The notes under the pieces: generated by a model | Database searches by the model: none | Seen by the model: the letters and a program-made list of their open reading frames with translations, nothing else | Told to the model about the DNA's origin: nothing | Assembly (NCBI RefSeq): GCF_025136295.1 | Contig: NZ_CP062788.1 | Location: 2,745,588 to 2,809,587 of the forward strand | Origin: Aestuariispira ectoiniformans | GTDB taxonomy: Bacteria; Pseudomonadota; Alphaproteobacteria; UBA8366; Aestuariispiraceae | DNA: 64,000 bases | Direction of reading: 5' to 3' | Made by a program: the position numbers and the translations under genes | Part shown: positions 1-64,000 of the stretch, piece after piece | Position numbering within the stretch: the first letter of the stretch is position 1 | How the letters are laid out: each line of letters opens with the position of its first letter

Positions 1-267
1 CGCATTGCTCAAATGTCAAAGGATGTAGGTGAAATCGGTTTCGTCGCGGTTCTTGGCTTCGTCGCAGTCCTGTCCATTAATCTGGGGCTGCTGAACTTGT
101 TCCCAATTCCGGTCCTGGATGGCGGACATCTTCTTTTCTATGTTTTTGAAGCGGTTCTAGGGCGCCCTGTTAATGCACGAATTCAGGAGATTAGTCTCCG
201 AATTGGCGTCAGTCTGTTACTGGCGGTGATGGTTCTGTTTACAGCCAATGACATATTGAATTCCTGA
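1..267 (+). CDS. rseP: RseP site-2 protease, C-terminal fragment
   Basis: This is the end of a gene that starts before the window; the frame is open from base 1. The visible 88 residues carry NLFPIPVLDGGH, the second metal-binding and active-site motif (LDG) of site-2 zinc metalloproteases of the RseP/MmpA family, followed by a hydrophobic C-terminal segment. RseP cleaves membrane-bound anti-sigma factors such as RseA inside the inner membrane during envelope stress. It lies directly upstream of bamA, the usual order in Proteobacteria. The HExxH motif and PDZ domains lie outside the window. Confidence 0.9.
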   Translation, partial: RIAQMSKDVGEIGFVAVLGFVAVLSINLGLLNLFPIPVLDGGHLLFYVFEAVLGRPVNARIQEISLRIGVSLLLAVMVLFTANDILNS

Positions 268-305
268 TGGTGATAAAAATCATTATTACCTTCTGGTACT
301 AAGCC

Positions 306-338
306 TATTTTATTGTTATTCAAAGCGACAATAAAATA
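306..338. repeat. AT-rich inverted repeat upstream of bamA
   Basis: TATTTTATTGT and ACAATAAAATA are perfect 11-base arms around an 11-base spacer, between the rseP stop and the bamA start. No U-run follows, so it is not an obvious terminator. It could be a 5' UTR hairpin or a protein-binding site. Function is not known. Confidence 0.5.
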
Positions 339-361
339 TTTAGAGTCAGTCTAGGAGCAGA

Positions 362-2740
362 GTGTTGCGCTTCTTTGAGGGTATGGGGAAACGCACCGCA
401 AAGGTGTTTGTTGTTTCGCTCGTTGGGGGAATGGTAAGCCAGATCCCGCTGGTTTACGCACAGTCAGTGCCACCGGTAATCGCACCGGAGCCTGCTGAAG
501 GTGGTGCTGCACCGGAAAATAATGCACCAATACGGCCAAAGCCGGGACAGGCTACCGTTCGTAATATCGTCGTGCAGGGCGCACAGCGAATTGAACGCGA
601 AACTGTATTGTCTTATCTCGCCCTTAAAGAAGGCGACCCGATTGATGCCTCACGCATCAACAAGTCTCTGAAAACGCTTTTTGCGACGGGCCTGTTTGCC
701 GACGTCGCGATTCACCAGGAAGGCCGGGATATTGTCATCCGGGTTGTGGAAAACCCGATTATTAACCGGGTTGCCTTCGAAGGGAACAAACGCGTTAAGG
801 ACGACGTCCTTGAGGCGGAGACGCAGTTGCGGCCTCGTGTCGTTTATACGCGCACACGTGTTCAAAGTGATGTTCGTCGAATTCTGGAAGTCTATCGCCG
901 CAGCGGTCGTTTCGCAGCCCGCGTAGAACCGAAGGTAATCCAGAAAGGCCAGAATCGTGTCGATCTGGTTTATGAAATTGAAGAAGGTCCGGATACCGGC
1001 GTTCACAAGATCAGCTTCATTGGGAACAGGTTTGTCTCCGACAGTGCACTTCGTGATGAAATCATCACGAAGGAGACGAGATGGTACCGTTTCCTGAGTA
1101 GTGCGGATACCTATGATCCGGATAAGCTGACCTTCGACCGGGAACTCCTCCGGCGTTTCTATCTGGCAAATGGTTTTGCCGATTTCCGGGTCTCGTCTGC
1201 CGTCGCCGAACTGTCTGAAGACCGCACCGGCTTTTTCCTGACCTTTACGGTGGAAGAGGGGGATCGGTACCGGTTTGGCGATTTCAATGTGGTTTCGAAG
1301 ATCAAGGATATTGATCCGGAACCCTTGAAGCAGATGCTCGAACTGAAAAGCGGCGACTGGTACAATGCCGACCAGGTTGATGAGACGATCCTTAAAATGA
1401 CCGATTTCGTCGGGAGTAAAGGATATGCTTTCGTCGACATCCGGCCGGTGATCGAACGTGACCGTGAAAATAAAACGATCAACATCACCTTCGAAATTCT
1501 GGATGCGCCTAAAGTCTACGTTGAGCGAATTGATATTCGCGGCAACGTCCGCACCATGGATAAAGTCATTCGTCGCGAATTCCAGTTGGTTGAAGGTGAT
1601 GCTTTCAATACGGCCAAACTGCGTCGGTCGCGAGACCGCATTCGTGCACTGGGTTTCTTCAAATCCGCAGAAGTGAACAATATTCCCGGAAGCCGACCTG
1701 ACAGCACTATTGTTCAGGTTGATGTGGAAGAGCAGTCGACCGGTGAAATTTCTGTTGGCGCCGGTTTCTCCACCACGAGCGGTTTGCTTGGGGAAGTGGC
1801 GTTCCGTGAACGAAACCTGCTGGGTAAAGGCCAGGATCTTAAAGTTGCGACCAGCCTCGGCCAGAAAGAAACGACCCTGGACCTCTCCTTCACGGAACCA
1901 TATTTCCTCGACAAAGAGCTGTCAGCGGGCTTTGACGCCTTCCACACAGTCAAGGACGAACAGGATCGTTCTTCTTACGACTCCCGTGAGACCGGTGGCG
2001 CGCTACGCCTTGGGTACAATATTACAGACTATTGGTCGCAGTCTTTGCATTATCGTTTCTCTCGGGAAACCATCAAGAATGTGGATGACAGCGCATCGAT
2101 ATATGTTAAGGCGCAGGAAGGCACGGAAAGTGTTTCGTCCGTTGGCCACACACTGTCCTACGACCGCCGTAACAGTAAAGCGGACCCGACTAGCGGCTAT
2201 AAACTATCGCTCAGCAATGATGTGGCGGGCCTCGGTGGTACGGTGAATTTCTTCCGTACCAAAATTACCGGCTCCTACTACTATCCGTTTACGAAATCGA
2301 CTTATCTGATCACGGGTGCTAGCATCGGACATATTGTTGGCTTGGGTGAAGACGTTCGTTTGAACGACCGTTTTTACTTGGGTGGTGATGATCTGCGCGG
2401 TTTTGAGAGCGGCGGTGTCGGGCCCCGCGATGTTTCGACCAAAGATGCGCTCGGGGGCAACCAATACGCATCGGGGTCCGTCGAATTGCGGTTCCCGCTC
2501 GGGTTGCCGGACGAATTTGGCCTTACTGGTGCCGCATTCTCCGATTTTGGTACCCTTCGCGACGTGGACGAGACCGGCAGCAACATCAAGGATGTCGATA
2601 GCGTCCGGGCATCGGTGGGGGTCGGCGTGAACTGGAAGTCTCCATTCGGACCGGTCCGTGTTGATTTCGCCCAGGCCCTCCTCAAGGAAGACTTCGATGA
2701 AACCGAAGTGTTCCGCTTCAGCTTTGGAACGAGGTTCTAA
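362..2740 (+). CDS. bamA: BamA outer-membrane protein assembly factor
   Basis: 792 residues, usual for BamA. The protein is the core of the BAM complex, which folds beta-barrel proteins into the outer membrane. Residues about 10-35 form a signal peptide ending near VYAQS. Five POTRA repeats follow (about 45-450), recognisable by their repeated VxxIxIxGN patterns such as FEGNKRV, FIGNRFV and IRGNVRT. The rest is a 16-strand Omp85 barrel with the L6 motif region (FYLGGDDLRGFE) and a terminal Phe. The GTG start is supported by TAGGAG just upstream. skp follows with overlapping stop and start. Confidence 0.97.
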   Translation: MLRFFEGMGKRTAKVFVVSLVGGMVSQIPLVYAQSVPPVIAPEPAEGGAAPENNAPIRPKPGQATVRNIVVQGAQRIERETVLSYLALKEGDPIDASRINKSLKTLFATGLFADVAIHQEGRDIVIRVVENPIINRVAFEGNKRVKDDVLEAETQLRPRVVYTRTRVQSDVRRILEVYRRSGRFAARVEPKVIQKGQNRVDLVYEIEEGPDTGVHKISFIGNRFVSDSALRDEIITKETRWYRFLSSADTYDPDKLTFDRELLRRFYLANGFADFRVSSAVAELSEDRTGFFLTFTVEEGDRYRFGDFNVVSKIKDIDPEPLKQMLELKSGDWYNADQVDETILKMTDFVGSKGYAFVDIRPVIERDRENKTINITFEILDAPKVYVERIDIRGNVRTMDKVIRREFQLVEGDAFNTAKLRRSRDRIRALGFFKSAEVNNIPGSRPDSTIVQVDVEEQSTGEISVGAGFSTTSGLLGEVAFRERNLLGKGQDLKVATSLGQKETTLDLSFTEPYFLDKELSAGFDAFHTVKDEQDRSSYDSRETGGALRLGYNITDYWSQSLHYRFSRETIKNVDDSASIYVKAQEGTESVSSVGHTLSYDRRNSKADPTSGYKLSLSNDVAGLGGTVNFFRTKITGSYYYPFTKSTYLITGASIGHIVGLGEDVRLNDRFYLGGDDLRGFESGGVGPRDVSTKDALGGNQYASGSVELRFPLGLPDEFGLTGAAFSDFGTLRDVDETGSNIKDVDSVRASVGVGVNWKSPFGPVRVDFAQALLKEDFDETEVFRFSFGTRF

Positions 2741-3321
2741 TGTTAAAAAAGTTCGCTAGTGCAAGCATCTTGGCCTTGGGGATCGCAACCGCGACGATCC
2801 CAAATGTGGGTTATGCTGCAGGAACCGGAACGACGGTGATTGCGACAATCAATGTTGAAAAGGTTGAACGCAGCTCTGTTGCCTGGAAAAGCCTAAGTAA
2901 GCAAATTGATGCCGAACGCTCTAAACTTCAGGCCGAGGTTCAGAGAATCCAGGCTGAGTTGGAAGCAAAAGCAAAAGATTTGAAGAGCCAGGAAAGCATT
3001 CTCAGTGGTGAAGCATTCGCGGCGAAATCGAAAGAGTTCCAGAAGGAACGTCTGCAACTGCAACGGCAAGTGAACATCAGGAAGCAGAAGCTTGAGCACG
3101 CCTATGGTGTTGCACGGTCGCAGATACATGATGCCCTGCGCCAGGTCCTGAGAAAGTTGATGAAGGACTCGGACATTGATCTGATCCTTGAAAACGGCAG
3201 CCGGACAACATCTGTTCTGGCCGCTGATACGTCGCTGTCTATTGACGAGAAAGCCCTTAAAGGCCTTGATGCGACGATCCAATCGGTGAGCTTGCCGGAC
3301 CCGTCTGGTACGTCCCAGTAA
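2740..3321 (+). CDS. skp: Skp/OmpH periplasmic chaperone
   Basis: 193 residues, with a cleavable signal peptide (about 1-26, ending GYAAG). A long charged coiled-coil region (about 45-130, rich in E, K, Q and R) is typical of the Skp tentacles. Skp holds unfolded outer-membrane proteins in the periplasm and delivers them to BamA. The start codon overlaps the bamA stop by one base, so the two are translated from one message, and lpxD follows 12 bases later. The bamA-skp-lpxD-fabZ-lpxA-lpxB order is conserved across Gram-negatives. Confidence 0.92.
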   Translation: MLKKFASASILALGIATATIPNVGYAAGTGTTVIATINVEKVERSSVAWKSLSKQIDAERSKLQAEVQRIQAELEAKAKDLKSQESILSGEAFAAKSKEFQKERLQLQRQVNIRKQKLEHAYGVARSQIHDALRQVLRKLMKDSDIDLILENGSRTTSVLAADTSLSIDEKALKGLDATIQSVSLPDPSGTSQ

Positions 3322-3333
3322 AGACAAGTTCTC

Positions 3334-4353
3334 ATGGCTGACCATCGTTTTTTCACCAAGTCCAAGCCGATACTGCTTGCCGATCTGGCAACCCAGATTG
3401 GTGCGCAGTTGAGCGATAACGCCGCAGCGGAGAAACTGGTGATCGATGTCGCAACATTGGATAGCGCTGGGGCAGATGACATTTCTTTCCTGGATAACAA
3501 GAAATATGTTCCAGCGCTGGCGACAACGAAAGCAGGGGCAGTAATCCTGGAGGCTTCCTATGTTGAAAGGCTGCCCCAAGGCGTTGTCGGCCTGGTAACA
3601 CCAACGCCCTATCTGACCTTCGCATTGGCATCCAGCTATTTCTATCCGGTGCCCGCTGTGGTCCCAAACGTTCATGCAAGCGCGGAAATTGATGATACAG
3701 CGATTATTGGCAGTGGGTGCCGTATCGACGCCGGTGTGGTTATCGCGGAAAACGTTGAAATTGGCGACAACTGCCATATTGGCGCCCATACTGTGATCGA
3801 GAAGGGGGTGAAGGTTGGACCGCACTCCCGAATTGGCTCGACCAGCTATCTCTCTCACTGTTTTATCGGCAGCCATGCGAATCTGCACCCTGGCGTTCGA
3901 ATTGGCACACGTGGGTTTGGTTTTGCTGTTGGCCCGCAAGGCGCTGTGGATATGCCACAGATCGGTCGCGTGGTTATCGGTGATTTTGTGGAAATCGGGG
4001 CGAATTCTACTGTCGACCGCGGTGCTGCCGGAGATACCGAGATTTCAACAGGGTGTAAGATCGATAATCTGGTGCAAATTGGCCATAACGTAAAACTTGG
4101 AAAAGGCTGTATTCTTGCTGCAATGAGTGGTGTTGCTGGCAGCGCGGTCCTGGAAGATTTTGTCGTCTGTGGTGCACAGGTAGGTATCGCCGGCCATATT
4201 CGAATCGGTACAGGATGTCAGATTGCGGGAAAGGCGGGCGTCACGCAAAGCCTGCCTGCCGGGGCTAAGGTTGGCGGGCATCCGGCATTACCGGTCAAGC
4301 AGTGGCTTCGCGGCCATGCAATGTTGAAAAAACTACTGAAATCAAAAGAATAG
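3334..4353 (+). CDS. lpxD: LpxD UDP-3-O-acylglucosamine N-acyltransferase
   Basis: 339 residues. Transfers a 3-hydroxyacyl chain from ACP to the 2-amino group of UDP-3-O-acylglucosamine, the third step of lipid A synthesis. The N-terminal uridine-binding domain (about 1-100) precedes a left-handed beta-helix of hexapeptide repeats (about 105-310), visible as repeated IGxxx / VxIG units. The catalytic His sits in NLVQIGHNVKLG. A short alpha-helical C-terminus rich in Lys (MLKKLLKSK) matches the ACP-binding end of the family. Member of the lpx run with fabZ 6 bases downstream. Confidence 0.96.
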   Translation: MADHRFFTKSKPILLADLATQIGAQLSDNAAAEKLVIDVATLDSAGADDISFLDNKKYVPALATTKAGAVILEASYVERLPQGVVGLVTPTPYLTFALASSYFYPVPAVVPNVHASAEIDDTAIIGSGCRIDAGVVIAENVEIGDNCHIGAHTVIEKGVKVGPHSRIGSTSYLSHCFIGSHANLHPGVRIGTRGFGFAVGPQGAVDMPQIGRVVIGDFVEIGANSTVDRGAAGDTEISTGCKIDNLVQIGHNVKLGKGCILAAMSGVAGSAVLEDFVVCGAQVGIAGHIRIGTGCQIAGKAGVTQSLPAGAKVGGHPALPVKQWLRGHAMLKKLLKSKE

Positions 4354-4359
4354 AAAAAA

Positions 4360-4824
4360 ATGACTGAAACGAATGACGATTATTTAAAAGATATTGATGT
4401 TGTTAAGGTGATGGAGCGGATTCCGCACCGCTACCCGTTGCTGCTTGTCGACAAAATCGAGGAAATCGAGCCCTTTGAATATGCCATCGGCGTGAAAGCT
4501 GTTACCGTGAGTGAGCCGCACTTTCAGGGGCATTTTCCGCAACGTCCTATCATGCCTGGTGTCCTGATCGTAGAAAGCATGGCTCAAACGGCCGCTGTTA
4601 TGGTTGTGTCGAGCCTCGGCGCGGAATCGGAAGGCAAGCTCGTTTATTTCATGTCTGTTGAGGATGCAAAATTCCGTCGGCCTGTTGTGCCGGGCGATTT
4701 GATGAAAATTCACGTCGAAAAGAAACAGCAGCGTGGTGCTGTATGGAAGTTTAAAGGACAGGCCCTTGTTGATGGGAAAGTTGTCGCTGAAGCGACCTTC
4801 TCCGCTATGATCCGAGATTCTTGA
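4360..4824 (+). CDS. fabZ: FabZ 3-hydroxyacyl-ACP dehydratase
   Basis: 154 residues with the single hot-dog fold of FabZ. Dehydrates 3-hydroxyacyl-ACP in fatty acid elongation and so competes with LpxA and LpxD for the same acyl donors. IPHRYPLLLVDKI and HFPQRPIMPGVLIVESMAQ hold the catalytic His and Glu. The stop overlaps the lpxA start (TGATG), which suggests coupled translation and balanced production of the two competing enzymes. Confidence 0.97.
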   Translation: MTETNDDYLKDIDVVKVMERIPHRYPLLLVDKIEEIEPFEYAIGVKAVTVSEPHFQGHFPQRPIMPGVLIVESMAQTAAVMVVSSLGAESEGKLVYFMSVEDAKFRRPVVPGDLMKIHVEKKQQRGAVWKFKGQALVDGKVVAEATFSAMIRDS

Positions 4825-5624
4825 TGGTAGATATTCATCCAACTGCAATCGTCGATACCAAGGCGGATATTGCCGGTGATGCCTCCGTCGGGCCTTATTG
4901 CATTGTCGGTCCGGACTGCAAACTTGGCGCTGGTGTTAAGTTGCACGCCCATGTTGTTGTCGACGGGCGCACGACTATTGGCGCAGGAACCGAGATCTTT
5001 CCCTTTGCCTCAATTGGTACGAAACCGCAGGACTTGAAATTCCACGGTGAAGAGTCGGAACTCATCATTGGTGAGAATAACCGTATTCGCGAACATGTAA
5101 CCATGAACCCCGGTACTCAAGGCGGCGGCATGGTGACCAAGGTTGGCGACAACGGTTTGTTCATGGTGGGCGCGCATGTCGCTCATGACTGCATAATCGG
5201 TAACAATGTAATTCTTGCGAATAATGCCACTCTTGCCGGGCATGTGATCGTGGAAGATTTCGTCATTATAGGCGGTCTGTCTGCGGTTCATCAGTTTGTT
5301 CGGATCGGCGCCCATGCGATGATCGGCGGCATGTCCGGTGTGGAAAACGATGTGATTCCATTTGGCTCTGTCATGGGAGAGCGGGCTCAACTGTCCGGGC
5401 TGAACATTGTCGGTATGAAACGTCGAGGCGTTTCCAAAGATGAAATCCATGCACTGCGAAACGCTTATCGGGCCTTGTTTTCTTCGGAAGGAACCCTCGG
5501 TGAGCGCGTTGAGAGCGTTTCAGTGGACTACAAAGACAGTCCTGCAGTTCAGGGGGTTGTTGATTTTATCCGTTCTGAGACGTCGCGTGGTCTGACCCAG
5601 CCGGGTTCAAAGGGGAATGACTGA
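4824..5624 (+). CDS. lpxA: LpxA UDP-N-acetylglucosamine acyltransferase
   Basis: 266 residues from the ATG at 4824; a TTG three bases earlier is also in frame but the ATG overlapping the fabZ stop is the more natural start. Catalyses the first step of lipid A synthesis, acylation of the 3-OH of UDP-GlcNAc from 3-hydroxyacyl-ACP. Hexapeptide-repeat beta-helix over about 1-190, with the catalytic His in HVAHDCIIGNN, then the C-terminal helical domain. The 3' end overlaps lpxI by 8 bases. Confidence 0.96.
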   Translation: MVDIHPTAIVDTKADIAGDASVGPYCIVGPDCKLGAGVKLHAHVVVDGRTTIGAGTEIFPFASIGTKPQDLKFHGEESELIIGENNRIREHVTMNPGTQGGGMVTKVGDNGLFMVGAHVAHDCIIGNNVILANNATLAGHVIVEDFVIIGGLSAVHQFVRIGAHAMIGGMSGVENDVIPFGSVMGERAQLSGLNIVGMKRRGVSKDEIHALRNAYRALFSSEGTLGERVESVSVDYKDSPAVQGVVDFIRSETSRGLTQPGSKGND

Positions 5625-6450
5625 TAAACTCGGAATACTGGCCGGGGGAGGGGATCTTCCCCGGCTGTTGGTCGACCAATGTCTTACGGAGGGTCGGCCT
5701 TTTTTTGTCATTCTGTTTGAAAATCAGGCTGATCCAAAAGACTTCTCCGATGTCCCCCATGCGGTTGTTCGGCTGGGAGCGGTCGGAAAGTCTCTGAAAG
5801 TCCTACGCGAAAACGCTGTGTCGACTCTGGTCTTGGCAGGCAAGGTGCATCGGCCTTCCTTGTCGGAACTTCGCCCGGATTCCGTGGCGATGAAATTTCT
5901 CCTCAAGACTGGCGCAAAATCCTTGGGAGACGACGGATTGCTGCGCGCCGTTGTATCTTTCTTGGAAGAGGAACACGGCTTTAATGTCATCGGGTCGGAT
6001 AGCTTGATTGCAACCCGTATGCAAAGCTGCGGACCGCTCGGCGCTTTGAAAGCAGATGACCTGGCGGCGAGCGACATAGAGCGTGGCCGCGATGTTTTGC
6101 GTATTATGGGACCTGCGGACGTAGGGCAGGCTGTTGTTGTGCAGGACGGTTTGGTGCTGGGGGTAGAGGCTATTGAAGGCACAGAAGCCCTGCTAAGTCG
6201 ATGTGCTGAACTAAAGCGGCCGGGACCCGGCGGCATATTGGTTAAACTTCGAAAGCCGAGACAGGAAACCCGTGTGGACCTTCCCACCATTGGGCCGGAA
6301 ACGGTTCAACAGGCAGCCGATGCCGGATTACGGGGAATCGCCTTCGACGCTGGCGGAATGGTCGTATTAAGACAAGACGAGGTTATCGCCGAAGCCGATC
6401 GTCTGGGGTTGTTCGTTGAAGCTGTCGCCCCGTTGCCAGAGGACGATTAG
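5617..6450 (+). CDS. lpxI: LpxI UDP-2,3-diacylglucosamine hydrolase
   Basis: 277 residues of the LpxI (DUF1009) family, found in alphaproteobacteria where LpxH is missing. Hydrolyses UDP-2,3-diacylglucosamine to lipid X and UMP by attack on the alpha phosphate. The N-terminus LGILAGGGDLPRLLVD is the glycine-rich family signature, and the C-terminal half holds PTIGPETV and the FDAGGMVVLRQ segment conserved in the family. It sits exactly between lpxA and lpxB, its substrate donor and product user, and overlaps lpxA. Confidence 0.93.
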   Translation: MTDKLGILAGGGDLPRLLVDQCLTEGRPFFVILFENQADPKDFSDVPHAVVRLGAVGKSLKVLRENAVSTLVLAGKVHRPSLSELRPDSVAMKFLLKTGAKSLGDDGLLRAVVSFLEEEHGFNVIGSDSLIATRMQSCGPLGALKADDLAASDIERGRDVLRIMGPADVGQAVVVQDGLVLGVEAIEGTEALLSRCAELKRPGPGGILVKLRKPRQETRVDLPTIGPETVQQAADAGLRGIAFDAGGMVVLRQDEVIAEADRLGLFVEAVAPLPEDD

Positions 6451-6452
6451 GC

Positions 6453-7613
6453 ATGTCGCAGAGCTTAAAGATCTTCCTAGTGGCAGGGGAAGCATCCGGT
6501 GACGCTCTCGGAGCCCGTCTCATGGCCGCATTGAAGACTTTGTCCGCCGATATAACCTTTTGTGGCGTTGGCGGTCCGCTCATGGAGGCGGAAGGGATGA
6601 AAAGCCTGTTCCCCATGCACGAGTTGTCGGTTATGGGGCTGGTAGAAATTCTTCCTCATGTACGTAAGCTTTTTCGTCGGATCAAGCAGACAGCAAAAGC
6701 GGTTGAAAAGAGTGCGCCGGACGCAGTCGTGACAATTGATTCTCCCGGCTTTGCACATCAACTGGCAGGCCGCATCCAACACATAGATTGTCCGAAAATC
6801 CATTATGTCGCCCCGTCGGTTTGGGCATGGAAACCAGGGCGTGTCCATAAATGTAAAAAACATTTCGACCACCTGCTGGCGCTGTTGCCTTTTGAACCTC
6901 CGTATTTCGAGGCTGTCGGGCTTCCATGTCATTTTGTCGGTCATTCCGTACTGGAATCCGGTGCGGACCAAGGGAACGGACCAGCATTTCGGGCAAAGTA
7001 TGGGATTTCCTCGGAGGATAAGATTCTTTGCGTATTGCCAGGAAGCCGCCGCGGTGAGGTGTCCCGGCTCCTGCCGGTATTTGGTGAAACTGTTCATCGG
7101 GTTGCAGACAATACCGATAATCTACATGTTGTGGTGCCCACGACAGAGGGCGTGAAAGAACTGGTGGAGGAAACCGTCAAAGACTGGCCGGTCCAGCCGA
7201 TTATGATTTCGGGTCAGATCGAGAAATATGACGCGATGGCTGCAAGTGACGTGGCCCTTGCGGCGTCAGGAACCGTGGCATTGGAATTGGCGATGGCCAG
7301 ACTGCCGACGGTGATTGGCTATAAGGTCTCTCCAATTACCTATTTCCTGGCCAAGCGGCTGGTGAAAACGCCTTACGCTCACCTCTTGAATACCATTCTG
7401 GATCGTTTTGTTGTGCCGGAACGGATTCAGAATGACTGCACGCCGGAATTACTGTCGACGGACGTTTTGGCACTTTTCGGTACAGACGGCAAAAGGCAGA
7501 TTGCCGAGCTGATTCCCGCATTGGAAAAACTGCATCCGAATATGACGGAAACGCCCAGTCAATGCGCCGCACGGGTTGTATTGGACGTCATTGAGGGCCA
7601 GATTAAAAAGTAA
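6453..7613 (+). CDS. lpxB: LpxB lipid-A-disaccharide synthase
   Basis: 386 residues, GT19 family. Joins lipid X and UDP-2,3-diacylglucosamine to form the beta-1,6 disaccharide of lipid A on the inner face of the inner membrane. Visible signatures are the N-terminal VAGEASGDALG, the PSVWAWKPGR segment, LPGSRRGEV, and AASGTVALELA near the nucleotide-binding site. It starts 2 bases after lpxI and closes the lpx run. Only the LpxB catalytic region is here; a separate LAB_N protein is encoded at 59847. Confidence 0.96.
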   Translation: MSQSLKIFLVAGEASGDALGARLMAALKTLSADITFCGVGGPLMEAEGMKSLFPMHELSVMGLVEILPHVRKLFRRIKQTAKAVEKSAPDAVVTIDSPGFAHQLAGRIQHIDCPKIHYVAPSVWAWKPGRVHKCKKHFDHLLALLPFEPPYFEAVGLPCHFVGHSVLESGADQGNGPAFRAKYGISSEDKILCVLPGSRRGEVSRLLPVFGETVHRVADNTDNLHVVVPTTEGVKELVEETVKDWPVQPIMISGQIEKYDAMAASDVALAASGTVALELAMARLPTVIGYKVSPITYFLAKRLVKTPYAHLLNTILDRFVVPERIQNDCTPELLSTDVLALFGTDGKRQIAELIPALEKLHPNMTETPSQCAARVVLDVIEGQIKK

Positions 7614-7640
7614 TTCTGAGGAATAGATAGGAAGGGGACA

Positions 7641-8054
7641 ATGACAGATTCAAACGGTTTCAGCTTGCTGCATACGATGATTCGGGTGAAAGACCTGGAG
7701 AAATCCATCGACTTTTACACCCGTCACCTGGGTATGTCTCTGCTGAGCAAAAAAGATTATCCGTCAGGTGAGTTTACACTCGCCTTTGTAGGATATGGTG
7801 ATATCGAGAACAGCACGGTTGTTGAACTGACCCATAACTGGGGCCAGGAAGAACCCTATGATCTCGGCAGTGGTTTTGGGCATCTCGCCGTCGGCGTGCC
7901 GGATATCTATGGTGTTTGTGAGCAGTTGGAAAAGGAAGGCGTTCCGGTTCCCCGTAAACCCGGGCCAATGAAACATGGCGGATCGGTTATCGCCTTCATT
8001 GAAGACCCGGATGGCTATAAAATCGAACTGATACAGCGCGAAACCAAGGCATAA
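7641..8054 (+). CDS. gloA: Lactoylglutathione lyase (glyoxalase I)
   Basis: 137 residues, one glyoxalase/VOC domain pair typical of the bacterial Ni-dependent GloA. Converts the hemithioacetal of methylglyoxal and glutathione to S-lactoylglutathione. The four metal ligands can be seen in LLHTMIRVKD (His), VVELTHNWG (Glu), GFGHLAVGV (His) and YKIELIQR (Glu). The start is preceded by AGGAAGGGGACA. The gene is followed at once by a hairpin and then an insertion sequence, so its 3' region has been rebuilt. Confidence 0.93.
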   Translation: MTDSNGFSLLHTMIRVKDLEKSIDFYTRHLGMSLLSKKDYPSGEFTLAFVGYGDIENSTVVELTHNWGQEEPYDLGSGFGHLAVGVPDIYGVCEQLEKEGVPVPRKPGPMKHGGSVIAFIEDPDGYKIELIQRETKA

Positions 8055-8060
8055 AAACAA

Positions 8061-8081
8061 AAGGCGCGAGTTTCTCGCGCC
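8061..8081 (-). terminator. Hairpin at left edge of the IS
   Basis: GGCGCGAG-TTT-CTCGCGCC is a perfect 8-bp stem (8063-8081). On the minus strand it is followed by TTTTGTTTTTAT, so it has the shape of a minus-strand intrinsic terminator. On the plus strand the expected U-run has been replaced by the IS end. It probably formed half of a two-way terminator between gloA and gltA. Confidence 0.55.
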
Positions 8082-8095
8082 CTCAGACCGTTGAC

Positions 8096-8122
8096 AAACC
8101 CCGTCGATATTCGGCGGGGTTT
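8096..8122 (-). terminator. Hairpin downstream of the transposase
   Basis: AAACCCCG and CGGGGTTT form an 8-bp stem around an 11-base loop, ending inside the left terminal repeat. Read on the minus strand it lies after the transposase stop and ends in GGGGTTT, so it is a plausible though short-tailed terminator for the transposase message. Confidence 0.45.
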
Positions 8123-8176
8123 AGTTTTGGATGTTTGCCGGTTGTTTTTGAGGGAGAGTGAGAAGTCCCCTTTCGA

Positions 8177-9421
8177 TCAGATCGGGCTGGTTTCGGTTTT
8201 TGGGGCCATTGCGAGGGCGATTTTCTTGATGTTTTGGGCGGCGGCGGCGAGCAGGCATTGCGTTTTGACGGCGATGAGGCCGCGGAAGCGGGCGTATCGG
8301 TGTCCGAAGAGCTGCTTTGCGTCGGCAAAGGAGCGTTCTACAGTTTCCTTGCGTCTTTTATAGAGCCTTTTGCCCCAGTCGGTGAGACGGTGGGCGTCCG
8401 CGCGCTCCCGGGCATCCTGCCAGACATGGCGGGTGACGGTTTTGGTGTGTTTGGCGCTGCCGGTGCAGGAGGCAAGCAGCGGGCAGGTGGCGCAGACCTT
8501 CGGGTCGCTTTTGTAATGGCGATAGCCGTTGCGGTCGGTGGTGGCATAATTCAGGAGCTGGCCCTGCGGACAGCGGTAGCCGTCTAACTGCCGGTCGTAC
8601 TGATAGTCCCGCTTGCGCAGCATGCCTGCCCGGTGGCTCGGGCGGCGATAGCCGGTTACACCGAGGATCTCCCTGTCTTCCAGCCCCTTGGCGATGCCCG
8701 CCGTGGCATAGCCTGCATCCAGCCCGACCGCCTGGACATCCAGGCCGAAGCGATCCCGCTGCCGGTCGAGCCGGTCCAGATAGGGGATACTGTCATGCAC
8801 AGTGGCCGGGGTGGCGTGAGTATCGGTGATGATGCCATAACGCCCGTCCACCGTGCGGTGATCCAGATAAAAGAACCCCTTGGGCTTGCCTTCACGCACC
8901 ATGTAACCGGCTTCCGGGTCGGTGCGGCTGACCTTGGTCTCCTTTTGCCCGGGCGCGCGTTCCTTCGCCTTCAGCGGCTTTTTGGCATGGGCCGCCCGAT
9001 CCTCCTCAACCGCTAGGTCCAGCGCGTCCCAATAGTCGGCCCGGGACTTGGCTACCACTTGGCTGTCCCATTTGTTCTTGTTGGCATTGGCCTTCAGATG
9101 GGTGCTGTCGGTATAAAGCACCGTGCCGTCCACAAGACCCTTGGCAATCGCCTGTTCGACAATGTGATCGAAGATATCCTGCGCCAACTGCCGCTCCGAG
9201 CGGATGCCGAACAGGTAGCCGATGAACAGCGCCTTGAACTGCATCACCGGGTCCAGCGCCGGGCGGCCGTTATCCGCGCAATACAGACCGGCCACCCGGT
9301 CGTGGATAAACGAAAAGTCGATCACCGCATCGATCTTGCGAAGCAGGTGATCCGCAGGCACCAGACCCTCCAATGTCACCATCTCAAGTCGGCCCTGTTC
9401 AGGCTGGGGCTTCTTCAACAT
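8177..9421 (-). CDS. IS1182-family transposase, internally deleted
   Basis: 414 residues. The N-terminal DUF772-type region (LVPADHLLRKID, YCADNGRPALDPV, GYLFGIRSERQL) and the DDE residues can be seen: Asp105 in YTDST, Asp235 in GLDAGYAT and Glu362 in ERSF. From family knowledge, intact members have roughly 40 more residues after RSERQL, the stretch with VAYRWF and HSTxSQxRxRRF. Here RSERQL (to residue 79) runs straight into QDIFDHIVEQ. The reading frame is kept, so this looks like an in-frame deletion near base 9184 and a probably inactive enzyme. Confidence 0.9.
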   Translation of the reverse strand: MLKKPQPEQGRLEMVTLEGLVPADHLLRKIDAVIDFSFIHDRVAGLYCADNGRPALDPVMQFKALFIGYLFGIRSERQLAQDIFDHIVEQAIAKGLVDGTVLYTDSTHLKANANKNKWDSQVVAKSRADYWDALDLAVEEDRAAHAKKPLKAKERAPGQKETKVSRTDPEAGYMVREGKPKGFFYLDHRTVDGRYGIITDTHATPATVHDSIPYLDRLDRQRDRFGLDVQAVGLDAGYATAGIAKGLEDREILGVTGYRRPSHRAGMLRKRDYQYDRQLDGYRCPQGQLLNYATTDRNGYRHYKSDPKVCATCPLLASCTGSAKHTKTVTRHVWQDARERADAHRLTDWGKRLYKRRKETVERSFADAKQLFGHRYARFRGLIAVKTQCLLAAAAQNIKKIALAMAPKTETSPI

Positions 9422-9435
9422 AAAAACATAGAATC

Positions 9436-9466
9436 ACAAAGGCCCCGCTTGCGCGAGACCTTTGTC
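9436..9466 (-). other. Hairpin at IS right end, upstream of transposase
   Basis: On the minus strand ACAAAGGTCTCGC, GCAA and GCGGGGCCTTTGT fold into a 13-bp stem with two G-U pairs; on the plus strand those two positions are mismatches. It overlaps the inner part of the right terminal repeat and lies just before the transposase start. Such leader hairpins in IS ends typically block translation or transcription coming from outside; that role here is inference. Confidence 0.5.
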
Positions 9467-9475
9467 AGCAGTCTG

Positions 9476-9500
9476 AGGCGGGGAATTCCCCGCCTTTTTT
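9476..9500 (+). terminator. Intrinsic terminator at right edge of the IS
   Basis: AGGCGGGGAATTCCCCGCCT is a perfect 20-base palindrome followed by TTTTTT in the plus direction. The last three bases of the IS terminal repeat (AGG) overlap its first arm. It is oriented to stop plus-strand transcription from gloA and the IS. On the minus strand it follows gltA but is not followed by a T-run, because the IS lies there. Confidence 0.75.
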
Positions 9501-9520
9501 CATTCTGCTTGCCAGCGTTA

Positions 9521-10834
9521 TTAACGCTCGTTCACCGACATGAATGAACGCGGTGTCTCGCCTTTGTAAAGCTGGCGAGGACGGCCGATCTTCTGGTTCG
9601 GATCGGTGATCATTTCGTTCCACTGGGCAACCCAGCCGACAGTACGGGCCAGAGCGAAAAGCACGGTGAACATGCTGGTCGGGAAGCCAATAGCTTTCAA
9701 AATGATACCGGAATAGAAGTCGACATTCGGGAACAATTTGCGTTCCACAAAATAGTCGTCCTGCAAGGCGATCTGTTCCAGTTCCATGGCCAGTTCCAGC
9801 AGGGGATCATCAACACCCAGCTCGGCAAGCACCTCATGGCAGGACTTCTTCAACACACCGGCGCGCGGATCGAAGTTTTTGTAGACGCGATGACCAAAGC
9901 CCATCAGGCGGAACGGGTCATTCTTGTCCTTCGCGCGTGCAATAAATTCCGGAATGTTCTTCTTGTCGCCGATCTGGTTCAGCATGTTCAGAACGGCTTC
10001 GTTGGCGCCGCCATGTGCCGGTCCCCAAAGCGAGGAAATCCCTGCGGCAATGCAGGCGAACGGATTGGCACCGGAAGAACCGGCAATTCGGACCGTCGAC
10101 GTAGATGCATTCTGTTCATGGTCGGCATGGAGGATGAAAATCCGGTCCATAGCACGGGCCACGGCAGGGCTGATTTGATAATCTTCCGCAGGAACGCTGA
10201 AGGTCATATGCAGGAAGTTTTCTGCATAGGAGAGCTTGTTTTGCGGATAGACGAACGGCTGGCCGACGGAATATTTGTAGGCCATCGCAGCAAGGGTCGG
10301 CATTTTCGCAATCAGGCGATGCGATGCCACCATGCGCTGGTGCGGGTCGTTGATATCCGTGGAGTCATGGTAGAAGGCGGACAATGCGCCAACAACCCCG
10401 ACCATGATCGCCATCGGGTGGGCATCGCGACGGAAACCACGGAAGAAATTCATCATCTGTTCATGAACCATCGTGTGATAGGTGATGGTTGTGTTGAATT
10501 TCTCTTTGTCCGCTTTGTTCGGAAGATCGCCATGAAGAAGCAGATAGGCTACTTCCAGAAAATCACTGTTTTCCGCCAACTCTTCAATGGAATATCCACG
10601 GTGCAACAGGACACCCTTGTCGCCATCAATGAAGGTGATTGCGGAATCACAGGAACCTGTACTGGTATAGCCCGGGTCATAGGTGAAGTAGCCCGTTTGG
10701 CCATAGAGTTTGCGAACGTCGATGACTTTTGGCCCCATCGTGCCGCCAATGACCGGCAGATCATAGCTGTTGCCGGTGGCGTGATCCACCAGAGTGACAT
10801 GTTCGTTGCCAGTACTGGAGTTGTCCTGGGTCAT
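9521..10834 (-). CDS. gltA: Citrate synthase
   Basis: 437 residues from the ATG at 10834, which has a strong AAAGGAGG ribosome site; an in-frame extension to 10960 lacks one. Condenses oxaloacetate and acetyl-CoA at the head of the TCA cycle. It is the hexameric, NADH-sensitive Gram-negative type by length and by its N-terminal beta domain. Catalytic residues lie in [12 protein letters not shown] (His), [15 protein letters not shown] (His) and VDFYSGI (Asp). It lies downstream of gltX on the same strand, 164 bases apart. Confidence 0.97.
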
Positions 10835-10941
10835 AGTCTCAACCTCCTTTGTAAAGTGCGGCAGCCAGTTTTTTATAGTTTGCTGCCAATTTTTGATTAT
10901 TACGTTTTTTTTCGGATTGGCCCCGTTCTTTTGCAGTGCAC

Positions 10942-10970
10942 AATATAGGTGCAGCCGCACTGGAAATCAA
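10942..10970 (-). promoter_or_regulatory. Predicted gltA promoter
   Basis: On the minus strand TTGATT (10965-10970) and TATATT (10942-10947) are separated by exactly 17 bases, a good sigma-70 spacing. It leaves a leader of roughly 100 bases before the gltA start. The element overlaps an inverted repeat (10950-10981). Confidence 0.5.
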
Positions 10971-10981
10971 ATGCGGCTGCA
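10950..10981. repeat. 10-bp inverted repeat over the gltA promoter
   Basis: TGCAGCCGCA and TGCGGCTGCA are perfect arms with a 12-base loop. It lies 18 bases beyond the gltX stop and straddles the predicted gltA -35 and spacer. In the minus direction no U-run follows. It may be a weak gltX terminator, or an operator for gltA. Confidence 0.5.
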
Positions 10982-10998
10982 AATTTTGTTCGAAGGTC

Positions 10999-12393
10999 CT
11001 AGTTTTCGGGAACTGCCCGCATTCGTGACAGACATTCGTCACGTCCCAGAACTTCCATTACTTCGAATAGGCCGGGAGACATATTCGACCCGGTGAGGGC
11101 GGCACGGACCGGCTGGGCAACCTTGCCAAAGCCAAGGTCCCGCGCTTCTCCGAACTCCCGCATGGCCTGTTCCAAGGCTTCCTCGGTCCAATCACCATGG
11201 CCTTCCAGATGGTCTGCCAATTCCTTCAGCAGGGCGGAAGAACCTTCTTTCAGAAGCTTGGCTGCTTTTGGATTGATCAGCGGGAATTGCGGCGGAACCA
11301 GGTAGAAGGCGGAATTTTCAGCAAGATGGGTAATTAACTTTGCCCGGGTCTTCAGACCATCCATACCCGCCAGCAGGCGCGCACGTCCGGTATCATCGAC
11401 CGCAACCGGCATCAGTGGCTCAATCAGGGACACAAGACGCTCGTTATCAGCTTCCTGAATGTAGTGGCCATTCAGATTTTCCAATTTCGCAAAGTCGAAC
11501 CGTGCCGGGGATTTACCAACCGCGTCCAGGTCGAACCATTCAATGGCCTGTTCCTGCGAAATGATTTCATCATCACCATGTGCCCAGCCAAGACGCAGCA
11601 GGTAATTGTTAAGGGCTTCCGGCAGGTATCCCAAATCGCGGTATGCTTCTGCCCCCAGGGCACCGTGGCGTTTTGAAAGTTTTGCTCCATCCGGGCCATG
11701 AATAAGCGGGATATGCGCAAATTTCGGTGTTTCCCAGCCGCAGGCCTTGTACAGATGATACTGGCGGAAGGCATTTGTCAGGTGGTCATCTCCCCGGATC
11801 ACATGGGTGATTCCCATGTCGTGATCATCGACGACAACCGACAGCATATAGGTCGGCGAACCATCGGCACGGAGCAGAATGAAATCGTCCAACTGCTGAT
11901 TCTGGATCGTGACAGATCCCTGGACGAGATCGACAATCGTCGTTTCGCCTTCGGTCGGCATTTTGACGCGCACAACCGGGTCCACACCTTCTGGCGCCTC
12001 ATCAGGGGAGCGGTCGCGCCACATGCCATTGTAACGCATGGGACGGCCTTCCGCGCGGGCGGTCTGGCGCATTTCGTCCAGCTCTTCCTGCGAGCAGTAG
12101 CAATAATATGCCTTGCCTTCCTCTACGAGGCGGTGCGCAACTTCCATATGACGGCCGGCATTCTGGGATTGGAAAACGACGTCCTCATCAGACATCAATC
12201 CAAGCCAGGACAGGCCATCCTTGATGGCGTCAATGGCTTCCGTGGTTGACCGCTGGCGGTCGGTATCTTCGATACGCAGCAGATACCTGCCACCATGGTG
12301 TTTGGCGTAAAGCCAGTTAAAAAGAGCTGTCCGCGCACCGCCGATATGAAGAAATCCGGTAGGCGAGGGCGCAAAACGAGTTACAACGGTCAT
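10999..12393 (-). CDS. gltX: Glutamyl-tRNA synthetase
   Basis: 464 residues, class I synthetase that charges tRNA-Glu. The HIGH signature is [19 protein letters not shown] at the N-terminus and the KMSKS-like loop is AKLSKRHGA. The C-terminal anticodon-binding domain follows from about residue 320. It is divergent from comEC, with 86 bases between them. Confidence 0.96.
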
Positions 12394-12479
12394 ACCGTGC
12401 CCCTTTTCTTAAGACATATTTTGCAGAAACTGGCTGCGGTTTATCATACTTAACCCCAGGTGCGCAAAGCACTTATAGG

Positions 12480-14636
12480 GTGATTGCCGTCCTATGGACA
12501 CAGATCGTCGGGAATAGTGGGGGGAGCAGCCGATGGTGGCGGCGCGTGGATAGAATATTTGTTTTCAGCCCGATAGCCCTGGCGATCGGGATTGCTGTTT
12601 ATTTCCAGTTGCCGTTTGAACCTCCGGCAATTGTGACATTTCCTATCGCCTTGACTGTTGGCCTCGGTCTGTTGCTGTTTGTTTTTACTATTCAACGCGA
12701 TGCAATGCGTATTTCCGGCATATTGCTGTTATGTGCCGTAGTTGGATTTGCTGCGGCGCAGGGCCGCACAATGGTCGTGGCTGCGCCCGTGCTGCCGCAC
12801 CATTGGGAAGGGAAGCATTCCTTTTACGGCCGTATCATCCAGATTGAACATTTCGATGACGGAGACAGATTGACCCTGGATCAGGTCACTTTGAAGAAAA
12901 TCGGACATGAAGATACGCCCGAACGTATCAGGCTTAAAACAAGGTCATCTGGAAAGTTGAACATCGGTGATTTCATTCAAGGACTTGCCGTACTTCGATC
13001 GCCTCCTCAGCCCTCTGTGCCGGGGGTATATGATTTTACCAGACGTGCCTGGTTTATGCGGATCGGGGCCGTTGGTTTTACTTTGGGGGAGCCTGTCAGA
13101 CGGCTCACCCCCCTACAGTCAGCGGTTACGGACAGCCTGTGGATTCTGGTTAATCGCCTTCGGGACAATGTAGGCGAAGCCTTGTTCAAGGCCATGGATG
13201 ATGACCGGACGGCGGGATTGGCTGTTGCATTGTCCATCGGTGATCGTAGCCGAATAGCACCAGAGGTCAGAGAAGAGTTGCGTGCTGCCGGGCTTGCTCA
13301 TTTGCTGGCTATTTCGGGATTGCATATGATGCTGGTGGTCATTTGCCTGTTTTCCACCTCGAGAGCCTTGCTTGCTTCCATAGAGCCTCTTGCCCTTCGA
13401 TATCCGATAAAGAAATGGGCTGCCTTGTTCGCGATTGCGGGGGCGTTGGGTTATCTGCTGCTGGCAGGTATCACGATTCCGACACAGCGTGCCTTTCTGA
13501 TGGCCTTTCTGGCGATGTTGGCGGTGATTATCGATCGCACACCCATTTCGTTGAGACTGGTTGCATTTGCGGCAATCGTTATTTTGGTTTTACGGCCCGA
13601 AGCGTTGTTGAGTCCCAGTTTTCAACTATCGTTTGCCGCGGTCACCGCACTCGTCGCATTCTTTGAAACGCCGATAATGCAGCAATTCAACTCCGCAATC
13701 AGGAAAACGGTTTTCCGCCGTGCAGCAGGCTATTTTCTACTACTCTCCTTAACGACACTGGTTGCATCCATGGCAACGGCACCATTTGCCTGGCATCATT
13801 TCGGACAGGTTGCGCCTTATGGATTGCTTGGCAATTTGGTGGCAATTCCATTGATGGCATTTGTTGTCATGCCGCTTTTAATTGTAACTGTCTTTGCTGC
13901 CCTGATTTTGCCGGCAGGAGCACTGGCCCTGTTGGCTTGGCCGCTTCATAAGGGGCTGGAACTGATCCTGTCAGTTTCCGGATGGGTCTCCGGCATTGAA
14001 GGAGCCCAAATTCAACTGACGCCCCTGCATTCCTGGTCGCTCTCTATAATTGTTTCCGGCGGACTGGTACTTTGCCTCTGTCATGGGAAAAAACGTTGGC
14101 TGGGTATGATTGGAATTGTCGGGGGAATCTCAATCGCACCCCTGTTTCCACCGCCTGATTTCCTGATTTCCGGCAATGGCCGCCTCGTGGCCATACGGGC
14201 AACGGATGACGATATCTATTATTCCACATTGAAGCGTGAGGGATATGTCGCAGAGTTATGGCTCAATCATCTAGGCGGGCAACGGGCAATTGCTTTTCCC
14301 GAACGTGAAACGAGTTGGCCCGGGGGAATGATTCGTTGCGATACTCTTGCGTGTTCTGCGGCTTTGGAAGGCGGCATCGTCGCCGGGATCGTGGATAAGG
14401 AACTCGCCCTGTTGGAGGACTGTAGCTATGCGGACATCTTGCTTGCCCCGACGACGACAGTCCCCCGCAGTCGCTGTCGACGACCTACTATCCTGATCGA
14501 CCGGCAGGCGCTAAAGAAAAACGGGGGATATGCGATCTATCTGAAAGGGCGCTACCCGTGGTCAACATCACCTGAACTGGTAACTTTTCGCCAAGAAAGC
14601 GGATTGCGCCCATGGAGCGGCTTTTCGGACCGTTAG
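12480..14636 (+). CDS. comEC: ComEC/Rec2-family DNA uptake channel protein
   Basis: 718 residues. An N-terminal membrane segment and DUF4131-like OB region (about 30-200) are followed by the Competence domain (about 235-510) with many transmembrane helices; GLAHLLAISGLHMMLV is the family signature. ComEC moves single-stranded DNA across the inner membrane in natural competence. The C-terminal part (about 560-718) is short and I see no HxHxDH metallo-beta-lactamase motif, so the hydrolase domain seen in many ComEC proteins is reduced or missing. The GTG start is uncertain. It converges on lexA with a 6-base gap. Confidence 0.88.
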   Translation: MIAVLWTQIVGNSGGSSRWWRRVDRIFVFSPIALAIGIAVYFQLPFEPPAIVTFPIALTVGLGLLLFVFTIQRDAMRISGILLLCAVVGFAAAQGRTMVVAAPVLPHHWEGKHSFYGRIIQIEHFDDGDRLTLDQVTLKKIGHEDTPERIRLKTRSSGKLNIGDFIQGLAVLRSPPQPSVPGVYDFTRRAWFMRIGAVGFTLGEPVRRLTPLQSAVTDSLWILVNRLRDNVGEALFKAMDDDRTAGLAVALSIGDRSRIAPEVREELRAAGLAHLLAISGLHMMLVVICLFSTSRALLASIEPLALRYPIKKWAALFAIAGALGYLLLAGITIPTQRAFLMAFLAMLAVIIDRTPISLRLVAFAAIVILVLRPEALLSPSFQLSFAAVTALVAFFETPIMQQFNSAIRKTVFRRAAGYFLLLSLTTLVASMATAPFAWHHFGQVAPYGLLGNLVAIPLMAFVVMPLLIVTVFAALILPAGALALLAWPLHKGLELILSVSGWVSGIEGAQIQLTPLHSWSLSIIVSGGLVLCLCHGKKRWLGMIGIVGGISIAPLFPPPDFLISGNGRLVAIRATDDDIYYSTLKREGYVAELWLNHLGGQRAIAFPERETSWPGGMIRCDTLACSAALEGGIVAGIVDKELALLEDCSYADILLAPTTTVPRSRCRRPTILIDRQALKKNGGYAIYLKGRYPWSTSPELVTFRQESGLRPWSGFSDR

Positions 14637-14642
14637 GGTTGA

Positions 14643-15338
14643 TCAGTATTTTCTCAACAAGCCGACAAGGCGCCCCTGGACATCAATTTGATCCGGGCCA
14701 TAGATACGAGTTTTATACTTGGGGTTTGCCGGTTCAAGTTCAACGGATTTTCCCTTCTTATGCAGGGTCTTAAGCGTCACTTCTTCACGTTCCACAAGAG
14801 CAACGACAATATCGCCGCTGTCTGCTGTTTCCGTGCGCTCGATAATGACTGTATCACCATCCATGATACCGGCGTTGATCATGGAATCACCGTCAACTTC
14901 CAGGGCATAATGATCCCCTTTACCCAGAAGGGCGGCTGGAACCTCCACCGTCATGGAGGGGTCGCGCAGGGCTTCGATTGGCGTACCGGCGGCAATCCGG
15001 CCATAAAGTTGCAGTTGTACCGCAGCATTGGCAACTTCCGGGGGCTGGCTATGCCCGCCGATTTCCTGACGGCGAAGCGTCTCGACTTTCCGGTTTCGTA
15101 TCGGCAACTGCTCTCTGTCGGTGTTTTCCGGCAGACGGATAACCTCAAGCGCTCTGGCGCGATGGGGAAGGCGGCGGACGAAACCACGTTCTTCCAGGCT
15201 GGTAATGAGACGGTGAATCCCGGACTTCGACTTGAGATTCAGGGCTTCCTTCATCTCATCGAAGGAAGGGGAAACGCCATCCTGATGCAGACGGTCATGA
15301 ATGAACATCAAAAGGTCGTGTTGCTTGCGTGTCAGCAT
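14643..15338 (-). CDS. lexA: LexA SOS repressor
   Basis: 231 residues. An N-terminal winged helix (about 1-65) binds DNA. The S24 peptidase domain carries the Ala-Gly cleavage region ([11 protein letters not shown]), the catalytic Ser in [11 protein letters not shown] and the catalytic Lys in [14 protein letters not shown]. RecA-stimulated self-cleavage relieves repression of DNA-repair genes. A matching SOS box lies upstream at 15410, so it represses itself. ATG is preceded by GGGAGAGAAG. Confidence 0.96.
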
Positions 15339-15386
15339 TCTTCTCTCCCGGCGCCCTTGGCGGTTGCGCTTCGGGTCAAGTATTTA

Positions 15387-15424
15387 GAACAAAATGAAAA
15401 CTCACATCTGTTCTATTTGTGTTC
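15387..15424. promoter_or_regulatory. SOS boxes upstream of lexA
   Basis: GTTCTATTTGTGTTC at 15410-15424 is a perfect alphaproteobacterial SOS box, GTTC-N7-GTTC. A weaker copy, GAAC-N7-AAAC, lies at 15387-15401. Both are in the 136-base gap between moeA and lexA, so LexA likely binds here to repress its own gene. Confidence 0.8.
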
Positions 15425-15474
15425 TTTGTTCCTGTCAAGTTCCACGTCCAGTCAACGACCGCGGCCGGTCGGTT

Positions 15475-16695
15475 CTACAGGATTCGATGAGACGAGGGGA
15501 ATTGTATGATATCAACAAGTTGACCGGCTTTCATCGGAGCTGAATGGGCTGGTCGAACGACCAGGCAACCGGCGCCTGACAGGCGGGAAAGCATGGAGCT
15601 ATCCTGCTTTTCAAAGGGTTTGACGCGCAGTGATTCGCCGGGAGCATTCGTGAAGACCGCCCGCATGTATTCTTCCCGGTGGTCATTTTGCGGAATATCG
15701 CAGTCCAGGACCGCTTTACTGCGATGTGTAAACGCCTCAGAGGCCTTTCCGCTCAGCTTGGCAACGGCCGGTGCAACGAAGACGGTACTGCAAACCAGCG
15801 TTGAAACCGGGTTGCCGGGCAATCCGATCATCGGTGTCTGGTTCAGGTGACCGAAAATCAAAGGTTTTCCCGGTCGCATGGCGATTTTCCAGAAATCAAC
15901 CTGCAGCCCCGTTTCCCCCAATACAGACTGGATAAGATCGTGGTCGCCAACAGAGGCGCCGCCAGTGGTGATCAGCAGATCGGCAGATGCCGCCGCAGAC
16001 GCCATGGATTTCAGGTGTTCCGCGTTATCGCGTGCAACGCCCAGAAGGATGGGGTCGCAATCCAGTGCCTCCAACGTGGCGGCAAGGCCAAGGCTGTTGG
16101 AGCTGACGATCTGGCTGGGACCCATTGGCTCACCCGGCATGACGATCTCGTCTCCCGTTGCAAGAATTGCCACGCGGGGGCGGCGGTGCACCATGATCCA
16201 CGGCACATTCATTGCTGCAAGGAGGCCCACATCACGCGCGCTTAGTGTCTGACCGGCTTCAAGCAGGGTTTGCCCCTCTGCAAAGTCCAGCCCGGCCGCA
16301 CGGACAAATTTCCCGGAGTGGGGAGGCAGATTGATCCGGACGGTACTCTCGTTGGGCTTTTCCGTATCTTCCTGCATGACAACGGCATCCGCACCTTCGG
16401 GCATCGGACCGCCGGTGAAAATGCGCACCGCCTGACCTTCGCCGACGGGCCTGTCGCATACGCCGCCCGCAGGAGCCTCACCAATAATCTCGAGTTCTGT
16501 GCCCGGAGACGGGATATCACAGGCGCGCACAGCGTAGCCATCCATTGCGGATACGGCTGTCGGTGGTTGCGTGCGCCGCGCCTTTACGTCTTCTGCCAGA
16601 ACACGTCCCAAGGCGTTGCGTATAGAAATCTGTTCGGCGGGAAGGGGCCCAAGAGCGGCTAGAATACGAGTGCGTGCATCATCTACAGAAATCAT
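15475..16695 (-). CDS. moeA: MoeA molybdopterin molybdenumtransferase
   Basis: 406 residues. Inserts molybdate into adenylylated molybdopterin to give active cofactor. Family marks are [12 protein letters not shown] near the N-terminus, the MoCF domain [11 protein letters not shown], and [10 protein letters not shown] followed by GLPGNPVS. The start overlaps the moaC stop (AATGA), so the two are translationally coupled. Confidence 0.95.
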
Positions 16696-17171
16696 TTCGA
16701 AGCTCTATATTCTCCGGATTTACCACCAGCTTTGTAAACCAGTTCAATATCGGTAATGCGCATGCTTTTGTCTGCTGCCTTGACCATATCGTATACGGTC
16801 AATGCAGCGACCGAGACGGCGGTCAAAGCTTCCATTTCAACGCCGGTGCGCCCTTTGAGTTTGCAGGTGGCCTCGATGTCGACCGCATTACTGTCCTGAG
16901 ACAGCGACAGCGTTACCTTGACGGAGGTGAGGGCAAGCGGATGGCAAAGCGGTATCAGGTCTGGCGTCCTTTTTGCCCCCATGATTCCGGCCAGTTGCGC
17001 CACAGTTAGGACATCGCCCTTTTTGACACCGCCCTCCTTGATCAGCAAAAGGGTTTCCGGCTGCATCAGGATGCTGCCGCGTGCCGTCGCAACTCGTTCG
17101 GTTTCGTCTTTCGGGGAAACGTCGACCATGACGGCGTTTCCCTGCTCATCAATATGCGTCAGTTTTCCCAT
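16692..17171 (-). CDS. moaC: MoaC cyclic pyranopterin monophosphate synthase
   Basis: 159 residues. Works after MoaA in forming cPMP, the first stable intermediate of molybdenum cofactor synthesis. Seen are the family segments [16 protein letters not shown], the catalytic-site [11 protein letters not shown], and [20 protein letters not shown] with the active-site Lys in MVKAADK. It lies between trpC and moeA; moaC and moeA after trpDC is a common alphaproteobacterial order. Confidence 0.96.
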
Positions 17172-17189
17172 CTCTGTCCTGCCAGGTAT

Positions 17190-17990
17190 CTAGTCTGCTG
17201 CACGGCTGAGCAAAGCTCTGGTTGCCGCCGTGACATCCGCCTGCCGCATCAGGGATTCTCCGACGAGGAAGCAGTTGGCCCCGACCTTTGACATGCGTGC
17301 AAGGTCCGCAGGGGCGTAAAGTCCGCTTTCTGCAATCAACAACTTGTCTTCCGGAACACGGGAAGAAAGCTCTTCCGTTGTCGCAAGGTCGATTTCCAAG
17401 GTCTTGAGATTACGGTTATTTACGCCCAGGAGAGGGGACTTCAGCTTCAATGCGCGGTCAAGTTCTTCCGCATTATGCACTTCCACCAGGACATCCATTC
17501 CCAGGTTGAATGCGACCGTTTCCAGTTCGACGGCCTTTTCATCGTCAAGGGCGGCCATGATAAGCAAGATACAATCAGCACCAATGGCACGGGCTTCATA
17601 GACCTGATACGGGTCTAGCATGAAATCCTTGCGCAAGACCGGCAGGTCGACAACCATACGTGCCGCCGTCAGGTAATCATCACTGCCCTGGAAATAGGGG
17701 ACGTCGGTCAGGATGGACAGGCAGGTCGCACCGCCACTACGATAGTCCCTGGCCAGCTTTGCCGGTGCGAAATCTTCCCTGATCAATCCTTTGGAGGGAG
17801 AGGCCTTTTTGATCTCGGCGATCAGCCCGTATTCACCTGCATCCGCTTTGGCTTTCAATGCATTGTAAAAACCGCGGGGGCGCGGCCCTTTCGCCGCGCG
17901 GTCCTTGATTTCGTCGTCAGAAATCAAGGCCTTACATGAGGCGATATGATCACGTTTGTCTGCGCAGATTTTGGTGAGAACGTCACTCAT
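17190..17990 (-). CDS. trpC: Indole-3-glycerol-phosphate synthase
   Basis: 266 residues from the ATG at 17990, which overlaps the trpD stop; the open frame extends further but without support. Closes the indole ring in tryptophan synthesis. A TIM barrel with the family motifs [12 protein letters not shown] (catalytic Lys), [17 protein letters not shown] and [12 protein letters not shown]. It is a stand-alone TrpC, without the TrpF fusion seen in enterobacteria. Confidence 0.96.
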
Positions 17991-19029
17991 CGTTTTCTTC
18001 TTCTTTTTGGCCTGTGATGGCGACCAGTGTTTCCAGGGATTGCCGGGCGCGGCCCTTGTCGATGGATTCGGCTGCAATCGCGACACCGTCTTTCAGATTA
18101 TTAGCCTTGTCGGAGACAATAATCGCTGCCGCCGCGTTGAGCAGCACCACATCTCGATACGGCCCCGGCTTTCCATCCAGAAGGTTGCGAATAGCCTGGG
18201 CGTTTTCCTCAGGCGTGCCGCCGCGTAAATCTTCCAGGGTGGCCCTGGGAAGCCCGGCATCTTCAGGCGCGACCTCAAAATGGTTCATTTTGCCGTTTTT
18301 ATATTCGGTCACCATGGAAACGCCGGTTGAACTCAATTCGTCCAAACCGTCTGCACCATGTACGACCCAGGCGCTTTCCGCACCCAGATTGGCAAGGGAC
18401 TGGGCCATCATATCGACGCTGTCTTTGCGATAGGTGCCGACCAGGTATCGCTTCACCTGCGCCGGGTTGGAAAGCGGGCCCAGCATATTGAAGATGGTCG
18501 GTACGCCCAGTTCAACCCGGGTGGGGCCGACGTTGCGCATGGCACCGTGATGGCGCTGCGCCATCAGGAAGCCGATATGGGCTTCGCGAATGGAGCGTTC
18601 CACATTCTCAATGGGGGCTTCCCAGTCAACGCCAAGACAGGACAAGGCATCCGCAGTGCCGGAGCGGGAGGATGCGGCGCGGTTTCCGTGTTTTGCAACA
18701 GGAATACCAGCACCGGCGACAACCAGCGCGGTTGCAGTCGAAATGTTATAGGTATGGGCCATATCGCCGCCTGTGCCGACAATATCTATCGCATCCTCAG
18801 GGGCCTTGAGTTTTAAGGCGCGTTTACGCATGGCCTGCACGGCGCCGGTAATTTCCTCTACCGTTTCACCACGAACCTTGAGGGCCATGAGAAAGGCCCC
18901 CATCTGGGAGGGAGTTGCATCGCCAGACATCATAATGTCAAAAGCGGTTGCCGCATCGTCAACATTGAGCGTTTCCCCACGGGAAACAGCGGCGAGTAGG
19001 TCTTTAAAGTTCACATCTTGCGCTGCCAT
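17983..19029 (-). CDS. trpD: Anthranilate phosphoribosyltransferase
   Basis: 348 residues. Transfers the phosphoribosyl group from PRPP to anthranilate. The PRPP-binding [17 protein letters not shown] and the [15 protein letters not shown] loop are both present. A stand-alone TrpD, not fused to TrpG. It begins 17 bases after trpG and overlaps trpC by 8 bases. Confidence 0.97.
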
Positions 19030-19046
19030 GACTTATTGTCCGTCAG

Positions 19047-19619
19047 TTAATCTTTTGTCAGGTCTACGAAATTCTGAAGCAATTGGTGTCCTGCTTCGGA
19101 CGCTATGCTTTCAGGGTGGAACTGAACGCCGTGAATTGGCAGTTCCCTATGCTGCAGGCCCATAATGACGCCATCGTCTGATTCGGCAGTGATTTCGAGA
19201 CATGTGGGAAGATCCTCTTTGGCAACGGCCAGACTGTGATATCGGGTAACTTTAAGCGGGTTGGGCAGGTCCTTGAAGACACCACAGTTCTTGTGATGAA
19301 TGCCAGACACTTTTCCATGCATCGGAGGGACGCGCACAACTTGCCCGCCGAAGAACTGCCCGATGGTCTGGTGACCAAGGCAGACACCAATCAGGGGAAT
19401 GTGGTTTTCCGCGGCGGCTTTTGTAAGGTCAAGGCAAATGCCTGCACGATCGGGGTCGCAAGGGCCCGGTGACAGAATGATGCCTTCCGGATTAAGAGAC
19501 AGCGCATCGTCAACGGTAATCGCATCATTTCGATGAACGACCGTATTTATGCCCAATTCTCCGAAATAATGGACAAGGTTATATGTAAAACTGTCGTAGT
19601 TATCTATTAACAAATACAT
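19047..19619 (-). CDS. trpG: Anthranilate synthase glutaminase subunit TrpG
   Basis: 190 residues, class I glutamine amidotransferase that supplies ammonia to TrpE. The catalytic triad is seen in [11 protein letters not shown] (Cys) and [10 protein letters not shown] (His and Glu). Its partner gene trpE is not adjacent; it lies 1.5 kb away behind a plus-strand gene. No Trp-rich leader peptide is seen in the 206 bases upstream. Confidence 0.95.
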
Positions 19620-19825
19620 ACTGTAGTAACCCTAATGACCCGTTCGCCGAATGTTATAGCAGCCTCTACGGGCCTGGAAAACAGGAGGTTTCAGTATTAC
19701 GGGCTATTTGTCAAAGTATGCTTTTGATTTTCCTGAAGACCCCCTGTAGGGACAGGGACAAAGCTAGGGCAAAACGGTATGATTAATGCCTGCCGCGATC
19801 GATCGGTACGAATAAGAGAATTAGA

Positions 19826-21118
19826 GTGAAAAAAACGATAGACCTCGCCAAACAATTCAAACTTCTGTCTAACCGGGCCGGGGCTATGACTGCACTCGTC
19901 AGAGTCTGGGCGCAGGGCAAAGGGCCGTTTATCTGGGCAGGTAGTTTCACTGGGTTTGGTGTCGTCCTCGGCATGGGGATCGGCTATTTCCTGGCGCAGC
20001 CATCGGATGATCCGGGAGGGCAGGTAGCAGCCACGACGCCCGATACCAATCAGATCGTCGCACAGTATCAGGGCCGACAGTCGGAAGATGATATCGAATA
20101 TAATGTTCCAGTACGCGTCGATCGGTCGGAACGTGCGCTGAAAAAGTATCGCTATGAGGAAGACCTTTCGCCTGAACTGCTTGGCGGCGCAGGTGACAGC
20201 GCTGAAAATGGTCCTGCTGTTCCTTCCGGTATGGCAGACCCGATTGATCAACTGGTTGCCAACCTTGATAAAGGGGCGGATCAATCCACGATCCAGAGTG
20301 AAGAGCGTCTGCCCGGCGATAAACCAGCCAAACGATTGCCGGAAACTACTTCTGAGACACAGCTTCAATGGCAGAAGGCCGCTATCGAAACCCCTGGAAT
20401 TATAAAAGAAACGCGACCGCTGATCGCAATTGTGATCGATGATGTGGGTATTGATCAAAAGCGCAGTCGCCATAGTATCGACCTGGCGGCCCCGTTGACA
20501 TTGTCCTTTATTCCTTATGGCCATAACCTTCAGGAACTTGTTGATTTGGCGCGGAAATATGGTCACGAGGTCATGTTGCATATGCCTATGGAACCAATGA
20601 GTGCAAAGGTGGACCCAGGCCCGAATGCTCTCCTCACGTCGCTGGACAAGCCTGAGCTTTCAAGGCGTGTAAATTGGGACATGAAGCAATTCGATGGCTA
20701 TATCGGCATCAACAATCATATGGGCAGCAAGTTCACCGCCTGGAAACCAGGCATGCGCCTTGTTTTACAGGAGATGAAGAAACGAGGCCTGGTTTTCCTG
20801 GATTCGATCACTTCTCCGAAAACTGTCGGATATGATATGGCGCGTGAACTGGATGTGCCGGTTACACGCCGCGATGTCTTTCTGGATAACGTCCAGGATA
20901 AGAAAGCGATAATAAAGCAACTTCGGCAGACAGAACATGTTGCAAGGCAAAATGGCCAAGCAATCGCGATCGGTCATCCGCATGATGAGACGATTTTGGC
21001 TTTGCAGGAGTGGCTTCCCCAGGTGAAAGCACGCGGTTTCCGGCTGGTGCCGGTCTCAGCAATTATCCGACGAAATCAGGCAACACATCTGGCACAGCAA
21101 GACTCTGCGACCGAGTAG
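19826..21118 (+). CDS. Divergent polysaccharide deacetylase (YibQ-like)
   Basis: 430 residues. A membrane segment lies at about 33-55 (FIWAGSFTGFGVVLGMGIGY). A long low-complexity linker follows, and the C-terminal half (about 195-420) is a divergent polysaccharide deacetylase domain with IAIVIDDVGID, the MLHMPMEP segment, INNHMGSKFT and GHPHDETI. Probably a membrane-anchored periplasmic protein acting on a cell-wall or surface glycan; the true substrate is not known. It sits between trpG and trpE on the opposite strand and breaks the trp run. Confidence 0.8.
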   Translation: MKKTIDLAKQFKLLSNRAGAMTALVRVWAQGKGPFIWAGSFTGFGVVLGMGIGYFLAQPSDDPGGQVAATTPDTNQIVAQYQGRQSEDDIEYNVPVRVDRSERALKKYRYEEDLSPELLGGAGDSAENGPAVPSGMADPIDQLVANLDKGADQSTIQSEERLPGDKPAKRLPETTSETQLQWQKAAIETPGIIKETRPLIAIVIDDVGIDQKRSRHSIDLAAPLTLSFIPYGHNLQELVDLARKYGHEVMLHMPMEPMSAKVDPGPNALLTSLDKPELSRRVNWDMKQFDGYIGINNHMGSKFTAWKPGMRLVLQEMKKRGLVFLDSITSPKTVGYDMARELDVPVTRRDVFLDNVQDKKAIIKQLRQTEHVARQNGQAIAIGHPHDETILALQEWLPQVKARGFRLVPVSAIIRRNQATHLAQQDSATE

Positions 21119-21152
21119 GGCCGCAGCCTGCAGACGCCTGGCGCGCGAATAG

Positions 21153-22664
21153 TTAGTTGCTACGGCTTGTGGCGAAGCGAACGGCCTCCTGTGCGGCCCT
21201 GACGAGCGCACGTGCCTTGTTGCGGCATTCCTGATGTTCCGATTCGGGGTCGCTGTCGGCAACGATACCTGCGCCCGCCTGGACATACATCTTGTTGTCC
21301 TTCACCACGGCTGTACGCAGGGCAATGCAGGTATCCATGGCGCCATCTGCACCGAAATAGCCGATACAACCGGCATAGATGCCCCGCTTTTCGGATTCCA
21401 GTTCGTCAATAATCTCCATCGCGCGCACTTTAGGCGCTCCGGATACCGTACCGGCAGGGAAACCTGCCATAAGGGCCTTCAAGGCATCATAGTCCTCGGA
21501 AATCTCGCCCTCGACATTGGAGACGATGTGCATGACATGGCTATAACGTTCAATAATGAACTGATCGGTTACTTTCACCGTCCCGGTCTTTGCAACACGG
21601 CCGACATCATTCCGCCCAAGGTCCAGCAACATGAGATGTTCTGCACATTCCTTGGGATCTGCCAGCAGAGATTCCGCCAGGGCATTATCCTCTTCCGGCG
21701 TTGCTCCGCGTGGCCTCGTCCCGGCAATCGGGCGGATGGTGACCTTGCCGTCACGCAGCCGTACCAGAACTTCCGGACTTGAACCGACGACGGCGAAATC
21801 CTTGAAGTTCAGATAGAAGAGGAAAGGTGAGGGGTTGGTGCGACGCAGCGCACGATAAAGCGCAAAAGGAGGGAGATCGAAGGGAACTTCAAACCTTTGG
21901 CTCAACACCACCTGAAAGATATCACCGGCAAGGATATAATCCTTGGCTTTTGCCACCATCGACTTATAGGCGTCAGGCTCCATATTGGAGACCGGTTCCG
22001 GCCATTCGATGTCGTCCGCATGGGCGGGCGCGTCATGCGACAACGCACGCGCAAAGTCGTTGCGCACATCCGCAAGCCGGTCCATCGCGGTTTCGTAGGC
22101 AGCCAAGGCAGATATTTCCGAATCGGGCCGTACCGGTGTTACGATGGTGACAATATCCTCAATGCTGTCGAAGACCGCAATGATCGTAGGGCGCACAAAA
22201 ATTCCGTCCGGAACATTCAGGGCGTCAGGGTTCACATTAGGCAGGTTCTCGACGAGGCGAACAGTGTCGTAGCTCATATAGCCGAAGATGCCTGCTGCCA
22301 TGGGCGGCAAATGGCTCGGCAGATCAATACGAGAGCTTTCGGTCAGGTCCTTGAGCGACTCCAGTGTTGGCTTGTCGCTTTGTTCAAAGTGATGCGTGTC
22401 TACCAGAGCTCGCCTGTTGACTTCAGCCTTGTTGCCAAAACACCGCCAGATTACATCCGGTTTCATTCCAATAAAGGAATAACGTCCACGAATGGCGCCG
22501 CCTTCCACGGATTCCAGCAGGAAGCTGTTCGGCTTGCTGTCAGCGATCTTCAGGAAGGCGGAAACCGGCGTTTCAAGATCGGCGACCAGGGTCGTCCAGA
22601 CAACTTGGGCCTGCCCGTTATCGTATAGGGTCTTGAAGGCTTCGAAATCCGGGTGAGACTCCAT
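21153..22664 (-). CDS. trpE: Anthranilate synthase component I
   Basis: 503 residues. Makes anthranilate from chorismate with TrpG. The N-terminal LLESVEGG is the tryptophan feedback-binding segment. The chorismate-binding domain shows QVVLSQRFEV, IAGTRPRGATPEED, LLDLGRNDVGRVA and GTVSGAPKVRAMEII. It starts 36 bases after ppiD, so ppiD and trpE may share a transcript. It converges on the deacetylase gene with a 34-base gap. Confidence 0.96.
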   Translation of the reverse strand: MESHPDFEAFKTLYDNGQAQVVWTTLVADLETPVSAFLKIADSKPNSFLLESVEGGAIRGRYSFIGMKPDVIWRCFGNKAEVNRRALVDTHHFEQSDKPTLESLKDLTESSRIDLPSHLPPMAAGIFGYMSYDTVRLVENLPNVNPDALNVPDGIFVRPTIIAVFDSIEDIVTIVTPVRPDSEISALAAYETAMDRLADVRNDFARALSHDAPAHADDIEWPEPVSNMEPDAYKSMVAKAKDYILAGDIFQVVLSQRFEVPFDLPPFALYRALRRTNPSPFLFYLNFKDFAVVGSSPEVLVRLRDGKVTIRPIAGTRPRGATPEEDNALAESLLADPKECAEHLMLLDLGRNDVGRVAKTGTVKVTDQFIIERYSHVMHIVSNVEGEISEDYDALKALMAGFPAGTVSGAPKVRAMEIIDELESEKRGIYAGCIGYFGADGAMDTCIALRTAVVKDNKMYVQAGAGIVADSDPESEHQECRNKARALVRAAQEAVRFATSRSN

Positions 22665-22700
22665 GGTCGCTTTTCTCCGATGTACAGCGGTAGGAATTAC

Positions 22701-24581
22701 TTAGTTTTGCAGCAGGCTATCGACGAGAGGCCGGTTGACCGAGACGCTGTGCTTATTGCGAAGGGCCGCATTGAACTGCACGACCAGGTCGTTAGCCATG
22801 CCGTTTGCCAGATTGGTTTTCACCATATCCAGCGATTCGTCGGTTACTTCCGGCACATTGACCTTTGTCAGGGATGCAATAGCGAAGCTGTCACCGGCAA
22901 GAGCCTGTGCCGCTTTACCCGCGTCGATTTTGAACAGATCGGACACCAGCGGAGCAGGGACTGCGGAAGCAGACGGGTTTTCCCCGCTTCGGGTGATCGC
23001 ATCCACGGTCTGAACATCAAGGTTAAACTCAGCAACTGCGTCTTTCAGGGAGGTTCCGCTGTTTACCTTTTCGACAATCGCGGCGGCTTTCTCCTGTGTT
23101 GCCTTCCGGCGCGCGTCCTGCTGCCACAGGTCAACGACGTTGGCACGAACCTCGGCCAGGTCTTTGATGCGGCTTTGCGTCACGCTATCAACGCGCAGAA
23201 TAAAGAAGCCATCGTGACCGTCGTCCTGCATCAGACTGTCCAGCCCTTCGTCTGTATCGAAGGCAAATTTGAAGAATGCTGCTGTTTTCGGCAGGTTCGA
23301 AACGGTCTTGCCATCCTTGTCCTCACCGGAGCGGTCGATGCCATCAAAGACATCAACGGTGAGGTTCAATGCATTGGCTGCTTCCTCGATTGTTGCCCCA
23401 CCGGCAATCTTGTCATCCATGTCATTGGACAGTTCATATGCGAGGTTTGTGGCTTCTTCTTTCGCCAGGTCATTTTTCAACTGATCGGCAACATCTGCCA
23501 GCGGACGAATGGATTCGGCCTTGATTTCAGGCGTTGTCACAATGAACCAACCGAAGAAACCTTCCTGCGGTTCGGAGAAGGCACCTTTCTTAAGCGCGAA
23601 TGCTGCATCAGCCACTGCTTCATCAGGCAGTTCGGCCTTGCTGACCGTACCAAGGTCCATGTCATTTTCGGTCATGTCGGCCAGTTCTTTACCGACTTCG
23701 ACAAAGTCACGCCCCTTGCTCAGTTCTTCCGCTGCTTTCTTTGCGGTTTCCTCATCAGGAAGCAGCATCTGAAGAACTTTGCGTTTCTCAGGAGCAGTGA
23801 ACTCATTCTTACGCTGATCGTATGCCTCTTTTATGCGAGCTTCATCAATCTCAACGGTTTGGGCCAGTTTTTCAGGGGAGATACCGACATAGGTGATTTT
23901 GCGGTATTCCGGCGCACGGAAGCGCTCTTTATGTTCGTCATAAAAAGCCTGAACCTGTTCGTCGCTCGGCGTACCGACATCGGCTGCCGGGTTGATCGGC
24001 AGACGTGCGATGACGGCATCGCGGGTTTCCTTCTGCCATGTGTAAATATCCTTGGCGATGGTCCCGGGAACCTCGACACCTCCGTTAACGGTGCCAACGA
24101 GGGTGGATACGACAACATCGCGCCGCAGGACGCTTTCATAATACTGAGGACGGAAACCCTGGTTGGCCAAGGCAACTTCATAGCGCGCCCGGTCGAATTC
24201 GCCGGAGGAATTCTGGAATGCAGGATTGTTCCGGATGATGCGGCTCACGATTTTATCGGTGGCGGCAAGTCCCAGTTCATTCGCTTCGGCCTCATACAAG
24301 GCGCGATTGACGAGACCGGCGAGAACCTGATCGGCAAGACCCATCTGCTTCAGTTGTTCAACATCCATGCCCCGCGCACGAAGCTGCGATTCCTGGGTAC
24401 GCATGGCCTGCAGGAAATCCTGTTGTGAAATTTCGGTATCGCCCGCTGAGGCGACAGCCTGTGATGGCGACGTCGGGTTAAAGATGTCACCGATACCCCA
24501 GGCAGCGAAGCTCAACACCAAAAGGCCGAAGAGCACTTTGATGACCATTGAGCCGACGGAATGGCGCAAGATTTGCAGCAT
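22701..24581 (-). CDS. ppiD: PpiD-like membrane-anchored periplasmic chaperone
   Basis: 626 residues. One N-terminal transmembrane helix (about 12-34, VIKVLFGLLVLSFAAWGIG), a SurA-like N domain (about 35-190), a parvulin PPIase region (about 240-360) and a long C-terminal periplasmic part. PpiD works at the Sec exit in folding of secreted and outer-membrane proteins. The parvulin core here is divergent, as in other PpiD proteins, so chaperone rather than isomerase action is likely. Divergent from tpiA. Confidence 0.88.
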   Translation of the reverse strand: MLQILRHSVGSMVIKVLFGLLVLSFAAWGIGDIFNPTSPSQAVASAGDTEISQQDFLQAMRTQESQLRARGMDVEQLKQMGLADQVLAGLVNRALYEAEANELGLAATDKIVSRIIRNNPAFQNSSGEFDRARYEVALANQGFRPQYYESVLRRDVVVSTLVGTVNGGVEVPGTIAKDIYTWQKETRDAVIARLPINPAADVGTPSDEQVQAFYDEHKERFRAPEYRKITYVGISPEKLAQTVEIDEARIKEAYDQRKNEFTAPEKRKVLQMLLPDEETAKKAAEELSKGRDFVEVGKELADMTENDMDLGTVSKAELPDEAVADAAFALKKGAFSEPQEGFFGWFIVTTPEIKAESIRPLADVADQLKNDLAKEEATNLAYELSNDMDDKIAGGATIEEAANALNLTVDVFDGIDRSGEDKDGKTVSNLPKTAAFFKFAFDTDEGLDSLMQDDGHDGFFILRVDSVTQSRIKDLAEVRANVVDLWQQDARRKATQEKAAAIVEKVNSGTSLKDAVAEFNLDVQTVDAITRSGENPSASAVPAPLVSDLFKIDAGKAAQALAGDSFAIASLTKVNVPEVTDESLDMVKTNLANGMANDLVVQFNAALRNKHSVSVNRPLVDSLLQN

Positions 24582-24857
24582 GAGGTAGACGTCCCTTTAA
24601 TTATCACTTTCAATCGCGGTTCTTGGCAAACCGGCGCGGCATGATAGAAGCGGCCTCCCTGCCTATCAACATAGAATTCCCGTAAGAGGTCGGATTCATG
24701 CTTCTTATTGTCACTGGAGGGGAAACCTCCACGTCCGGGTAGGCTTCTTGATATTCCTTTTGGCGGCTTGGCGATGGCGAGGCTGCATGCTAATCAACGA
24801 CCAATATTTGAAATAAGTCGTCGTCCGACAATACTCTGTAACAGGGGAGTTACCTGG

Positions 24858-25616
24858 ATGTCTCAGTCCCGCCGCCCGGTGATCGCCGGAAACTGGAAAA
24901 TGAATTGCCTGCGCGCTGATGGGCTTGCCCTGGCGGAGGCCGTGGCCGCTCAGGCCGGACAAGTTGACTGCGACCTGGTTATCTGCCCTCCCGCAACTTT
25001 GCTTCATTCCGTCCACGAGCTCGTCGGCGAAACCGCCTTGGGACTCGGAGCGCAGGATTGCCATTATAAGGACAGTGGTGCCTTTACCGGCAACATCTCT
25101 CCGACGATGATCAAGGATGCCGGCTGTAGCTATGTGATTCTCGGACATTCCGAACGGCGTGAATATCATGGCGAAACGGATGCGGACGTGCAGGCCAAGG
25201 CAAAAGCCGCACAGCAGGAGGACCTGGTTGCCATTATCTGTGTTGGCGAGACGGAAGCGCAGCGCGACGCCGGAGACACCATGACGGTAATCTCTGAACA
25301 GATCAAAGGCAGCATTCCGACTGATTCGACGTCTGAGAACACCGTTATTGCCTATGAACCGGTTTGGGCGATTGGAACAGGGCGAACCGCATCGCCTGAG
25401 GAAGCGCAGGAAGTGCATCAGCATATTCGTAAAGAGCTCGCGTCCGCCCTTGGCGAGGACTTTGCCGCGGCGACCCGCATTCTTTACGGCGGCTCGATGA
25501 AGCCCGGCAATGCTTCTGATTTGTTGGCCCAGGCCGACATTGATGGCGGGCTGATCGGTGGTGCAAGCCTGAATTCTGCCGATTTCCTTGCAATTGCTAA
25601 TGCTGTTTCAAAATAA
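24858..25616 (+). CDS. tpiA: Triosephosphate isomerase
   Basis: 252 residues from the ATG at 24858, with GGGGAG upstream; an in-frame extension to 24708 has no family match. Interconverts dihydroxyacetone phosphate and glyceraldehyde 3-phosphate. AGNWKMN holds the catalytic Lys, ILGHSERR the catalytic His, and AYEPVWAIGTGRTAS the catalytic Glu and loop 6. The 276-base gap to ppiD holds a short TGGAGG/CCTCCA hairpin at 24715-24731 and no evident gene. Confidence 0.97.
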   Translation: MSQSRRPVIAGNWKMNCLRADGLALAEAVAAQAGQVDCDLVICPPATLLHSVHELVGETALGLGAQDCHYKDSGAFTGNISPTMIKDAGCSYVILGHSERREYHGETDADVQAKAKAAQQEDLVAIICVGETEAQRDAGDTMTVISEQIKGSIPTDSTSENTVIAYEPVWAIGTGRTASPEEAQEVHQHIRKELASALGEDFAAATRILYGGSMKPGNASDLLAQADIDGGLIGGASLNSADFLAIANAVSK

Positions 25617-25677
25617 TTCGAAAATTGATCGGATTTAGGTCTGGTCAAATTCGGACACAAGGATTACAAACACTCGG

Positions 25678-25704
25678 GCCGCTCAGGGCTTTTCTATGAG
25701 CGGC
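25678..25704 (+). repeat. Hairpin between tpiA and secG
   Basis: GCCGCTCA and TGAGCGGC are perfect 8-base arms with an 11-base loop. No U-run follows, so it is not a standard terminator; it may sit in the secG leader. Purpose not known. Confidence 0.45.
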
Positions 25705-25744
25705 TCACCAGATATTTGGGTTTAAGTATTTACGGGGCCGGATC

Positions 25745-26077
25745 ATGGAAACGGTTTTGCTGGTCATTCACCTTTTGATCGCTGTTGCGCTTGTCGCTGT
25801 TGTTTTGCTGCAACGGAGCGAAGGCGGCGCTTTGGGGATCGGTGGAGGGGCCGGCGGCGGCGGCGCCGGTCTCATGTCTGCGCGGGGAACAGCTAACATT
25901 CTGACACGCACGACAGCAATCCTGGCGGCTTGCTTCTTTGTAAGCAGCATTGCCCTGGCACTGTTGGCCGGGCAAACACAAGAGCCGGCGTCAGTGCTGG
26001 ACGTCGCGCCAGCGAAGACAGTCCCACAGGACACCCAAACGGACCAGCCTCAAGTCCCGGTACCGGGTTCCAACTAG
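25745..26077 (+). CDS. secG: SecG preprotein translocase subunit
   Basis: 110 residues. Two membrane segments (about 3-22 and 60-79) with the Gly-rich loop GALGIGGGAGGGGAGLMSAR between them, the mark of SecG. It assists SecYE in moving proteins across the inner membrane. A short Pro- and Gln-rich tail follows. It ends just before a terminator at 26091 and precedes pyrG, a frequent alphaproteobacterial order. Confidence 0.93.
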   Translation: METVLLVIHLLIAVALVAVVLLQRSEGGALGIGGGAGGGGAGLMSARGTANILTRTTAILAACFFVSSIALALLAGQTQEPASVLDVAPAKTVPQDTQTDQPQVPVPGSN

Positions 26078-26090
26078 GCGGTCCTGCAAA

Positions 26091-26119
26091 AGAAGGCGGC
26101 AAATCAGCCGCCTCTTTTT
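26091..26119 (+). terminator. Intrinsic terminator after secG
   Basis: GGCGGC, AAATCA and GCCGCC form a GC-rich hairpin (26095-26112) followed by TCTTTTT. It lies between the secG stop and the pyrG start. Confidence 0.7.
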
Positions 26120-26150
26120 ATGGACGAATATCCAGAATGAGGTACATTAA

Positions 26151-27797
<1,647 letters not shown>

Positions 27798-27815
27798 TCT
27801 GGGAGAAGTGGACAG

Positions 27816-28667
27816 ATGACCAACCCTTATCATGTGAAAGTCGGCAATCTGACGATCGGCAATGATCTGCCATTTACCTTGCTCGCCGGGCCCTGCGCTA
27901 TGGAAAGCCGGGATCATGCTCTGGAAATGAGTGAGGCCCTGAAGGAAATCACGGATCAGCTCGGTATCGGGTTCATCTACAAGACCTCATTTGATAAGGC
28001 CAACCGTACGTCGATTAAAAGCTCTCGTGGGGTGGGTATGGAAAAAGCCATGGCCGTTTTCGACGAGGTGCGCACAAAAGTTGGGGTGCCCGTCGTAACG
28101 GACGTTCATGAGCCGCACCAATGTGCGGAGGTTGCCCAGGTCGTCGACGTCCTGCAGATCCCCGCGTATCTTTGCCGCCAGACAAACCTTCTGGTCGCTG
28201 CCGCCGAAACCGGGCGCGCCGTAAATGTTAAAAAAGGCCAGTTTCTGGCCCCTTGGGATATGGCGAATGTGGTGCAGAAACTGGAAGAAAGCGGCAATCC
28301 GAACGTCATGGTATGCGAGCGGGGCACCAGCTTTGGCTACAATACCCTGGTCAGCGATTTCCGGGGCCTGCCGATCATGGCCGCGCAGACCGGAAAGCCG
28401 ATCGTTTTCGACGCCACCCATTCGGTCCAACAGCCCGGCGGGCAGGGGGGCACGTCCGGAGGTCAGCGAGAGTTTGTGCCTGTGCTTGCACGGGCGGCAA
28501 TGGCAGTAGGGGTTGCTGCTGTTTTCATGGAGACACATCAGGACCCGGACAAGGCACCTTCGGATGGCCCGAATATGGTGCCGCTGGACCAAATTGCGGA
28601 CTTGCTGGCAGTGATGAAGGACTTTGATGCACTGTCGAAAGCAAAGCCTGTCAGTTTGGGCGAATAA
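27816..28667 (+). CDS. kdsA: KDO-8-phosphate synthase
   Basis: 283 residues. Condenses phosphoenolpyruvate and arabinose 5-phosphate to KDO 8-phosphate for the LPS inner core. Motifs [27 protein letters not shown] and [11 protein letters not shown] are those of the family. It is 18 bases from pyrG; CTP made by PyrG is also needed to activate KDO. It ends with an intrinsic terminator at 28675, and eno follows. Confidence 0.97.
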
Positions 28668-28674
28668 TCATAAG

Positions 28675-28708
28675 ACCGTTTCGTTTTCCTGAGCGAAACG
28701 GTTTTTTC
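28675..28708 (+). terminator. Intrinsic terminator after kdsA
   Basis: ACCGTTTCG (28675-28683) pairs with CGAAACGGT (28694-28702), followed by a run of T to 28707. It lies 8 bases after the kdsA stop. Confidence 0.85.
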
Positions 28709-28743
28709 TTCTTCAAGCAGGCAATTTCACCTCAATTTCATGA

Positions 28744-30033
<1,290 letters not shown>

Positions 30034-30056
30034 ACATCCATTTCGTTAAAAACAAG

Positions 30057-30091
30057 GAAGCGCCGGGCAGGTTGTCCGGCGCTTCTTTTTT
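30057..30091 (+). terminator. Intrinsic terminator after eno
   Basis: GAAGCGCCGG and CCGGCGCTTC are perfect 10-bp arms with a 9-base loop, followed by TTTTTT. Confidence 0.92.
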
Positions 30092-30147
30092 GGCTCTTTT
30101 CTTGATTCGGTGAATTTGCATCTCGATGCGTGAATACTTGGATATGG

Positions 30148-30161
30148 AGTATCATGATACT
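30148..30161. promoter_or_regulatory. Palindrome upstream of ftsB
   Basis: AGTATCATGATACT is a perfect 14-base palindrome in the AT-rich 262-base eno-ftsB gap. The heptamer ATACTTG occurs at 30134-30140 and again overlapping the right arm at 30157-30163. A TATAGT that could be a -10 follows at 30165-30170, but no good -35 is seen. It is shaped like an operator; no regulator can be named. Confidence 0.4.
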
Positions 30162-30295
30162 TGCTATAGTCACATTTTTTAAGTATTTGGTTGCTATTGA
30201 TATTTGGTGTCCAAATAAAACTTACGATCGGATATCTGGCGCGGCAGTTATTGCCCATTGACGCCGGGAATCGGATGTGATTCGGTAGCAGTGAT

Positions 30296-30613
30296 ATGGC
30301 AGTTTTACGCGAAATACGTTATCGGTCCCGGCAAATCGTTTTGCCGGTCATTGGTGCGTGCGTAATCGGCTATTTCGTTTATCACTCCGTTCAGGGCGGT
30401 CACGGTATTCTTTCCTATCTTCGCTTGAATAATGAAGTGAAGCGCGCGGAAGTAACATTGGCAACCCTGTCACGGAAACGGGCAGAGCTGGAACGGCGCG
30501 TGGATGCGTTGCACCCCCTGAGCCTAGATCCGGACATGCTGGACGAGATGGCGCGGCAGTCATTGAACCTGGCTGAACCGGATGATGTCGTGATTCTGCA
30601 CCCAGAGGGGTGA
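30296..30613 (+). CDS. ftsB: FtsB-like septum formation initiator
   Basis: 105 residues of the DivIC/FtsB family. One membrane helix (about 15-32), then a coiled coil (about 38-72, EVKRAEVTLATLSRKRAELE) and the short conserved C-terminal part DMLDEMARQSLNLAEPDD. It acts with FtsL and FtsQ in the divisome. The eno-ftsB-pdhA order is common in alphaproteobacteria. It ends with a terminator at 30668. Confidence 0.88.
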   Translation: MAVLREIRYRSRQIVLPVIGACVIGYFVYHSVQGGHGILSYLRLNNEVKRAEVTLATLSRKRAELERRVDALHPLSLDPDMLDEMARQSLNLAEPDDVVILHPEG

Positions 30614-30921
30614 GGCGACCCTATTTTCTCCAGTCTACTTCTGGTTAAATCTGTCTATTTGAACGGAGGAGGAAAAATGGCTCTTTTCCTCGTTTTTTTG
30701 CATGTGCGAAATGAGTTTGAAGTCGTTTTCCTGATTGATTTTACCTAGATAAACCATATTACAGTTAATTCATATTTTATCGAATAATTACAATAACTTA
30801 TAGACTATTGACTTTTGTTATTATTTTATGCGACTTCTTCCTGTGCCGGAGGGGTTAAGCCCAAAAGATAAATCAGGGGCTTTCACCGGTGACCTTCCAA
30901 CCACATTGACAGGGGCCGGAG
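30614..30921. other. Gap between ftsB and pdhA
   Basis: 308 bases with no firm gene. It holds the ftsB terminator (30668-30699), a 23-codon open frame with a strong ribosome site (30677-30748, see findings), then a very AT-rich block (about 30755-30830) that is probably the pdhA promoter region. A TTGACT occurs in it near 30805, but I cannot place a convincing -10 at proper spacing. Confidence 0.6.
30668..30699 (+). terminator. Intrinsic terminator after ftsB
   Basis: GAGGAAAA (30669-30676) pairs with TTTTCCTC (30684-30691), followed by GTTTTTTT. The stem is A/U-rich, so efficiency may be moderate. Confidence 0.65.
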
Positions 30922-31956
30922 ATGGTTAAATCACCCGCCAAACGTAAGCCCGGAAAAACCACAGCACGCAAGCAGGCGAATGTGGATCCGGACCAGCTTA
31001 AAAAAGACTATCGGGAAATGTTGTTGATCCGCCGCTTCGAAGAAAAGGCGGGGCAACTTTATGGCATGGGACTGATTGGCGGCTTCTGCCATCTCTATAT
31101 CGGTCAGGAAGCAGTTGTTGTGGGCATGCAGTCCTGCATGACGCCTGACGACGCCCTCATCACCAGCTATCGCGACCACGGCCATATGCTGGCCGCCGGG
31201 ATGGACCCGCGCGGCGTTATGGCCGAACTGACCGGGCGCGAGGGCGGCTATTCCAAGGGCAAGGGTGGCTCCATGCACATGTTCTCCAAAGAAAAGAACT
31301 TCTATGGAGGTCATGGGATCGTCGGTGCGCAGGTGCCACTTGGGACCGGTATTGCTTTTGCCATGAAATACAAGGGAACGGACAATGTCTGTTCCGTATA
31401 TTTCGGTGACGGTGCGGTAAACCAGGGGCAGGTCTATGAGTCCTTCAACATGGCGGCCCTCTGGAAACTTCCGGTCATCTATGTGATTGAGAACAACAAA
31501 TATGGTATGGGAACGTCGGTTGAGCGGTCTGCCGCCGGTGGTGCGGAGCTGTGTAACCGTGGCAAGGCCTATGGCATTCCTGGTGTTGCCGTTGACGGCA
31601 TGCATGTTGAAGAAGTGCGGGAAGCCGCCCAGAAGGCTGTTGCACATTGCCGTGCGGGCAAAGGGCCGTTCATCCTGGAGATGAAAACCTACCGCTATCG
31701 CGGCCATTCCATGTCCGACCCTGCGAAATACCGCAGCAAGGACGAGGTAAACAAGGTCAAGCAACAGCATGACCCGATCGACCATATCAAAGAGATGCTG
31801 ATTTCCGGCAACTATGCCAGCGAAGAAGATCTCAAAGCCATCGATAAAGAAATCAAGGCCATCGTTTCCGATGCGGCGGATTTCGCCCAGACCAGTCCGG
31901 AGCCGAATGAATCTGAGCTCTGGACGGATATTCTGGTGGACACTGTCGACGCGTAA
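30922..31956 (+). CDS. pdhA: Pyruvate dehydrogenase E1 alpha subunit
   Basis: 344 residues. With PdhB it decarboxylates pyruvate and acetylates the lipoyl group of E2. The thiamine diphosphate motif is [15 protein letters not shown] ending in the NNKYGMGTS region. The phosphorylation-loop-like [13 protein letters not shown] is present, as in mitochondrial-type E1 alpha. First gene of pdhA-pdhB-pdhC-lpdA; the upstream gap is AT-rich. A Lys-rich N-terminal tail of about 25 residues precedes the conserved domain. Confidence 0.97.
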
Positions 31957-31982
31957 CGCCGCATAAAGGAAGGAATTCTCCA

Positions 31983-33350
31983 ATGTCGATTCAAATATTG
32001 ATGCCGGCGTTGTCGCCGACCATGACTGAAGGCACCCTTGCCAAATGGCATGTCAAAGAGGGTGACAGCGTCGAATCCGGCGATGTGATTGCCGAGATCG
32101 AAACCGATAAGGCAACGATGGAAGTTGAGGCTGTCGACGAAGGAACCGTCGGAAAGATCCTCATTGACGCTGGCGCAGAAAATGTCGCCGTGAATACGCC
32201 GATTGCCGTGCTGCTGGAAGAAGGCGAAGACGCCTCCAATATCGATGTTTCTGCCGCCGCACCGCAGGTAGAAGCACCCGCCGAGGCAGAAGCGACAGAA
32301 GCCCCGGCCAGCCCCGTTGCTGTTCCGGCCACAGCAACCGTTGCTGCAGAAGCGGATTGGACGGGGGCTGTGAAATCGCAAACCGTTCGTGAAGCCCTGC
32401 GCGACGCTATGGCCGAAGAAATGCGCGGTGACGAAAACATCTACCTGATGGGTGAGGAAGTGGCCCAGTATGAGGGCGCTTACAAGGTCAGTCAGGGGTT
32501 GCTGGACGAATTCGGCGACAAACGCGTGATCGATACGCCGATTACCGAACACGGTTTTGCCGGTATCGGTGTCGGATCAGCCTTCATGGGGTTGAAGCCG
32601 GTCGTCGAATTCATGACCTTCAACTTTGCCATGCAGGCCATTGACCACATCATCAACTCTGCTGCGAAGACGCTTTATATGTCTGGCGGCATGATCAATG
32701 CGCCGATCGTTTTCCGTGGCCCGAACGGGGCGGCATCCCGCGTCGCCGCACAGCATTCGCAGTGCTACGCAAGCTGGTATGCGCATTGCCCGGGCCTCAA
32801 GGTTGTTTCTCCCTGGTCTGCTGCGGATGCAAAAGGTCTGTTGAAGTCAGCCATCCGTGACCCGAACCCGGTTATCTTCCTGGAAAATGAGCTTCTCTAT
32901 GGGCAAAGCTTTGATGTACCGGACAGCGATGACTGGGTCGTGCCGATCGGCAAGGCAAAAGTGGTGCGCGAAGGAACGGATGTTACGATCACAGCCTTCT
33001 CGATTATGGTCGGGAAAGCATTGGAAGCGGCGGACAAGCTTGCGGAAGAAGGCATCAGTGCCGAAGTGATCGACCTGCGTACGATCCGCCCGCTGGATAC
33101 GGAAACCATAGTTAACTCCGTCAAGAAGACCAACCGTCTTGTGAGTGTGGAAGAAGGCTGGGCTTTTGCCGGTATCGGCTCTGAAATGGCAGCCCTGATG
33201 ATGGAACAGGCTTTCGATTGGCTCGACGCCCCCGTGGCGCGTGTTGCCGGCAAAGATGTGCCGCTGCCCTATGCAGCCAATCTGGAAAAGCTGGCCCTGC
33301 CGCAGTCCGAAGACATTTACGGTGCGGCCAAGGCCGTTTGCTACCGTTAA
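31983..33350 (+). CDS. pdhB: Pyruvate dehydrogenase E1 beta subunit with lipoyl domain
   Basis: 455 residues. Residues 1-80 are a biotinyl/lipoyl domain with the lipoylated Lys in [13 protein letters not shown] Pro/Ala linker (about 85-125) leads to the transketolase-type E1 beta domain (about 130-455). An E1 beta with its own lipoyl domain is a known alphaproteobacterial form (for example Sinorhizobium and Zymomonas). The lipoyl domain is almost identical to that of the next gene. Confidence 0.96.
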
Positions 33351-33372
33351 TCTGGCGAGAGGAGACTGAACC

Positions 33373-34671
33373 ATGCCGATCAAGGTATTAATGCCCGCCC
33401 TGTCGCCGACCATGACGGAAGGCACCCTGGCAAAATGGCATGTCAAAGAGGGTGACAGTGTTGAATCCGGTGATGTGATCGCCGAGATTGAAACCGACAA
33501 GGCAACTATGGAAGTTGAAGCGGTTGATGAAGGGACAGTTGGAAAAATTCTGGTCGACGAAGGGACCGAAGGTGTCGCCGTCAACGAATTGATCGCCGTC
33601 TTGCTGGAAGAGGGGGAAGACGCCTCTGCCGCTGATAGCGTTGGCGCTGGTGACGCACCGAAACCGGCTGCTCCAGCCAAGGTGGAAGAGCCGAAAGCTG
33701 CCGCTGAAGCTCCCAAGGCTGCGACCCCACAGGCCTCGGCCAAACCCGCGCCTGCCCCTGCGGCAAGTGGCGATCGTATCTTTGCTTCCCCTCTTGCGCG
33801 ACGGATCGCTTCCAACGAAGGGTTGGATCTTGGTCAACTGACCGGGTCCGGTCCGCACGGCCGTATTATCAAAGTCGATGTTGAGCGTGCCTTGTCTGAA
33901 GGCACCGGGAAAGCAGCCGCACCGGCTGCGGCCCCTGCGCAAGCGCCGACACCGGCACCCATGTCGACCGAAAACCCGTTCGAGCCGGAATTCGAACTCC
34001 AGACGCTCAACAATATGCGCAAGACCATTGCGCGTCGCCTGACCGAGTCCAAGCAGAATGTCCCGCATTTCTATCTCAGCGTGGACGTGGAACTGGACAA
34101 GCTGCTGGCCATGCGCAAAGAGTTGAACGCCCGTGCAGATGGTGCTTTCAAGCTTTCGGTCAATGACATCATTATCAAAGCGGTCGGTATTGCTTTGAGA
34201 AAAGTCCCTGCGGCCAATGCGTCCTGGGCTGCTGATGGGGTGAAACTTTATAAGCAGGCAGACGTTTCTGTTGCTGTGGCGATTGACGGGGGCCTGATTA
34301 CCCCTGTCGTACGTGATGCTGGTAACAAGGGTCTCGAGAGCATTTCCAATGAAATGAAAGCCCTGGCAGGAAAAGCCCGCGACGGCAAACTGCAGCCGGA
34401 AGAATACCAGGGTGGCACTTTCTCTGTTTCTAACCTGGGGATGTTTGGAATTGATCAGTTCCAGGCCGTAATCAACCCGCCGCAGGCCTGCATCCTTGCC
34501 GTCGGTGCCGGTAAGGAAAAGGCCGTGGTTAAAGATGGTGCGCTCAGCATCGCAACGGTCATGACGGCAACGCTGTCTGTCGATCATCGCGCCGTAGACG
34601 GCGCAATCGGAGCGGAATTCCTCAAGGTCTTTAAAGGCCTGATGGAAGAACCGCTGTCCATGATGCTCTGA
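33373..34671 (+). CDS. pdhC: Dihydrolipoamide acetyltransferase (PDH E2)
   Basis: 432 residues. One lipoyl domain (1-80, Lys in ETDKATME), an Ala/Pro-rich linker, a peripheral-subunit-binding domain (about 135-170, FASPLARRIASNEG), a second linker, and the catalytic domain (about 205-432) ending with DHRAVDGAIGAEFLKVF, which holds the catalytic His and Asp. Forms the core of the PDH complex and passes acetyl groups to CoA. Confidence 0.97.
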   Translation: MPIKVLMPALSPTMTEGTLAKWHVKEGDSVESGDVIAEIETDKATMEVEAVDEGTVGKILVDEGTEGVAVNELIAVLLEEGEDASAADSVGAGDAPKPAAPAKVEEPKAAAEAPKAATPQASAKPAPAPAASGDRIFASPLARRIASNEGLDLGQLTGSGPHGRIIKVDVERALSEGTGKAAAPAAAPAQAPTPAPMSTENPFEPEFELQTLNNMRKTIARRLTESKQNVPHFYLSVDVELDKLLAMRKELNARADGAFKLSVNDIIIKAVGIALRKVPAANASWAADGVKLYKQADVSVAVAIDGGLITPVVRDAGNKGLESISNEMKALAGKARDGKLQPEEYQGGTFSVSNLGMFGIDQFQAVINPPQACILAVGAGKEKAVVKDGALSIATVMTATLSVDHRAVDGAIGAEFLKVFKGLMEEPLSMML

Positions 34672-34687
34672 GGCGAAGGGATCGAGA

Positions 34688-36100
34688 ATGTCTGATACAT
34701 CCTTTGACGTTATCATTGTCGGTGCCGGTCCGGGCGGATATGTGACAGCAATCCGTGCCGCTCAGTTGGGACTGAAGACCGCAGTCGTGGAGGCACAGCA
34801 TCTTGGTGGCATCTGCCTTAACTGGGGCTGCATTCCGACCAAGGCGCTTCTGCGTTCTGCGGAAATTTACCATTACATGAAGAATGCCAGCGCCTATGGC
34901 CTCAAGGCTGATGGTGTCAGCTTCGATCTCAAAGCCGTGGTCGATCGCAGCCGCAAAGTCTCCGCCCAGTTGAACAAGGGCGTTGGCATGCTGTTGAAGA
35001 AGAACAAGGTCCAGGTCTTTGATGGTTGGGGCAAGCTTGCCGGCGGTGCCAAAGGCGCGCGCAAGGTAACGGTCGAAAAAGACGGCAAGGTTACTGACAC
35101 CCTGACCGCGAAGAATGTTATTCTGGCCACCGGTGCGCGGGCGCGGGAACTTCCCGGTCTGGAAGCCGATGGGAAGCTGGTTTGGACATACAAGAACGCT
35201 CTTGTCCCGGAAAGCATGCCGAAATCTCTGCTGGTGATCGGGTCCGGGGCTATCGGGATTGAGTTTGCAAGCTTCTTCAACACTCTAGGGGCGGATGTTA
35301 CCGTCGTAGAAGTGATGGACCGCGTTCTGCCTGTTGAAGATGAGGAAATCTCGGCATTTGCCAAGAAATCCTTTGAAAAGCAGGGAATGTCAGTCCTGAC
35401 CGGCGCTACGGTCAAACAGCTCAAGAAGTCCGCCAATAATGTAACTGTTGTTGTGGAGCAGGGTGGCAAGACACAGGAGATCACAGTTGATCGTGTGATC
35501 AGTGCCGTTGGTATCGTCGGGAATGTCGAGAACATCGGCCTGGAAGACACCAAGGTCAAGGTTGACCGCACCCATGTTGAGGTGAACGAGTGGTGCGAGA
35601 CAGGTGAAGCTGGTGTCTATGCCATTGGTGACCTTGCCGGTCCGCCGTGGCTGGCTCATAAGGCAGAGCATGAAGGTGTGATCTGCATCGAAAAGATCGC
35701 CGGGGTCAAAGATGTTCACCCGTTGAATACGCGGAACATTCCGGGTTGCACCTATTGCCATCCGCAGGTTGCCAGCGTCGGTTTGACGGAAAAGGCGGCC
35801 AAGGATGCCGGTTATAAAGTCAAAGTCGGACGTTTCCCCTTTATCGGGAATGGCAAGGCAATTGCGTTGGGCGAGCCGGAAGGTCTGGTCAAAACAGTAT
35901 TCGATGAAAAGACCGGTGAGTTACTTGGTGCGCATATGATCGGCGCGGAAGTCACGGAACTCATTCAGGGCTATGGCGTTGCGCGGACGCTGGAAACGAC
36001 CGAGGCGGAACTGATGCATACGGTCTTCCCGCATCCGACATTGTCGGAGATGATGCATGAGTCCGTTTTGGACGCATTCGGTCGCGCCATACATATTTGA
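34688..36100 (+). CDS. lpdA: Dihydrolipoamide dehydrogenase
   Basis: 470 residues, FAD-dependent pyridine nucleotide disulphide oxidoreductase that reoxidises the lipoyl arm with NAD. FAD-binding VGAGPGGYVTAIRAAQLG, redox-active Cys pair in GGICLNWGCIPTKA, NAD-binding GSGAIGIEFASF, and the C-terminal His-Glu pair in HPHPTLSEMMHE. Last of the PDH run, 16 bases after pdhC. An AT-rich stem (36118-36144) follows but has no clear U-run. Confidence 0.97.
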   Translation: MSDTSFDVIIVGAGPGGYVTAIRAAQLGLKTAVVEAQHLGGICLNWGCIPTKALLRSAEIYHYMKNASAYGLKADGVSFDLKAVVDRSRKVSAQLNKGVGMLLKKNKVQVFDGWGKLAGGAKGARKVTVEKDGKVTDTLTAKNVILATGARARELPGLEADGKLVWTYKNALVPESMPKSLLVIGSGAIGIEFASFFNTLGADVTVVEVMDRVLPVEDEEISAFAKKSFEKQGMSVLTGATVKQLKKSANNVTVVVEQGGKTQEITVDRVISAVGIVGNVENIGLEDTKVKVDRTHVEVNEWCETGEAGVYAIGDLAGPPWLAHKAEHEGVICIEKIAGVKDVHPLNTRNIPGCTYCHPQVASVGLTEKAAKDAGYKVKVGRFPFIGNGKAIALGEPEGLVKTVFDEKTGELLGAHMIGAEVTELIQGYGVARTLETTEAELMHTVFPHPTLSEMMHESVLDAFGRAIHI

Positions 36101-36226
36101 TCGAGCGCAAATGTGGGGAATTTATTGAAATTTTTAGTAAATTCTCCTTTAGCGGATGCCGCTTCACCAGTATAAGATTCCTACTATCAAGAGGGGCGTT
36201 GAGCTGATAGTGGAGTATATACGGTA

Positions 36227-36454
36227 ATGACAGATATACGGCATCCGCGAATTCGCAATGTGAAACGACAAATCGAATGGACGGACGGCACTTGGCGCCA
36301 TGTAATCGTCGTGACGACAGATTTATCTCTGGACTCTCGGGCGTCAGATTATGATAGTGCCGCCGTAAATGAGTTGGTGAATGCGATTGGAGCAAGTCTT
36401 CGCGAAGCCGATGCCGGATATCAAACGATCCGTATTGAGGAAGCAGTGGACTAG
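36227..36454 (+). CDS. Small protein of unknown function
   Basis: 75 residues between lpdA and lipA. I do not recognise a family. It begins with a basic stretch (HPRIRNVKRQIEW), has a central beta-like HVIVVTTDLSLDS, and ends with an acidic tail. No signal peptide or membrane helix. The ribosome site is weak. Being on the same strand between two lipoate-linked genes and with codon use like its neighbours, it is plausible as a real gene, but a chance open frame cannot be ruled out. Confidence 0.5.
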   Translation: MTDIRHPRIRNVKRQIEWTDGTWRHVIVVTTDLSLDSRASDYDSAAVNELVNAIGASLREADAGYQTIRIEEAVD

Positions 36455-36490
36455 TTCTGGAAGACGCATCTCCAATTAATGGAGAGCTTT

Positions 36491-37462
36491 ATGAGCGACA
36501 GTGCCGAGAAACCAGTTTATCGTCATCCGGAGAAGCGCAACAAGCCGGACAATCCGATTAAACGGAAACCTGCTTGGATTCGGGTGAAGGCACCTGTCAG
36601 TAAAGAGTATAAATCGACTGCCAACATCGTTCGCGAAAACAAGGTCGTGACCGTTTGCGAAGAGGCGGCCTGTCCGAACATCGGCACTTGCTGGGCAAAG
36701 AAACATGCTTCCTTCATGATCATGGGGGAGATTTGTACCAGGGCTTGTGCCTTCTGCAATGTCTCCACCGGCAAGCCCGGCGCTCTTGATCCATTTGAGC
36801 CCTATCGGGTCGCGGATTCTGTTGAAACGCTCGGTCTGGAGCATGTCGTGATCACCTCTGTTGACCGCGATGACCTGGAAGACGGTGGGGCGGCCCATTT
36901 TGCCGAAACAATCCGTGCCATTCGCAAACGTTCTCCCGGTACGACAATTGAGATTTTGACACCGGATTTCAAAGGTAAGGATTCTGCCCTTGAGATTGTT
37001 GTCGATGCAAAGCCTGATGTGTTTAACCACAACCTGGAAACGGTTCCCCGGTTATATCAGAACATCCGTCCGGGCGCGCGCTACTTCACCTCGCTGAATC
37101 TGCTGTATCGTGTCAAACAAATGGATCCGTCGATCTTCACAAAATCGGGCCTGATGGTGGGCCTGGGTGAAGAGAAAATCGAAGTGCATCAGATGATGGA
37201 CGACTATCGTGCGGCGGATGTCGACTTCCTGACCATCGGGCAATATCTGCAGCCAACCCCCAAACACGCGGCTGTAGACCGTTTCGTGACGCCTGAAGAG
37301 TTCGAGGCTTATTCCACGATGGCACGATCCAAGGGTTTTTTGATGGTTTCCGCGTCACCGTTAACCCGATCCAGTTATCTGGCTGGCGATGATTTCCGTC
37401 GCCTTCGGGAAGCACGGGAAGCCCATCTCGCGAAGCTTAGTGCGGCAAAGCCGGCAGAATAA
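36491..37462 (+). CDS. lipA: Lipoyl synthase
   Basis: 323 residues from the ATG at 36491, which has GGAGAG just before it; an ATG four codons earlier is also in frame. Radical SAM enzyme that inserts two sulphurs into octanoyl-protein. The SAM cluster motif is CTRACAFC; the auxiliary cluster cysteines are in [13 protein letters not shown]; the C-terminal RSSY motif gives the Ser ligand. Its products are the lipoyl domains of PdhB and PdhC encoded just upstream. Confidence 0.97.
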
Positions 37463-37498
37463 GCGCCACGCAGTGTTGTAAGCCTGAAGGGTCTGACT

Positions 37499-37933
37499 GT
37501 GCCTACCCACGCAAAAATCGAATTTGTGCCACATACGCCAGAGCAAGTCTTTGAACTGGTTGCGGATATTGAACGTTATCCGGAATTTCTACCGTGGTGT
37601 CAGGGCGCGCGCATTCGCAGCCGCACCGACGATTCCGTATTGGCTGATCTGATCATCGGTTTCAAAGGGATTACAGAGCGTTACACCAGTCGGGTGACTC
37701 TTGATCGAGATCAGATGATTGTTGATGTAAAATATGAGAACGGTCCCTTTAAGCATCTGAAAAACCATTGGAAGTTTTTCGAGGCGGAAGGGGGCTGCAA
37801 TATCGACTTCTATATTGATTTCGAGTTCAAGTCCCGGTTGTTACAGGCGCTGATTGGTGCCGTGTTCAATGAGGCCGTTCACAAGATGGTTGCCGCCTTC
37901 AAGACAAGAGCCGCAGAAATTTACGGCTCATAG
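37499..37933 (+). CDS. COQ10/RatA-type START domain protein
   Basis: 144 residues forming one polyketide-cyclase/START domain. VFELVADIERYPEFLPWCQ and the C-terminal FNEAVHKMVAAFKTRA are standard for the COQ10 family, which binds coenzyme Q and helps respiration. The E. coli relative RatA was described as a ribosome-association toxin, but in alphaproteobacteria a quinone-chaperone role is more likely. GTG start. It follows lipA by 36 bases, a frequent pairing. Confidence 0.88.
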   Translation: MPTHAKIEFVPHTPEQVFELVADIERYPEFLPWCQGARIRSRTDDSVLADLIIGFKGITERYTSRVTLDRDQMIVDVKYENGPFKHLKNHWKFFEAEGGCNIDFYIDFEFKSRLLQALIGAVFNEAVHKMVAAFKTRAAEIYGS

Positions 37934-38125
37934 CCTCTAACACTTTCTCATAACTTGAAAATAACATTTGAAGTTTTGTCCGTTGCGATATGGGAACGGC
38001 AGCTTTGACGTGTTTCGTCGCGTTGGGGCCATTTTGATGGCACGCACCAAATCTTGTGTTCCAACTGACGTCAATTTGATGTAGAACAGACTCAAATAGG
38101 TCTCATCACTAAATTCAGGGCTGAA

Positions 38126-38836
38126 GTGATTACACCAGCGCAAATTCGTGCCGGACGGGCGTTAATCAATGCCAAGCAAAGTGAGCTTGCTTCGGCGGCC
38201 GGTGTCTCCCTTGCAACATTGAATAACATCGAACGTGGTGTGGGCGATCCGCGGGCAAGTACGCTGGAGGCCATACAGCATGCCCTGGAAGGCGCAGGTA
38301 TCAGGGTTGAAAGCGATGGTTCGACCGAGACGGTCAGCCTGGTAACGCTGACACGCCCCACGGCTTATGACACATTCTCTGCCAGTCAGCGCGTGCTGGA
38401 AACGTTGACAAAAGACCGGCTGTTGAAAGCCGAAAAGATTGTCTTTTTCGCGCGTTGGTCCCGTGAACTCAACGAACATGAACGTGCAAAACGCATTGGC
38501 GTTCTTGTGGTAGGAAAATGCCGTAGCATCCTGTTTGATCAGTCAGATTTCAGCTTGGAAAATGGCGCGCGCATCGCAGAGGTTGCTGGTATTCTTCTGG
38601 CTGCCTGGATCAAATACCCCGGCGCTCTCTACTATGCTCGCGATATCCAGGAAGACATGACCATTGCGCCTCTGGAAGAGGCCGTGACCAGGTTGAAAGA
38701 CCAGGAATGGGCAGCCATGACCCATCCAAAGGACTTCCTGGAGCTGGTCGACGACTGGGATGGGCATCTTCGGTTATTCGCTGAGAAAGACGAGCATCCG
38801 TTGAAGGCACTTCTAAGCTTTGTCAGCAGCCACTAG
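38126..38836 (+). CDS. XRE-type regulator with unknown C-terminal domain
   Basis: 236 residues. Residues 4-57 are a Cro/C1 helix-turn-helix (IRAGRALINAKQSELASAAG, then SLATLNNIERG). The remaining 175 residues do not match a domain I can name, and no DUF955 HExxH motif is present. GTG start. The 192-base region before it is A/T-rich with no clear gene. It converges on cinA; the two stop codons share a single CTAG at 38833-38836. Target genes are not evident. Confidence 0.8.
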   Translation: MITPAQIRAGRALINAKQSELASAAGVSLATLNNIERGVGDPRASTLEAIQHALEGAGIRVESDGSTETVSLVTLTRPTAYDTFSASQRVLETLTKDRLLKAEKIVFFARWSRELNEHERAKRIGVLVVGKCRSILFDQSDFSLENGARIAEVAGILLAAWIKYPGALYYARDIQEDMTIAPLEEAVTRLKDQEWAAMTHPKDFLELVDDWDGHLRLFAEKDEHPLKALLSFVSSH

Positions 38837-39333
38837 TCCAGTTGCTCCAAGGCAAGGCCAATCGCTTCATCAACTGTCTGCTGCCTGACTGAATCACGAT
38901 CGCCCGGGAAATGACATTCTTTGACAATCGTCGGTTTGCCTGTGACTGCACAACCAATGTAAACCAATCCGGCAGGCTTTCTTTCAGATGCGCCAGGACC
39001 GGCCACGCCGGTAACTGAAAGGGCAACCTCCACCGTTGTTTTCTGGCGGACGCCCTCCACCATGGCGCAGGCGACTTCTTCGCTGACGGCCCCTACCGTT
39101 TCAAACAGGTGGGAGGGAACGCCGATCATTTCAGATTTTGCTTCATTGGTATAGGTGACGAAGCCACGGTCCACCACATCAGACGAGCCGGGAATGGCTG
39201 TTAGTGCGCCACAGATCAAGCCGCCGGTGCAGGATTCGGCTGTGGCAAGATGCCAGCTGCGTTCTCTGCAAAGATCCAATAGCTTGATTGCGAGCTCTCT
39301 TGTCTTAGAAGGAAACATTGGGCAGCCATCCAT
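38833..39333 (-). CDS. cinA: CinA-family nicotinamide mononucleotide deamidase
   Basis: 166 residues, a single CinA C-terminal domain (PncC type). Deamidates NMN to nicotinate mononucleotide in pyridine nucleotide salvage. Motifs TAESCTGGLICGALT, SYxx-type VTYTNEAKSEMIGV and SVTGVAGPGASERKPAGLVY are those of the family. It overlaps the 3' end of pgpA by 28 bases; an internal ATG at 39318 is an alternative start. Confidence 0.93.
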   Translation of the reverse strand: MDGCPMFPSKTRELAIKLLDLCRERSWHLATAESCTGGLICGALTAIPGSSDVVDRGFVTYTNEAKSEMIGVPSHLFETVGAVSEEVACAMVEGVRQKTTVEVALSVTGVAGPGASERKPAGLVYIGCAVTGKPTIVKECHFPGDRDSVRQQTVDEAIGLALEQLD

Positions 39334-39799
39334 TGAAGTCTAGCAGGAATATAATAATACCGGCAAAGAGGCCTGCAATCATGTCGTCGGTCATTATGCC
39401 AAAGCCACCGGGCAACTTCTTGTCCGCCCAGCCAATGGGCCAGGGCTTTGCAATATCGAAAAGCCGAAACAACAGAAATGCGGCTGCATATCCAGTGACT
39501 GTCACGGGTGCAAATGCAAGGGTCAACCAGACACCGGCCACTTCATCAATAACGACTTCACTGGCGTCATGGCTCCTTGTCAGGTTCGAATAGACCTGGG
39601 AGGACCAGATACCAATCGCGTAGGCAAGTATCGCAGCCAGGAACAGGGCAGAGGGCATCAGGTAGTGAGCGATGCCCCATGCGAAGGGTAGGGCGGCCAA
39701 GGTCCCCCAGGTTCCGGGCGCGGGACGCAAAAGGCCGACGCCAAACCAGGTCGAAAGAAATTTAGCCGGATGCCAGAAGGAAATCGGCCCGCTGATCAT
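39305..39799 (-). CDS. pgpA: Phosphatidylglycerophosphatase A
   Basis: 164 residues, integral membrane phosphatase that makes phosphatidylglycerol. FGVGLLRPAPGTWGTLAALP at the N-terminus and HDASEVVIDEVAGVW and DIAKPWPIGWADKKLPGGFG are the conserved PgpA segments. Start overlaps the ispDF stop by 4 bases (ATGA), so the three minus-strand genes ispDF, pgpA and cinA are one operon. Confidence 0.94.
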   Translation of the reverse strand: MISGPISFWHPAKFLSTWFGVGLLRPAPGTWGTLAALPFAWGIAHYLMPSALFLAAILAYAIGIWSSQVYSNLTRSHDASEVVIDEVAGVWLTLAFAPVTVTGYAAAFLLFRLFDIAKPWPIGWADKKLPGGFGIMTDDMIAGLFAGIIIFLLDFNGWLPNVSF

Positions 39800-40947
39800 G
39801 GCGCCAAAACCATTGCGACTGCTTGCGCGGCAATACCTTCGCCACGGCCGGTAAAGCCGAGCTCTTCCGTTGTCGTTGCCTTGACGCTTACCCGCGTGAC
39901 CGGCAATTCCAGTATTTCCGCGATACGTGAAGCCATTGCGTCCCTGTGTGGGCCGATTTTGGGTGCCTGGCAGATCAGGGTTACATCCACGTTGATAATT
40001 TCACCGCCTCGCTTTGAGACAAGTTCGCAGGCATGTTTCAGAAACTTATCGGATGCCGCGCCCCGCCACTGTGGATCGCTTGGCGGGAAATGCTGTCCGA
40101 TATCGCCAGCAGCCACGGCGCCCAGCAGTGCATCGGTCAGGGCGTGAAGCCCGACATCCGCATCCGAATGCCCCACCAGTCCATAGTCATGGGGAATTTC
40201 AATGCCGCAGAGCGTCACATGGCCACCAGGTCCAAACCGATGAACATCAAAGCCGGATCCGATACGCGGTAGTTGTTTTGTTTCAGTCATTTCCTTGGCC
40301 CTGATGAAGTCGTCCGGCGTTGTCAATTTCAGGCATCGTTCGTCGCCGACGACAATTTTCACAGTCTGTCCATTAGCCTCGATGAGAGCCGCGTCATCGG
40401 TAAACTGCTGTCCTTCAAACAGCCTATGCGCACTGACGATCTCTGCATACCGGAAAGCTTGTGGCGTTTGTACGCGATAGAGTTGGGTGCGGTCGACCGT
40501 CTCTACGACGACCTGATTGTTGTCGGTGCGTTTCACCGTATCTACAACCGGGATTCCCGGGATGACAGCCACTTCTTGCTCCAGAGCTGAGATCAGCCTG
40601 TCTATCAGCTCTATGGGGACGAAGGGGCGGGCGGCGTCATGGATCAAGACGGCATCCGGCTGGCTTTCCTGAAGCGCCTTAAGACCCTCGTGGACTGACT
40701 GCTGCCGCTCTGCTCCACCATTGATGGGAGGCAACAAAGTCAGGTCATCAATGGACCGTTGGTAAAGCGCTTTGTCGTCGGGATGAATGACAACCTGGAT
40801 ATGTTTGATCGCGGGATGCTTTTGAAAGGATTCGACGCAGTGGCGCAGCACTGTCTTCTTACCGAGCTGTCGATATTGTTTGGGAAGTCCTGCACCTGCT
40901 CGTGAGCCTCGTCCGGCGGCAACAATCAGGACGGCAATCTTGGTCAC
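39796..40947 (-). CDS. ispDF: Bifunctional IspD/IspF isoprenoid enzyme
   Basis: 383 residues. The IspD half (about 1-225) carries the CTP-binding VAAGRGSRAGAGLPKQY. The IspF half (about 228-383) starts at IGSGFDVHRFGPGG, with metal ligands Asp and His, and HSDADVGLHALTDALLGA. The two catalyse the third and fifth steps of the MEP pathway. Fusion of the two is typical of alphaproteobacteria. Its start region is divergent to the CcsA-like gene, 71 bases away. Confidence 0.97.
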   Translation of the reverse strand: MTKIAVLIVAAGRGSRAGAGLPKQYRQLGKKTVLRHCVESFQKHPAIKHIQVVIHPDDKALYQRSIDDLTLLPPINGGAERQQSVHEGLKALQESQPDAVLIHDAARPFVPIELIDRLISALEQEVAVIPGIPVVDTVKRTDNNQVVVETVDRTQLYRVQTPQAFRYAEIVSAHRLFEGQQFTDDAALIEANGQTVKIVVGDERCLKLTTPDDFIRAKEMTETKQLPRIGSGFDVHRFGPGGHVTLCGIEIPHDYGLVGHSDADVGLHALTDALLGAVAAGDIGQHFPPSDPQWRGAASDKFLKHACELVSKRGGEIINVDVTLICQAPKIGPHRDAMASRIAEILELPVTRVSVKATTTEELGFTGRGEGIAAQAVAMVLAP

Positions 40948-41018
40948 GCGGCCCCCTTGGCATAAATAAGTTACTTTTACGGCTGGCAGGCAGCCCTCGT
41001 GATGCTATATATCGCGCC

Positions 41019-41828
41019 ATGATTGGGTTGTACCACCTTTTTGCGATTCTTGTGCCGCTCTCTTTTCTGCCTGCCGCTTACCATGGCTGGCGGAAGGACC
41101 GTATGCCCGCGCTTACGCTGGCCCTGATCTGGGTGCCCGCAGCGGTTAGTGTCGTCTGGGTGGCCTTCTTCCTTGAGGGTGGTTGGGAGCGCAGTTTTAC
41201 GGCCACATTGTGGGTCACCGTGGCTGTCAGCTCTATCCTTTACGCAGCGATTGCATCCCGCTCTCTGGTCCTTCGGGATCTTGTCGTGCTGTTCTATCCT
41301 TATATGTTCTGGATGGCTGTTGCTGCCTTGATCTGGGAACACGCGGAACCTGATTCGGTCAAGCAGGCGAGCGAATCGATGGACCCGTGGTTCTGGTCAC
41401 ATATCGTAACCGCGGTCTTAACATACAGCCTGCTGACGATTTCCGCTGTCGTTGCCCTTGGGGTGATCCTCAAGGAGCAGGCTTTGAAGCGGAAGTCCCC
41501 AGGTTTGCTGTCTCAGCGCCTGCCTGCGGTCATGGAGGCAGAGGCGTTGCAGCATCGCCTCCTTTTGGTCGCGGAAGTCGTGCTTGCGCTTGGACTGATG
41601 ACAGGCATGGGCGCGCAATACTGGCAGACCGGCAGCTTGATTGTCGCGGATCATAAGACCTTACTGTCTCTCTTTTCCTTCATCATTATCGGGCTGCTGC
41701 TGTTTGCCGGATATAAATTCGGTATTCGGGGCAGACGGGCCTCGCAAACCTTGCTTTTGGCCTATTTACTAGTGTCTCTGGCCTATCCGGGTGTCAAATT
41801 CGTTTCCGAAATCCTTATGCGTCAATGA
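41019..41828 (+). CDS. CcsA/YpjD-family inner-membrane protein
   Basis: 269 residues from the ATG at 41019; an in-frame upstream extension overlaps ispDF and is unlikely. Eight hydrophobic helices are visible. The WSHIVTAVLTYSLLTISAV segment and GAQYW near the C-terminus place it in the cytochrome c assembly CcsA/HemX/YpjD group. The canonical haem-handling WWD motif is not seen, so a part in haem or envelope function is likely but not shown. dusB follows 93 bases later. Confidence 0.8.
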   Translation: MIGLYHLFAILVPLSFLPAAYHGWRKDRMPALTLALIWVPAAVSVVWVAFFLEGGWERSFTATLWVTVAVSSILYAAIASRSLVLRDLVVLFYPYMFWMAVAALIWEHAEPDSVKQASESMDPWFWSHIVTAVLTYSLLTISAVVALGVILKEQALKRKSPGLLSQRLPAVMEAEALQHRLLLVAEVVLALGLMTGMGAQYWQTGSLIVADHKTLLSLFSFIIIGLLLFAGYKFGIRGRRASQTLLLAYLLVSLAYPGVKFVSEILMRQ

Positions 41829-41921
41829 TATCGGTAGGACTTTGGATTCCGCTGGTTTTTTTTGTGCCGTTTCGCTACAAATGCACAAAATTTAGGCGAA
41901 ATAGAGAATTGCTTGTTTGAT

Positions 41922-42917
41922 ATGCAAGTTGATCCCATTCAGGTCGGCAATATGACGGTTGATTGCCCCGTTTTCCTGGCACCCATGTCCGGCGTGACCG
42001 ATTTGCCCTTTCGGCGGATCGTGAAACGCATCGGTGCAGGTATGGTAGTTTCCGAGATGGTTGCCAGCAATGAAGCACTACGTGAGACACGTGGCACAAT
42101 AAAACGTCTTGCCCGCGGCCCGCAAGAACGCCCGCAGGTTGTTCAGATCGTTGGTCATGACCCTTCTATTATGGCCGAGGCCGCACGCTTTTGTCAGGAT
42201 ATCGGTGCTGATGTTGTCGATATCAATTTCGGCTGTCCAGCCAAAAAAGTCACAAACAAGCTGTGCGGGTCGGCATTGATGCGGGATATCCCCACGGCCA
42301 GCGCAATCCTTGAGGCTGTTGTCGCGGCGACATCCTGCCCGGTCACCCTGAAGATGCGCACAGGCTGGGACGATGACAGCCGGAATGCCCCTGAACTCGC
42401 GCGGATTGCGGAAGATATCGGTATTCAGATGGTGACCGTGCACGGCCGGACGCGGGAACAGAAATATACCGGACGGGCCGATTGGCGTTTCATCCGTCAG
42501 GTCAAGGAAGCGGTTTCCATTCCGGTCATTGCCAATGGCGATATCTGCAGCGTCTCTGATGCCGCCAAATGTCTGAAACAATCGGGCGCGGATGGCGTGA
42601 TGATTGGGCGTGGTGCGAATGGGCGACCCTGGTTTCTACGGCAGGTTATGGATTATTTGACGCAAGGCCGGGAGACACCGGATCCGGACCTGCGGACGCA
42701 AAAAGACCTTCTGATAGAGCATTACGATGCGATATTGAGCCACCATGGCGAATATACCGGCCTGAGGATGGCTCGAAAGCATTTGGCCTGGTATATCAAA
42801 TCCCTGCATGGTGCAGCGGCGTTCCGGGAACGGCTGATGAAAATGGATGAGCCTGCAACGGTGATCGCAGCTATCAATGATTTCTACGCGCCTGCTATTG
42901 AACAGGAAGCCGCCTAA
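41922..42917 (+). CDS. dusB: tRNA-dihydrouridine synthase DusB (NifR3)
   Basis: 331 residues from the ATG at 41922; a longer in-frame form has no support. FMN-dependent reduction of uridines in t[21 protein letters not shown] at the N-terminus and the catalytic Cys in [14 protein letters not shown] are conserved. Its stop overlaps the ntrB start (TAATG), and dusB before ntrBC is the well-known nifR3-ntrB-ntrC order of alphaproteobacteria. Confidence 0.95.
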
Positions 42918-44056
42918 TGACGGAATTGACTGAAAGTCCAAAAATCCGGTCTGATGCGCGGGCGGCTCTGGCTGGTGATGTCGTGTTGGGCGCGCTGCCT
43001 ACACCGATTGTCGTGATCAATCAAAGCGATGATATCGTCTTCGCAAACTCGGCGGCAGAGCAGTTTTTCCAGTCGAGCGTAACGACATTGACCCGGGAAA
43101 ACCTCCAGAACATCATCCCTCATGACAGTCCGCTGCTGTCGTTGGCCGGAAAAGTGCGCCGTACGGGCAGCAGCATGACAGAGCATGGTATCCATCTGAT
43201 GACGCCCCGTATTGGCGAGCATATCTTGTCGGTGGATGCCTCACCGATGCTGGACACGCCAGGGCATATTGTCTTGATGTTCCATCCGGAATCCATTGCC
43301 GACAAGCTTAGCGACAGCCTGACACAGCGCGGTGCGGCCCGATCCGTCAGTGCCCTGGCCTCCATGCTCGCGCATGAGGTCAAAAATCCGCTTTCCGGTA
43401 TCCGCGGGGCGGCTCAGTTGTTGGAGCAGATCGTCGAGCCCGAAGACCGGCAAATGACCAGACTGATCATCGAGGAGACCGACAGGATCGTAAAACTTCT
43501 CGACCGGATGGAAGTATTCAGTGACCAACCGAACCTGGAACGAAAGGCCGTGAACATCCACGAGGTTCTCGACCACGTGATTGAACTTGCGAAGAACGGT
43601 TTCGGGAAAGGCGTACGTTTTGTTGAAAAATACGACCCATCCCTGCCTCCGGTTTTTGGCGCGCGGGACCAGCTTATCCAGGTATTCCTGAACCTGATCA
43701 AGAATGCGACCGAAGCAGTTGATCCGGAAGATGGTGAAATCGTTGTGTCCACCTCCTATCGCCACGGCGTGCGTTTGACGATCCCCGGTGTTGAAAGTCT
43801 TCAATATCTTCCCCTGGTTGTCAGCATTCAGGATAACGGCCCCGGAATTCCGGACGACATGCGGCGGCATCTGTTCGATCCCTTCATCACCACAAAACAG
43901 GGGGGATCCGGGTTGGGACTGGCGCTGGTTGCCAAGCTGGTCGGTGATCAGGGCGGTTTCATTGATATGGAAAGCCGCCCGAAAATGACAGTCTTTAACG
44001 TATTGCTGCCGATGGTTCGCGAAGATACGCCCTCCACAGAAACAAATGACGAGTAA
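42917..44056 (+). CDS. ntrB: Nitrogen sensor kinase NtrB
   Basis: 379 residues, cytoplasmic. A PAS domain (about 20-130), the phosphoacceptor His in [19 protein letters not shown], and the ATPase domain with N-box LIKNATEA, G1 DNGPGIP and G2 [10 protein letters not shown]. It phosphorylates NtrC under nitrogen limitation and is controlled by PII protein. Directly followed by ntrC. Confidence 0.96.
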
Positions 44057-44061
44057 CGGGA

Positions 44062-45507
44062 ATGGCCGGGGAAACAATTCTTGTAGCTGACGACGACAAG
44101 GCCATTCGCACAGTTGTCGGGCATGCGTTGGGACGTCAGGGATATGATGTACGCCTGACCAGCAATGCTGCGACCCTTTGGAAATGGGTCGATGACGGCA
44201 TGGGAAATCTGGTGATTACGGATGTCGTCATGCCGGATGGCAACGGTCTGGACCTGATCCCGCAAATCCGCAAGCGCCGCCCTGATTTGCGGGTCATTGC
44301 AATGAGTGCGCAAAGCACCTTGTTGACTGCGGTGAAGGCAACGGAAAGAGGGGCATTCGAATATCTGCCCAAACCCTTCGACCTTTCCGAACTGCTGGAT
44401 ATCGTCGATCGCGCGCTGGCAAGCCGCGATGAAGACGCGAAACTGCCGGACGGTGGGGAAGAAGAGGGACGTCTCCCGCTAATCGGGCGGACGCCCGCGA
44501 TGCAGGAAGTGTATCGCGTGATTGCCCGACTGACGGCAACAGACCTTTCCGCCCTGATTACCGGCGAGTCGGGAACGGGTAAGGAGTTGATTGCCAAGGC
44601 ATTGCACGAGTTTTCAAAAAGGCGTGCAGGTCCGTTCATGGCAATCAACATGGCGGCTATTCCGCGTGAACTGATTGAAAGTGAATTATTCGGTCACGAG
44701 AAGGGGGCTTTTACCGGGGCCACCAATCGCTATGCCGGTAAGTTTGAGCAGGCCCAGGGTGGAACACTCTTCCTCGATGAAATCGGCGACATGCCCCTTG
44801 AGGCCCAGACCCGCCTGCTGAGGGTTCTGCAGGAAGGGGAGTATACCACCGTTGGCGGCAGAACGCCGATCAAGACGGATGTACGGATTATCGCAGCTAC
44901 TCACCGCGACCTGAAACAGCTTGTCCAGCAGGGATTGTTCCGTGAGGATCTGTTTTATCGTTTGAACGTTGTGCCGATCCGTGTGCCGCCGCTTCGCGAA
45001 CGCCGTGACGACATCCCTGATCTCGTACGACACTTCCTGGGACAATGCGCGGAAGAGGGGCTGCCTCAAAAGACGTTGACCCATGCGGCCATGGAACGGT
45101 TGAAATCAGCGCGATGGCCCGGCAACGTCCGTGAACTGGAAAATGTGGTGCGCCGCCTGGCGGCCCTCTACGCACAAGACCAGATTGATGTTGATGTGAT
45201 TGAGGCCGAACTGGCGGATCAGCCCAGTTATGCCGCAAATAACGCCTTCGATCCGGAAAAGGAAAGCCTGAGCCAGTCTGTGGAACGGCATCTGAAACGG
45301 TATTTCGAGGCCCATCGAGACAACTTCCCCGCTTCCGGTGTATACAGTCAGGTCTTAAAAGAGTTTGAGAGGCCTTTGATTTCATTATGTTTAGATTTAA
45401 CAGAGGGAAATCAGGTCAGGGCGGCGGATATTTTGGGGTTAAATCGCAATACACTGCGAAAGAAGATTCGTGACCTTGAAATTCCTGTTGTGCGCGGACG
45501 AAAGTAA
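44062..45507 (+). CDS. ntrC: Nitrogen regulator NtrC
   Basis: 481 residues. Receiver domain (phosphoacceptor Asp in [12 protein letters not shown]), AAA+ sigma-54 activator domain with Walker A GESGTGKE, the sigma-54-contacting GAFTGA loop in [13 protein letters not shown] and Walker [13 protein letters not shown], then a Fis-type HTH ([16 protein letters not shown]). Activates sigma-54 promoters of nitrogen assimilation genes. Confidence 0.97.
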
Positions 45508-45520
45508 CGGAAGTTGGTAA

Positions 45521-47827
45521 GTGGATAATAGCCAAATGGCGCTGCAGGACATTCAAACTGGCAAAGATGTGAACCCGGGAGAGGGTTCCAATGCAGAGCC
45601 TGCCCCGAAAAAACGGAGGCAACTGTCTTCACGTTGGGTGCGTGTTCTGACCGTGCTGCTCGCAGGTCTGGCAATCGTCGCAGGTGTCGCCACCTATGTC
45701 GTGCTTACCGGTACGGCTCCGGTTGCTACAGACCCGCAGTTTGTTGTCGCCCTGATCTATGTCGATCTTGTGATCCTGCTTCTGATCAGCGTGTTTGTGA
45801 TCCGAAAGATCGTTGCAATCTGGTCGGCCCGCAGGCGAGGTTCCGCCGGATCGCAATTGCATGTGCGGCTCGTAATGATGTTCGGCGCCCTATCCGTATT
45901 GCCTGCGATCGTCGTCTCTGTCTTCTCGCTTTTGTTCCTCGATTTGGGTCTGGAGTCCTGGTTCAGTGAACGGGTACGAACGGCATTGAATGAAAGTCAG
46001 GCGATCGCCGAGGCTTATCTTGCGGAACATCAGAAGAATATTCAGGCGGATGCGCTGCAGATTGCCCGTGATATCAGTCGCGATGCCGCCGTTCTGGACA
46101 ATAATCCACGGTTGCTGGAACGCGCCCTTAATTTCCACACGCAGTTGCGGGATGTGACGGAAGCAATCATCTTCAACCCCATCACAGGTATCAAGGCACG
46201 TGCCGGCTTGACATTCGTACTGGAGCTGGAGCCGATTAGCGAAGCTGCGGTTGATGATGCCCGAAATGGCGAGGTGGTTTTCCTCCGAACCGGGCAGGAA
46301 GACAGGGTTCTGGCCCTGGTCAAACTGGATAATTTTCTTGAAGAGAGCTTCCTGCTGGTTGGACGCTATGTCGACCCTCGTGTCCTTGCCAGGACGGAAC
46401 GGACGCGTGACGCGGTCGCGCAGTTCGTCCAACTGGAACACAAACGTTCCGATATTCAGGTTTCATTTGCCCTCGCATTCATTCTGGTCGCGCTTCTGCT
46501 TCTGCTGGCGGCTGTGTGGTTGGGACTGAATTTTGCGTCACAGCTCACCAAGCCAATCAGTATGCTGATTGCCGCAACCGAGAAAGTCCGCAGCGGGGAA
46601 CTGTCGGTTCGTGTGCCAGAGCTTTCGAAATCCGACGAGTTGGGCACTCTCAGCCGTGCCTTCAATAGGATGACGACCCAGTTGGAAAACCAACGTGCGG
46701 AGCTGGTGGAGGCTGCCCGGCAGATTGATGAAAGACGGCGTTTCACCGAAGCCGTTTTGACGGGGGTCACCGTAGGTGTTGTTGGGGTCGATGCAGAGGG
46801 ACGCATTAATCTTCCAAACCGATCTGCATCCAATCTGGTGGGGATCGAACTGGAAGAATTAATCGGCCATGATCTCGGGACTGTTGTTCCCGAACTTGCA
46901 GGGCTGCTTGAAACTGCCCGAAAAGTGCAGTCGGACCGGTTGTTGGAACAGGAAATCCGGTTGGAACGCGACGGGGATGTGAAAAACCTTTTTGTCCGTA
47001 TCGAGGTTGAACGGGACAATGACCGGATCGCCGGTTTTGTCGTGACCCTGGACGACATTTCGGACTTGCTATCCGCCCAGCGAAAGGCCGCCTGGGCAGA
47101 TGTTGCCCGCCGGATTGCCCATGAGATCAAAAACCCGCTCACACCAATACAGCTTTCCGCAGAGCGGCTCAGGCGAAAATACCTGAAAGAAGTTCAGAAT
47201 GACCCCCAGACCTTCGAGACCTGTGTCGATACCATCATTCGGCAGGTTGATGATATCGGGAGGATGGTGACGGAATTCTCGAGCTTTGCCCGTATGCCGA
47301 AACCTGCGATGCAAATACAGAATGTCAGTGACCTCTGCCGTCAGGCGGTATTCCTGCAAAAGAATGCGAATCAACATATAAATTATGATGTCGACCTACC
47401 CGATACGGTACTGGAGCTTTATTGTGACGGTCGACAGTTGAGCCAGGCCCTGACCAATCTGTTGCAGAATGCATGTGATGCGATAGATGGGCGGGAAGGC
47501 GATGACGCTCCGTCTGGCAAGGTCGCACTGCGGCTGAAACAGGATGGTGACAGTATTACGATCGAGGTTGAGGACAATGGTAAAGGCTTGCCGGAAGCGG
47601 GACGGGACCGCTTGACCGAACCTTATATGACTACCAGAAAGAAGGGTACGGGATTAGGGCTGGCTATTGTCAAAAAGATCATGGAAGACCATAAAGGGCG
47701 GCTCATAATTGGCGATTCAGTGCAAAACGAGAGTGGAACTGTAGTGACCATGGCGTTTTCATTAAGCGCCCTTTCTGCCTTGGCAAAGCAGGACGCGGAT
47801 CAAGGGGGAGACAGGCATGGCGTCTGA
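45521..47827 (+). CDS. ntrY: Sensor histidine kinase NtrY
   Basis: 768 residues. Several N-terminal transmembrane helices (about 42-70, 80-104, 125-150), an extracytoplasmic domain, a further helix (about 305-335), HAMP, PAS (about 400-500), then the kinase core with phosphoacceptor His in RIAHEIKNPLTPIQLSAERL and G2 KKGTGLGLAIVKK. With NtrX it senses nitrogen, redox or envelope state in alphaproteobacteria. Alternative start codon at 45521 is uncertain. It overlaps ntrX by 11 bases. Confidence 0.93.
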   Translation: MDNSQMALQDIQTGKDVNPGEGSNAEPAPKKRRQLSSRWVRVLTVLLAGLAIVAGVATYVVLTGTAPVATDPQFVVALIYVDLVILLLISVFVIRKIVAIWSARRRGSAGSQLHVRLVMMFGALSVLPAIVVSVFSLLFLDLGLESWFSERVRTALNESQAIAEAYLAEHQKNIQADALQIARDISRDAAVLDNNPRLLERALNFHTQLRDVTEAIIFNPITGIKARAGLTFVLELEPISEAAVDDARNGEVVFLRTGQEDRVLALVKLDNFLEESFLLVGRYVDPRVLARTERTRDAVAQFVQLEHKRSDIQVSFALAFILVALLLLLAAVWLGLNFASQLTKPISMLIAATEKVRSGELSVRVPELSKSDELGTLSRAFNRMTTQLENQRAELVEAARQIDERRRFTEAVLTGVTVGVVGVDAEGRINLPNRSASNLVGIELEELIGHDLGTVVPELAGLLETARKVQSDRLLEQEIRLERDGDVKNLFVRIEVERDNDRIAGFVVTLDDISDLLSAQRKAAWADVARRIAHEIKNPLTPIQLSAERLRRKYLKEVQNDPQTFETCVDTIIRQVDDIGRMVTEFSSFARMPKPAMQIQNVSDLCRQAVFLQKNANQHINYDVDLPDTVLELYCDGRQLSQALTNLLQNACDAIDGREGDDAPSGKVALRLKQDGDSITIEVEDNGKGLPEAGRDRLTEPYMTTRKKGTGLGLAIVKKIMEDHKGRLIIGDSVQNESGTVVTMAFSLSALSALAKQDADQGGDRHGV

Positions 47828-49217
47828 AATCCTGATTGTCGATGACGAGATCGACATTCGCATGCAAATAGCAGGCATCCTTGAGGATGAAGGCTATGAA
47901 ACGCGTGAAGCCTCCAACAGCGCCGAGGCTTACGCAGCCGTTGCGGCACGCCAGCCATCCCTGGTGATTCTCGATGTATGGCTGAACAACAGCGACCACG
48001 ACGGTATTCAGATTCTGGAGACCATCAAACGCGACCATCCGACACTACCGGTCATTATGATCAGCGGCCACGGCACATTCGATATGGCGGTGAGCGCCAC
48101 GAAAATCGGTGCCTATGATTTTATTTCCAAGCCGTTCAAGACGGATGTCCTGCTTCACACAATCGAACGCGCACTAGGCGAATCGAAATTACGTCGTGAG
48201 AATGAGGCCCTGAAAGTTATGACGGGCGGTCCGGCGATGGAACTGGTGGGCGGCTCCCCGGTTATGCAGGAAGTGCGGAAATCAATTGAAAGGGTCGGCG
48301 CGACTGAAAGCCGGGTATTGATCACCGGTGCCCCCGGTACGGGTAAAAGCCTTGCCGCCCGTATGATCCATGCGCATTCAAGCCGTCAGGACAGCCCGTT
48401 TGTGGTTTTGAACTGTGCCAGCCTTGATTCCGACACGCTCGACGAAGAACTGTTCGGTTGCGAGGCAAACGAGGATAGCCCGCGAAAGGTTGGCGTTCTG
48501 GAAGAAGCACATATGGGTACGCTTCTGCTGGACGAGGTGGCGGATATGTCGCTTGAAACCCAAAGCAAGATCGTGCGCGTCCTGCATAATCAGCGGTTCC
48601 AGCGGATTGGCGGTGATGGCTGGGTGAATGTCAACGTCCGGGTCCTTGCCACGACCAACAGGGATTTGAACGCCCTGATGCAGGATGGAACCTTCCGCGA
48701 AGACCTGTTTTACCGCTTGAATGTGGTGCCTTTGGTGTTGCCAGCGCTGGCGTTCCACCGGGAAGACATTCCGGAACTGGCGAATTACCTGCTGCAGCGG
48801 TCGGCGGTATCAAAAGGGCGGTCTATTCGTCATCTAAGTGCTGACGCTGTTGCGGCCCTGCAGGCCTATGAATGGCCGGGCAATGTCTGGGAGTTGGCGA
48901 ACGTTCTGGAACGGCTACTGATATTGGCTCCGGGGCCTGCGGAAGAAGTCATTGCGGCAGATAGCGTCACAACCGCATTGTCTGAAAGTGACGGTGCTTC
49001 CATGAACGGCCTGTGGAATGCCGCTGAAGTTATGAATCTGCCTTTGCGTGAAGCCCGTGAAGCCTTTGAAAAAGAATATCTTCTGTTTCATTTGACGCGG
49101 TTTAGCGGCAATATCAGCCGCACGGCAGAGTTTGTCGGTATGGACCGTGCGGCATTGCATCGGAAATTGAAAGGCCTCGGGGTGCAGAATACCCTGAAGC
49201 AACGGGCGGACAGCTAA
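47817..49217 (+). CDS. ntrX: Response regulator NtrX lacking the GAFTGA loop
   Basis: 466 residues. Receiver domain (LIVDDEIDIRMQI, Asp in VILDVWLNN), AAA+ domain with Walker A TGAPGTGKS and Walker B GTLLLDEVADM, and a C-terminal HTH (FVGMDRAALHRKLKGLG). Where NtrC has GAFTGA, NtrX has ELFGCEANEDSPRKVG, so it cannot contact sigma-54 in the usual way. This is a known trait of many alphaproteobacterial NtrX proteins, which act mainly on sigma-70 promoters or as repressors. Confidence 0.93.
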   Translation: MASEILIVDDEIDIRMQIAGILEDEGYETREASNSAEAYAAVAARQPSLVILDVWLNNSDHDGIQILETIKRDHPTLPVIMISGHGTFDMAVSATKIGAYDFISKPFKTDVLLHTIERALGESKLRRENEALKVMTGGPAMELVGGSPVMQEVRKSIERVGATESRVLITGAPGTGKSLAARMIHAHSSRQDSPFVVLNCASLDSDTLDEELFGCEANEDSPRKVGVLEEAHMGTLLLDEVADMSLETQSKIVRVLHNQRFQRIGGDGWVNVNVRVLATTNRDLNALMQDGTFREDLFYRLNVVPLVLPALAFHREDIPELANYLLQRSAVSKGRSIRHLSADAVAALQAYEWPGNVWELANVLERLLILAPGPAEEVIAADSVTTALSESDGASMNGLWNAAEVMNLPLREAREAFEKEYLLFHLTRFSGNISRTAEFVGMDRAALHRKLKGLGVQNTLKQRADS

Positions 49218-49269
49218 TGACTGGAATGCCTTTCCTTTATCCCTACAAGAAATTATCGGAAGTTGAACA

Positions 49270-50646
49270 ATGAAAGTGGTGATCTGCGGCGCAGGGCAGG
49301 TGGGGTTTCATATCGCCCGCTATCTTGCTGGAGAGCAAAACGACGTCACTGTTGTGGACCAGTCACCGGAATTGATCGGTAAGATCAACGACCAACTGGA
49401 TGTGCAGGCCTTTGTCGGTCACGCAGCACATCCCGATGTTCTTGAACGGGCAGGCGCCGGTGAGGCAGACATGCTGATCGCGGTTACCTTCACCGATGAG
49501 GTGAATATGACCGCCTGCCAGGTTGCCCATACCTTGTTCAATGTTCCGAAGAAAATTGCCCGCATCCGCCAGCAGAGCTATCTGGACCCGGCGTGGCAAA
49601 ATCTGTTTGCCCGTGAGCATTTACCGATTGATGTTATCATTTCCCCTGAACTGGAAGTCGCCCGCGCCATTGGTCGGCGGCTGCGTGTTCCGGGCGCGTT
49701 CGATCTTATTCCTATGGGCAATGACAAGGTTCAGGTGATTGGTGTCCGTTGTGACGAAGACACTCCGATCATCAACACGCCCCTTCGCCACCTGACCACT
49801 CTTTTCCCCGATCTGAACATCGTCATCATCGCAATCCTTCGCGGTGAGCGGATGATCATTCCGTCGTCAACGGACCAGATGCTTCCCGGCGATGAGGTCT
49901 ATTTCGTGACCGACAAGGAACATATGGGCCGCGCGATGGCCGCATTCGGTCATGAGGGCAAACAAACACGACGTATCGTCGTTATCGGTGGCGGCAACAT
50001 CGGCACGTATCTGGCGCAGGATCTGGAGGAAGCGGACGAAGGTTACTCCGTCCGGATTATTGAAAGTTCCAAGGCCCGGGCAAGGCAGGTGGCCGAAGCG
50101 CTTCCGACGACCAACATCATCGCCGGCGACGGATTGGACAGCGAAATCCTGGAGGAAGCGAATATCCGCCAGGCAGAAACCGTCATCGCCGTAACGGACC
50201 ATGATGAAACAAATATCCTGGCCTCACTCTTGGCAAAACGTTTTGGCGCTGAACGTGCCGTCACATTGATCAACAAGACCAGCTATGGCCCCTTGATCAC
50301 AACGCTGGGCATTGACGTTGTCGTATCCCCAAGAGAAATCACGGCCTCTACAATTCTTCAGCATGTGAGGCGCGGCCGCATTCGCTCCGTTCACTCCCTG
50401 CGGGATGGTTTTGCCGAGATTATCGAGGCGGAAGCGCTTGCGACGTCGCCGTTGGTCGGCAGGCCAATCAAGGATGCGAAGCTTCCGAAAGGCGTCCTTG
50501 TCGGTGCCATCGTCCGTGATGAGGAAGTCATTATCCCACGACCGGACACCGTATTTGAAGAAAACGATATCGTGATCATGATGGCGGCGGCGGAAACCGT
50601 CAAAAAAGTCGAAAAAATGTTTGCGGTTCGGCTGGAATACTTCTAA
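49270..50646 (+). CDS. trkA: TrkA potassium transport regulator
   Basis: 458 residues, with two repeats of a Rossmann RCK-N domain and an RCK-C domain. Nucleotide-binding VVICGAGQVGFHIARYLAG starts the first and VVIGGGNIGTYLAQDLE the second. Peripheral subunit that gates TrkH/TrkG potassium uptake; the channel gene is not in the window. Follows ntrX as in many alphaproteobacteria. Confidence 0.95.
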   Translation: MKVVICGAGQVGFHIARYLAGEQNDVTVVDQSPELIGKINDQLDVQAFVGHAAHPDVLERAGAGEADMLIAVTFTDEVNMTACQVAHTLFNVPKKIARIRQQSYLDPAWQNLFAREHLPIDVIISPELEVARAIGRRLRVPGAFDLIPMGNDKVQVIGVRCDEDTPIINTPLRHLTTLFPDLNIVIIAILRGERMIIPSSTDQMLPGDEVYFVTDKEHMGRAMAAFGHEGKQTRRIVVIGGGNIGTYLAQDLEEADEGYSVRIIESSKARARQVAEALPTTNIIAGDGLDSEILEEANIRQAETVIAVTDHDETNILASLLAKRFGAERAVTLINKTSYGPLITTLGIDVVVSPREITASTILQHVRRGRIRSVHSLRDGFAEIIEAEALATSPLVGRPIKDAKLPKGVLVGAIVRDEEVIIPRPDTVFEENDIVIMMAAAETVKKVEKMFAVRLEYF

Positions 50647-50690
50647 GCCCGTTGCGGTAAAGGTGATCACATTTTTCTGGAGAGACTGCT

Positions 50691-51554
50691 ATGCCTCGCT
50701 TTGCGTATGTGAATGGACAATATCGGCGCCACAATGAGGCTGCTGTTCACATTGAGGACCGCGGCTATCAGTTTGCGGACGGCATCTATGAAGTCGTTAC
50801 CGTCATGAACAATAAGCTCATCGACGAGGAGGGACATCTTGACCGGCTAGAGCGCTCTTTGAAAGAGCTGCAAATCGCAATGCCGATGTCCCGGCAGGTC
50901 TTCAAGATGGTCAGCCGTGAACTTGCCCGCCGGAATGGGCTGGATAACGGCCTGATCTACATGCAGGTAACGCGTGGTGTTGCTCCACGTAATCACGCTT
51001 TTCCGGCTGCAAATGTGCCACCTGCCGTTGTGATGACCACGAAACGTATGAATTTCAACAAGATGAAGAAATTCACCGAAGGCGTTTCCGTCATTACCAT
51101 TCCGGACCAGCGTTGGGAGCGCCGGGATATCAAGACGGTCGCACTTTTGCCCAATTGCCTTGGTAAACAGAAAGCAACCGAAGCTGGCAGCTATGAAGCC
51201 TGGCAGGTTGACGGGGATGGCTATATCACCGAGGGCACCTCTTCAAACGCGTGGATTTTGTCCAAGGACAAGAAACTGATCACCCGTCCGTTGAGCAACG
51301 ACATTCTGCATGGCATCACGCGCCGCACGGTTCTGCAACTGGCAGCCGAAGAGGGGATTGAGGTGGAAGAGCGGGCTTTCACTGTCGATGAGGCCTATGA
51401 TGCTTTGGAAGCTTATGCAACGAGCGCAACGTCCTTTGTGACGCCAATCGTCAGGATTGATGACAAGGTGCTGGGCAATGGCAAGCCGGGCCACTTCGGC
51501 CAAAAGCTGCTGGCTGCTTATACGGACTACGCCGAGGGTGCAGGGGCGTCCTGA
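50691..51554 (+). CDS. dat: D-amino-acid transaminase
   Basis: 287 residues, class IV PLP aminotransferase. FAYVNGQYRRHNEAAVHIEDRG and FADGIYEVV at the N-terminus match D-alanine transaminase; the PLP Lys is in LLPNCLGKQKATEAG, and EGTSSNAWIL is the class IV phosphate-binding segment. Makes D-glutamate or D-alanine. It lies between trkA and hfq, a frequent place for dat in this group. Confidence 0.92.
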   Translation: MPRFAYVNGQYRRHNEAAVHIEDRGYQFADGIYEVVTVMNNKLIDEEGHLDRLERSLKELQIAMPMSRQVFKMVSRELARRNGLDNGLIYMQVTRGVAPRNHAFPAANVPPAVVMTTKRMNFNKMKKFTEGVSVITIPDQRWERRDIKTVALLPNCLGKQKATEAGSYEAWQVDGDGYITEGTSSNAWILSKDKKLITRPLSNDILHGITRRTVLQLAAEEGIEVEERAFTVDEAYDALEAYATSATSFVTPIVRIDDKVLGNGKPGHFGQKLLAAYTDYAEGAGAS

Positions 51555-51582
51555 CGAAAAAGGAATGGGGCTGAATTAAACA

Positions 51583-52245
51583 ATGTTACCGCAACCGAAA
51601 GCCGTTCTGTTCGACTGGGATAATACGTTAGTCGATACCTGGCCGACAATTCATGCAGCCCTGAACCGGACTTATGAGGCTTTCGGCAAGGAAACATGGT
51701 CCCTGAATGAAACCAAAGACCGGGTCCGTTATTCCCTGAGAGACAGTTTCCCTGAGTATTTTGGTGATCGCTGGAAAGAAGCCAGTGATCACTTCTATAC
51801 ACAATTCGAGCAGCTTCATCTGACGGAGCTTGCCCCCTTGGAGGATGCAGAAGCACTTCTGTCCGGCCTTCAGTCAAAGGGCATCTACGTCGGTGTCGTC
51901 AGCAACAAGACCGGGCGTTACCTGCGTAAGGAAGTGTCTCATCTTGGGTGGGACCGGTTTTTCGGTCGTCTGGTCGGCGCCGGTGATGCAACACGCGACA
52001 AACCGGCCCCCGATCCGGTCCATATGGTACTGGAAGAAAGCGGCCTCCCGATTGATTCCTCCATCTGGTTTGTTGGCGATTCAAACGTGGATATGGAAAT
52101 TGCCCATGCGACAGGCTGTACCGCTGTTCTGGTTAACAGGGAAGAGGAAAGCCACAAGGACGAGCGCCTTGCAGAATACCCGCCGCACTATCACAGCCCG
52201 GACTGCAAGGGAGTTCTGGCATTGATAGACGAATTAACGGCGTGA
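51583..52245 (+). CDS. HAD-family phosphatase
   Basis: 220 residues, HAD superfamily of the phosphoglycolate phosphatase type. Motif I is AVLFDWDNTLVDTW with the nucleophile Asp, motif II Ser in VVSNKTG, motif III Lys in RDKPAPDP, and motif IV WFVGDSNVDMEIA. A helical cap lies at about 20-85. Substrate not known. It starts 28 bases after dat and probably shares its transcript. Confidence 0.88.
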   Translation: MLPQPKAVLFDWDNTLVDTWPTIHAALNRTYEAFGKETWSLNETKDRVRYSLRDSFPEYFGDRWKEASDHFYTQFEQLHLTELAPLEDAEALLSGLQSKGIYVGVVSNKTGRYLRKEVSHLGWDRFFGRLVGAGDATRDKPAPDPVHMVLEESGLPIDSSIWFVGDSNVDMEIAHATGCTAVLVNREEESHKDERLAEYPPHYHSPDCKGVLALIDELTA

Positions 52246-52412
52246 CCAAAACGATGTCGGGCCTGTTGGCAAATTTTCTAAAAATTGTTTGAAATTATCA
52301 TGTTGCCATGTAACCCCATTATTGAATAGAAATGTCCAGCGGGTTACGCTCGTGGCAGAAGAAGGGCGCTTTGGTTTGGCGGCCCCAAAGAAGAACAACA
52401 CAGGGGGCATAA

Positions 52413-52658
52413 ATGTCCGAAAAAAATCAGAATTTGCAGGATGTTTTTCTCAACAATCTGCGCAAAAGCAAAATGTCGGTCACCGTTTTCCTGGTAAACG
52501 GTGTGAAACTGCAGGGAATCATTACCTGGTTTGACAATTTCTGCGTCCTGCTGCGCCGGGATGCACATTCTCAGTTAGTGTATAAACACGCAATTTCGAC
52601 TATAATGCCGGCAAACCCGGTTCAATTATTCGAACCGGATAAAGAAGGCGAAGAGTAA
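52413..52658 (+). CDS. hfq: Hfq RNA chaperone
   Basis: 81 residues, Sm fold. [22 protein letters not shown] is the Sm1 region and [10 protein letters not shown] the Sm2 motif with the proximal-face YKH. Binds U-rich sRNA ends and mRNAs. The 167-base gap before it holds a small hairpin (CTTTGG/CCAAAG near 52370-52391) in the presumed leader, and GGGGG serves as the ribosome site. hflX follows. Confidence 0.97.
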
Positions 52659-52672
52659 GGCCAAAAGCTCAA

Positions 52673-53992
52673 GTGACCACACGTTATAGTGCTGAAGGTA
52701 AAGGTTGGGGCCCGGCTGATCGTAGCCGGGCTCTTGTTATTCATCCCGTCCTGCGCCTCAAAGGTGAAAAGGTCCGTGACCCGGATTTACGGCTGGAAGA
52801 GGCCGTGGGCCTGACCCAAGCCATTGATCTGGATGTTGTGCATGCAGAAGCAGTCCGTGTGGACCGCGTGAACCCGGCAACCCTGATCGGTGGCGGTGTC
52901 AGAGAACGGATGGCAGACCTGATTGAGGCCATGGAAGTGGACCTCGTTATCATGGACTGCAGCCTGACGCCGGTTCAGCAACGTAACCTGGAGCGGGACT
53001 GGGATTGCAAGGTCATCGACCGGACGGGGCTGATTCTCGAGATATTCGGCGAGCGGGCGCGTACCCATGAAGGCCGATTGCAGGTGGAACTAGCCGCCAT
53101 GCAATATCAACGCTCACGACTTGTTCGCAGTTGGACCCATCTGGAACGCCAGCGCGGCGGTCTTGGCTTCATTGGTGGCCCTGGTGAAAGCCAGTTGGAA
53201 ATTGACCGACGCTTGATCGACGAGCGGATCGGCAAGCTGAAACGCGAATTGGAATCCGTAAAGCGGACACGGGAATTACAGCGTTCAGCACGCAAGAAGG
53301 TGCCCTATCCAGTGGTTGCCTTCGTCGGCTATACAAACGCGGGAAAATCCACACTTTTCAATAGGTTGACGGGATCTGATGTCTTCGCAAAAGATCTTCT
53401 CTTTGCGACCCTCGATCCGACCATGCGGGCCATTGAACTGCCGAGTGGCCGAAAGGTGATCCTCTCCGATACGGTGGGGTTCATTTCCGAACTGCCCACG
53501 GATTTGGTCGCGGCTTTCCGCGCGACCCTGGAAGAAGTGATTGAGGCCAATGTCATCCTGCATGTCCGGGACGTGTCCACGGCGGACAGCGAAGCGCAGC
53601 GGGACGATGTGATCGCCGTTCTGGACAGCCTCGATATAGATCCTGACGTGCCTGTGATCGAGGCGCTGAACAAAGTCGATCTGATGAGTGACGAGGAGCG
53701 GGAACGGATCGTCAATCAGGCGGATCGCGATGACAGTCTGCTTGTCCTGTCGGCTTTGAACGGCTGGGGGACAGACCGGCTTCTGGAAATAGTCGATTCG
53801 TTGTTGGCCAAGGAAGATGAGCTGGTAGAGCTTGTGGTTCCCTTTAGCGACGGGCGCCAGGTGGCCTGGCTGCACCAACATGGGCATGTAATAGAGCGGA
53901 CCGACGAGGATGACGGAATTCATTTCAGGATTCGAATGTCGGTCGACATGCTGGGAAGGCATGATCAGCTCTTTTCCAAAACAGCGGATTAA
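52673..53992 (+). CDS. hflX: GTPase HflX
   Basis: 439 residues. N-terminal HflX domain (about 20-200) with GGPGESQLEIDRR at its end, then a TRAFAC GTPase domain with G1 GYTNAGKST, G3 DTVGF and G4 NKVD. Splits stalled or heat-damaged ribosomes. hfq-hflX is the standard order. GTG start 14 bases after hfq. Confidence 0.95.
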   Translation: MTTRYSAEGKGWGPADRSRALVIHPVLRLKGEKVRDPDLRLEEAVGLTQAIDLDVVHAEAVRVDRVNPATLIGGGVRERMADLIEAMEVDLVIMDCSLTPVQQRNLERDWDCKVIDRTGLILEIFGERARTHEGRLQVELAAMQYQRSRLVRSWTHLERQRGGLGFIGGPGESQLEIDRRLIDERIGKLKRELESVKRTRELQRSARKKVPYPVVAFVGYTNAGKSTLFNRLTGSDVFAKDLLFATLDPTMRAIELPSGRKVILSDTVGFISELPTDLVAAFRATLEEVIEANVILHVRDVSTADSEAQRDDVIAVLDSLDIDPDVPVIEALNKVDLMSDEERERIVNQADRDDSLLVLSALNGWGTDRLLEIVDSLLAKEDELVELVVPFSDGRQVAWLHQHGHVIERTDEDDGIHFRIRMSVDMLGRHDQLFSKTAD

Positions 53993-54031
53993 GTCATTTT
54001 ATCCTGTAACTTGATAGGGCAAGCAACTGTA

Positions 54032-54838
54032 ATGTTTACAAAAGCAAGCGAAGTTACAGACCTTCTGGTTCAAGCGTCGACAGAGTTTGTTTTGCCGCGT
54101 TTTCGCGCTCTTGCCGATCAGGATGTACAGGAGAAGTCTCCTGGGGATTTGGTAACGGTAGCAGATATCGACGTTGAGCATTTTCTCAACGCCCAATTGC
54201 CATCTTTGCTGACAGGTTCCTGCGTCGTTGGAGAAGAGGCCTACGCAAAGGACCCAGGTATTCTGGAACGACTATCGAATGAAGAAGCTGTCTGGCTTGT
54301 TGATCCGGTGGACGGCACCGTGAACTTCGCTCACGGGCGCGAGACCTTTTGCGTTATGGTGGCATTGGTTTGCAAGGGTGAAACCGTGATGAGCTGGATC
54401 CATGATCCGCTTAGCGGAACGACAGCCTTTGCAGAGAAGGGCAGTGGGGCTTTCTGGGGCGATCAACGCCTGCGGACACCAACTCCACCGTCTTTTTCAC
54501 AGTTACATGGACAGATAAATTTCGCCTATTTTGACCATGACATGCGATCTCCGCTGAAAACCAGAGCCAATGAAGCATTTGGAAGTTTGACCCGATTAGG
54601 CTGTGCCGGGCATGATTTTCTGGCGCAGGCACGCGGGACACGCCATTTTGCCTTTTATCGCCGCCTTTGGAGCTGGGATCATGTGCCGGGTACCTTGTTG
54701 TTACAAGAGGCCGGTGGTCGTGTGGGGCTATTGGATGGCGCGCGGATTCATCCCGCAGACCGCGTACAGGGGTTGATTACAGCGGCGAATGAAGAGCTTT
54801 GGTTCAAGATCAAAGATTTTCTTGATAATTATCTATAG
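54032..54838 (+). CDS. Inositol monophosphatase-family phosphatase
   Basis: 268 residues from the ATG at 54032; a TTG seven codons earlier is in frame. Metal-dependent sugar phosphatase fold: metal ligands in VGEEAY and VDPVDGTVNFAHG, and the C-terminal WSWDHVPGTLLLQEAGG. The family includes inositol monophosphatase, histidinol phosphatase HisN and CysQ; I cannot choose between them. The spacing of motifs is normal. Confidence 0.88.
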   Translation: MFTKASEVTDLLVQASTEFVLPRFRALADQDVQEKSPGDLVTVADIDVEHFLNAQLPSLLTGSCVVGEEAYAKDPGILERLSNEEAVWLVDPVDGTVNFAHGRETFCVMVALVCKGETVMSWIHDPLSGTTAFAEKGSGAFWGDQRLRTPTPPSFSQLHGQINFAYFDHDMRSPLKTRANEAFGSLTRLGCAGHDFLAQARGTRHFAFYRRLWSWDHVPGTLLLQEAGGRVGLLDGARIHPADRVQGLITAANEELWFKIKDFLDNYL

Positions 54839-54874
54839 CAGACCGATATCAGAGCAACACGGGGAGGTAGAGCA

Positions 54875-55747
54875 ATGACAACAGTAGCTTTTTTGGGGTT
54901 AGGCGTGATGGGCTATCACATGGCTGCCCATCTGAAGAGCAAAGGTGGCTATGACGTAACCGTTTACAACCGGACCAAAGCCAAAGCCGAAAAATGGGTC
55001 GGCGAACACGGCGGGAAACTGGCTGACACGCCCAAAGAAGCCGCAAATGGGGCAGATATTGTCTTTGCCTGTGTCGGCAACGATGCAGACCTTCGTAGCG
55101 TGGTTTTGGGCGACGAGGGGGCTTTTGCCGGAATGTCTGCGGGCACGATCTTCGTGGACAACACAACAGCCAGTGCCGATGTAGCCCGGGAATTATATGC
55201 CATTGGCAAGGAGAAGGGCATCGGTTTCATTGATGCCCCTGTTTCCGGTGGCGAGGCCGGTGCTGTAAATGGTGTCCTGACCGTGATGTGTGGCGGAGAT
55301 TCTGGTATCTACGAGCATGTGGAGACCGCTATTATGTCCTTTGCAAAATCCTGCAAACTGATGGGAGAAAGCGGTGCCGGACAGCTCACCAAGATGGTCA
55401 ACCAGATTTGCATCGCAGGCTTGCTGCAAGGCTTGAGTGAAGGCATGAATTTCGGTCAGAAAGCCGGTCTCGACATGGAAAAAGTCATTGACGTGATCTC
55501 CAAAGGGGCGGCGGGGTCCTGGCAGATGGAAAACCGCGGTTCTACCATGTGTGCCGAAGAGTTTGATTTCGGCTTTGCTGTAGACTGGATGCGCAAAGAC
55601 CTTGCAATCTGTCTGGGTGAAGCCAGGAACAACGGGGCGAGGTTGCCCGTGACCGCCCTGATTGATCAATATTATGCGCAGGTACAGGACCGTGGCGGCA
55701 ATCGTTGGGATACGTCCAGTCTCGTTCACCTGTTGCAAAACCCTTAA
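54875..55747 (+). CDS. 3-hydroxyisobutyrate dehydrogenase-type oxidoreductase
   Basis: 290 residues of the beta-hydroxyacid dehydrogenase family. NAD(P)-binding VAFLGLGVMGYHMAAHL, the substrate-binding FIDAPVSGGEAGAVNG and the catalytic Lys in GAGQLTKMVNQICIAG are present. Could act on 3-hydroxyisobutyrate, tartronate semialdehyde or succinate semialdehyde; the sequence alone does not decide. Good ribosome site GGGGAGG. Confidence 0.88.
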   Translation: MTTVAFLGLGVMGYHMAAHLKSKGGYDVTVYNRTKAKAEKWVGEHGGKLADTPKEAANGADIVFACVGNDADLRSVVLGDEGAFAGMSAGTIFVDNTTASADVARELYAIGKEKGIGFIDAPVSGGEAGAVNGVLTVMCGGDSGIYEHVETAIMSFAKSCKLMGESGAGQLTKMVNQICIAGLLQGLSEGMNFGQKAGLDMEKVIDVISKGAAGSWQMENRGSTMCAEEFDFGFAVDWMRKDLAICLGEARNNGARLPVTALIDQYYAQVQDRGGNRWDTSSLVHLLQNP

Positions 55748-55759
55748 GGAGCCCAACCT

Positions 55760-56968
55760 GTGGCGAGCGATCGGATATGTGCGGCGGCGGATACCGTCCA
55801 GAAAGTCAGTGATGACATCATCGCGCAGGCTCTGGCCGGCGTGTCTCCGGAAGAATTGCTCGCCACGCTTGTCCGTAATCTTCAACAGGCAGGCTTTCCA
55901 CTATGGCGGTCGCTAATCTCCTGCGGCTGGATTCATCCGATGTTCCAGGCGCAAAGCTTTGTCTGGAATTCCGAGGACGATATTGTCGTGAAGGAGCAAC
56001 ATCTCCACGGCAGTGAAAATCTCGACGGATGGCTGCACAGCCCCATCAAGGCGATGATTGATGAAAGCCGGTATGAGGCACGCTTCAATATAGGGGCCGG
56101 GGAGGGATGTAATCAGTTCCCTGTATTGGCGGACCTGCGGGGCCAGGGCGGCACCGACTACCTATATATGATGGCTCCCTTCGGGCATGACGACGCGGCC
56201 CTCCATCGTATGGACGGCATTGTCTCCTCTTGGACAACAAAGCAGGAAGGCGGGTTTTCTGATGATGAAATCGACATCCTGAGACGCCTCTTTCCCCGTT
56301 TGGCGCTGGGAATGAAATCTCTCGTTCGCGAGCAGACGGCCTTGAATGTCCTGTCCGCCTATCTTGGTACCGGTGCGGGGCAACGTGTTCTGGAGGGCCA
56401 GATTCAACGCGGCGATGGAGATTACATTGACGCCGTAATCTGGTTCTGCGATATGCGTGATTCCACACGCCTTGCGGAACAATTGGCGCCAGAGGAGTAT
56501 TTGAATCTCCTCAACAGCTATTTTGAGAAGACTGCGGGGATTGTGCTGGACCATGGGGGAGAAGTGCTGCGCTTTATCGGCGATGCTGTCCTGGCGATCT
56601 TCCCGATCGCCGGTTTCGGCGGGGCTGAACGAGCGGCAAGGATGGCCCTGGCGGCGGCCCGAAACTCTATTTCCTCCATGCCTATTCGTCAGGATGGCCT
56701 GCCGGACGTCAATTTTGGTCTGGGCCTGCATGTAGGGGAAGTTCTATACGGCAATATCGGTGTGCCGGAGCGGCTTGAGTTCTCAGTGATTGGCCGTGCG
56801 GCCAACGAGACCGCCCGTCTTGAAGACCTGACGAAAGAACTTGGCATCAACATGTTGGTTTCTCAGGATTTTGTGGATATTTCCCCGGTCTCTCCCTGGA
56901 AGAGCCTGGGAACCCAGGCGTTGACGGGCGTCAGTCAGCCGATTTCTGTATATACACTGGCTGACTGA
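55760..56968 (+). CDS. Class III adenylate/guanylate cyclase
   Basis: 402 residues. The C-terminal catalytic domain (about 220-400) has the metal-binding Asp231 in WFCDMRDST and Asp275 in RFIGDAVLAIFP, and the transition-state pair Asn349/Arg353 in GRAANETARL, so it should be active. The N-terminal 200 residues have no signal peptide or membrane helix and no domain I can name; by position it is a soluble sensor part. GTG start with AAGGAG upstream, 12 bases after the dehydrogenase gene. Confidence 0.88.
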   Translation: MASDRICAAADTVQKVSDDIIAQALAGVSPEELLATLVRNLQQAGFPLWRSLISCGWIHPMFQAQSFVWNSEDDIVVKEQHLHGSENLDGWLHSPIKAMIDESRYEARFNIGAGEGCNQFPVLADLRGQGGTDYLYMMAPFGHDDAALHRMDGIVSSWTTKQEGGFSDDEIDILRRLFPRLALGMKSLVREQTALNVLSAYLGTGAGQRVLEGQIQRGDGDYIDAVIWFCDMRDSTRLAEQLAPEEYLNLLNSYFEKTAGIVLDHGGEVLRFIGDAVLAIFPIAGFGGAERAARMALAAARNSISSMPIRQDGLPDVNFGLGLHVGEVLYGNIGVPERLEFSVIGRAANETARLEDLTKELGINMLVSQDFVDISPVSPWKSLGTQALTGVSQPISVYTLAD

Positions 56969-57041
56969 CCAACGAAGTTTGGCGGCAGGATTATATTTTT
57001 GGGACCGTACTATCACTCTGACCTGTCTGTGATGACAATTC

Positions 57042-57716
57042 ATGCGCATTTTGTTGATAGAAGATGACCGGATGATTGGTGAGGGGCTGAGAAAAGGCCT
57101 CAAGCTAGGTGGTTATGCCGTGGATTGGGCGGAAGACGGTGAAACTGCGGAAATTTCGCTTTCCAATCAGCCGTATGATTTTGTGGTTCTCGATCTGGGG
57201 CTGCCGAACAAGAGCGGTATGGAGGTCCTGCAGGAAATCCGCCGTAAGAATAACGATGTGCCTGTGTTGGTCCTTACCGCGCGCGACAGCATTGCCGACC
57301 GTGTTGCCGGCCTTGATTGCGGGGCTGATGATTACATGCTCAAACCCTTTGCCCTGGAAGAGTTGGAGGCACGTATCCGTTCCATTGTCCGTCGACGGGC
57401 CGGACAGGCTCAACTGATCCTGAAACACGGTGATATCGCGCTTAACCCTGCGACCAAAGAAGTCTCTTTCCGGGAAAATAAAATAGCTTTGTCAGGTCGT
57501 GAGTTTTCACTGATCTATGATTTGATGAAAAGCCCCGGGGTTGTCATGTCCAAAAGCCAGCTGGAGGAGAGCCTCTACGGCTGGAACGAGGAAGTGAACA
57601 GCAATGCGATCGAGGTCCATATCCACCAGATCAGGAAAAAGATGGGCTCTGCTGTGATCCGGAACATCCGTAATGTTGGCTATGCTTTATATGATCCGGA
57701 AAAGAGTAAACAATGA
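57042..57716 (+). CDS. OmpR-family response regulator (PmrA/QseB type)
   Basis: 224 residues. Receiver domain with acidic pocket IEDD, phosphoacceptor Asp51 in VVLDLGLPNKSG, and Lys in MLKPFALEELEAR; winged-helix DNA-binding domain (about 125-220) with VMSKSQLEESLYGWN and the recognition-helix region SNAIEVHIHQIRKKMG. Closest in pattern to PmrA/BasR and QseB. Stop and kinase start overlap (ATGA). A PmrA-like box lies 3' of the kinase gene, before the glycosyltransferase cassette, and is the likely target. Confidence 0.93.
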   Translation: MRILLIEDDRMIGEGLRKGLKLGGYAVDWAEDGETAEISLSNQPYDFVVLDLGLPNKSGMEVLQEIRRKNNDVPVLVLTARDSIADRVAGLDCGADDYMLKPFALEELEARIRSIVRRRAGQAQLILKHGDIALNPATKEVSFRENKIALSGREFSLIYDLMKSPGVVMSKSQLEESLYGWNEEVNSNAIEVHIHQIRKKMGSAVIRNIRNVGYALYDPEKSKQ

Positions 57717-59031
57717 CATCCATTAAAGGACGGCTTGTCGTTTCGGTCTTGGCGGTCATTGTCCTGAGCACGTTGCTCACTTTAGGCATTACCTATTTCA
57801 AGCTGCGTGCGGAGCTTGACGAACTGTTCGACGAAAATATGCAGCAGGTTGCGGAAACCGTAATCAGGCACGGCTCCGCGCGAACCGAGAAGCTTCGTTC
57901 CTCAGACAACGACCGGGATCGGCTGAAGGGGGAAGAGGAGTTCCTGATCCAGATATGGCGTAATGGGCGGCTGACCTATTCGTCTTTGCCCAAGGTGAAA
58001 TTTCCATTCCAGAGCGTGGACGGCGCGCATACCGTGACCTTTGAAGGACAGGAATGGAGGTATTATGCAACCGGACAGGGCGACATGTTTGTGCAGGTTT
58101 CCCAGCCTTTGCCTATTCGTCACGGGGCAAGTTGGGAGATTTATTCAGAACTGCTGATCCCGATCCTGCTCCAGCTTCCCATTGTCTTGGCCATTATCGG
58201 CTTTTTTATTGCTCATGGCTTCAAGCCTCTTACCAGAATTTCAAACTCAATTGCGATGCGTAATCCTGCGTATCTTGACCGAATTCCGGAATCGGATGCG
58301 CCAAATGAAGTAAAATCAATGGTGGTGGCGTTGAACGATCTTCTTGAAAGACTGGATCATGCGCTTACCGTTCAACGGCGTTTCACCGCTGATGCAGCCC
58401 ATGAGTTGAGAACACCTCTGACAGCGGTTTCCTTGCAACTGGACGTCCTCCGGCGGGCGACAACATCTGTCGAGAGAGGCGAGGCCGTTCAGGAATTGAG
58501 GAAGGGGGTCGACCGCAGCACCCGCCTGGTCACTCAATTGCTTGAAATGGCCAGACAGGAACCCGGAAGCGTCGGCTCGGCGTTGACGGATTGCTATCTG
58601 CCTGAAATTGCCCGGGAGGTGATAGAGGAATACGAACCTCTAGCGCGAAACCGCGACGTTTCTCTCACGTTAACGGAGGCGGCTGATGCTGTTGTTAAAG
58701 GTGACAGAAATGCCTTGCGTGTCATGATTGGAAATATCGTCAATAATGCAGTGACATACACCCCCCCCCCAAGGGTGTTGTTGAGGTGTCAATTTGCCGC
58801 GCAGATGATTCGTCGATCCTCGAAGTGTCTGACAGTGGTATTGGCATTCCTGACGCGGAAAAAAGTCGGATATTTGATCGCTTTTACCGGGTTGCAGGCA
58901 CTAAAACCCTAGGCTCTGGCCTTGGCCTGTCCATCGTAAGAACCATTGCTGAACGTTACGGTATCAACATACTGATTGGTAAAGGGATTGATGGATCTGG
59001 GACGGCTTTTCGGATGGTTTTTAGAACTTAA
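57713..59031 (+). CDS. PmrB/QseC-type sensor kinase, frame broken at a C10 tract
   Basis: The first frame gives transmembrane helices at about 8-29 and 147-168 around a short periplasmic domain, HAMP, the phosphoacceptor His230 in FTADAAHELRTPLTA and the N-box NIVNNAV. After YT the ten C at 58761-58770 shift the frame and the reading ends at 58912 with unrelated residues. The correct continuation, with G1 DSGIGIPD and G2 GSGLGLSIVR, is in another frame and ends at 59031. Eight or eleven C would restore one 438- or 439-residue kinase. As written the protein lacks ATP-binding boxes. Confidence 0.9.
58761..58770 (+). repeat. Homopolymer of ten C inside the sensor kinase gene
   Basis: Ten C in a row after TACA and before AAGGGTG, in the ATP-binding domain coding region between the N and G1 boxes. 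Its length decides the frame: lengths of 2 plus a multiple of 3 are in frame, and ten is not. Such tracts change length by slipped-strand mispairing, and are also prone to sequencing error. Confidence 0.95.
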
Positions 59032-59039
59032 ATTTGCCC

Positions 59040-59056
59040 CTTAAGTCTGCCTTAAG
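59040..59056 (+). promoter_or_regulatory. PmrA-like box before the glycosyltransferase cassette
   Basis: CTTAAG-TCTGC-CTTAAG is a perfect direct repeat of a hexamer with a 5-base gap, 46 bases before the GT2 start. The PmrA/BasR consensus is two YTTAAK half-sites with a 5-base spacer, which this fits exactly. A third CTTAA, overlapping the kinase stop, is at 59027-59031. The neighbouring regulator is of PmrA type. No strong -10 is evident downstream. Confidence 0.65.
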
Positions 59057-59102
59057 TTTTGTGATTTAGCTCCGGCTTGGAAAAACAAAACTTGGGGCAT
59101 AC

Positions 59103-59834
59103 ATGATTACTGTCGTTGTTCCCGTCTATAACGAAAAAGACAATGTAACGTCTTTACTTCATGAAATATCCGAAGCTGCGACGGAGCTTCCCATCAGTGA
59201 AATCATCTACGTCGATGACTGTAGTGGCGATGGGACATTTGATCTTTTGAAACGTCTTCGCCCTGATTATCCGGCGTTGCGCATTATCAGGCACAAACAT
59301 CAGTCCGGCCAGTCCGCAGGGCTTTGGACCGGCGTGAAAGCCGCAGGCAATGACCTGATCGTTACCATGGACGGTGACGGCCAGAACAATCCTGCCGATA
59401 TGAAGATTCTTTTCGAGGTCTTTGAAGGTCACGAAAAGTCGAACCCCAAGGTCATGATTCTGGGGGAACGGAAAAAACGTAACGACAACTGGATACGTCG
59501 CCTGTCCTCTCGCGTTGCCAATGGCCTGCGCGCAAGTTTGCTCAAGGATCAGACCAGGGACACGGGCTGTTCCTTGAAAATGTTCCGACGCAGGGATTAT
59601 CTCAACCTGCCTTATTTCGACCATATGCACCGCTTCCTGCCTGCTCTTATGATCAGAGAGGGGGTAGAGCTAGTGCATGTCCCGGTATCCCATAGACCGC
59701 GCCTTCATGGGCAATCCAAATATGGAACTCTGGACCGGGCCTTGGTGGGCATCGCTGATCTGGCTGGTGTTCTATGGCTTCAAATGCGGGCGCGCCGTGC
59801 GATCCCGGATGAGACCTATGAAGAGCTGGACTGA
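59103..59834 (+). CDS. GT2 polyprenyl-phosphate glycosyltransferase
   Basis: 243 residues. GT-A fold of the dolichol-phosphate mannose synthase/ArnC group: VVVPVYNEKDNV, YVDDCSGDGT, the metal-binding Asp90 and Asp92 in TMDGDGQNNP, and DTGCSLKMFRR followed by the acceptor segment HRPRLHGQSKYG. Unlike ArnC it has no C-terminal membrane helices, so it is of the DPM1-like soluble form. It should load a sugar onto undecaprenyl phosphate for the GT39 enzyme two genes on. The sugar is not known. First gene after the PmrA-like box. Confidence 0.9.
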   Translation: MITVVVPVYNEKDNVTSLLHEISEAATELPISEIIYVDDCSGDGTFDLLKRLRPDYPALRIIRHKHQSGQSAGLWTGVKAAGNDLIVTMDGDGQNNPADMKILFEVFEGHEKSNPKVMILGERKKRNDNWIRRLSSRVANGLRASLLKDQTRDTGCSLKMFRRRDYLNLPYFDHMHRFLPALMIREGVELVHVPVSHRPRLHGQSKYGTLDRALVGIADLAGVLWLQMRARRAIPDETYEELD

Positions 59835-59846
59835 GGAAAAAAGAAG

Positions 59847-60161
59847 ATGACATTACCCTCTCTAAATGTCGACACAATCTGGCTGGCCGTTGGTTTTCTG
59901 GGGCAGGGGTTGTTCTTTATGCGCTTTTTCGTGCAATGGATTGCTTCTGAAAAGAAACGCCAAAGCGTTATTCCAACAGCATTTTGGTATTTCAGCCTGC
60001 TTGGTGGGATTGTCCTGTTCAGTTATGCGGTCTGGCGTCAGGATCCTGTATTCATGCTGGGGCAGGGAACCGGCCTGCTGATTTACAGCCGAAACCTCTA
60101 TTTTATACATCGCAAGCAGGATAGGCATCCTGTGGCATCCCAAACATCGGACAGAACCTGA
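59847..60161 (+). CDS. Stand-alone LAB_N-domain membrane protein
   Basis: 104 residues, three hydrophobic helices (about 11-29, 46-64, 70-88). AVGFLGQGLFFMRFFVQWIA and the SEKKRQSVIPTAFWYFSLLG segment are the hallmark of the LAB_N domain, named for its place at the N-terminus of some LpxB proteins. The domain is related to PQ-loop transporters. In this cassette, between a polyprenyl-phosphate GT2 and a GT39, a part in moving the lipid-linked sugar across the membrane is a reasonable inference. 12 bases from the GT2 gene and 2 bases from the GT39 gene. Confidence 0.88.
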   Translation: MTLPSLNVDTIWLAVGFLGQGLFFMRFFVQWIASEKKRQSVIPTAFWYFSLLGGIVLFSYAVWRQDPVFMLGQGTGLLIYSRNLYFIHRKQDRHPVASQTSDRT

Positions 60162-60163
60162 CT

Positions 60164-61549
60164 ATGGTAACATCAAGATTTCAGGCGGCCTTCGTGCCGG
60201 TCGCACTGTTTGTATTTTTTCTGGCGGCAGTCTTCCTGCGTCCGCTTCTGCCAATCGACGAAACGCGCTATATGACGGTTGCTTGGGAGATGTGGCTGCG
60301 TGGCGATTGGTTTGCACCGCTTACAGTCAACTTTCAGCTTTATGAGCATAAGCCGCCGCTGCTTTTCTGGCTTATCAATACATCCTGGTCGGTTTTCGGC
60401 GTCAGCCGGTGGGCCGGTCTGGTACCGATCTTTTTTTTATCCCTCGCTTTCATCTATCTGACGCGGGCTTTGGCAAAAAAGCTGTTCCGCACCGACGAGC
60501 TAAATTTCGACCATTTACCCCCCCTGATGCTGGGAAGTGTGCCTTTTCTGATCTATGGCAGTCTGGTCATGTTTGACATAACACTGGCCGTGTTTGTGCT
60601 TCTGGCCTTGCTGGCGCTGGTTTCCTTTGCAAAATCCGGCAAGCCTGCATTCTTGCTCGGAATGGCCTTGGCAATGGGACTAGGGGTCTTGGCCAAAGGG
60701 CCTGTGGCGTGGCTCTATGTAATTTTCCCGGTGCTGCTTGCTCCCTATTGGTTGGGTGACAGGCGTCGTTGGCGCAGCTGGTATGGCTGGTGCGCTCTGG
60801 CGTTTCTCCTGTCGGCTATCCCTGTTCTTTTATGGCTGGTTCCGGTCTTGAGAGCCTCCAATCCGGATTTTGGCTTTAATCTGATTTGGGAACAGACTGC
60901 CGGTCGGGTTTCGGGGCATCTCGCGAATTCTCACGCAAGACCCATATATTTCTATTTGCCATTGTTGCCAGTTCTGTTCCTGCCCTGGGCCTTCATACCA
61001 TCCTTCTGGCGGAGATCAGGCAACGCCAAGAAAACATTTAGCAGTAGTCAGGGGTTGAGGTTTATCGCCTGCTGGGTCATCCCGGTAATAATTTCCTTCT
61101 CCCTGATCAGCGGGAAGCAACCGCATTATCTCGTCCCGTTGTTGCCAGGTGTCCTGATCTTTGTCGCCAGCCGATTGCAAATACCAACGAAGAAGCTGCG
61201 CCTCATATCACTGACCATGATTGTCATATTGATAATCGGACAGGCGGTAGCATCCCGGACGGTCTTCCCGAAATATGATCTTGCCCCGATTGCTGATTAT
61301 GTCGGCCAGCATGAGGGCAGAGACTGGGTGTTCACCAGAAAATACCAGGGGGAACTGACCTTTCTGGGGAGACTACAAAAGAAGCTTGATGACCGTGATC
61401 ACGGTGAACTGAAAGAGTGGTTCAGCTCCCATCCGCAGGGGATGGCCGTTGTCCGATACACCGGAGAGGCCGAGGTTGCCGGTTTAGAACCGGTGCTGAT
61501 CATACCGTATCGCGGCAGGTATTTGGGGATTTTCCGTAACAAACCTTGA
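60164..61549 (+). CDS. ArnT-like GT39 glycosyltransferase
   Basis: 461 residues with about ten transmembrane helices. The first periplasmic loop has the GT-C acidic pair in LPIDETRYMTVAWEM and the YEHKPPLLFWLI segment shared with ArnT and other protein mannosyltransferase-fold enzymes. ISGKQPHYLVPLLPG lies near the last helices. Expected to transfer a sugar from undecaprenyl phosphate to lipid A or another envelope acceptor on the periplasmic side. ArnA, B and D are not nearby, so aminoarabinose is not assured. Last gene of the cassette. Confidence 0.9.
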   Translation: MVTSRFQAAFVPVALFVFFLAAVFLRPLLPIDETRYMTVAWEMWLRGDWFAPLTVNFQLYEHKPPLLFWLINTSWSVFGVSRWAGLVPIFFLSLAFIYLTRALAKKLFRTDELNFDHLPPLMLGSVPFLIYGSLVMFDITLAVFVLLALLALVSFAKSGKPAFLLGMALAMGLGVLAKGPVAWLYVIFPVLLAPYWLGDRRRWRSWYGWCALAFLLSAIPVLLWLVPVLRASNPDFGFNLIWEQTAGRVSGHLANSHARPIYFYLPLLPVLFLPWAFIPSFWRRSGNAKKTFSSSQGLRFIACWVIPVIISFSLISGKQPHYLVPLLPGVLIFVASRLQIPTKKLRLISLTMIVILIIGQAVASRTVFPKYDLAPIADYVGQHEGRDWVFTRKYQGELTFLGRLQKKLDDRDHGELKEWFSSHPQGMAVVRYTGEAEVAGLEPVLIIPYRGRYLGIFRNKP

Positions 61550-61567
61550 GTCTCTCAACCAGGCAAA

Positions 61568-61596
61568 TTGCCTCCAACGGTTTAGGCAGGTAATAC
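61568..61596 (+). promoter_or_regulatory. Predicted promoter of the YafY-type regulator
   Basis: TTGCCT (61568-61573) and TAATAC (61591-61596) are spaced by exactly 17 bases. An inverted repeat begins at the last base of the -10 and would cover the transcription start. Confidence 0.5.
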
Positions 61597-61613
61597 TGAC
61601 AAAATACTGTCAG
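61596..61613. promoter_or_regulatory. Operator-like inverted repeat
   Basis: CTGACA and TGTCAG with a 6-base spacer, overlapping the predicted start site and 27 bases before the regulator gene. The place suggests self-repression by the encoded YafY-type protein; this is inference. Confidence 0.4.
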
Positions 61614-61639
61614 GATAAGCTGGTTGGAGATTTCAAAAG

Positions 61640-62335
61640 ATGCGGCGTGCTGATCGGTTGTTTGAGATCATACAGATTCTCAGACGCCGGCGATCCATTA
61701 CGACTGCTCAGCAATTGGCTGAGGAATTGGAAGTTTCTGTACGCACGGTATACCGGGATATCGCCGCGCTGCAGGCACAGCGTGTGCCAATCGAAGGTGA
61801 GGCAGGTGTTGGATATGTTTTCCGGGAGGGGTTCGATCTTCCACCCTTGATGTTCAACGAAGAGGAAATCGAGTCTTTGGTGCTTGGGGCCCGCATAACT
61901 GAAACCTGGGCTGACCCGGAACTGGCGCGGGCCGCCCGCGATGTGCTGGCAAAGGTCGCTGCAGTTCTGCCACCACACCTTCGGCCGCAAATTATGAGTA
62001 TGGGGCTTGCGGCACCGACAAGCGCCAGTCAGGTTCCGGTGGACGTGGACCTGGCCAGGGTACGCCGCTGCATCAGGGAAAAAAAGAAAATTGCACTGAG
62101 CTATTGCGATGAGAAGGGGGACCCCAGTGAAAGGATCATTTGGCCTTTGACGCTGGCCTTTTTTGGACCCGTCTGGAATATCATTGGCTGGTGCGAATTA
62201 CGTAATGATTTCCGGGCCTTCCGGCCTGACCGCATGATAAAGGCTGAATTTCTTGACGCCTATTTCCCGGACCAGCCCGGGCGGCGTCTCGTTGACTATC
62301 TGAAACGCATGGGAATGCAGCCGAAAGATCTATAA
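61640..62335 (+). CDS. YafY-family HTH/WYL transcription regulator
   Basis: 231 residues. N-terminal DeoR-like helix-turn-helix (about 1-58: RRADRLFEIIQILRR, then TAQQLAEELEVSVRTVYRDI) and a C-terminal WYL ligand-binding domain (about 135-205: ALSYCDEKGDPSERIIWPL, WNIIGWCELRNDFRAFRPDR). Regulators of this kind respond to small ligands or nucleic acid. Its target may be itself (see operator-like repeat) or the nearby GNAT gene. Confidence 0.92.
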   Translation: MRRADRLFEIIQILRRRRSITTAQQLAEELEVSVRTVYRDIAALQAQRVPIEGEAGVGYVFREGFDLPPLMFNEEEIESLVLGARITETWADPELARAARDVLAKVAAVLPPHLRPQIMSMGLAAPTSASQVPVDVDLARVRRCIREKKKIALSYCDEKGDPSERIIWPLTLAFFGPVWNIIGWCELRNDFRAFRPDRMIKAEFLDAYFPDQPGRRLVDYLKRMGMQPKDL

Positions 62336-62448
62336 GCGTGAATGGCAAGTGGCGGAATCTTCACGGCCAATGGCGACCCTGGCGGTAGAACGCGTCCATT
62401 TTCCGCTTTATGCTGTGCTTCTCTTGAATGTCAAAAGGGAAGGGTGAC

Positions 62449-62934
62449 ATGGAAGACCTTGAGGTCAGGCCATTCGGTCTGGAGGACGTTCCGAATCTAT
62501 TGGAATTAATGAAGGGGCTGGCAACCTTTGAGGGATATATCAATCAGTTTCAGGTCACTGAGGATGCTTTGATTGAGCGGGGCCTGGGAGATAATCCCCA
62601 GTTTGAGGCTCTTGTTGCTACGCATCCCGATTCACAAGACCTACTGGGCATGACCGTTCTCTACACAATCCCTTACAATTATGACCTTCGCCCATCACTG
62701 GTTATGAAGGAACTTTTTGTCGCCGCAGAAGCCCGCGGTATGGGCGTTGGCCAGTCTTTGTTTAAAGCGGTTGTAAAACGCGCACAGCAACTGGATTGCC
62801 CACGGATTTTATGGACAGTTCTACAGACAAATGAGCCCGCCATGCATTTCTATCGTCAGCAGGGTGCAGGGCCGGATGAGGTGTGGGAAGGGTGGCTTCT
62901 CAAGGAAGAGAACTTTGCGGAAGCTCTTTGCTGA
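62449..62934 (+). CDS. GNAT N-acetyltransferase (SSAT-like)
   Basis: 161 residues from the ATG at 62449, which has GGGAAGGG before it; an ATG seven codons upstream is also in frame. The acetyl-CoA-binding motif A is MKELFVAAEARGMGVGQSLF and motif B is NEPAMHFYRQQGAG. The PSLVMKELFV pattern resembles spermidine/thialysine acetyltransferases. Substrate unknown. Confidence 0.88.
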   Translation: MEDLEVRPFGLEDVPNLLELMKGLATFEGYINQFQVTEDALIERGLGDNPQFEALVATHPDSQDLLGMTVLYTIPYNYDLRPSLVMKELFVAAEARGMGVGQSLFKAVVKRAQQLDCPRILWTVLQTNEPAMHFYRQQGAGPDEVWEGWLLKEENFAEALC

Positions 62935-62939
62935 TATGG

Positions 62940-63743
62940 CTATTCCTCACCCATTTCCCGCAGGGTCTGTTTCACAAACTGCCAACGTGCCTCCATTTCC
63001 TCAAGGCTCTGGTCCTTCAAATGCTGTCCCTCTGTTTCAAAGCTGTTCTCCATTGCCTTGAAACGTCTGGTGAATTTTGCATTTGCCTTGCGAAGGGAAA
63101 CTTCCGGGTCGATGTCCAGATGACGTGCAAGATTGGCCATGCAGAAAAGCAGGTCACCCAATTCATCCTCTAGACGAGCCCGTGGGGCCTTGATCGCGAT
63201 CTCATGGCGCAATTCGCCGATTTCTTCCTCAATCTTGGCAAAGATATCATCGGTCTTTTGCCAGTCAAATTTGACCCGGGCTGCCCGTTTGGTGAGCTTT
63301 TCAGCGCGTAACAGGGCAGGGAGGCTCTGTGCGACGCCATCCAGGGCACTGGAATCCTGTCCCTTTTCCCGCCGTTCGGCTGCCTTTGTTTCCTCCCAAC
63401 TGACGCGCACGGCCTCGGGGTTATCTGCATCTTGGTCGCCAAATACATGGGGGTGGCGTCTGATCATCTTGTTTGCAATGGCATCCGCCACGTCATCGAA
63501 AGTGAAATGATTTTCTTCTTCGGCCATGCGGGCATGGAAGACCACCTGCAGCAACAGGTCACCCAGTTCGTCACGAAGCTCTGCCATGTCGCCATGCTCG
63601 ATCGCATCTGCGACTTCATAGGCTTCTTCGATAGTGTATGGTGCGATCGTCTCAAAATTCTGTTCCAGATCCCAAGGACAACCGCCGTCGGGGTTGCGAA
63701 GTTGGGCCATGATGTCGATAAGACGATCAGTATTCCGGGACAT
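62940..63743 (-). CDS. mazG: MazG nucleoside triphosphate pyrophosphohydrolase
   Basis: 267 residues, full-length form with two MazG domains. CPWDLEQNFETIAPYTIEEAYEV and the EExxE..ExxD metal motif LRDELGDLLLQVVFHARMAEE form the first; ARLEDELGDLLFCMANLARHL is in the second. Hydrolyses non-canonical or excess NTPs. In many relatives mazG is next to hflX; here it lies about 9 kb away and on the other strand. The 3' end faces the GNAT gene with a 5-base gap. Confidence 0.96.
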   Translation of the reverse strand: MSRNTDRLIDIMAQLRNPDGGCPWDLEQNFETIAPYTIEEAYEVADAIEHGDMAELRDELGDLLLQVVFHARMAEEENHFTFDDVADAIANKMIRRHPHVFGDQDADNPEAVRVSWEETKAAERREKGQDSSALDGVAQSLPALLRAEKLTKRAARVKFDWQKTDDIFAKIEEEIGELRHEIAIKAPRARLEDELGDLLFCMANLARHLDIDPEVSLRKANAKFTRRFKAMENSFETEGQHLKDQSLEEMEARWQFVKQTLREMGEE

Positions 63744-63879
63744 GAAAGACTCTCATTGCTGGGTGAGGTAAAAAAGCCCGCGCAGCCTACAAACCTTGCA
63801 CGCATCATGCAATGGTCAGGGCAGGGCACATTTCTATCAGGTGAACCTCTTGAAGGTGTTTTAACGCTAACTTTTATTG

Positions 63880-64000
63880 TTAGTCCGTCCAATCCCTACC
63901 TTTTGCCATGGCGCGCTCACGGGCGCTTGGATTAACCGAAGGTCGGAAAGGAACGTCGCAAACCTCTGCCTTGACGGCCTTTCCCGATGCATCCGAATAG
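63880..64000 (-). CDS. C-terminal end of a possible GcvT-like protein
   Basis: Only the last 39 or so codons are inside the window, on the minus strand, ending with TAA at 63880-63882. The visible peptide includes GKAVKAEVCDVPF and RPSVNPSARERAMAKG. The first piece resembles the closing strand of aminomethyltransferase (GcvT) C-terminal domains (G.xVxAEVxxxPF), so a GcvT or dimethylglycine-dehydrogenase-type protein is possible. Identity needs the sequence beyond the window. Confidence 0.45.
   Translation of the reverse strand, partial: YSDASGKAVKAEVCDVPFRPSVNPSARERAMAKGRDWTD

Follow-up and report, generated by a model that had tools for sequence, protein, structure and literature searches.

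A ten-cytosine run breaks the reading frame of a PmrB/QseC-like sensor kinase gene beside a putative envelope glycosyltransferase cassette in an alphaproteobacterium

A sensor kinase gene contains ten C in a row at positions 58761-58770 (+ strand) of the window, by which we mean the whole 64-kb stretch of DNA that was analysed, and past this run the gene as assembled continues in the wrong frame. The best reading, to which we give about an even chance, is that a mutable C tract of the kind known from bvgS has slipped and that the assembly caught it at an OFF length. The kinase appears from its profile matches to belong to a PmrA/QseB-like two-component system, an assignment new in this analysis, and a system like PmrAB or QseBC probably induces the glycosyltransferase cassette encoded downstream via a predicted operator of the PmrA-box type.

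The kinase begins with an ATG at 57713 that overlaps the 3′ end of the gene for the response regulator. From there, the ORF list and a frame check give an ORF of 399 aa (57713-58912, + strand) that is off frame past the tract. The tract falls in the last third of the gene and, in the product, within the ATPase domain, between NIVNNAVTYT and DSGIGIPD, which we take to be the N box and the G1 region. Translation and Pfam matching divide the gene into 2 pieces. The first piece (57713-58768, + strand) has the sensor region, a HisKA domain (E = 3.5e-15), and the start of the ATPase domain. The second piece (58771-59031, + strand) is in another frame and has the remainder of HATPase_c, matching profile positions 25-107 of 111 (E = 1.2e-15) with its catalytic motifs DSGIGIPD and GSGLGLSIVR retained. 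Past the tract, the 3 frames have 86, 46, and 3 open codons, and the off-frame tail of the kinase to its stop is 156 bases long. The preliminary description of this DNA had reported the C10 run with its broken kinase frame, the continuation of the 2 motifs in a different frame to 59031, and a second half with no other stops or frame changes. All of this is borne out by direct reading of the sequence, the frame check, and the open frame from 58771 through 59031.

That the coding part downstream of the tract is well kept, also proposed at that stage, can be put in numbers. We compared 3 distant relatives, namely the alphaproteobacterial MAG SJ137, MAG UBA6940 (titled gammaproteobacterial), and Nitrosovibrio sp. 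Nv17, in which the kinase is a single ORF, listed at 438, 444, and 502 aa, respectively. Both Pfam domains are present in the kinases of MAG SJ137 and MAG UBA6940, the 2 that were checked for them. Identity after the tract is about the same as identity before it, at 57.8% versus 55.2% for MAG SJ137, 43.7% versus 41.7% for MAG UBA6940, and 39.4% versus 37.5% for Nitrosovibrio sp. Nv17. None of the 3 has a C tract at the kinase site, which is a weak test given that the nearest is just 55% identical. Looking for the tract in relatives had been suggested in the preliminary description; these distant ones lack it, and the second half here is undecayed. Because the second half is conserved like the first, and because the relatives' kinase is open with no tract in it, the lesion in the frame is either recent or artefactual.

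A wider search covers more genomes at lower similarity. Among the 59 genomes searched for the kinase, none is congeneric, and among the matches listed for 13 other genomes of the family, none is an orthologue usable for comparing the tract; the best of those listed are 29% identical over nearly the full length, with partial ones at 31-35%. At the strict motif N-A-x-x-Y-T, runs of at least 8 C, and likewise of at least 9 C, occur in none of the other 384 genomes from the class, so that the present genome is the only one to have either (1 of 385 each). This count carries little weight, as the motif, whatever its codons, is so infrequent, being found in 8 of 106 class genomes including this one (7 of 105 others). 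We considered that the C-rich codon string might be avoided at this motif, and dropped the idea for having too few opportunities in those same genomes. Kinase relatives on plasmids came to 4874 records, all below 60% identity. Viral contigs gave 3 matches to a 17-base stretch of the locus, and in none of the 3 does a C tract follow.

An artefact could have arisen by a miscount of the homopolymer during base calling or assembly, in which case this is an ordinary kinase gene, open throughout at the true tract length. This is the main rival, which we regard as somewhat unlikely; a miscount would look identical to a real slip. Long runs of C or G are known failure places for base callers, and C10 is the sole run of 10 C or G, hence the longest, in this one-contig genome of 4,361,962 bases. 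That it is also the sole frame break found in the 64-kb window, and that both halves of the kinase are well conserved, likewise favours a miscount. PMC3711429, which regards singleton frameshifted genes as probably the result of an indel mutation or a sequencing error, points the same way.

To place C10 among the other runs, the genome has 4 further runs of 9 C or G and 117 C7 places, of which 100 were itemised, and the C8 totals and run counts were derived by hand from that listing. The hand count gives 19-26 C8 places, versus about 250 at the shuffle rate of the window, or about one tenth of the expectation. Within the window, dinucleotide shuffles give a mean of 3.65 C8 matches, and since 66 of 100 shuffles have at least the 3 observed, base composition alone leaves the run not improbable. 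C10 stands out in a genome that has few long C/G runs.

The other runs also indicate how well homopolymers were called. The sample is 25 runs besides C10, out of about 91-98 distinct runs of at least 7 by hand count. Among the runs of 9, a G9 lies in frame within an open frame of 434 codons that is CpaE-like by eye, and the other 3 of the 4 either lie at the start of an ORF or have no long frame around them. The remaining 21 runs of 7-8 were taken from 20 stretches, and 15 of them are well within long open frames, a criterion that is biased toward intact genes, with the other 6 near ORF ends and uninformative. Both the G9 that keeps its frame and these 15 runs argue against a miscount, as does the finding that no general homopolymer problem is seen in the 25 sampled runs other than C10. 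Separately, the G9 at 308510-308518 of the contig is directly 5′ of an ATG (GGGGGGGGGAGATG) in the position of a ribosome-binding site, where a change of length could alter translation of the following gene. Another G9, at 388100-388108 of the contig, lies between the end of an AraC-type frame and a Fic-family frame, both named by eye.

A codon-usage scan of the 64-kb window gave 57 coding segments. Each was followed to its next stop, and no second gene among them was judged broken, with the limit that the scan itself missed the short second piece of the kinase, so short frame breaks can escape it. Other long stop tails in the window are 186 and 177 bases, which exceed the 156 of the kinase, and 108 bases. 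The 3 ORFs concerned match Pfam families, those with the 177- and 108-base tails near their C-terminal ends, and we judged all 3 to be unbroken. Inner stops in 2 merged scan segments look like gene boundaries. Nothing points to an assembly of poor overall quality, yet an error would be likeliest at the longest C run. Should C10 prove to be miscounted, the case would underline the need to check the reads wherever a kinase loses its frame at a C run.

We return to the preferred reading, a real slip of the tract. The model for it is bvgS of Bordetella pertussis, where by the account in PMC1891110 a C6/C7 run in the sensor kinase gene sets full-length versus truncated kinase, and both tract lengths occur in strains and in mixed cultures. 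The gene studied here is like bvgS in having a C run within a sensor kinase gene whose length decides between a full-length and a truncated product, and unlike it in that one assembly shows one length. BvgS itself is a larger kinase of another kind. In Bordetella, C/G tracts longer than 8 are described as over-represented, with a three-genome screen finding 69 long tracts (PMC1891110), whereas long C runs are scarce in the present genome, and a single long tract against that background is unlike a genome using such switches, which counts against a slip. In Campylobacter jejuni, as presented in PMC7677240, slips in homopolymers shift the frame of both flgS and flgR, the 2 genes of a two-component system; the tracts are of A/T, the target is flagellar, and revertants were isolated. 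The likeness is again a frame-shifting homopolymer in a two-component system, with a C tract here in contrast to the A/T tracts there. A further source, PMC2715451, was set aside as a kinase precedent, as the tracts in the text concerned are in sabA.

Two features looked for in a contingency locus are found at C10. It is a long tract that in one state has an out-of-frame length, and the remainder of the gene is intact, with the second piece open and conserved, such that a slip could restore it. Loss of mismatch repair shows no sign, with matches to both MutS and MutL present in open frames, and their presence should restrain slippage. The late position of the tract within the gene, and its absence from the 3 relatives, also weigh against a slip. 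Because long C runs are scarce, the relatives are tract-free, the mismatch-repair genes are present, and the observation is from one strain only, a dedicated, selected switch in this genome is not supported. The narrower proposal that selection has made the C tract of a PmrB/QseC-type kinase a phase switch, randomly toggling envelope glycosylation via the predicted operator, is thus one we consider unlikely, and whatever chance it has is counted within the chance given to a slip.

A tract that is real in the cell could also be fixed, making the kinase a plain recent pseudogene, permanently lost, with its regulator idle or served by another kinase. Slippage in C runs is a known route to gene loss, the data are one chromosome with one length, and other kinases might serve, there being 25 further matches to the first piece of the kinase in the same genome. 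Conservation of the second half like the first, together with an open regulator gene and open cassette genes, argues the other way, although weakly, as a very recent loss would also be undecayed. We consider a pseudogene of this kind to be quite improbable.

Far less probable still is recoding, in which the ribosome or the RNA polymerase slips on the C run and some full-length kinase is made from the gene as it stands. Long C runs do permit re-pairing of shifted tRNAs or of the transcript, and there is a possible hairpin 3′ of the tract at 58785-58848 with a fold of −24.7 kcal/mol. The fold has a z score of −1.63, is equalled by 10 of 200 shuffles, and begins 14 bases past the tract, and the lack of a tract in the 3 relatives means that there is no conserved recoding site. 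A programmed frameshift, taken as a conserved slippery site with a stimulating structure, was rejected on that missing site and that z score.

The gene upstream of the kinase (57042-57716, + strand) encodes an OmpR-type response regulator, placed by Pfam, NCBIfam, and solved structures nearest to the PmrA/BasR and QseB models. Its best NCBIfam model is PmrA at 241 bits (cut-off 330), followed by QseB at 236.5 (cut-off 345), and the solved regulator nearest to it is BasR. The first piece of the kinase has its best NCBIfam scores to QseC at 148 bits and PmrB at 122.7 (PmrB cut-off 314), both below cut-off, and the second piece to RppB and PnpS at 64 bits each, also below cut-off. With neither the regulator nor the first kinase piece alone reaching the NCBIfam cut-offs, there is no PmrA/PmrB equivalog assignment, and the PmrB-like kinase of the preliminary description is upheld in the broader form of PmrA/PmrB- or QseB/QseC-like. 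As a minor observation, the gene directly 5′ of the regulator gene (55760-56968) has an adenylate/guanylate cyclase catalytic domain, and Nitrosovibrio sp. Nv17 has a partial match (32% identity) to this cyclase-domain gene near its kinase.

Downstream of the kinase, 3 genes on the + strand form the cassette, as identified by Pfam and NCBIfam. They encode a family 2 glycosyltransferase that is weakly ArnC-like (GT2, 59103-59834), scoring 79 of 529 bits against the ArnC model, a protein with LAB_N, the lipid A biosynthesis N-terminal domain (59847-60161), and an ArnT/PMT-like glycosyltransferase (60164-61549), scoring 115 of 567 bits against ArnT. MAG SJ137 has the same order of regulator, kinase, GT2, LAB_N, and PMT, with identities of 71%, 55%, 76%, 72%, and 61%, respectively. 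The system resembles PmrAB (BasSR) in having an OmpR-type regulator nearest PmrA, a repeat of PmrA-box form, and an ArnT-like gene adjoining. It is unlike PmrAB in scoring below the PmrA/PmrB cut-offs, in that the change here is a frame break at a C run, and in having a GT2-LAB_N-PMT cassette, an arrangement from which the classical arn operon differs. Among the PmrAB systems, pmrB is named as a hypermutable site in Pseudomonas aeruginosa in PMC9189680.

If a slip is what happened, the course of events may have been as follows. The Y-T-P-P stretch of the kinase ATPase domain is in C-rich codons, and its Thr-Pro-Pro part would have become a long C run prone to replication slippage, at a rate of change that we would expect to be appreciable. 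At the assembled length, the phospho-acceptor domain would be made and the ATP-binding half lost. A kinase truncated in this way should neither autophosphorylate nor phosphorylate its regulator, and the cassette would then be uninduced by this route; the HisKA part may still act as a phosphatase, as in other kinases. As in bvgS, another slip could bring the kinase back, the second half being intact. A tract that does vary in the cell would add envelope modification of the PmrAB kind, in an alphaproteobacterium, to the systems with a regulator switch of the bvgS/flgS type, and one slip would alter the whole response.

The candidate for the link between regulator and cassette is a direct repeat of PmrA-box type, CTTAAG-N5-CTTAAG, at 59040-59056 (+ strand), between the kinase gene and the glycosyltransferase cassette, written in full CTTAAG-TCTGC-CTTAAG. 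The PmrA box consensus in Acinetobacter is given in PMC12654582 as HTTAAD-N5-HTTAAD. The repeat fits that consensus and stands before envelope-modification genes, which makes it a candidate operator. The form YTTAAK-N5-YTTAAK is expected 0.03 times per window. In MAG SJ137, the repeat is at 4073-4089 of its locus, likewise between kinase and GT2, with 0.06 expected in that locus. The MAG UBA6940 locus has 4 matches at 3 places (5274-5290, 7320-7336, and 8158-8174), with 0.13 expected, and the Nitrosovibrio sp. Nv17 locus has none. Position and recurrence in relatives give moderate support to the predicted operator at 59040-59056. Genome-wide rarity of the repeat was dropped as an argument, the backward control pattern being equally or more frequent, with 1 place versus 2 for the control in the YTTAAG form and 9 places versus 17 for HTTAAD-N5-HTTAAD. 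Dropping it lowers the weight of the operator only, as the chances given to the readings of the tract are independent of the operator.

The preliminary description had the kinase signalling to an adjacent envelope sugar cassette, and this link gains moderate support from the gene order in MAG SJ137 and the PmrA-box-type repeat. What MAG SJ137 shares, in gene order and repeat, ties the regulator to the GT2-LAB_N-PMT cassette in a way that can be tested whether the tract varies or was miscounted. Two smaller observations concern where such repeats are found. In MAG UBA6940, one repeat is before the regulator gene and another is before a gene that by eye is of outer-membrane type, which is there in place of the glycosyltransferase cassette. 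In the genome studied here, an HTTAAD-N5-HTTAAD site at 971739-971755 of the contig is about 700 bases from the next best full-length relative of the kinase, which is encoded at 972460-973503 on the minus strand and is 27% identical.
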